Shown piece by piece: positions 1 through 28,735 of a DNA stretch of 28,735 nt (position 1 is its first letter; each line of letters opens with the position of its first letter). The translations under genes and the position numbers were made by a program. Below the pieces are notes generated by a model. The model did not search any database. It saw only the letters and a program-made list of their open reading frames with translations, and was not told the origin of the DNA. Origin of the DNA: a virus; the IMG/VR virus record IMGVR_UViG_3300017757_000096, positions 1-28,735 of that record; one strand, 5' to 3'.

Positions 1-2
1 AA

Positions 3-629
3 GATTCTGGATTTAGTATTGTTTCTTATACAGGTAATTCATCAACAAATCAGACTATAGGTCACGGACTATCTTCACCCCCTGAGCTTATATTTATAAA
101 AAATAGAGATGATAGTACTGCAAATTGGTTGGTAGCAGGTGAAAATATAAACTATTACTTAAATCTAAATAGAGATATAGAAGACCCATCTTCATCTGGA
201 TATAATTGGATAACTAATAGAGGGGCAGATACATTTACAGTAGGTAGTCAAAGAAAAGAAATGAACCAACCAAATGAGAATTTTATCGCCTACTGTTGGC
301 ATTCAGTTGCAGGATATAGTAAGATAGGGAGTTATACAGGGAATGGCAACGCAACGGGGCCAATTGTTACAACGGGATTTGAACCTTCTTGGATAATGAT
401 TAAAAACACTACTACTGCAACTGCTTGGTGTATATTTGATTCAGCAAGAAACCCAACTAACTCAAGGTATAATTTACTGCAAGCGCAAGACCCTGCTGCT
501 GAGCTAGATTTATTAACTCTTTATGGCTTAGAGGGTGTTGATTTTTTAAGTACTAGTTTTCAGCTAAAAGATACTAATGCATCAAGAAATGCATTAAACA
601 ATATTTATTTATATATGGCATTTGCATAA
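3..629 (+). CDS. Tail/fibre-type virion protein with DUF7483-like repeats (5' truncated by window edge)
   Basis: The reading frame is open from the first complete codon of the window, so the real start lies upstream; the Met at 129 is internal. The visible 208 residues hold two copies of a repeat unit. Copy 1 (about residues 3-48) has GFSIVSYTGN followed by GHGL and PPELIFIKNR. Copy 2 (about 105-150) has GSYTGNGNATG, then GFEPSWIMIKN and a tryptophan-containing strand. This 'YTGN...GHGL...P..I.vKN' pattern is what I know as DUF7483, found in tail fibres or appendages of marine phages, so a host-contact or surface role is likely but inferred. The C-terminus (YLYMAFA) is a typical end for the family. 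Truncated; copy number upstream unknown. Confidence 0.8.
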   Translation, partial: DSGFSIVSYTGNSSTNQTIGHGLSSPPELIFIKNRDDSTANWLVAGENINYYLNLNRDIEDPSSSGYNWITNRGADTFTVGSQRKEMNQPNENFIAYCWHSVAGYSKIGSYTGNGNATGPIVTTGFEPSWIMIKNTTTATAWCIFDSARNPTNSRYNLLQAQDPAAELDLLTLYGLEGVDFLSTSFQLKDTNASRNALNNIYLYMAFA

Positions 630-652
630 ACTTAAAATAAAAAAATGAAACT

Positions 653-1036
653 ATGAGAAAAGGTATAGGGCCACAAAATTTAGGCGCACCCGGAAGCTCC
701 CCGATCACAAAAAACTATAGTCTATTAAAAAAACTAAGCGACCCGGGCGATAAATATAAAAAAGGAGACTTAATAGACGAGACCGACCACGAAGAACAGG
801 TGTATTCAACTACTAATAAAAATGAATATAGCGATAAACCAGGTGCTGGTCTTAATGTAGAAAACATAAGTGAGATACAGGAGGATAAAAAAGGCCAATA
901 TATGACCACTTTAGACGAAAAAGAGTTTATTTCTAGCGGTAAAAAGAAAACAGTTAGTAATTATAATGTAGGTAAGAATGTTCCTAGAGACACATTGAGA
1001 CCTAAAAAAGGTAAATTTTTTAAAAGAGGTTACTAA
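653..1036 (+). CDS. Hypothetical small basic protein
   Basis: I do not recognise a function. The 127 residues begin with a Gly/Pro-rich segment (GPQNLGAPGSSPI), have a polar lysine-rich middle and end in a basic aromatic tail (KGKFFKRGY). There is no membrane segment or signal peptide, and composition suggests an extended, poorly folded chain. The 'GSSPI' start recalls the 'GSPAL' start of the 280-residue protein at 5225, and similar short Gly-Ser-Pro starts occur in small proteins of marine Bacteroidota phages; a minor virion component is possible but is a guess. It follows the tail-protein gene by 23 nt, so they are probably co-transcribed. An antisense frame in this interval is judged a shadow. 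Confidence 0.65.
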   Translation: MRKGIGPQNLGAPGSSPITKNYSLLKKLSDPGDKYKKGDLIDETDHEEQVYSTTNKNEYSDKPGAGLNVENISEIQEDKKGQYMTTLDEKEFISSGKKKTVSNYNVGKNVPRDTLRPKKGKFFKRGY

Positions 1037-1060
1037 ACATAAAAAAATAGCTAAAATTAA

Positions 1061-1525
1061 ATGATGAAATTACCAAGAAACGGCATAGCTCGCGAAATAA
1101 GACATTATATTGGAAGTTTATTTGTATTCTTATTAATTATAGGAATAGTAGTATGGCTTGTAATGTTTCCAGTATTAGAAACAAACAAAGAAGTTGTAAT
1201 GATGCTTATTGGAACTATTTCTGCTTCAATTGGCGTTGTTATTAGTACTATAACTGGCGCTAAGCCCGATGATGTAAACGCATTAAAAGGTGATGTAGAA
1301 AAAAAGCAATTACAGATAGATTATTTAACTAAAGCAAAAGATGATTTAGAATCTATGGTTATTAACCTTCAGAAAGAAATGCTAAAAAATCAAGACGATG
1401 TAATGGACAAGATTATATTAAAAGCAGCATTAGACTATGATGACAGAGCTGGAGCATATAGGCAACTATCGTCACAAAAAAAATGCACCTGCGGTGAAGA
1501 CAGCTGTTCTTGTAAAGGTGAGTAA
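1061..1525 (+). CDS. Two-TM membrane protein with coiled coil and CxC tail (holin-like)
   Basis: The 154-residue protein has two predicted membrane segments (about residues 16-38 and 44-66) joined by a very short turn, then a charged heptad-like coiled coil (about 78-118). It ends with a cysteine cluster, C142, C144, C149 and C151 (CTCGEDSC then SC), that could bind metal or form disulfides. The second segment (EVVMMLIG...) resembles the membrane hairpin of phage holin-like proteins, so a role in lysis or inner-membrane remodelling is plausible. A separate, more convincing holin is at 6890. A spanin would need a lipobox or a signal-anchor with a periplasmic domain; neither is clear. It begins 24 nt after the preceding gene. 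Confidence 0.7.
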   Translation: MMKLPRNGIAREIRHYIGSLFVFLLIIGIVVWLVMFPVLETNKEVVMMLIGTISASIGVVISTITGAKPDDVNALKGDVEKKQLQIDYLTKAKDDLESMVINLQKEMLKNQDDVMDKIILKAALDYDDRAGAYRQLSSQKKCTCGEDSCSCKGE

Positions 1526-1574
1526 TTACAAGTAATAATAAACTATAAACCTAACTAATTTTAAACCAATACCA

Positions 1575-1856
1575 ATGACACTATTTTACCAGACTCAATC
1601 GTGGTCTAGTCAACCACAAGTATCCGAAGAAACCAAGAAAATTTGGAAGCGTTATTCAAAGAAAAAAAATTGGCGAATAACTCAACTTCCAAACGGCTAT
1701 TACCAAGCTGAATGGATTGATTTCAACGAAAACTGGAACGGAATTACAAGACGTGAAACAATTGAAGGAGCTGAAAAAGCAATTGAATCTTCAATTGAAC
1801 ATTACACTAAAAAATTAAAACTTTCCGAAGGTCCAGTTGTTGTAAAAACCTTTTAA
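1575..1856 (+). CDS. Conserved hypothetical phage protein (93 aa)
   Basis: A compact soluble protein: an N-terminal aromatic/Gln-rich segment (FYQTQSWSSQP), a basic central part (WKRYSKKKNWRI), an alternating strand (LPNGYYQAEW), and a C-terminal helix (EGAEKAIESSIEHYTKKL). I recall proteins of this size and pattern in marine phage genomes, but know no function. Codon use is richer in C-ending codons (TTC, AAC) than in the genes around it, a feature it shares with the first part of groEL downstream. The start is preceded by an A-rich leader without a Shine-Dalgarno sequence. It lies 31 nt before groEL and may be co-expressed with it. Confidence 0.7.
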   Translation: MTLFYQTQSWSSQPQVSEETKKIWKRYSKKKNWRITQLPNGYYQAEWIDFNENWNGITRRETIEGAEKAIESSIEHYTKKLKLSEGPVVVKTF

Positions 1857-1868
1857 ATAAAATACTTA

Positions 1869-1882
1869 AATTAAATTTAATT
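1869..1882 (+). promoter_or_regulatory. Palindromic AT-only leader before groEL
   Basis: The 14-nt perfect palindrome AATTAAATTTAATT ends 5 nt before the groEL start codon. Its central 12 bases recur at 7275-7286, three nt before the start of the 85-residue gene. It could act as an unstructured initiation leader, a protein-binding site, or be chance in AT-rich DNA. Confidence 0.3.
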
Positions 1883-1887
1883 AAATC

Positions 1888-3441
1888 ATGTCGGACGCAA
1901 TTGTCAAGAACCTCAGCTTTGGTCACGAAGCTAAGGATAAACTATTTGAAGGTATAAACAAACTCACAAAAGCCGTTAGTTCCACTCTCGGAGCTAGCGG
2001 TAAACGTGTGATATTAGAAGACGGTGCAGGAAAACCTGTTATTACAAAAGATGGAGTAACTGTTGCAGATTCAATTATACTATTGGACCCTATTGAAAAT
2101 ATGGGTGCTACGCTTTTAAAGGAAGCTGCTAGGAAAACTGTAAGAGAAGCTGGCGACGGAACGACAACGGCTACAGTGCTAGCGCACTCAATTTTAAATG
2201 AAGCATACCCTAAATTAAAAGAATTAGGCGCAAGAAACCTAAAAGAGGGTATTGACAGTGCAGTACAAAAAGTTGTAAAGTATTTAGAAAAAAGCTCTAC
2301 GGAAGTCACTGGCGATATGATTGACCAAGTGGCTAGTATATCCACCAATAATGATATAAAGCTAGGCACGACTATCGCAGATGCTTTTAGATCGGTTGAT
2401 GAAACCGGGGTAGTTATGATGGAAACAACAGAACTGTCTGAAACAACTTCTGAATTAATTGATGGATTACAATACGAAAAAGGATTAACAAATTCGCATT
2501 TTATTACCGAACAGGATTCTAAAGCTGCTACATTAAATAATCCATATGTGTTATTAATTGAATCTCCTGTAGAAAATATACGTAAAATACAATCTGTACT
2601 AGAATATATTATAAAGAAAAGTAAACCTTTGCTTATTATAGCTGATTTAGATCCTAAAGTAATAGCTACACTAGCAATGAATAAAGTTAAAGGTAATGTA
2701 AAAATTAATGTAATTAATGCACCTACATATGGAATAGCTAAAAAAGATATGTTAAGTGATTTGTCTTTACTAACTGGTGCTACTATTATAAATGAAGATT
2801 TAGGCGATGATATGGACTTAATTCAGCCTGAGCATTTAGGCAAATGCTTAAAGTCTGTAACTAATGATACTGAAACAATTATAAAAGTTGAAAGTATTAC
2901 AGAAGAGGTTGAAAAAGTAATTAAAAAAATTAAAAAAGATTTAGCGGGTAAAAACGCTGCTGCTGAAACTATAAGACTAGAAAAAAGGTTAGCTAGACTA
3001 TCGGCTAAAATTGCTACAGTTAAAGTTGGGGCGGACTCTGATATTGAATTAAAAGAAAAAGCAGATAGGGTAGAAGATGCTATTTGTGCTACTAAAGCTG
3101 CTATTAAAGAAGGCATTGTGCCAGGCGGCGGGGTTGCATTATTAAATGCCGCCAAATATGTTAAAGCAAAAGATGATGCGGAACAAATATTATTAGATGC
3201 AATAGAACAACCATTTAATACTATATTAGAAAACGCTAATTTAAATATAATATGGAACGATAAACCGGGTTGGGGATTAAATGTTATTAGTGGAAAATCT
3301 TGTAATATGATAAAATCCGGCATTATAGACCCGTTGCTTGTAACTAAAACAGCATTAAAAAATGCGGCTTCAGTTGCAACTACAATATTATCTACTGATT
3401 GTATAATTAATAATTTACGTATTAATGAGGGCAATAGGTAG
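1888..3441 (+). CDS. groL: Chaperonin GroEL (Hsp60, group I), phage type
   Basis: ATP-driven folding chamber subunit, 517 residues. Equatorial-domain signatures are clear: TLG at 33-35, ITKDG with D55 (E. coli D52), GDGTTTATVLA with catalytic D90 (E. coli D87), SIS near 145, D397 (E. coli D398), PGGGVAL, and IIDP with D481 (E. coli D495). The apical domain (about 190-375) retains KPLLIIA and a reduced client/GroES face: L200 and H204 replace E. coli Y199 and Y203, while F205 is kept. Odd points: LGPKG reads LGASG here, NAA of the nucleotide pocket reads N465-V-I, and the flexible GGM-repeat tail is absent. It overlaps groES by 17 nt; bacterial operons have the opposite order. GC content falls sharply inside the gene near 2420-2520. 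Likely folds phage structural proteins (inference). Confidence 0.96.
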   Translation: MSDAIVKNLSFGHEAKDKLFEGINKLTKAVSSTLGASGKRVILEDGAGKPVITKDGVTVADSIILLDPIENMGATLLKEAARKTVREAGDGTTTATVLAHSILNEAYPKLKELGARNLKEGIDSAVQKVVKYLEKSSTEVTGDMIDQVASISTNNDIKLGTTIADAFRSVDETGVVMMETTELSETTSELIDGLQYEKGLTNSHFITEQDSKAATLNNPYVLLIESPVENIRKIQSVLEYIIKKSKPLLIIADLDPKVIATLAMNKVKGNVKINVINAPTYGIAKKDMLSDLSLLTGATIINEDLGDDMDLIQPEHLGKCLKSVTNDTETIIKVESITEEVEKVIKKIKKDLAGKNAAAETIRLEKRLARLSAKIATVKVGADSDIELKEKADRVEDAICATKAAIKEGIVPGGGVALLNAAKYVKAKDDAEQILLDAIEQPFNTILENANLNIIWNDKPGWGLNVISGKSCNMIKSGIIDPLLVTKTALKNAASVATTILSTDCIINNLRINEGNR

Positions 3442-3685
3442 AAATTTAATAATTAAAAAAGAAAAGCAAGGTACTTCAGAAACTAAAGGAGGTTTATTAT
3501 TAACTGAAAATCAAAGAGAAGATTTAAGATATAATAAAGCTAAAGTAATATCTACAGGGTCTGAAGTGGTTGGGGTCAAAGAAAACGATAATATTTATTA
3601 TGATAAGCATGCGGGGCATGGGGTTGAAATAAATAAAGAAGTTTTTCAGGTAATTAAGCTCCAAGACGTTGTTATTGTTTTATGA
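3425..3685 (+). CDS. groS: Co-chaperonin GroES (Cpn10)
   Basis: Lid of the GroEL chamber, 86 residues, slightly shorter than bacterial GroES (about 95). The N-terminal strand NLIIKK matches the Cpn10 start. A mobile loop (about 16-27) carries G22-G23-L24-L25-L26-T, the equivalent of the GGIVLT tripeptide that docks to the GroEL apical domain. AKVISTG and VKENDNIYYDKHAG match the barrel strands and roof region, and the protein ends in the usual hydrophobic strand (QDVVIVL). It begins inside groEL (17-nt overlap) and its stop overlaps the next ATG (ATGA), so the three genes are translationally coupled. The intact mobile loop suggests it works with the adjacent GroEL or the host's. Confidence 0.92.
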   Translation: MRAIGRNLIIKKEKQGTSETKGGLLLTENQREDLRYNKAKVISTGSEVVGVKENDNIYYDKHAGHGVEINKEVFQVIKLQDVVIVL

Positions 3686-4128
3686 AAAGATTAGAAGCAA
3701 GAGATTTAAAAGATCTTAACTTGCTTAAGCATTATAGAATTATAAGAAAGTGGGCGGCAAAAAACAATGGTATGACCGATGCCGACTTAGAACTTTTAAT
3801 ATATTTAGATTGTGTTGATCTATTTACAAAAATAGATTTTAAAATGGGTGCTTACTCATATAGCTGGAATAATAGAAGATGGAATACACTATTAAAGGAA
3901 GGTTGGATAATTGTATGGCGCAAAAGAAATCATACAACCCAAAAGTACAATATATATAAAACATCATTTAAATGTAAGCAACTTATAAATCGTATATATA
4001 AAATAATGCTAGGCGAAGAAGATATTCCAATAAGCGAACGCAGAAATGTAATAATGAAAGGCGAAACCTACACGAATAAAGTTTTAAAGGTTTCAATAGA
4101 TAATATTAATAAAGATAAGTATAGATAA
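3682..4128 (+). CDS. Winged-helix/MarR-like putative DNA-binding protein
   Basis: 148 residues, basic, soluble. An N-terminal helix (LLKHYRIIRKWAAKN) leads to MTDADLELLIYLDCVDLFT, a helix-turn-helix-like arrangement. NNRRWNTLLKEGWIIVWRKR followed by NIYKTS looks like recognition helix plus wing. The C-terminal half (CKQLINRIYKIMLGEEDIP) recurs in a marine phage family I remember as winged-helix-like, lacking a characterised member. A transcriptional role is therefore plausible but unproven. Its ATG overlaps the groES stop by 4 nt, tying its synthesis to the chaperonin genes. Low similarity to well-studied MarR proteins is expected; structural prediction would settle the fold. Confidence 0.65.
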   Translation: MKRLEARDLKDLNLLKHYRIIRKWAAKNNGMTDADLELLIYLDCVDLFTKIDFKMGAYSYSWNNRRWNTLLKEGWIIVWRKRNHTTQKYNIYKTSFKCKQLINRIYKIMLGEEDIPISERRNVIMKGETYTNKVLKVSIDNINKDKYR

Positions 4129-4130
4129 TT

Positions 4131-4340
4131 ATGGACAAAAGTAAAGCAATTATTTCAAATCCTCAGCTTAAAGGCCAGGTTGGTGAATCTCATGTATGGG
4201 ATGGACCATTAGACACAAGTGGTTTTCCAATGGGAAGCGGAAGTAGCGCAGGCATTACTGGTATGGAAATTAAAAAAGCTCCAACCTTTTATAAATCAGG
4301 TGCTATTACTCAAATTGCCAAAGCAGCAAGGGGAGAATAA
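4131..4340 (+). CDS. Hypothetical small protein (69 aa)
   Basis: Short soluble polypeptide, Gly/Ser-rich in the middle (FPMGSGSSAG) with a basic C-terminal helix-like end (ITQIAKAARG). No motif is recognised. It starts 2 nt after the preceding stop and ends 2 nt before the next gene, which supports it as a real member of the operon. The composition suggests a partly disordered virion or accessory protein; this is only an inference. Confidence 0.6.
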   Translation: MDKSKAIISNPQLKGQVGESHVWDGPLDTSGFPMGSGSSAGITGMEIKKAPTFYKSGAITQIAKAARGE

Positions 4341-4342
4341 TA

Positions 4343-4489
4343 ATGGATATTGGAGATATAAAGTTACTAGCTATTAACGGATTAGTTGGTGTAGTAACTA
4401 TGATGGAAATAGAAGTATGGCTTAAAATAATACTTTTAGTGGTAACCATAGGCTATACTGTTGCAAAATGGTTTAAACTCATAAAATAA
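4343..4489 (+). CDS. Small single-TM protein (48 aa)
   Basis: A 48-codon gene. It begins MDIGDIKLLAIN, has a weakly hydrophobic first half, then a clear membrane segment (about residues 27-41, LKIILLVVTIGYTVA) and ends with basic residues (KWFKLIK). The stop TAA shares its last A with the ATG of the next gene, and the start is 2 nt after the previous stop, so its place in a tightly packed run of genes supports it. Small one- or two-helix proteins of this pattern sit next to DUF6321-type genes in marine phages I remember. A lysis or membrane-targeting role is possible; function unknown. Confidence 0.7.
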   Translation: MDIGDIKLLAINGLVGVVTMMEIEVWLKIILLVVTIGYTVAKWFKLIK

Positions 4490-4791
4490 TGGCATATATA
4501 CAGAACTCATCGCCCTTCTTAAAGAAAACCGCAGCCTGGACTCGTAAAGAAGGTCAAGATCCTACAGGAGGATTAAACAAAAAAGGAGTTCAATCTTATA
4601 AAAAAGAAAATCCCGGTAGTAACCTTCAAACCGCTGTGACCACGCCGCCTTCCGAATTAAAAAAAGGTAGTAAGGCCTGGAAACGTCGTAAATCTTTTTG
4701 TGCGAGAATGAAGGGTGTAAAAGGCCCAATGAAAAAGCCTAATGGTAAACCCACTAGGAAAGCCTTAGCTTTAAAAAAATGGAATTGCTAA
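4489..4791 (+). CDS. DUF6321-like phage protein
   Basis: 100 residues, strongly basic. The sequence AAWTRKEGQDPTGGLN, followed by KENPGSNLQ and then RRKSFCARMKGVKGPM and GKPTRKALALKKWNC, is the pattern I know as DUF6321, a small protein widespread in marine phages including cyanophages. The function is unestablished. The SFCARM and final KKWNC segments contain conserved cysteines (one each), and the charge suggests nucleic-acid contact or a virion location. The start overlaps the preceding stop by one base. It is followed by a 45-nt A/C-rich gap before the next gene. Confidence 0.85.
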   Translation: MAYIQNSSPFLKKTAAWTRKEGQDPTGGLNKKGVQSYKKENPGSNLQTAVTTPPSELKKGSKAWKRRKSFCARMKGVKGPMKKPNGKPTRKALALKKWNC

Positions 4792-4836
4792 TAATTAAAC
4801 AACAACAATAACAACACAAACCAAAACACAGAAATT
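4792..4836 (+). promoter_or_regulatory. A/C-rich, nearly G-free 5' leader
   Basis: 45 nt containing only one G (at 4831) and many AAC repeats directly before the ATG at 4837. There is no Shine-Dalgarno sequence. Such unstructured A-rich leaders support translation in Bacteroidota. A comparable leader precedes the gene at 6122. Confidence 0.5.
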
Positions 4837-5223
4837 ATGGGAATGAAATCAGATGAACGTTATGATGCTAAAGAAGCATATAACAAAAAATTATCTTCAA
4901 AAGCTAGAATGCATTATTTAGAAAATAATATTGCCGATAGAAAAGGACATTCAGGAACTTATAGTGGTAATCACCCAAGATATTCTAGCCCAGTTGGAAT
5001 GATGGGTCAAGCTAAAGCAGATCTTACTTATAATCCTATGGATGATATTGCAGGTCAAGGAACGGAGGGGGTAAATACAGGAATGATGATGAAAAACATG
5101 TCTCCTATGCAAAACATGAATAAAGGATATGGCCAACAAGTAGGAAAGCCTTCAGTTGCAAGCCAACAAAAATATGGTGGTAATAAAGGGGATATGAGAA
5201 GATCCGCTAAAAAAGATTATTAA
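4837..5223 (+). CDS. Hypothetical Met/Gly/Lys-rich protein (128 aa)
   Basis: No function is recognised. The N-terminus (DERYDAKEAYNKKLSSKARMHYLENN) is helical and charged; the rest is low-complexity, rich in Met, Gly, Asn and Lys (MMMKNMSPMQNMNKGYGQQ), and ends with basic residues (MRRSAKKDY). The start MGMKSDERYDA resembles N-termini I recall from small proteins of marine Bacteroidota phages. The strong A/C-rich leader suggests good expression. It is directly followed, one base after its stop, by the basic 280-residue gene, so the two are likely made together. Possibly a virion component, inferred only. Confidence 0.65.
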   Translation: MGMKSDERYDAKEAYNKKLSSKARMHYLENNIADRKGHSGTYSGNHPRYSSPVGMMGQAKADLTYNPMDDIAGQGTEGVNTGMMMKNMSPMQNMNKGYGQQVGKPSVASQQKYGGNKGDMRRSAKKDY

Positions 5224-5224
5224 G

Positions 5225-6067
5225 ATGGGATTTAAAATGAAACACAACCCTATTTCTATGAAGGGCTCACCGGCTCTGGTAGATCAGCCAGATCCTAAAA
5301 AATTAGAAGTTGTAGATTTAGTTGCTAAAGGAAAAGCTGATAGGAACGCTAGAAATATACAAGCAAGAACCGATTACGCTAATCAATCGGATCCATTTAA
5401 AAATCCAGGTAATTTATCTTACCAAGATCGAATGGCTGTGGTTGCGGGTAAAAGAAATGAAATGCAAGGGAAAGGTAAATCTAAAGCATTTGATAAATTT
5501 ACTAAAGTAGAAAAACCAAATTTAACTTTCCCCGAACAACCTAAAGTAAAAATTGATCCTGTTACAAAGTCTAATTCTACAGTTACCCCAAAACCTAAAC
5601 CTACCCAAACTAAGAAAAAAGTAGTTAAAAAGAAAGTAAACAAAGGCACGGTATCAACTAGTTCAGGATTTTCTTCTTTGACCAAGGCTCCAAAGGTTGG
5701 AGAAAATATGGTTAAACAGTCCAGTAAAAAAATAGATTTAGTCAGTTCTTCCAGACCTCAAACTAGAAAAGAAATTAAGGCTACTAAGAAAAAAGACAAA
5801 GCTAAGTCAGGCGTTTCTAGACAACAAGTAAGATTAGCTAAAACTCAAGCTAAAGCAGCTTCTGCAAAAGCTAAAACAAATCAAACCGCAAGAAGCATTG
5901 ATACTAGTAAGCCTAAATCCGCTGATACAGCCTCAAAACAGGCTAGTGCTAAACGCTCAAGAGCTAAGGCTAAAAGATTAGAAAATAGAGCCTCAAGAAT
6001 AGAAGGGCGTATTGAAAGAAAAGCTAGTAGGCAAGCACAACGTAAAAAAATTAAAGAAAACAGATAG
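5225..6067 (+). CDS. Lys/Ala-rich, histone-tail-like basic protein
   Basis: 280 residues, extremely basic. The N-terminus FKMKHNPISMKGSPAL matches a short 'MKxxP..MKGSP' start I associate with small marine flavophage proteins. The middle (about 95-150) is Lys/Pro/Thr-rich (TPKPKPTQTKKKVVKKKVNK). The C-terminal 100 residues are Lys/Arg/Ala/Ser repeats (KATKKKDKAK, KTQAKAASAKAK, SRAKAKRLENRASRI) like histone H1 or bacterial H1-like tails. DNA condensation in the head, or RNA/DNA binding during infection, would fit; there is no direct evidence. Two short overlapping frames, one on each strand, are judged shadows. M5 is an alternative start. Confidence 0.75.
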   Translation: MGFKMKHNPISMKGSPALVDQPDPKKLEVVDLVAKGKADRNARNIQARTDYANQSDPFKNPGNLSYQDRMAVVAGKRNEMQGKGKSKAFDKFTKVEKPNLTFPEQPKVKIDPVTKSNSTVTPKPKPTQTKKKVVKKKVNKGTVSTSSGFSSLTKAPKVGENMVKQSSKKIDLVSSSRPQTRKEIKATKKKDKAKSGVSRQQVRLAKTQAKAASAKAKTNQTARSIDTSKPKSADTASKQASAKRSRAKAKRLENRASRIEGRIERKASRQAQRKKIKENR

Positions 6068-6083
6068 GACTGTATAAACCTGG

Positions 6084-6121
6084 CAAAACATAAACATTAA
6101 CAATAACAAAACAAAAACAAA
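6084..6121 (+). promoter_or_regulatory. G-free A/C-rich 5' leader
   Basis: 38 nt with no G at all, rich in AAC and AAAAC, ends at the ATG at 6122. It lacks a Shine-Dalgarno sequence, like the leader at 4792-4836. Probably an efficient unstructured initiation region, which hints that the downstream 100-residue protein is made in quantity. Confidence 0.5.
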
Positions 6122-6424
6122 ATGGCAAAATTTATCAAAATTAAAAAAGCAAACTTCGCATCTAGTTTAAATTACACAGCAGATATGCTTATAGGAGTAG
6201 ATCAAATTGCAGTAGTAAAAAAAGGAACACACAGTGCAATTAATTCAGATGCAGCTACTATCTTTTTTCAAGACGCTAGCTCTTATATTACTTTTACTGA
6301 TACAGCTAAAGGAGTAGATATTGCAAATGGGATTAATAGTGCTCTTACGGCCAATCCAGGAGGAGTGGTAGCAAATGTGCAACTAGATTCTTCAGTAGAA
6401 ATTACAGCAATTACAGTAGCTTAA
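6122..6424 (+). CDS. Small beta-rich phage protein (100 aa)
   Basis: The protein opens with MAKFIKIKK, followed by alternating hydrophobic strands (LIGVDQIAVVKKG, ATIFFQDA, SYITFTDT), a helix (VDIANGINSALTANPGG) and closing strands (NVQLDSSVEITAITVA). This looks like a compact beta sandwich with one helix. Similar 'MAKFIK...' proteins of 90-110 residues occur in marine phages and are often near structural genes. A head-decoration or other abundant virion role is a reasonable guess, supported only by the strong leader. No catalytic motif is visible. It starts 54 nt after the previous stop. Confidence 0.7.
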   Translation: MAKFIKIKKANFASSLNYTADMLIGVDQIAVVKKGTHSAINSDAATIFFQDASSYITFTDTAKGVDIANGINSALTANPGGVVANVQLDSSVEITAITVA

Positions 6425-6425
6425 T

Positions 6426-6578
6426 ATGAAGTCTAAAGGACTTGGTGATTCAATTGAAAAAGTTACCAAAGTTACTGGAATTAAAAGTGTAGTAGATAGA
6501 GTCGCAGAGGGTTTAAATATCCCCTGCGGCTGTTCTGCTCGCAAAGATAAACTAAACAAAATGTTTCCTTATAAATAA
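6426..6578 (+). CDS. Small CGC-motif phage protein (50 aa)
   Basis: A 50-codon gene. The sequence has MKSKGLGDSIEKVTKVTGI, then a helix, then NIPCGCSARKDKLNKMFPYK. I remember a recurrent phage family with the pattern GLGD.IEK.TK.TGIK...CGC..R...LN..FPY, which gives good support in spite of the length. The C34-G-C36 pair might bind metal with another protein's cysteines, but function is unknown. It starts 1 nt after the previous stop and its TAA shares the A of the next ATG, so it is coupled to the HExxH protein gene. Confidence 0.75.
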   Translation: MKSKGLGDSIEKVTKVTGIKSVVDRVAEGLNIPCGCSARKDKLNKMFPYK

Positions 6579-6886
6579 TGGCTTTTAAACTTAATAACCC
6601 GCCTTACAAATTAGATAATACCCCTATATACAATGTAGATTTAGGTGATAATGTATTAGGCAAAGCTAACAATAATGGAACTATATTAATAAATAAAAAC
6701 TTAGATCCGTCTAAAACTAAAAAAGTAGTTGATCATGAGATGGTTCATATTGATCAATTTAAAAGGGGCGATTTAGACTACGACGATAACAACGTTTACT
6801 GGAAAGGTAAAACATATTCTAGAAGTCAAATGCAGGAGGGTGCTAAAGCTCTTCCTTGGGAAAGAGAAGCTTACGACAAAGCTTAA
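6578..6886 (+). CDS. Small HExxH zinc-metallopeptidase-like protein
   Basis: 102 residues. The zinc-binding signature H53-E-M-V-H57 sits in a helix after a strand (GTILINKNL), and a downstream acidic motif P93-W-E-R-E-A-Y (E95/E97) could supply the third ligand, as in gluzincin-type peptidases. Between them lie FKRGDLDYDDNNVYWKG residues that would form the active-site lid. The domain is minimal, with no signal peptide or propeptide. I recall the same family (HExxH...LPWE.EA) in many marine phages, where it is uncharacterised. Roles could be head maturation, host wall lysis or simply a metal-binding structural protein. It is followed 3 nt later by the holin gene. Confidence 0.75.
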   Translation: MAFKLNNPPYKLDNTPIYNVDLGDNVLGKANNNGTILINKNLDPSKTKKVVDHEMVHIDQFKRGDLDYDDNNVYWKGKTYSRSQMQEGAKALPWEREAYDKA

Positions 6887-6889
6887 ATT

Positions 6890-7270
6890 ATGATAAAGTT
6901 ATTATTAGGCCTACTAAAAGGCGGCAATGGCAGAAAGTCAGTAGCCGGAAACTTAGCGTGGGAAATAAGAGAGGCAATCAAGGGTAAAGAATTAGACCCT
7001 AATGAAATAATAGAATTGCAAACTAAAATAAATGAAATTGAAGCTGGCCATAGAACAGTATTTGTTGCTGGTTGGCGTCCATTTATAGGATGGGTTTGCG
7101 GAGTAGCATTGGCATATAACTTCGTAATAAGAGATTTATTTATTTGGATAACAAAAACAACCGACGCTCCTCCGGCATTACAAATGGAGCATTTAATGAC
7201 AGTCTTATTAGGTATGCTTGGTCTTGGTGGATTAAGAACCTTTGAGAAAATAAAAGATAAAGTAAAATAA
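6890..7270 (+). CDS. Holin, 3-TM superfamily (GTA-type)
   Basis: Inner-membrane pore protein for timing lysis. 126 residues: a short hydrophobic N-terminus (LLLGLLKGG), an amphipathic helical region (about 20-50) and the characteristic A-G-W-R-P motif (60-64) entering the first main membrane segment (64-86). A second segment (101-115) contains LLGMLGLGGLRTFEK, the typical closing sequence of the holin_3TM family. The family usually has about 120-180 residues, so it looks complete. It lies just after the HExxH gene, which might suggest a lysis pair, although no classical endolysin is visible nearby. Confidence 0.88.
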   Translation: MIKLLLGLLKGGNGRKSVAGNLAWEIREAIKGKELDPNEIIELQTKINEIEAGHRTVFVAGWRPFIGWVCGVALAYNFVIRDLFIWITKTTDAPPALQMEHLMTVLLGMLGLGGLRTFEKIKDKVK

Positions 7271-7274
7271 TTTA

Positions 7275-7286
7275 ATTAAATTTAAT
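7275..7286 (+). promoter_or_regulatory. ATTAAATTTAAT palindrome before the 85-aa gene
   Basis: This 12-nt perfect palindrome lies 3 nt before the ATG at 7290 and is identical to the core of the element before groEL (1870-1881). Both genes have only this AT-rich leader and no Shine-Dalgarno sequence. Role uncertain. Confidence 0.3.
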
Positions 7287-7289
7287 CAA

Positions 7290-7547
7290 ATGAGTACAAA
7301 AGAAAAAAAAATAACCGAAGAGCAATTAGCTAAAATCAAAGAGCAGCAGGTAACAATGACCAACAAGTTGAGAGACATTGGGATTGTTGAAAATCAAAAG
7401 CATGTATTACTACATGAGTACGCTGGGCTTGAACAAGACATGGAAGCCTATAAAAAAGAATTAGAAAAAGAATATGGTGCTATCAGCGTTGATCTTGAAA
7501 CAGGCGTTTATAAAGAAATAGAAAACACCGAAGAAAAAGAAAAGTAA
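7290..7547 (+). CDS. Coiled-coil small phage protein (85 aa)
   Basis: Almost wholly helical and charged: ITEEQLAKIKEQQVTM, GIVENQKHVLLHEYAGLEQ and AYKKELEKEYG form heptad-like coiled coils. A short tail follows, with VDLETGVYKEIEN, a 'D.ETG' end seen in comparable small proteins of many phages. No catalytic residues are present. Such proteins are often assigned to assembly chaperones or virion minor proteins without proof. It ends one base before the next gene and sits 19 nt after the holin. Confidence 0.75.
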   Translation: MSTKEKKITEEQLAKIKEQQVTMTNKLRDIGIVENQKHVLLHEYAGLEQDMEAYKKELEKEYGAISVDLETGVYKEIENTEEKEK

Positions 7548-7548
7548 A

Positions 7549-7779
7549 ATGGATAGCGTTGTAAGAAAAATCAGCATCGGCTCTGATTATAAAAATGATG
7601 CTATGCATTACTCTGTAGGCCAAGATGTATATGGAGGACACAAAATAGCTTATATCATATTCGACGATACTGATAGTTCTTATAATATTTTTATAAAAAA
7701 AAGCAACGAAGTGCTGCCGTGGAAAAAGTTTAATTCTAATATGGCTATATCGGTAGAATATAATTTAGAATATGAATAG
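7549..7779 (+). CDS. Conserved hypothetical phage protein (76 aa)
   Basis: The pattern VVRKISIGSDYKNDAMHYSVGQ, followed by alternating strands (HKIAYIIFD, YNIFIKKSN) and a final LPWKKFNSNMAISVEYN, is one I recall from marine Bacteroidota and cyanophage genomes, always next to packaging genes. Function unknown. It looks like a small beta-sheet domain. The coding end overlaps the start of the tandem GroES-like gene by 8 nt, suggesting translational coupling and joint action. Confidence 0.75.
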   Translation: MDSVVRKISIGSDYKNDAMHYSVGQDVYGGHKIAYIIFDDTDSSYNIFIKKSNEVLPWKKFNSNMAISVEYNLEYE

Positions 7780-8377
7780 TGTTTATGATTTTATTGTTAA
7801 GCCTATTGGAGAAAGATATAACAATACAACTAAAGTAAACGATAAAGAGCTAATTTTAAATTGTAATATAGAATCTTTTAAATTTATAAATAGGCTTGCA
7901 AAAGTAATAGCTATTCCTAAAGCATATAATACGCCTATTGAAAAAAATGATGAAATTATAATTCATCACAATGTATTTAGGAGATACTACGATATAAAAG
8001 GTAAAGAAAAAAATAGCAGCAAATATTTTAAAAACAATCTTTATTTTTGCCAACCCGATCAAGTATATCTTTATAAAAAAAATAATAAATGGCGGTCATT
8101 TATGGATAGATGCTTTGTTAAGCCTTTATTAAATAATGACGATACAAGCTTAGAAAAAGAGCAAAAGCATATTGGTATACTTAAATATGGCAATAGCTCC
8201 TTAAAAGCGCTTGAAATCAATCCAGGCGATGTTATAGGCTTTACTCCTAATAGCGAATGGGAGTTTATCGTAGATAATGAGCGATTATATTGTATGAAAT
8301 CTAATGATATTGTTATTAAGTATGAACGTAAAGAAAACCAAACTGAATATAATCCAAGCTGGGCAAAAAGCAGTTGA
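7772..8377 (+). CDS. Tandem GroES-like (double Cpn10-fold) protein
   Basis: 201 residues that read as two GroES-type barrels in a row. Domain 1 (about 6-101): DFIVKP (start strand), then ELILN, then NRLAKVIAIP followed by IEKNDEIIIHHNVF; compare the phage GroES NKAKVIST followed by VKENDNIYYDKHAG. It closes with QVYLYKK. Domain 2 (112-185): CFVKP, HIGILKYG, INPGDVIGFTPNSEWEF, then IVDNERLYCMKSNDIVIKYE, which tracks the bacterial GroES end ([20 protein letters not shown]) nearly residue for residue. Domain 1 may keep a short mobile-loop-like ELIL; domain 2 lacks a GG-hydrophobic loop. It may be a co-chaperonin, a GroEL modulator or a packaging accessory with a borrowed fold. It overlaps the TerS-like gene. 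Confidence 0.7.
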   Translation: MNSVYDFIVKPIGERYNNTTKVNDKELILNCNIESFKFINRLAKVIAIPKAYNTPIEKNDEIIIHHNVFRRYYDIKGKEKNSSKYFKNNLYFCQPDQVYLYKKNNKWRSFMDRCFVKPLLNNDDTSLEKEQKHIGILKYGNSSLKALEINPGDVIGFTPNSEWEFIVDNERLYCMKSNDIVIKYERKENQTEYNPSWAKSS

Positions 8378-8588
8378 GGAATTAATTAAAGTAGCTAAAG
8401 AGGCTATTGTAGATTCAGAAGATGATATATCGGCAGATAGATTAAAAAATGCAGCAGCTACAAAAAAGCTAGCAATATTTGATGCATTTGAAATACTTAC
8501 TAGAATAGAAACTGAAGAAAAATTATTAGAAGATAAATCTACTAATCAAAAAACTTTTGGAGGTTTTGCTGAAACAAGATCAAAATAA
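8322..8588 (+). CDS. Putative small terminase subunit (TerS-like)
   Basis: 88 residues from the second Met. An earlier ATG at 8304 would give 94 residues and a 74-nt overlap with the upstream gene; I prefer 8322 (56-nt overlap) because the extra residues (MILLLS) are hydrophobic and look like read-through of the other frame. The protein is helical: AGQKAVEELIKVAKEAI, DISADRLKNAAATKKLAIFDAFEILTRI. The position directly before terL, the one-base overlap with it and the small helical build fit a DNA-recognition TerS, which would bind the packaging start site. No clear helix-turn-helix is visible, so the assignment rests mainly on context and on my memory of the 'ADRLKNAA..KK.AIFDAFE' family. Confidence 0.6.
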   Translation: MNVKKTKLNIIQAGQKAVEELIKVAKEAIVDSEDDISADRLKNAAATKKLAIFDAFEILTRIETEEKLLEDKSTNQKTFGGFAETRSK

Positions 8589-10807
8589 TGTATAAGCAAA
8601 CACTATATTCAGTTATACCTGATTATGTAAAGCCTAATATATTAAAGAAAAAAAACAAACAAAAAAGCTGGGAATACGGGTATAACAAAGAGCACGATTT
8701 AATAATTATAAGTAAAACAGGTGAACTCGGACAAGTATACGATATTCAAGGCTTAAAAATAGGTCTACCATTAATACATAAATGCTTTAGAAGATCAAAT
8801 AAAAAAGCTGAACAATATTGGCAAAAATTTGATTACCCTAAGCAATTAAAAAAAATTAAAAGTGTTTTTGACTGGAATAATTATCCAGACAATTTTAAAG
8901 AGCAATGGTACGATTATATAGAAAATGAATTTAAATATAGAGAAGAGGGGTTTGCGTTTTATAATAACGGCAATGAAACTTACATTACTGGTACTCATTA
9001 CATGTACTTGCAATGGACTAAAATTGACGTTGGGGCCGCTGAGTTTAGAGAATCAAATAGATTATTCTACATTTTTTGGGAAGCCTGTAAAGCAGATAGT
9101 AGATGTTACGGAATATGCTATCTCAAAAACAGACGGTCTGGATTTAGCTTCATGGCATCAAACGAAACTGTTAACCAAGCTACAATATCAAGCGACGCAA
9201 GATTTGGAATTTTATCAAAAACTGGGGCTGACGCCAAAAAAATGTTTACCGATAAAGTTGTTCCCATATCAACTAACTACCCTTTCTTCTTCAAGCCCGT
9301 TCAAGACGGTATGGATCGCCCCAAAACAGAGCTTGCTTATCGAGTGCCTGCCTCCAAACTAACTCGGCGCAAGATAGAAGTGGGTGAACAATTAGCGGAT
9401 ATTGATGGGCTTGACACTACAATCGACTGGAAAAATACAGGCGATAACTCATACGATGGGGAAAAATTAAAACTTTTAGTACACGATGAATCTGGTAAAT
9501 GGGAAAGACCAGATAATATAATTAATAATTGGAGAGTAACAAAAACAACATTAAGGCTAGGAAGTAGAATAGTAGGCAAATGCATGATGGGTTCTACATC
9601 TAATGCTTTAGATAAAGGAGGCGAAAACTTCAAAAAATTATATGAAGGATCAGATGTTACAAAAAGAAACCGCAATGGACAGACTAGCTCAGGATTATAT
9701 TCTTTGTTCATACCTATGGAATGGAATTACGAAGGATTCATTAATGTGTTTGGACTACCTGTATTCGACACTCCAGAAAAACCAGTAAAAAGCATTGATG
9801 GCAATTGGATAGAAACAGGCGTAATTGATTATTGGATTAATGAAGTTGATGGATTAAAAAAAGATCAAGATGCTTTAAATGAGTTTTATAGGCAATTCCC
9901 GCGTACTACGCAACATGCGTTCAGAGACGAAACAAAACAATCTTTATTTAATCTAACTAAAATATATGAACAAATAGATTATATTGAAGAAGTAAAGTAT
10001 ACTGGACTTATAACACAAGGTAATTTTCAATGGCGAGGGGGGATTAAAGATTCATTAGTTGAATTTCAACCTAATAATAACGGAAGATTTTTTATTTCAT
10101 GGGTGCCTCCTCAAAATATGCAAAATAGATCCATATCAAAAGGAAATATAAGATACCCAGCAAATGAGCATTGCGGAGCTTTTGGGTGTGATAGCTACGA
10201 TATATCAGGAACTGTTGATGGAAGAGGGTCTAAAGGCTCATTGCATGGGCTTACAAAATTTACTATGGAAGATATCCCGCCTAATCATTTCTTTTTAGAG
10301 TATATATCAAGGCCCGATAATGCTGAAATATTTTTTGAAGATGTATTAATGGCATTAGTATTTTACGGAATGCCCTTGCTAGCGGAAAATAATAAACCAC
10401 GATTATTATATTATTTAAAAAGAAGAGGTTATAGAGGTTACTCGATGAATCGACCGGATAAAGTTTATAATAAATTATCAATAACAGAAAGAGAAATAGG
10501 AGGAGTACCTAACTCTAGTGAAGATATGAAGCAGGCTCACGCAGCGGCTATAGAATCATATATTGATGCTCATGTAGGTTTTAATGGGGAAATGCATGGG
10601 GATTTGTATTTTACACGCACATTAAATGATTGGTCTAAATTTAATCTTAACAACAGAACAAAGCACGATGCGTCTATTAGTTCTGGGTTGGCTATAATGG
10701 CTTGCAACAAAAACAAATATGCTCCCGTGGCTAAAAAAGCATTCCAGCCAGTAAATTTAGGGATAAGAAGATATAATAATGATGGAGTTACATCAAAAAT
10801 AATTTAA
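8588..10807 (+). CDS. terL: Large terminase subunit (ATPase and nuclease)
   Basis: Motor that pumps DNA into the prohead and cuts it. 739 residues, with all core motifs. ATPase: deviant Walker A K180-N-R-R-S-G-F-S187, with the lysine at the front as in lambda gpA (KSARVGYS) rather than GKT/S; Walker B LLVHDE (296-301) with catalytic E301; coupling motif GSTS (335-338). Nuclease: GCDSYD (D535, D538), GSLHG (550-554), acidic FFED (E584, D585) and a third site at KHDASISSG (D694). PLLAENNKPRLLYYLKRRGY (596-615) is a conserved stretch I know from Bacteroidota phage terminases. It starts at the last base of the TerS-like stop and is followed 4 nt later by the portal gene. GC content is higher around 9000-9430. 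Other frames inside are shadows. Confidence 0.95.
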   Translation: MYKQTLYSVIPDYVKPNILKKKNKQKSWEYGYNKEHDLIIISKTGELGQVYDIQGLKIGLPLIHKCFRRSNKKAEQYWQKFDYPKQLKKIKSVFDWNNYPDNFKEQWYDYIENEFKYREEGFAFYNNGNETYITGTHYMYLQWTKIDVGAAEFRESNRLFYIFWEACKADSRCYGICYLKNRRSGFSFMASNETVNQATISSDARFGILSKTGADAKKMFTDKVVPISTNYPFFFKPVQDGMDRPKTELAYRVPASKLTRRKIEVGEQLADIDGLDTTIDWKNTGDNSYDGEKLKLLVHDESGKWERPDNIINNWRVTKTTLRLGSRIVGKCMMGSTSNALDKGGENFKKLYEGSDVTKRNRNGQTSSGLYSLFIPMEWNYEGFINVFGLPVFDTPEKPVKSIDGNWIETGVIDYWINEVDGLKKDQDALNEFYRQFPRTTQHAFRDETKQSLFNLTKIYEQIDYIEEVKYTGLITQGNFQWRGGIKDSLVEFQPNNNGRFFISWVPPQNMQNRSISKGNIRYPANEHCGAFGCDSYDISGTVDGRGSKGSLHGLTKFTMEDIPPNHFFLEYISRPDNAEIFFEDVLMALVFYGMPLLAENNKPRLLYYLKRRGYRGYSMNRPDKVYNKLSITEREIGGVPNSSEDMKQAHAAAIESYIDAHVGFNGEMHGDLYFTRTLNDWSKFNLNNRTKHDASISSGLAIMACNKNKYAPVAKKAFQPVNLGIRRYNNDGVTSKII

Positions 10808-10811
10808 ATAC

Positions 10812-13226
10812 ATGATTAATACTAACTATAACAGTTCATTCCCAGATCAGGTAGTACCTGATTCAGTAAAGAATAGTTATGACTATGGCATCCAGGTTGG
10901 GCGGGCTATAGAAAACGAATGGTTTAGGCAGGACATTGGGGGCGATAGATATTTACAAAACTTTCAAAACTATCATAAGTTAAGATTGTATGCAAGAGGT
11001 GAACAGCCTGTTCAAAAATATAAAGACGAATTATCTATTAATGGTGATTTGTCTTATTTAAATTTAGATTGGAAAATTGTACCTGTTATACCCAAATTTG
11101 TAGATATTTTAGTTAATGGCATGACTGATAAGGGATATGAAATAAAATCTTTTGCAACTGACCCTTTTGCTGTTAAAGAAAGAACAGATTTTGCTTTTAA
11201 TGCAATAAGAGATATAACTAATAAAGAACAAATAGAGCGATTAAATGAACTTACAGGAGGTAATTTTTATGCATCAGCAGACCCCGCAAGTTTACCAGCC
11301 ACTGAAGCTGAGTTAGATTTATATTTACAATTAAATTATAAGCAAAGCATTGAAATAGCAGAAGAAGAAATTATTAAAAATATTTTTTCTTATAATAAAT
11401 ATCCTGAAATTCAACGAAGAATAGCTTATGATTTAGCTGTACTAGGAATAGGTATTTCTAAAACTAGTTTTAATTTATCTGAAGGAATTACAGTTGATTA
11501 TGTAGATCCTGCAAATGTAGTTTATTCTTATACAGAAGATCCTAATTTTGAAGATATATATTACGTAGGAGAGGTTAAAAATTTAAGTTTATCTGAAGTA
11601 AAAAGACTATATCCATATCTTACGGATGAAGATTTAGAGGAAATACAAAAATATAAAGGTCCAAGTAATTACAGTAATTATACTCGCAATTACAAAGGTC
11701 GCGATGACAATAATTTAATATCTGTACTATTCTTTGAATATAAAACTTATACAAATCAGGTATTTAAATTAAAAAATACTGATCAAGGGTTGGAAAAAAT
11801 ATTAGAAAAAGATGATACTTTTGATCCGCCCGAAAATGATAATTTTAGTAGAGTATCGAGAAGCATAGAAGTATTATATACTGGCGCAAAAGTTTTAGGT
11901 TTAAATAAATTGCTTGATTGGCGTTTAGCGGAAAATATGACGCGCCCTTCTTCAGACGTTACAAGAGTAAATATGAATTATTCGCTTTGCGCACCAAGAA
12001 TGTATAAAGGCAAAGTTGATTCAATTGTAAGCAGAATTACAAGCTTTGCGGACATGATTCAATTGACTCATTTAAAACTTCAACAAGTATTAGCAAGAAT
12101 AGTTCCCGATGGTGTTTATTTAGATATGGACGGGTTAGCAGAAGTTGACTTAGGTAACGGAACAAACTACAATCCCGCAGAAGCATTAAATATGTATTTC
12201 CAGACTGGTAGTATTGTGGGTAGATCATTAACTCAAGATGGAGATTTAAATAGGGGCAAAGTCCCAATTCAAGAATTACAATCTTCAAGCGGTATTTCAA
12301 AAGTTCAGTCTTTAATTCAAACTTATCAATATTATTTGCAAATGATAAGAGATGTTACGGGATTAAATGAAGCTGTTGATGGGAGCATGCCTGACAAAAA
12401 TGCATTAGTAGGTTTGCAAAAAATGGCTGCTGCTAATTCTAATGTTGCTACCCGGCATATTTTAAAAGCATTAATGTATATAACTATAAAAATTGCAGAA
12501 AACGTAAGTCTTCGTGCTAATGATGCCTTGCAATTTCCACTAACAAAAGATGCACTACTTAATAGTATTAATACATTTAATGTTAATACACTTGAAGAAA
12601 TGGAAAAAGTGGCGATGCATGATTTTGGTATATTTTTAGAATTAGAGCCTGATGAAGAAGAAAAAGCAAAATTAGAACAAAATATACAAGTTGCTTTACA
12701 GGCCGGGGGAATTGACTTAGATGATGCAATTGATATTCGCGAAGTCTCAAATATAAAGTTAGCTAATCAGTTATTAAAATTAAAGAAAAAAGAAAGAAGA
12801 CAGCAGGAGCAAGCTGCTCAACAAGCTAATATTCAAGCTCAGGCCCAGGCCAACGCGCAGGCTTCCGAAGCGGCGGCGATGGCTGAAGTACAAAAACAAC
12901 AAGCTTTAGCGGAAACAAAAGTACAAATTGAAAAAGCTAAATCAGATTTTGAAATCGCTAGAATGGAACAAGAAGCATTAATTAAGAAACAATTAATGGC
13001 CGAGGAATTTAATTATAATATGCAATTAGCTGAAATACAAGCATCCGCAACCGCTAGAAAAGAACAAGAAATAGAAGATAGAAAAGATAAACGTGTGCAA
13101 ATACAAGGCACACAACAATCCGAACTTATCGATCAAAGAAAAAATGATTTATTACCTAAAGATTTTGAATCAGCAGGTAATGATAATTTGAGTGGCTTTG
13201 GCTTAGAACAGTTTGAGCCAAGGTAA
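10812..13226 (+). CDS. Portal protein
   Basis: Dodecameric channel through which DNA enters and leaves the head. 804 residues, in the size range of crAss-like and related podovirus portals. Diagnostic segments include LYARGEQPVQKYKDELSING (58-77), DLSYLNLDW and PVIPKFVDILVNGM (about 78-106), a helical wing with EEIIKNIF and YPEIQRRIAYDLAVLGIG (about 190-220), and the stem/crown region with LDWRLAENMTRPSSDV (about 364-379) and VTGLNEAVDGSMPDKNALVG (516-535). The C-terminal 150 residues are a long Gln/Ala/Glu-rich coiled coil (AQQANIQAQAQANAQ) of the barrel type. The gene is 4 nt after terL and before the scaffold, the usual order. Confidence 0.9.
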   Translation: MINTNYNSSFPDQVVPDSVKNSYDYGIQVGRAIENEWFRQDIGGDRYLQNFQNYHKLRLYARGEQPVQKYKDELSINGDLSYLNLDWKIVPVIPKFVDILVNGMTDKGYEIKSFATDPFAVKERTDFAFNAIRDITNKEQIERLNELTGGNFYASADPASLPATEAELDLYLQLNYKQSIEIAEEEIIKNIFSYNKYPEIQRRIAYDLAVLGIGISKTSFNLSEGITVDYVDPANVVYSYTEDPNFEDIYYVGEVKNLSLSEVKRLYPYLTDEDLEEIQKYKGPSNYSNYTRNYKGRDDNNLISVLFFEYKTYTNQVFKLKNTDQGLEKILEKDDTFDPPENDNFSRVSRSIEVLYTGAKVLGLNKLLDWRLAENMTRPSSDVTRVNMNYSLCAPRMYKGKVDSIVSRITSFADMIQLTHLKLQQVLARIVPDGVYLDMDGLAEVDLGNGTNYNPAEALNMYFQTGSIVGRSLTQDGDLNRGKVPIQELQSSSGISKVQSLIQTYQYYLQMIRDVTGLNEAVDGSMPDKNALVGLQKMAAANSNVATRHILKALMYITIKIAENVSLRANDALQFPLTKDALLNSINTFNVNTLEEMEKVAMHDFGIFLELEPDEEEKAKLEQNIQVALQAGGIDLDDAIDIREVSNIKLANQLLKLKKKERRQQEQAAQQANIQAQAQANAQASEAAAMAEVQKQQALAETKVQIEKAKSDFEIARMEQEALIKKQLMAEEFNYNMQLAEIQASATARKEQEIEDRKDKRVQIQGTQQSELIDQRKNDLLPKDFESAGNDNLSGFGLEQFEPR

Positions 13227-13257
13227 ATTTTATTAATTAATTTTATATTATCATATT

Positions 13258-14469
13258 ATGTCAACAGAAGTTAAACAAGAGGGGAATTTTAAAATTAAAA
13301 AAAGAACTCCAAAAAAATTAGCAGGTAAAGAAGATATTATTAAAGTAGATCTTTCAAAGCCGCCTACAGAACCAAAAAAAGAAGAAACAAAAGATGCCGT
13401 TCAAAAGCCAAGCACAGAGAAAGTGGATGTACATGAATCATCCGGAGATGGCGAAAAAGTGGGAAAAGGAAACGCCGAAGAGCAAACCTCTGCCGAAAAA
13501 GCTGAAGAGCAAATAGTAGAAGAGTCTCCAATACAAATTATTGAAGATGAAGAAGATAATTCTGAAAAGGAAGGAGTGGCTGGAAGCGATGAAGCTACCG
13601 CTGCCGCACCGGAACAAAAAGAAATATTACAGGAAACAAAAGCACAGGAATTACCCGAAGGAGTAGATAGGCTTATAAAGTTTATGGAGGAAACTGGAGG
13701 AGATGTGCAAGACTATGCTAGGCTAAACGCCGATTACTCAAATGTAGATAATAATACATTATTAAGAGAATATTATAGACAAAATAAGCCTCACTTAGAT
13801 GTTGAAGATGTAAACTTATTATTAGAAGATTTTACATGGGATGAAGAAGTTGATGAGGATAGAGACATACGTAAGAAAAAAATTGCGTATAAAGAAGAAG
13901 TTGCAAAAGCCAAAAACTTTTTAGAGCAAACGAAGAGTAAATATTACGAGGAAATTAAATTACGTCCTGGTGTTACTCAAGAGCAACAAAAAGCAATGGA
14001 CTTTTTCAATCGATACACTGAAGAACAGAAGCGTAATGAAACTGTTCGAGAGGGATTTATAAATACTACTAAAAATTATTTTTCTAATGATTTCAAAGGT
14101 TTTGATTTTAAATTAGGAGATAAAAAAGTTAGATATAGTGTTAAAGATCCTAACTCAATAGTGGAAAACCAAAAAGATCTTACAGGCTTTGTCGGGACGT
14201 TCCTAGACAAAAATGGTAAAATGAAAGATCCCGCTGGTTATCATAAAGCAATTTACGCTGCGCGAAACGCCGATACCATGGCAACACATTTCTACGAGCA
14301 GGGCCGTGCCGATGCTATTAAAGAACAAGTTGCTAAAACTAAGAACATAACTACTGAGCCAAGGCAAACAGCCCCAGGCGATGTATTTGTTAATGGTTTA
14401 AAAGTAAAAGCAATTAGCGGTTTAGATTCTTCAAAACTTAAAATTAAAACAAAAAAGTTTAACAATTAA
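13258..14469 (+). CDS. Scaffolding protein (head assembly), acidic
   Basis: 403 residues between portal and major capsid genes, the normal location of a scaffold. Residues 1-130 are a low-complexity, very acidic Glu/Lys/Pro/Ala-rich stretch (SAEKAEEQIVEESPIQIIED). Residues 130-345 are charged helices likely to form coiled coils (KKKIAYKEEVAKAKNFLEQT, QEQQKAMDFFNRYTEE). The end is basic (SSKLKIKTKKFNN), typical of the capsid-binding C-terminus of scaffolds. No protease motif is seen. Assignment is by position and composition; the family is recognised in Bacteroidota podoviruses. It starts 31 nt after the portal, preceded by an AT-only leader, and its stop is 10 nt before the capsid gene. Confidence 0.75.
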   Translation: MSTEVKQEGNFKIKKRTPKKLAGKEDIIKVDLSKPPTEPKKEETKDAVQKPSTEKVDVHESSGDGEKVGKGNAEEQTSAEKAEEQIVEESPIQIIEDEEDNSEKEGVAGSDEATAAAPEQKEILQETKAQELPEGVDRLIKFMEETGGDVQDYARLNADYSNVDNNTLLREYYRQNKPHLDVEDVNLLLEDFTWDEEVDEDRDIRKKKIAYKEEVAKAKNFLEQTKSKYYEEIKLRPGVTQEQQKAMDFFNRYTEEQKRNETVREGFINTTKNYFSNDFKGFDFKLGDKKVRYSVKDPNSIVENQKDLTGFVGTFLDKNGKMKDPAGYHKAIYAARNADTMATHFYEQGRADAIKEQVAKTKNITTEPRQTAPGDVFVNGLKVKAISGLDSSKLKIKTKKFNN

Positions 14470-14479
14470 AATTTAAAAC

Positions 14480-15925
14480 ATGAGTAATGTAGTACCCTCG
14501 TTTGGGACAATTAAACCTAGTCAGAAACAACAAGTTCTGTCTACTAATTATCTGCAATTTACAGATAAAGCTGGCGACGATTTTTCAGATTTCGCCGCAC
14601 AATATCTTCCTGAGATCTACGAACAAGAAGTAGAGCGATATGGAAACCGAACTCTTTCTGGATTCTTACGTATGGTAGGAGCAGAAATGCCTATGACTTC
14701 AGATCAAGTAATTTGGTCAGAACAAAATAGATTGCACATTGCATATAACGACGTAACTAAAGCAACTGCAACTACGCTAACCTTTGTGCTTAACGCAACT
14801 CCCGGACCTAGCTTTGTTGATAATGTGATTTCTAAAAATCAAACTATCGTAGTTATGGACCCTGCAACAGGTACTGAAGTAAAAGCTTTGGTTACTAATA
14901 GTGTTGACACTTCTGCTGTACTTGCTACAATTACTGTTGCTACATATACAGGAGCAGACCTAAATGCAACTTTTGGAGCTGGCGCTATTGCTACTCTTAA
15001 AATATTTGTATACGGCTCTGAGTATAGAAAAGGAACTGGCGATGCTGATATTAGGAGCGTAACACCTTCTTTCACTCAATTTAGCAATGCTCCAATTATC
15101 ATTAAAGAAAAATATGTGGTTAATGGATCAGATATGGCTCAGATTGGTTGGATTGAAGTTGCTACTGAAGACGGAACATCCGGCTACTTATGGTATCTAA
15201 AAGCTGAATCTGAAACTAGATTAAGATTTGAAGACTATCTTGAAATGGCTATGGTTGAAGGCGAAAAAACAGCTGCAGGTTCTGGAGTTGCTGGATTAGC
15301 TGATAAAATTAATGGAACTGAAGGTCTTTTTGCTGCTATTGAATCTAGAGGTAATGTACTTAATAATTTTAGTGCAGCCGCTGGTCTAGGTGAGTTTGAT
15401 AGTATTCTTAAAAATCTTGATACTCAGGGTGCTATTGAGGAAAATATGCTTTTCTTGAATAGAAAAACTTCTTTGGATTTTGATGATATGCTAGCTAATA
15501 TTTCTTCCGGTATGGGAGGGGGTACTGCTTTTGGTCTATTTGAAAACTCGGAAGAAATGGCTTTGAATCTTGGTTTTTCAGGATTTAGAAGAGGTTCTTA
15601 TGACTTTTATAAAACTGACTGGAAATATCTTAATGACGCTTCTACTAGGGGTGGCGTGGCTGTTTCAGCAATTGATGGAGTTCTTATTCCTGCTGGAACA
15701 TCAACTGTATACGATCAAATTTTAGGATCTAACATTCGTAGACCTTTCTTGCACGTTCGTTACAGAGCTTCACAAACTGAAGATAGAAGAATGAAATCTT
15801 GGATTACTGGCTCTGCTGGAGGTGCATTTACTTCTGACATTGACTCTATGGATGTTCACTTCTTGTCTGAAAGATGTTTATGTGTACAAGGTGCTAACAA
15901 TTTTGTATTGTTTACTGCATCATAA
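14480..15925 (+). CDS. Major capsid protein
   Basis: The shell protein, presumably HK97-fold; 481 residues, in the size range of crAss-like capsids. N-terminal region: TNYLQFTDKAGDDFSDFAAQ then YLPEIYEQEVERYGNRTLSGFLRMVG. A central insertion (about 80-180) is Thr/Ala/Val-rich with beta strands, followed by FVYGSEYRKGT (about 174-184), then IIIKEKYVVNGSDMAQIGWIE (about 205-225), and a helix-rich core with LWYLKAESETRLRFEDYLEM. The last part (VHFLSERCLCVQGANNFVLF) is the closing P-domain strand. Codons are strongly biased to U-ending GCT, CTT and TCT, different from most neighbours and typical of very highly made proteins. A terminator lies 17 nt after the stop. Confidence 0.9.
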   Translation: MSNVVPSFGTIKPSQKQQVLSTNYLQFTDKAGDDFSDFAAQYLPEIYEQEVERYGNRTLSGFLRMVGAEMPMTSDQVIWSEQNRLHIAYNDVTKATATTLTFVLNATPGPSFVDNVISKNQTIVVMDPATGTEVKALVTNSVDTSAVLATITVATYTGADLNATFGAGAIATLKIFVYGSEYRKGTGDADIRSVTPSFTQFSNAPIIIKEKYVVNGSDMAQIGWIEVATEDGTSGYLWYLKAESETRLRFEDYLEMAMVEGEKTAAGSGVAGLADKINGTEGLFAAIESRGNVLNNFSAAAGLGEFDSILKNLDTQGAIEENMLFLNRKTSLDFDDMLANISSGMGGGTAFGLFENSEEMALNLGFSGFRRGSYDFYKTDWKYLNDASTRGGVAVSAIDGVLIPAGTSTVYDQILGSNIRRPFLHVRYRASQTEDRRMKSWITGSAGGAFTSDIDSMDVHFLSERCLCVQGANNFVLFTAS

Positions 15926-15941
15926 TTTACCCGGTATTAAT

Positions 15942-15970
15942 TACCTCCGCTTATTGCGGGGGTAGTTTTT
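15942..15970 (+). terminator. Rho-independent terminator after the capsid gene
   Basis: Stem ACCTCCGC/GCGGGGGT (15943-15950 with 15956-15963, one G-T wobble, extended by a T-A pair) around a 5-nt loop TTATT, then a run of five T at 15966-15970. It lies 17 nt after the capsid stop and 30 nt before the next gene, so part of the transcripts should end here, raising capsid mRNA above later messages. Confidence 0.85.
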
Positions 15971-15999
15971 ACCTTTTAACTATTTAATTTTATTATATT

Positions 16000-16845
16000 A
16001 TGGCTAAAAAAGCTACAAAAGCAGTAAAAGATATTGAGGTTGCACCTCAAGTAATAGAACCAAAAGAAGTTGTAAAATCTACAACAAAAGTTTCAACCCC
16101 ATTAAAACCAAAGTGGGAAATTAAAGACAGAACATATTTGCTTAAGGGATTAAAAACCCCTTTAACTTATACTATTGCGTCTCGTCATACTTCTCGCTAT
16201 CCATTATTATGGTTTGATCAGGAAAAAAATGAGCAAAGAGAACTAAGATATGCTACTAATCAAAATTCGCCTTTAGTTGATGAACAATCAGGCGAAGCTA
16301 CGTTAGGTCATATTGTTTTTAGAAATGGTACATTAACCGTAACTAAAGAAAAACAAAATTTGCAAAAATTGCTTTCTCTTTATCATCCTATGAAAAATTT
16401 TAAATATGCCGAGTTTAATCCGGTTGAAGAAGCTTTGGATGATTTAGAAACTATTGAATATATTATTGAGGCTTTAAATGTAGCACGCGATATGGATATA
16501 GATCAAGCCGAAGCTATTTTAAGAGTTGAGGTAGGTTCTAAAGTGTCTGATATGAGTTCTAAAGAAATTAAAAGAGATCTTTTAATATTTGCAAAAGAGA
16601 ATGCGCAATTATTTTTAGAGTTAGCTAATGATGAAAATGTACAACTTAGAAATGTTGCAATTAATGCTACAGAGCTCGGATTACTTGAATTATCACAAGA
16701 TCAAAGAACATTTTCTTGGAACAAAACAGGTAGAAAAATAATGAATGTGCCATTTGATGAAAATCCATATTCTGCAATGGCGGCGTTCTTTAAAACTGAT
16801 GAAGGTGTAGAGATATATAAATCTATAGAGAAAAAACTTTCATAA
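16000..16845 (+). CDS. Virion structural/head-associated protein (281 aa)
   Basis: After a lysine-rich tail (1-40) comes a conserved domain (about 40-130) with DRTYLLKGLKTPLTYTIASR, RYPLLWFDQEKNEQRELRYA, NQNSPLVDEQSG and TLGHIVFRNGTLTV. This pattern is common in virion proteins of marine phages I remember, of unknown role. The rest (140-281) is helical with acidic segments (LDDLETIEYIIEALN, DMSSKEIKRDLLIFAK), and ends in a region like SWNKTGRKIMNVPFDENPYSAM. Position between the capsid gene and the connector genes suggests a head-closure or decoration-type part. It is isolated by hairpins on both sides (15942-15970 and 16869-16888), the only such gene here. Confidence 0.75.
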   Translation: MAKKATKAVKDIEVAPQVIEPKEVVKSTTKVSTPLKPKWEIKDRTYLLKGLKTPLTYTIASRHTSRYPLLWFDQEKNEQRELRYATNQNSPLVDEQSGEATLGHIVFRNGTLTVTKEKQNLQKLLSLYHPMKNFKYAEFNPVEEALDDLETIEYIIEALNVARDMDIDQAEAILRVEVGSKVSDMSSKEIKRDLLIFAKENAQLFLELANDENVQLRNVAINATELGLLELSQDQRTFSWNKTGRKIMNVPFDENPYSAMAAFFKTDEGVEIYKSIEKKLS

Positions 16846-16868
16846 CGTGTAATATTTATAATGTGTGG

Positions 16869-16888
16869 GGCCGTCTTTTGGCGGCCTT
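16869..16888 (+). terminator. GC-rich hairpin, weak terminator
   Basis: Stem GGCCGTC/GGCGGCC (16869-16875 with 16880-16886, one T-G wobble) and TTTT loop, followed only by TTACTATT rather than a long T run. It sits 23 nt after the stop of the 281-residue gene. It may be a weak terminator or an RNA processing/protection hairpin. Confidence 0.6.
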
Positions 16889-16912
16889 ACTATTATATAA
16901 CAAAAAATAAAA

Positions 16913-17671
16913 ATGGCAATAAACGTAAATACTGTATATCAAACAGTGTTGTCTATTTTAAATAAAGAACAAAGGGGGTATATGACTCCTGATGAATTTA
17001 ACAAAGTAGGGACACAAGTTCAACTTGAAATATTTGAAAGATATTTTGAAGATTTAAATCAACAAGCTAGAGTTCCTCAAAGCAATTTAAACTACGCTGA
17101 TAGATTAGAAAATATAGACGAAAAAGTAGCTGTATTTAAAACGTTTGGCAATGCCTCTTATAATAACACATCACCTACTCCTAGTAATTACTTTACTTTA
17201 CCAACTAACGATTCTTATGGAAGAACCGTAAATTTTTATAGAATAGGGGAAGTGACTTATAAAAATGAAGTACTTATACAAAGACTTCAAAGAAATGATT
17301 TTTATACTTCTGAAAAATCTAAATTAACAAAAGCAACTGAAACATTTCCAACATATTTGTATGAGAATAATTTTTTGTTTATAAAACCAGATAGCATTCA
17401 AAACAATGTACAGGTTGAATACGTCAAAAAGCCTTCTGACATTATTTGGGGATTTAATGTTGGAACGTTAGGCGAATATTTATATAATGAAGAAGAATAT
17501 AATGCTACTACGCAGCCTACAGGGTCTATTGATTTTGAACTTCACGAAAGCGAACAAACAGAAGTAATATTAAGAGTGCTTCAATATGCTGGCATTATAA
17601 TTAGAGATCCACAAATAGTTCAAGCCGCGGCACAACAAGTACAAATGGACGAAATAAATGAAAAAAGTTAA
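16913..17671 (+). CDS. Head-tail connector/ring protein (putative)
   Basis: 252 residues. N-terminus VNTVYQTVLSILNKEQRGYM then TPDEFNKVGTQVQLEIFERY, a helical start that I know from ring/connector proteins of crAss-like and related Bacteroidota podoviruses, followed by acidic turns (QSNLNYADRLENIDEKVAVF) and a beta-rich middle (YFTLPTN, VNFYRIGEVTY, FLFIKPD, VQVEYVKKPSDIIWG). It ends with helices (EVILRVLQYAGIIIRDPQIV), suggestive of an alpha-helical adaptor. The gene order (capsid, head protein, two ring proteins, tail) supports a place below the portal. It follows the hairpin region by 24 nt and precedes the second ring-like gene by 6 nt. Confidence 0.75.
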   Translation: MAINVNTVYQTVLSILNKEQRGYMTPDEFNKVGTQVQLEIFERYFEDLNQQARVPQSNLNYADRLENIDEKVAVFKTFGNASYNNTSPTPSNYFTLPTNDSYGRTVNFYRIGEVTYKNEVLIQRLQRNDFYTSEKSKLTKATETFPTYLYENNFLFIKPDSIQNNVQVEYVKKPSDIIWGFNVGTLGEYLYNEEEYNATTQPTGSIDFELHESEQTEVILRVLQYAGIIIRDPQIVQAAAQQVQMDEINEKS

Positions 17672-17677
17672 TAAGTT

Positions 17678-18904
17678 ATGGCAAAACCAAACGGAGGTTT
17701 AGTACAAGAAACTAACGCGCAATATTACGCTGGGGCACAAACATTTTTAGCAGATGGAACTAATAATATATTTACTACCACATTTAATACAAATTTGGTA
17801 TTTCGCAGCTTTGATCCTACTACTGTAAATTATGCAGAAAATAATTTTAAACTATATACAAGCCCAACTGGAATACCTGGTTCTTATACGGAATATACGC
17901 AGACTTATAGTGTAGCGGATAATACTATAACAATACAAGCAGTCCCCGCCCAAAATACAGTTATAGTAGTTCAACTAAAAACATTAATGGGCGGTAACTA
18001 TGGTGATGAAGATGCGTTTGGCAATATTGTAGAAGAAAATTACGGTAATTATGCATATATTAAAGTTTCCGAGCTAGTAACAAATTTTTTAGTTGGATAT
18101 GTAGGGCAGGGCAAGATTATACAAAATGTAAAGCGTAACGATGTAATATTCCATGTTAAACGAGCACTGCAAGAGTTTAGCTATGATACTTTGCCAAGTA
18201 TAAAATCCCAAGAAGCCACTATCCCACCTAATCTATCTATTCCTATGCCTCAAGATTACGTTAATTACGTTAAAATGTCTTGGGTAGATCAATTAGGGGT
18301 AAAACATATTATATACCCTACTACTTTAACATCTAACCCCGATAGCTTATTACCACAAGACTGGCAAGGTATACCTATACAAGATAATTTTAGTGAAGAT
18401 TTAAATGCAACGTCTTTAATAGAAGATAGATGGGCTAAAGCTAATGATAGAATAATTAACGGTAATTTAAACTTATCTGATGTAAATGATGGGTTATACC
18501 CAGGGACCTGGTATGGGTTTGGGTTTGAAGGATTTTTAGGTGAAAGATATGGATTAAATCCTGAAACATCTCAAAAAAATGGATGGTTTACAATGAACCA
18601 CCGCGAAGGAAAAATATCTTTTTCAAGTAATTTAAGAGATTCTTTAGTAATATTTGAATATATTTCGGATGGGCTTGCATACGATCAAGATATGAAGGTT
18701 CCTAAAATGGCGGAAGAAGCAATATATTCTTATGTTAATCATGCTGTTTTGTCAACTAAGGTTAACACCCCGGAATATATAGTTAATAGATATAAAAGAG
18801 AAAAAAGTGCTAAACTTCGTAATGCAAAAATTAGATTATCTAATATTAAACTAGACGAAATAGTTCAAGTAATGCGTAATAAATCTAAATGGATTAAAAG
18901 TTAA
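17678..18904 (+). CDS. Ring/adaptor-type virion protein with N-terminal beta domain
   Basis: 408 residues in two parts. Residues about 10-105 are an alternating beta domain (FLADGTNNIFTTTFN, NNFKLYTSPTG, NTITIQAVPAQNTVIVVQL), a pattern like the short beta sandwiches at the N-terminus of T7-type tail proteins. The second part resembles crAss-like connector proteins: VKRNDVIFHVKRALQEFSYD (a helix), then PMPQDYVNYVKMSWVDQLGV (about 187-206), and near the end IVNRYKREKSAKLRNAKIRL. The segment GWFTMNHREGKISFSS leads to a second strand region. Together with the gene before it, it probably forms the collar beneath the portal. It is 4 nt before the large tail gene. Confidence 0.78.
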   Translation: MAKPNGGLVQETNAQYYAGAQTFLADGTNNIFTTTFNTNLVFRSFDPTTVNYAENNFKLYTSPTGIPGSYTEYTQTYSVADNTITIQAVPAQNTVIVVQLKTLMGGNYGDEDAFGNIVEENYGNYAYIKVSELVTNFLVGYVGQGKIIQNVKRNDVIFHVKRALQEFSYDTLPSIKSQEATIPPNLSIPMPQDYVNYVKMSWVDQLGVKHIIYPTTLTSNPDSLLPQDWQGIPIQDNFSEDLNATSLIEDRWAKANDRIINGNLNLSDVNDGLYPGTWYGFGFEGFLGERYGLNPETSQKNGWFTMNHREGKISFSSNLRDSLVIFEYISDGLAYDQDMKVPKMAEEAIYSYVNHAVLSTKVNTPEYIVNRYKREKSAKLRNAKIRLSNIKLDEIVQVMRNKSKWIKS

Positions 18905-18908
18905 ATAA

Positions 18909-21900
18909 ATGGCAGAAGTTAAAAATGCTTTTATAAAGTCTAAAATGAATTTAGATCTTGACGCGCGACTAGTGCCTCAAGGCGAATATAGACAAGGCTT
19001 TAATATACAAGTTAGTAAATCAGAGGGCGATGACGTAGGTGCTTTAGAAAATGTATTAGGTAATGCCTTATTGCCGCAAGGCAATTTTCAAGCTTTAAAC
19101 TCAAACTATACAGGATTACAAGCTATAGGCCATATAGTCAACCCAATTAATGATACGGTATATTTGTTTTTAACAAATAATACAGCATCCGCATACCAGT
19201 ACGATATTAATACATTCAACCATTTTATTTATGCTTATAATACTTTAACCCAGACCTCTACTAAATTAGTTGAAGGGTTATTTTTAAATTTTTCAACCTT
19301 AAGCCCTATTTATGGTATTAACATAGTTGAAAATTTATTATTTTGGACAGACAATAGAAATCAACCAAGAAAAATAAATATAAATAAAACATTAGGGTAT
19401 TATACTACTGAAGATCATATTTCGGTAGCTAAATTTGCGCCGTATGAAGCTATAAACTTGTACCAAGAAAGCTCTATAGCGGGTCAATATGAAACTACCA
19501 TGAAAGATGTAGTAAGCCCTGCAGTGCCTCCAATTAATGCCGCAGATACAAACCCCCCTGCAAATCCTTATTTGCAAACAGACACTAGCGGAAATCCAAA
19601 CTATGCCGGGGACCCGGATTATTTAGAAGATAGATTTGTAAGATTTAGCTATAGATTTAAATTTGAAGACAATGAGTATTCGGCTTTAGCCCCTTTTACT
19701 CAAGAATGTTTTATACCCAAACAAGATGGATATTTTTACGCTGAGGACGAAGACGCAGCGTTTAGAAGCACTATATTTAATTTTATGGAAAATAAAGTAA
19801 ATGAAATTACTTTAAATATTCCTTTGCCTAAAGCTATAGATGGCTCAGCTATTACTGGAACTACATTAAATAATATTTTAAAAGTTACAGAAATCGATAT
19901 TATTTATAAAGAATCAGATGCACAAGCCGTGCAAGTAGTAGACACTTTATTAGTAACCAATCAACTTTTCCAAACAACTCATACTGGCTCTACAGTAAGT
20001 TATATTTATCAAAGTTTAAAGCCTTATAAAACTTTACCTGAATCAGATTTAATTAGAGTATATGATAAAGTGCCTGTTAAAGCTTTTTCTCAGGAAATAT
20101 CAGGCAATAGAGTTATTTATGGTAATTTTCAAGATAAACATACCCCACTTTTTCAAGACCTTAATGGTCAGCTTACGCCTCAATTAGATTATGAAGTAGG
20201 GGCTTTTGATAAATCTAATTTTAACTTAGCGGCCGGCGCTACTAGTAAAGTAGAATACCCTAATAGCACCTTAAAACAAAATAGAAATTATCAAGTTGGA
20301 ATTATTGTTTCAGATAGATATGGAAGATCATCCACAGTATTATTATCTAAACTTTTAGAAAAAGCCACATTAGATCCGTCCGGAAATTTTGCTGCTTCGA
20401 CTCATTATCATCCTTATAGAAACGACGCTGATACCCCGGTAGCCTCCTGGCCCGGCGATGCCTTAAAAATATTATTTAATAGCCCTATAACTACTCCCTC
20501 TCCAATTCCAGCTGGGTCTGGTATACCAGGACTTTATATTGGCTCGGGTGATAATTATAACCCACTAGGTTGGTATAGTTATAAAGTTGTAGTTAAACAA
20601 TTTGAGCAAGACTATTATAACGTTTATTTGCCTGGTATACTTAACGGACCCCCAGCCGGAGTTACAGATTTAAATGACACTGAAAACGAAGTAGGATTTA
20701 TTACTTTAATAAATGATAATATAAATAAAGTTCCTAGAGACTTAAACGAAGTAGGCCCTGAACAAAAACAATTTAGAAGTTCAGTACAATTATTTGGAAG
20801 AGTTACCCCTAATTTTGTGTCTGCAACTTTTCCTTCTTATAATGAGCAATTTTTTCCTACTATTCAGTCAAATACTGTAATAACCATTGGGGAAGCCGAG
20901 GATGTACTTGGCCAAGACGTTACGACAACACCTGTAACAAATTTATATGACTCTAAATCTAACCCTTTAATTGCTAGAATATCACAAATAAATTCTTTAC
21001 CTATTGGAAGTGCTGCAAAAGCCGGTACTTATCCTTTTCAACTAGCAGTATTTGAAACAGAACCTACTGAATCAAGACTAGATATATATTACGAAACTTC
21101 TACTAGTGGGTTAATATCAGAATTAAATACGGCCATAGAAACTACAACTAATGTTGTTACCGGCGCCGTTGGAAATGTTACAGTAGATTTTAACGAAAAT
21201 CAAAGCCACGCAAATGGTAACGTAGATATTTTGCCGTCAACTGCAGGGGCGGGGTGGGCGCCTGTAGATATTACTTCTTTAGGGGAAGCCGTAAACCAAG
21301 ATTTACCAGCTAACCGATTAACTGCATCAATAGCAGATGTTACAAGTTTAAGTGATGAACAAAATAAATCTACTTTTTTCACCGTTGTTGAAGTACCATC
21401 TAATGGGCAACCTTATAATAATCAAGACCAAAACACTTGGTATAGATATAAAATACAAAGCACTAAAGATTTTTATTATGGCTTAGAAGCTGGAACAGAA
21501 AAGGTATATAACATAACAGTTAATTTTACCACCGCGGCTGGGAAATCTGCTGGCTCTGCGGGGTTTGAAGTGCCTTTGGCAAATACTTCACCTATTTTTA
21601 AAACATATACAATACCAAATCAACCGGCTGTAAATATTGACCCAGTTCCTAGTAATCTTACTTTACAATATACAGCTGGGGCAACCGGGATATTAGCTAC
21701 ATTTACTGGCGTAAACGGAACGGCTGACACAAGCTTAAACACAAATGATTTAAGTTGGTCTATTACATCTCCTGCTAATCAAACTATATTTAGCATAAAC
21801 GCCGCTGGTGAGCTATCAACAACAGAAGATTTAACTGGACCATATCCTATAACTATTACATTAACTGACGCGGGTGGGCCAACTGACGCTACTAATTTAC

Positions 21901-23282
21901 AGCTTACTATTTTATTTGGAAACGAAGCCCTTAATACAGAATTTGGGTCAACTTCTAAATATGGTTTTAGTATTGCTAATTCAGGCGGAGAGTCTGGGGC
22001 TTTATATTTTGTTAATAATTTAGTAAACGCGGCTGGTAGTACTCCTCTTCCTGGCGTGTCATCTACAAGCAATAACGACATAAGGTCTCCTTATAGTGGT
22101 TTGCAATTAGGCAATAATGTAAACGAAGTAACTGTTAGTGGCGGTGGCGAAACCAGAGTTCTTAACTCTGTACCAGATTGCACGAATTTTTATATGCTTA
22201 ATAAAAATCAAAACGCAATGGCTATCCAGTCTAGAGTTGATGCTACAATACTAGACCAATCTCAAGCTGGGTTGCGACACGGAACAGCGTTTATAGGAGT
22301 AGAAATTAATTTCAATCAATTAAATCAAGGACTTGAAGGATTAACAAATAATGATTATCCTTTGCTTATGTACCCTATTTATTTACAATATAGGCCGTTT
22401 GGGTCAGGTAATAATTGGGTTACAGCAACGGACATTGAAGGCAAGCCCGCTAATTTTGGAGGTTCTCAAATAAATAGAGCAGCTTTTGATTCAGGGGGCT
22501 CAGTTGGGGGAGCTGGAATAATAAATCAAAGAGACTTGCCCTATTATTTTCAGTCTACAAGAGTTAATAGTTCTAGCTTTACAAGCGATATTTTAAATAC
22601 AGCATGCTTAGAAGCAAACACGCAGGCAAAAGCACTTAATGGCAACACTCAAAATGCTGTTGCAAGAAAAACTTTTGTAATAGGTAAATCACCTTATGCT
22701 GGTGTTAGCGATAAATTTGGAGATTATAGGATAATAGTAAGATACCCTTGGGGAATTAAAAGCTCAAATGGTTCGGATAATCCTATAGTTGTAGGATATG
22801 GATCTAGCGAATGTCCCGCAGACGGATTTAATATAATAAGTGGCTTAGTGAGTGCTAACATATTTTTTGGAGATTTTTACTATCCGGCGGCTTACGGCGG
22901 AAGTAATATATATTCTTATCAATATAGAGTTAGCAATTACGCAACAAATACTGCACAGAGTGCATCAACTCAAAGTGCAAATCAAACTCTTTTTGCAAGA
23001 GAATGGCATCTGAAATATGTTACAAAATTTTATATGGACGCCGACCTTACGCAGCCATGGGTTCCTGATAATGCCGGGTGGTTTCAATATGTTGCTGGGT
23101 CAAACTCAACTGACATTAATGCTGTATATGGAACAGACTATTCCAATACAAGTTCAACTGGAAATCCTGGATTAACGCAAAATATACATAGAAGATGGGT
23201 AGCATATTTTAATAGTACAGGATTAAAAAGTTTAGCTAATTCAAATTATCCATCATTAGCAATGGAATATCAAGGATGGTAA
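18909..23282 (+). CDS. Large tail/stabilisation protein with a cadherin-like domain
   Basis: 1457 residues. The N-terminus (FIKSKMNLDLDARLVPQGEY, QGFNIQVSKSEGDDVGALEN) is the signature of the crAss-like tail 'stabilisation' protein family. About residues 80-160 hold propeller-like repeats (DTVYLFLTNN; LLFWTDNRNQPRKINI, like a YWTD blade). A fibronectin-like strand block follows (RFSYRFKFEDNEYSALAPF, about 242-260), then NRNYQVGIIVSDRYGRSST (about 458-476). Residues about 914-1010 resemble a cadherin-like fold: TLQYTAGATGILATF, then SINAAGELSTTEDL and YPITITLTDAGG. The last 150 residues include NQTLFAREWHLKYVTKFY and end in AMEYQGW. It probably builds the short tail and perhaps carries adhesive tips. 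Short antisense frames inside are shadows. Confidence 0.85.
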   Translation: MAEVKNAFIKSKMNLDLDARLVPQGEYRQGFNIQVSKSEGDDVGALENVLGNALLPQGNFQALNSNYTGLQAIGHIVNPINDTVYLFLTNNTASAYQYDINTFNHFIYAYNTLTQTSTKLVEGLFLNFSTLSPIYGINIVENLLFWTDNRNQPRKININKTLGYYTTEDHISVAKFAPYEAINLYQESSIAGQYETTMKDVVSPAVPPINAADTNPPANPYLQTDTSGNPNYAGDPDYLEDRFVRFSYRFKFEDNEYSALAPFTQECFIPKQDGYFYAEDEDAAFRSTIFNFMENKVNEITLNIPLPKAIDGSAITGTTLNNILKVTEIDIIYKESDAQAVQVVDTLLVTNQLFQTTHTGSTVSYIYQSLKPYKTLPESDLIRVYDKVPVKAFSQEISGNRVIYGNFQDKHTPLFQDLNGQLTPQLDYEVGAFDKSNFNLAAGATSKVEYPNSTLKQNRNYQVGIIVSDRYGRSSTVLLSKLLEKATLDPSGNFAASTHYHPYRNDADTPVASWPGDALKILFNSPITTPSPIPAGSGIPGLYIGSGDNYNPLGWYSYKVVVKQFEQDYYNVYLPGILNGPPAGVTDLNDTENEVGFITLINDNINKVPRDLNEVGPEQKQFRSSVQLFGRVTPNFVSATFPSYNEQFFPTIQSNTVITIGEAEDVLGQDVTTTPVTNLYDSKSNPLIARISQINSLPIGSAAKAGTYPFQLAVFETEPTESRLDIYYETSTSGLISELNTAIETTTNVVTGAVGNVTVDFNENQSHANGNVDILPSTAGAGWAPVDITSLGEAVNQDLPANRLTASIADVTSLSDEQNKSTFFTVVEVPSNGQPYNNQDQNTWYRYKIQSTKDFYYGLEAGTEKVYNITVNFTTAAGKSAGSAGFEVPLANTSPIFKTYTIPNQPAVNIDPVPSNLTLQYTAGATGILATFTGVNGTADTSLNTNDLSWSITSPANQTIFSINAAGELSTTEDLTGPYPITITLTDAGGPTDATNLQLTILFGNEALNTEFGSTSKYGFSIANSGGESGALYFVNNLVNAAGSTPLPGVSSTSNNDIRSPYSGLQLGNNVNEVTVSGGGETRVLNSVPDCTNFYMLNKNQNAMAIQSRVDATILDQSQAGLRHGTAFIGVEINFNQLNQGLEGLTNNDYPLLMYPIYLQYRPFGSGNNWVTATDIEGKPANFGGSQINRAAFDSGGSVGGAGIINQRDLPYYFQSTRVNSSSFTSDILNTACLEANTQAKALNGNTQNAVARKTFVIGKSPYAGVSDKFGDYRIIVRYPWGIKSSNGSDNPIVVGYGSSECPADGFNIISGLVSANIFFGDFYYPAAYGGSNIYSYQYRVSNYATNTAQSASTQSANQTLFAREWHLKYVTKFYMDADLTQPWVPDNAGWFQYVAGSNSTDINAVYGTDYSNTSSTGNPGLTQNIHRRWVAYFNSTGLKSLANSNYPSLAMEYQGW

Positions 23283-23311
23283 TTAAAAGTATAAATAAGT
23301 AATAATAAATT

Positions 23312-24838
23312 ATGCCAGCAACTATAGAAGTAAAATATTTTAATAGCTTTGTTTTAAAGAAAGTTTTAAATTCTTCGTCTGTTCCGGTTTGGAATGGGTC
23401 ATTTGGCATACCCCAAGCTTTAGGAGGTACAGGCGCGGGGGGTTATGATCAAGGAAATGTAGAAACATCTGATGCTGCAATCATTGCTAAAAATTGGACA
23501 ATTGAAGAATCAAGAATTAGAGGAGGATATAATAATACATCGGTTAGCTTTGGCCCTAGGGCTTATTTAGTAGAAGAAGAGCCTAACGCAACCTTTAGAA
23601 CTAACTCATTAATATATTCGGGGATATTTAATTCAAGTACGGGAATTAATAATACAAATGTATTTAGTGTTGGAACTGATATTACAAAAAGTTTAAATCC
23701 TGCATATGGTTCTATACAAAAATTATACGCTCAAGATTATTATTTAACTATATTTCAAGAGGATAAAGTTAGTAGAGCGCCTATAAATAAAAACGTAATA
23801 TATTCTGCAGAAGGTAATCCAACTGTAACAACCAGTAATATGGTTATTGGAGAACCTCAAGCTTATGCAGGTAATTTTGGTATTAGCAGAAATCCTGAAA
23901 GCCATGCCGTTTACGGCTTTAGGCAATACTTTGTAGATAAAGATAGAAACGCAGTATTAAGATTATCTAATAATGGTCTGGAAGAAATACAACGTTACGG
24001 CATGTATGACTTTTTTAGAGATAAGTTAAGTGAACTAGATCAAGGCAAACCTTTTATAGCCGGCAAAGCTATAGGAATGTGGGATATTTATAATAAACAA
24101 TACGTTGTATCACTACAAACTGCTAATGCATCTTTTACAATTAATGCTTTAGGTGAGCCTGAAACTAATTCGTATTTTACTTTGTCTTTCGATGATGACA
24201 TAAACGGATGGAATAGCTTTTTTAATTATAAGCCCGCCTTAGGATTTAGTTTAAAAAATTATTTTTACACTGTAAATAACGGGACAACATCTTTTCCCGC
24301 AGCTGCGTTGTATCAACATAATAGCATGGATGTAAATAGAAGTAATTTTTATGGCGTTAATAATGACTCTAATATTACTTTTATATTTAACCCTCGCCCT
24401 AGTATGTCTAAAGTGTTTAAAACTATAAACTACGAGGGAAGTAATGGCTGGCAAGTAAATAGCATTAATTCAGATTTTACGGGGATTGGCACTGTTGACA
24501 CTGATTTTTTAAATTTTGCTACAACTAATACACAAGATACAGCAGCCTTAATATATAGCTACAATCAAGGGGCTTATGATAATTATGGTAATAAATTTCC
24601 TGCAAGGCTTATACCTCCTTTAAATAGGGCAGGTTTTACCAGAAAAGAAAATAAATACATGGCAAACATAGTTAATAATAGTGCTATAGCTCCCGGTGAA
24701 GTAAGGTTTGGTAATCAAATGAGTGGTATTAAAGGACATTTTACTACAGTCACATTATCTACTGATACCGTTACTGATTTTGGAGGCTCAAAAGAATTAT
24801 TTGCTGTATCTTCGGAATACGCGGAATCATCTTATTAA
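23312..24838 (+). CDS. Tail protein, partner of the stabilisation protein
   Basis: 508 residues. Distinctive segments: NWTIEESRIRGGYNNTSVSF (about 61-80), NSLIYSGIFNSSTGINNTN (98-116), YGSIQKLYAQDYYLTIFQED then KVSRAPI (about 131-157), ISRNPESHAVYGFRQYFVDK (about 190-209), LRLSNNGLEEIQRYGMYDFF (about 216-235). These are motifs I know from tail tube or tail-associated proteins of crAss-like and related phages, with beta-propeller-like repeats. It comes 29 nt after the 1457-residue protein, and the two may correspond to parts of a single protein in relatives. Part of the tail assembly; a precise place is not visible from sequence. Confidence 0.8.
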   Translation: MPATIEVKYFNSFVLKKVLNSSSVPVWNGSFGIPQALGGTGAGGYDQGNVETSDAAIIAKNWTIEESRIRGGYNNTSVSFGPRAYLVEEEPNATFRTNSLIYSGIFNSSTGINNTNVFSVGTDITKSLNPAYGSIQKLYAQDYYLTIFQEDKVSRAPINKNVIYSAEGNPTVTTSNMVIGEPQAYAGNFGISRNPESHAVYGFRQYFVDKDRNAVLRLSNNGLEEIQRYGMYDFFRDKLSELDQGKPFIAGKAIGMWDIYNKQYVVSLQTANASFTINALGEPETNSYFTLSFDDDINGWNSFFNYKPALGFSLKNYFYTVNNGTTSFPAAALYQHNSMDVNRSNFYGVNNDSNITFIFNPRPSMSKVFKTINYEGSNGWQVNSINSDFTGIGTVDTDFLNFATTNTQDTAALIYSYNQGAYDNYGNKFPARLIPPLNRAGFTRKENKYMANIVNNSAIAPGEVRFGNQMSGIKGHFTTVTLSTDTVTDFGGSKELFAVSSEYAESSY

Positions 24839-24847
24839 TAATAACAA

Positions 24848-25645
24848 ATGGAAGGAGTAATTGAAATTTTAAAACTTGCGTGGTATGGTCACGAGATTGA
24901 AGGATTAATAAAACTAGAACCTATTATAACGGCGGCACTTATTGGGGGTGGTGCAACTTTATTAGGTGGTTTATTTGGAGCATCATCAGCAAACAAAAGA
25001 GCCAAAAGAGCGGCTAGAGAGAAACGAAGATTAGAAGGAGAGCTAAAAGAATTAGAAAATAGTAGACAACCGATTATAAATCCTTATGCTGGAATGCAAG
25101 ACTTTTCTAGTATAGCGGAGGATCTCAGCTCTAAAATGACTAATCCTTTTGATAGTTTAGGTGTAGCTACGCAGGCCGCTGAAATACAAATGGAACAAAC
25201 AGATATAGCTTTAGCTAATACTTTAGATACATTAAGAGCTACAGGTGCGAGCGCTGGGGGAGCCACCGCCCTAGCTCAAGCAGCCTTGGCTAGTAAAAAA
25301 GGTGTTGCTGCAAATATAGAACAGCAAGAAGCTAAAAATGAACAATTAAGAGCGCAGGGGGAAGCTACTTTAGAAGCTAATAGAATGGCTGAAGAACGAA
25401 GACTCCAAAGTGTCAAACTTGGACAAGCTGAAAAGTTAGAGCAAGGAAGAACTCGAGGTGCCGCATTTGTTTACGGAGAAAAAGAAAGAAGACAAACGGA
25501 ACAACTTAATAGAAAACAAGCTCAAATAACCGGGCAAGCGCAAGTGCAGACACAAGCAAGAGCGGATGCCGCGGCTATAACAGGGGCTACAATAGGAGGA
25601 ATTACTGATATTGCTTCATCAGCCGTTCAAGCATTAGATAGTTAA
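24848..25645 (+). CDS. Internal virion (ejection) protein, gp14-like
   Basis: 265 residues. Begins with an optional leader (1-24), then a single glycine-rich membrane segment (about 26-45, ITAALIGGGATLLGGLFGAS), followed by a long Ala/Glu/Gln/Arg-rich helix. Motifs such as NPFDSLGVATQAAEIQMEQT, DIALANTLDTLRATGASAGG and ALAQAALASKKGVAANIEQQ are those of ejection proteins in Bacteroidota and marine podoviruses, and the build resembles T7 gp14. After DNA ejection such proteins insert into the host envelope and help to form a trans-envelope channel. The next gene is a further ejection-type protein. A second Met is not present before the membrane segment, so the start at 24848 is kept. Confidence 0.82.
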   Translation: MEGVIEILKLAWYGHEIEGLIKLEPIITAALIGGGATLLGGLFGASSANKRAKRAAREKRRLEGELKELENSRQPIINPYAGMQDFSSIAEDLSSKMTNPFDSLGVATQAAEIQMEQTDIALANTLDTLRATGASAGGATALAQAALASKKGVAANIEQQEAKNEQLRAQGEATLEANRMAEERRLQSVKLGQAEKLEQGRTRGAAFVYGEKERRQTEQLNRKQAQITGQAQVQTQARADAAAITGATIGGITDIASSAVQALDS

Positions 25646-25664
25646 TAATAAATAATTTATAGCA

Positions 25665-27170
25665 ATGGGAGCATATGAAAATCCAATAACGGTTGTAGAT
25701 AATCAATCAGGTCAAATTTGGGCAAATACAATATCAAATGTGGCTAAAGCTACAACTAATTATATTGATTTTACACGTCAAAAAAATGATGAGCGAGCTA
25801 AAAAAATTCAAGAGCAACTTAATTGGGCGGCTGAATATGCTTCTAAAAATCAAGAGCAAGTTTATACCAATTTAAGAAAGTTAGGTGCTGATTCAATATA
25901 TAGTAAAGAAGCTGATGAAGTTTTAAATTTAGTTACTGAAAATAGAATAGCTATGCAAAATGCTTCTACTAAAGAAGAATTAAAAATAGCGCAAGAAGGA
26001 TTTGGTAAAGCTCAAAAAAGATTGCAGCAATTGTATTCTGTAATTAAAATGGATGAAGAATCTAAAATATTTTACGGAGAAGAGTTTGATCCCGCTACAG
26101 CAGGTATGCAAGGTGGTATGTCTAAAAGTAAACCCGGCACAGCTGATTGGGTTGCCGCGCAAAATGTAAATAACGGTTTTGCTAAAGGACAAAAACAAGT
26201 TTATTGGGACGACGAAACAGGTGCATATAAAATGAAATTTTCGGGAGAGAACATTGAGGGTGTTATTGATAAAGATGCTCGCTTGCTATTTGGATATGAT
26301 CCTGGTAAAGTTCCTAGCATTGATTCTATGATATATGGCACTTACCAAAAAGCAGGATATTTAGACAAAAATAATCAACTTACTGATAGTGCAATGTCAA
26401 ACTATAAATTTACCAAGTTATCTGATAATGGTAAATATGAAACATTATATACTGCTACAGCAGCTAATAGAATAGCTCAAAATACTACGTCACAATTTGA
26501 AGCTCAAGCAAGATCATTCTTTACTGTTCCAGAAGATGCTGAAAATGTTTGGGCAATTATAGGTAAAGAAAGTAATAAACAATTTAGTGCTTCAGAATTA
26601 CTGCAACAAGGAAGCGAAATGCAAACAGAATTTGTAAAAGCTTACGCTGAGTATGCTTCTAAATTAATACCTAATTATAAAGAAAATAATACCTATCAAA
26701 CTAAAGCTGTTAGCGGCAAGGGGGGTAAAGGTGGTACAGGTGAAGCTAAAGCATTAGCCAACGCCGAAGCTTTTGTAGTACAGTTTTCCGAAAACTTAGG
26801 TAGTTTTGGAATGGCTAGGAATAAAGACGGAATCATAATTGGAAATGTTCAATTTGATAATGTTTCTACTGTAAATAAAGGATTAGCCGGGTTAGGCTAT
26901 TCTTTAGTAAATGATGGAATTTTTCAAGATGAGGATGGAAATATTACAGAAATAAAAATTAAGAAAAATGGAGCAAAAGGAACAGAAGATTTTACAGTAA
27001 ATGCCGGTGATGACCCTTATGTGTTTTTTCAAAACTTATTAGAATCTCAGGGGCTTAGTAAAGATTTAGCGCAGCAAATTGCTAAAAATTTATTATATAC
27101 TGGCAGATTACAAAGAGATGAATCTGTAACAGATGAGGGACAAAAATATAATCAATACGAAAGAAAATAA
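25665..27170 (+). CDS. Internal virion/cargo protein (501 aa)
   Basis: 501 residues, helical, Lys/Gln/Asn/Ala-rich. N-terminal half: VAKATTNYIDFTRQKNDERA and AKKIQEQLNWAAEYASKNQE, typical of helical bundle ejection proteins. A middle region has GEEFDPATAGMQGGMS and PGTADWVAAQNVNNGFAKGQ. Near 355-365 is a lysine/glycine linker (VSGKGGKGGTGEAK), followed by an alpha/beta end (IIIGNVQFDNV, ITEIKIKKNG). The lack of signal peptide and membrane segment fits a protein packaged inside the head. Gene position between the gp14-like protein and a giant glycine-rich virion protein, as in podovirus internal-core clusters, supports this; no enzymatic motif is seen. Confidence 0.7.
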   Translation: MGAYENPITVVDNQSGQIWANTISNVAKATTNYIDFTRQKNDERAKKIQEQLNWAAEYASKNQEQVYTNLRKLGADSIYSKEADEVLNLVTENRIAMQNASTKEELKIAQEGFGKAQKRLQQLYSVIKMDEESKIFYGEEFDPATAGMQGGMSKSKPGTADWVAAQNVNNGFAKGQKQVYWDDETGAYKMKFSGENIEGVIDKDARLLFGYDPGKVPSIDSMIYGTYQKAGYLDKNNQLTDSAMSNYKFTKLSDNGKYETLYTATAANRIAQNTTSQFEAQARSFFTVPEDAENVWAIIGKESNKQFSASELLQQGSEMQTEFVKAYAEYASKLIPNYKENNTYQTKAVSGKGGKGGTGEAKALANAEAFVVQFSENLGSFGMARNKDGIIIGNVQFDNVSTVNKGLAGLGYSLVNDGIFQDEDGNITEIKIKKNGAKGTEDFTVNAGDDPYVFFQNLLESQGLSKDLAQQIAKNLLYTGRLQRDESVTDEGQKYNQYERK

Positions 27171-27175
27171 TATTC

Positions 27176-28735
27176 ATGGTTTCATATCAAGTAAATGGTA
27201 AAATCTACGATCTTCCTGAAGAAGAAGTTCAAGGATTTTTAAATGAATTTCCAGATGCAGTAATAGTTGAAGAAAACGAAACTGTGGAAAAGTCAATACC
27301 TTCACCGGAAGAGAGTGCACCTGTGGAGGAAAATGTAGCACTCGACAATACGGTATCAGAGCCGGTAGATACTTCTTTGGAATTACCTACAACATATAAA
27401 GTTGATGGTAAAATTTATGATTTACCTAAAGAAGAGGTTGCTGGATTTTTAAGTGTTTTTACAGATGCCGAACCCTATGAAGAAACTTCTATAGAAGCCG
27501 TGGATAATTTAATTGAAGAGCCTAAAGAAAAAGATGAAGAAGTTAAATATGAATCAGCTCCTCAATATATATATGAGAATATAGTTGACTTTGTACAAGA
27601 TTTAGGAGATGCATGGCAAAACGGTATACTTCAAGGAGAACAGACCGATAAAGGTATTGAATTAGCCGGCTATTTTAATGACCCCGCTACTGAAAAAGAA
27701 GTTGTTGATTGGATTGATGGCCAAAAAAAAGTAGCTCAACAAAATATACAATCAGCAGAAATGCGTGAGTTTGATCGTATATATGAAGAAGCTGGAGGTG
27801 GTATGTGGGGATTTTTAAAAGGAGCTGCATATAACCCTAGTATTCTTTCTACAACTCTTTTAAGCTCAATAGCTTCCCAATATAGCTCTATTAAAAATTC
27901 AGAAGAAGTAGCAGTGGCTGCTACAGCAGGGGCTATTGCAGGTTCCGCGTTTAGCCCAGTTGGTACATTAATAGGTGTAACTACAGGCTCTATGGCAATG
28001 ATGGAGGCTGGATTAACTTTTAATGAGTTAATGATGGAAGAAATCGGAGAAGATATAAATGATCCCAGCGCTAAAGAAAAAATTATAGCTGTATTAAATG
28101 ATCCCGAAAAAATGACTGATCTTCGCCGTAAAGCTGCATTACGAGGAGCTGTAATAGCGGGGGTTGAGCTAGCAACTTTAGGCATGGCTAAGGGGGTTGC
28201 TGGTAAACTTGCTAGTAAAGCATTACCTATTACAGGATTAGCGGCCGGTGGTGCTATCGAAATAGTTGGAGGTGGTTTAGGTGAAGTAGGAGGTAGATTA
28301 GCTGCTGGACAAGAAATGGACGCTAAAGAAATTGGCTTTGAAGCTTTTGCCGGACTTGGAAGTGCACCAATAAGTTTAGGTTCGCAAGCTTTAAAATTAC
28401 AAACAGCTATGCAAACTGCAGAAGCTGGTAAAAAAGTAAGGGCTTCAGATTTTAATAGTTTAACTGAAGTTTATTCTAATGAAAATAGCAATAGTGAAAC
28501 AGCTATTGAAATAAGTAAATTAAGTAAATCAGTTAAAATAGTAGATAGGGAGGTTGATGAAAAAGTTAATTCTGGCGAATTTACGCAAGAAGAAGGCAAT
28601 AATATTAAAAATAATTTTAGGGATACGCAGGGCGCTGTTAATCGTATAAAGCCTTTAAATTTTAATACTGAGCAAGAAACCAAAGCTGTTGAATTATTAA
28701 AAGAAAAACAACAACTTGTAAATGAAATTAAAGAA
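27176..28735 (+). CDS. Giant internal virion protein, 3' truncated by window edge
   Basis: Open from ATG 27176 to the window end (520 codons, no stop). It starts 5 nt after the preceding stop. Two copies of a short unit open the protein: YQVNGKIYDLPEEEVQGFLN (4-23) and YKVDGKIYDLPKEEVAGFLS (about 74-93), separated by an acidic Glu/Pro-rich linker. Residues about 195-265 and 325-400 are glycine/alanine-rich and hydrophobic (AATAGAIAGSAFSPVGTLIG; PITGLAAGGAIEIVGGGLG), like glycine-zipper membrane segments in T7 gp16-type ejection proteins. After about 410 it turns charged and helical. The usual large size suggests further domains beyond the edge (lytic or enzymatic), which cannot be seen. Confidence 0.8.
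   Translation, partial: MVSYQVNGKIYDLPEEEVQGFLNEFPDAVIVEENETVEKSIPSPEESAPVEENVALDNTVSEPVDTSLELPTTYKVDGKIYDLPKEEVAGFLSVFTDAEPYEETSIEAVDNLIEEPKEKDEEVKYESAPQYIYENIVDFVQDLGDAWQNGILQGEQTDKGIELAGYFNDPATEKEVVDWIDGQKKVAQQNIQSAEMREFDRIYEEAGGGMWGFLKGAAYNPSILSTTLLSSIASQYSSIKNSEEVAVAATAGAIAGSAFSPVGTLIGVTTGSMAMMEAGLTFNELMMEEIGEDINDPSAKEKIIAVLNDPEKMTDLRRKAALRGAVIAGVELATLGMAKGVAGKLASKALPITGLAAGGAIEIVGGGLGEVGGRLAAGQEMDAKEIGFEAFAGLGSAPISLGSQALKLQTAMQTAEAGKKVRASDFNSLTEVYSNENSNSETAIEISKLSKSVKIVDREVDEKVNSGEFTQEEGNNIKNNFRDTQGAVNRIKPLNFNTEQETKAVELLKEKQQLVNEIKE

Follow-up and report, generated by a model that had tools for sequence, protein, structure and literature searches.

How phages choose and attach very large co-injected proteins is an open question, and it is raised here by a short repeated unit at the very front of a giant phage protein. 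The window, that is the whole stretch of DNA analysed, is the IMG/VR virus record IMGVR_UViG_3300017757_000096, a fragment of 28,735 bases only. It encodes matches to terminase, portal, GroEL and GroES, together with a virion structural protein at the position of the capsid gene. The latter has 85 similar phage records, every one at less than 60% identity, and its relatives are Flavobacterium elemo, Cellulophaga, Maribacter Panino and uncultured MW202828 phages. A crassvirus-type muzzle C-terminal domain (PF25729), whose presence serves as a criterion for Crassvirales, was found at 23312-24838 (E = 2.8e-13, 50.5 bits against a cut-off of 27). The stretches 1888-3685 and 7772-8377 hold the GroEL and GroES genes and, adjoining the terminase, a second protein (201 aa) with a GroES PHROG match. 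The last three genes encode a 265-aa protein, a 501-aa protein and the giant, with the following features.

24848..25645, + strand: 265-aa structural-type protein, first of the three-gene set (kept in relatives; anchor for collecting relatives)
25665..27170, + strand: 501-aa ejection-type protein upstream of the giant, the proposed docking partner (gene order in relatives)
27117..27167, + strand: C-terminal tail of the 501-aa protein, aa 485-501, DESVTDEGQKYNQYERK, the proposed docking peptide (conserved with the tag in the related locus L163)
27117..27475, + strand: tail-plus-tag cassette of about 360 nt, common to L163 between unlike flanks (DNA identity profile)
27176..28735, + strand: giant cargo protein, N-terminal 520 aa, ATG start, open at the contig end (ORF call)
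27185..27274, + strand: docking unit 1, aa 4-33 of the giant, class A, predicted ββαβ (repeat comparison, AlphaFold model)
27275..27394, + strand: acidic linker, aa 34-73, low model confidence, containing ..VDTSLEL.. (composition, model, cross-class likeness)
27395..27484, + strand: docking unit 2, aa 74-103, class A, predicted ββα(β) (repeat comparison, AlphaFold model)

The ejection-protein (gp15/gp16-like) assignment in the window was made from gene order and size alone, and the 501-aa protein gave no PHROG match. Phage phi18:3 has gp120, gp121 and gp123 at the places of the 265-aa protein, the 501-aa protein and the giant; the correspondence is by position only, and the annotation of all three derives from virion MS/MS. 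The gap between the 501-aa gene and the giant ORF is 5 nt. This ORF is open for 980 aa in a near-identical contig (L010/L003), and the giant reaches up to 2159 aa in complete relatives (L012). Residues 135-483 match phrog_32588, a PHROG of unknown function. Searches against Pfam returned nothing at E≤1 for aa 1-520, only below-cut-off matches for aa 1-110 and no match for the 980 aa available in L010. The ~500-aa upstream proteins of the window (25665-25700) and its relatives, otherwise unlike in sequence, frequently start with M[SG][YA][RE]NP, perhaps another docking element at their N-terminus.

The preliminary description had reported two copies of a 20-residue unit flanking an acidic linker. 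The repeat is real: the copies are identical at 20 of 30 residues, and their ungapped BLOSUM62 score is 100, a value that 200 shuffles of giant aa 1-130 did not approach (41 at most). The length has to be revised, since the aligned copies span aa 4-33 and 74-103 and the unit is therefore nearer 30 than 20 residues. At the DNA level the copies are 75% identical over 93 nt, with pS of 0.47 and pN of 0.22 (28 codons). Ten of the 40 linker residues are D/E and one is K/R. AlphaFold models two ββα(β) mini-domains (block pLDDT 86-89) joined by a linker of pLDDT about 50-54, which corresponds to the flexible linker of the docking domains compared below. No third copy was found by a six-frame motif scan and a search of the window's own 28,735-base record. 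A structure search with the class A model gave no match at E≤0.001; the best viral match was A0A8S5TE94_1 (Podoviridae ctzXp5; E = 5e-3, probability 1.00, 105 columns).

Using the 265-aa family as anchor, 80 loci were fetched, of which L010, the window's near-identical contig, was set aside. Seventeen of the remaining 79 lacked a giant start, leaving 62 which, with the window, make 63 giants, all starting with ATG. One further candidate relative, ARB25_34, was dropped because its match was weak (E = 2) and its gene surroundings were of a different kind. The N-terminus of the giants is occupied by dissimilar units in one or two copies, hereafter the tag. HMMs placed 11 giants in class A (the window's), 26 in class B, 17 in class C and 9 in none. 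Among 1283 ORFs, the matches listed to the A, B and C models at iE<0.01 were to giant N-termini only, including that of BS-TP4 gp3; as the HMM seeds were taken from these giants, the informative part is the absence of matches elsewhere. The idea that the unit is a general cargo or head-loading signal thus finds no support, matches being confined to the starts of giants. The class B tag is modelled as ββαα with a short last strand, and classes A and B, which both open with a hairpin in the models, may be related. Linker stretches like ..DTSLEL.. resemble one another between classes A, B and C: BLASTP without composition correction gave 70 pairs between classes at E<0.01. Of all tags, only the doubled class C units of L082 had a Pfam match above the cut-off, to cwf21 (28.4 bits against 23.2), a match that may reflect a similar helical hairpin.

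Among isolates, a doubled class D unit was recognised by eye in MW202828 and phi46:3, as was a short doubled ELDEFGIP unit in phi38:1 gp101; phage Panino has no recognisable tag at its annotated giant start. In 5 of 44 non-redundant giants the first 130 residues were more self-similar than any of 287 internal control windows; these were two of class A, one of C, one of D and L085, which has another repeat. A DNA pattern of the unit core occurred in 68 IMG/VR stretches. In five near relatives (four being contigs seen before) it stood at about the eighth residue of a long ORF. The same was true of the divergent giant L145, where the order of the three genes is unchanged, and, less certainly, of L132 (787 aa); the remaining contexts were judged unrelated.

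The tags are exchanged between bodies. Over aa 1-100 the giants of L012 and L163 are identical to the window's at 98/100 and 94/100 residues, yet over aa 101-300 at only 44/200 and 57/200; with the tag counted, the L012 giant aligns at 32% over 1091 columns, as a distant homologue would. L032 carries a single unit on another body. Conversely, the giants of L079 and L082 are ~77% identical to the window body (aa 131-600) and have a doubled class C tag. Absence from homologous virion proteins had been named as evidence against a docking unit: the window's unit is indeed absent there, but a different duplicated unit stands in its place. The middle of the giants is more variable than their C-terminal ~700 residues, which form a common block with a median identity of 40-47%. 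HExxH-like stretches, without a Pfam match, were seen by eye in two otherwise unlike bodies (EPSHELLHPIL in L010, LHEYFHAMG in L032) and resemble the metallopeptidase domains of polyvalent proteins. In four phages the tag is a separate small ORF (L095:35457-35860 in phi46:3, L167:6503-6910 in phi18:3, L165:4977-5380 in phi19:3 and L166:7532-7920 in phi13:2). All four carry TTAAAAAAAAAGACG (in-frame A AAA AAG) directly after it, and the giant then proceeds in the -1 frame with no ATG at that point; in phi13:2 an unrelated tag precedes the same A run. Tag and giant are possibly joined by programmed frameshift or slippage in these phages, or a common sequence artefact is present.

Tag class was then compared with the neighbouring proteins at 50 loci, where pairs are not independent. 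When upstream proteins were at least 40% identical, 19 of 21 pairs had the same tag class (expected 7.2; 0/2000 permutations), against 14 of 46 pairs with bodies at least 30% identical (expected 15.9); for bodies at least 40% and at least 50% identical the figures were 10/18 (expected 6.3) and 4/6 (expected 2.1). That the whole upstream protein fixes the tag class is only partly true, the rule being broken within one upstream cluster by L018 (class C, tail ..DLINKYKKS), L019 (B, ..SDLPE) and L020 (C, ..EYKGIKF). Attention therefore turned to the tail, and the C-terminal tails of the upstream protein were found to sort with tag class.

In the training loci, LP occurred in the tails of 16 of 25 class B loci and 0 of 34 others. 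The rule that LP in the last 12 residues goes with a class B tag was fixed before two held-out sets were fetched. The first (80 contigs, of which 61 were new; both genes were present in 48, and 45 of these were distinct) gave LP in 3/6 class B against 0/39 non-B loci (p = 0.0014). The second (80 loci: 13 without the gene pair, 34 seen before, 33 new, 29 distinct) gave 3/11 against 1/18, not significant alone (p = 0.14), the sole non-B locus with LP being L285, whose tag is B-like. Pooled, the held-out counts are 6/17 against 1/57 (p = 4e-4). By upstream clusters, formed at ≥40% identity with the tail removed, LP tails occur in 12/27 class B against 1/52 others (p = 3.5e-6, training included). 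LP is rare at other C-termini of the training loci (1/183 in B loci, 2/264 in non-B loci) and in internal windows of class B partner proteins (30/1033). In 21 loci the Leu codon of the LP tail is TTA (9), CTA (6), CTT (4) or TTG (2), and LP stands 18-49 nt from the ATG. This variation in codons and spacing points to selection on the protein and speaks against an mRNA-leader origin of the LP tail, which was rejected on these grounds. Freshwater class B tags of L052, L268, L272 and L275 run counter to the rule, being nearly identical behind differing tails.

Motifs for the other classes were drawn up post hoc, with 6/8 against 4/125 for class C1 tails ([KQ]Y type) and 13/20 against 8/113 for class A. 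A class A tail rule that had been fixed beforehand met only two class A loci, one a pass (a near-duplicate of L230) and one a fail. Across clusters, tail similarity correlated with tag similarity (rho = 0.123, 0/1000 permutations), as did, more weakly, a control segment at -60 to -31 of the upstream protein (rho = 0.062, 3/1000 permutations). In class C3 (L061, L085 and relatives) the three-gene set is a variant one, in which a ~366-aa upstream protein has a nearly constant tail, AQKFL..NNLN, and the tags vary.

Moreover, tail and tag change together between related phages. Over their whole length the upstream proteins of the window and L163 are 25% identical, yet the last 20 columns of the alignment hold 15 identities. 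Their DNA has an identity of 0.8-1.0 from about -60 to +300 of the ATG and of 0.37-0.73 on the flanks; within this ~360-nt island, 11 of 12 bins of 30 nt are at ≥0.9 and the last is at 0.8. A joint switch also occurs within another upstream cluster, between L230/L325 (A, DYSQFEE) and L243/L327 (B, ..ELPS and ..SLPTKDS). In phi13:2 and phi18:3 the pre-tail residues compared are identical, tail and tag then both differ, and nearly identical DNA resumes after the tag; both tail and tag of phi13:2 match Gundel_1. Lastly, BS-TP4 and BKO1-TP3 have a common upstream N-terminus (41% overall) and giant bodies 69% identical in the aligned segment. BS-TP4 has two class A units and a doubled tail (VVDYVPG+VIDYTPG), BKO1-TP3 two class D units and another doubled tail (NKKKSPTA+NKKKSPTS); tag units were counted by eye, and the second BS-TP4 unit is degenerate and not significant by HMM. 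A matched copy number of tail and tag was predicted, and relatives were then fetched (4 viral and 6 genome loci). Among six further distinct gut two-tag phages the tail is doubled in L330/L335, L331, L333 and L336 and not in L332 or L337. With the founding pair counted, the tail peptide is therefore doubled in 6 of 8, and the repeat score of each doubled tail is matched by at most 4 of 128 single-tag tails. A stricter motif forecast held only in part, and nine marine two-tag rows tested had no doubled tail.

Docking on another ejection protein, one of the roles suggested in the preliminary description, is the reading best supported by these sequence comparisons. We consider it probable, at roughly 60%, that the repeated unit is an N-terminal docking domain for the C-terminal peptide of the upstream neighbour, and that the pair is exchanged as a cassette. 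Each ~30-residue ββαβ mini-domain would hang on a flexible acidic tether, and its ligand would be the short linear peptide with which the ejection-type protein of the gene directly upstream ends. Such binding would couple the giant, variable cargo protein to the virion inner core and/or the ejected channel, acting in the head and/or during ejection, and doubling would presumably raise avidity. Tail peptide and tag would form a matched pair and pass between phages as a single cassette spanning the gene boundary, which would let one virion module carry different cargo bodies; this may be how different giant payloads plug into the same particle.

The main rival is neutral mosaicism, in which breakpoints tend to fall near the gene junction and tail and tag stay linked with no interaction. 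Phage mosaicism at domain borders is common, tail and tag lie only a few nucleotides apart, and the control segment is also weakly correlated with the tag; given this adjacency, linkage alone accounts for part of the association. However, LP tails are found on 12 separate upstream clusters (≥40% identity), where their codons and spacing vary, and doubled tails with doubled tags in 6 of 8 gut phages would be unexpected from linkage; we regard this explanation as unlikely. Internal proteins of T4 carry a capsid-targeting propeptide that is removed by the prohead protease. That tag and linker form such a propeptide would suit their N-terminal place, the low-confidence acidic linker and the likeness of linker stretches between classes, but would leave the tail covariation and the doubled tails unexplained. 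No protease family was seen among the 18 window proteins scanned, a weak point as the contig is partial, and we regard a propeptide as very improbable. Alternatively, the tag might dock on a third partner such as portal, scaffold or tail barrel, with the upstream tail binding the same site. In crAss001, portal and tail barrel are both touched by gp45, a cargo protein (PMC10172136), and tag class tracks upstream-protein similarity better than body similarity. Nevertheless, tail and tag switch jointly between closely related phages, as compared over the upstream protein and the giant, and in the gut set doubled tags come with doubled tails; we find a third partner improbable, though less so than a propeptide.

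If docking of tag on tail holds, an exchangeable peptide-domain pair would explain changing giant payloads in an unchanged virion, there would be a set of such pairs with different specificity, and a simple rule would predict touching ejection proteins in phages without structures. The chances seem to us even that this amounts to a modular docking code in Bacteroidota podoviruses, in which class-specific C-terminal peptides read several dissimilar N-terminal docking domains, sometimes copy-matched, and a self-contained cassette decides the payload.

Several known systems invite comparison, each here as far as the accessible portion of its source describes it. Polyvalent proteins are giant multidomain phage proteins thought to be injected (PMC5512222), which BS-TP4 gp3, with its A-type double tag, resembles in its InPase and ddrB-ParB domains. 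The N-terminal header domain proposed there is for conjugative elements (ArdC-N), and that portion describes no tail-tag pair (PMC5512222). CrAss001 (PMC10172136) is like the window in the crassvirus-type muzzle C-terminal domain; N-terminal tags are not described for its cargo proteins in the same portion, and the window's named capsid relatives are Flavobacterium, Cellulophaga and Maribacter phages and one uncultured phage. The docking domains of NRPS/PKS likewise fall into several dissimilar classes; as proposed for the window, the short peptide that ends one protein is paired with a small domain, held by a flexible linker, at the N-terminus of the very large next one (βhD and C-terminal SLiM, PMC9113145). 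In the βhD-SLiM pair a disordered C-terminal peptide of <15 aa on the upstream protein is specific for the domain (PMC9113145); for the phage tail and tag, what was observed is covariation and joint exchange. The βhD fold is αββαα (PMC9113145), which the predicted ββαα of class B resembles in part. However, the class A and B models have about 40 residues or fewer and are without the first helix, and the tag is therefore not a βhD domain. Solved βhD domains gave no significant sequence or structure match to the tags among the matches listed, and βhD domains are absent from the Foldseek and VIA matches listed for the class B model. NRPS docking pairs, whose way of working the tail and tag are proposed to follow, belong to other biology, the phage pair sitting on virion proteins. 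Peptide-domain docking is known, and its place among ejection proteins would be new; we found no description of such tail-tag pairing for ejection proteins in the open-licence literature. T7 gp15-gp16 and N4 gp51-gp50 offer a similar setting, with a large or giant ejection protein whose N-terminal part contacts a tunnel-forming neighbour (PMC8954989, PMC12633501). Exchangeable short peptide-domain pairs are not among what these sources, in the portions available, describe (PMC8954989, PMC12633501). For N4 it has been proposed that the N-terminal domain of gp50 is met by the end of gp51, its C-terminus (PMC12633501), and the docking of tag on tail proposed here would, by analogy, have the same polarity.
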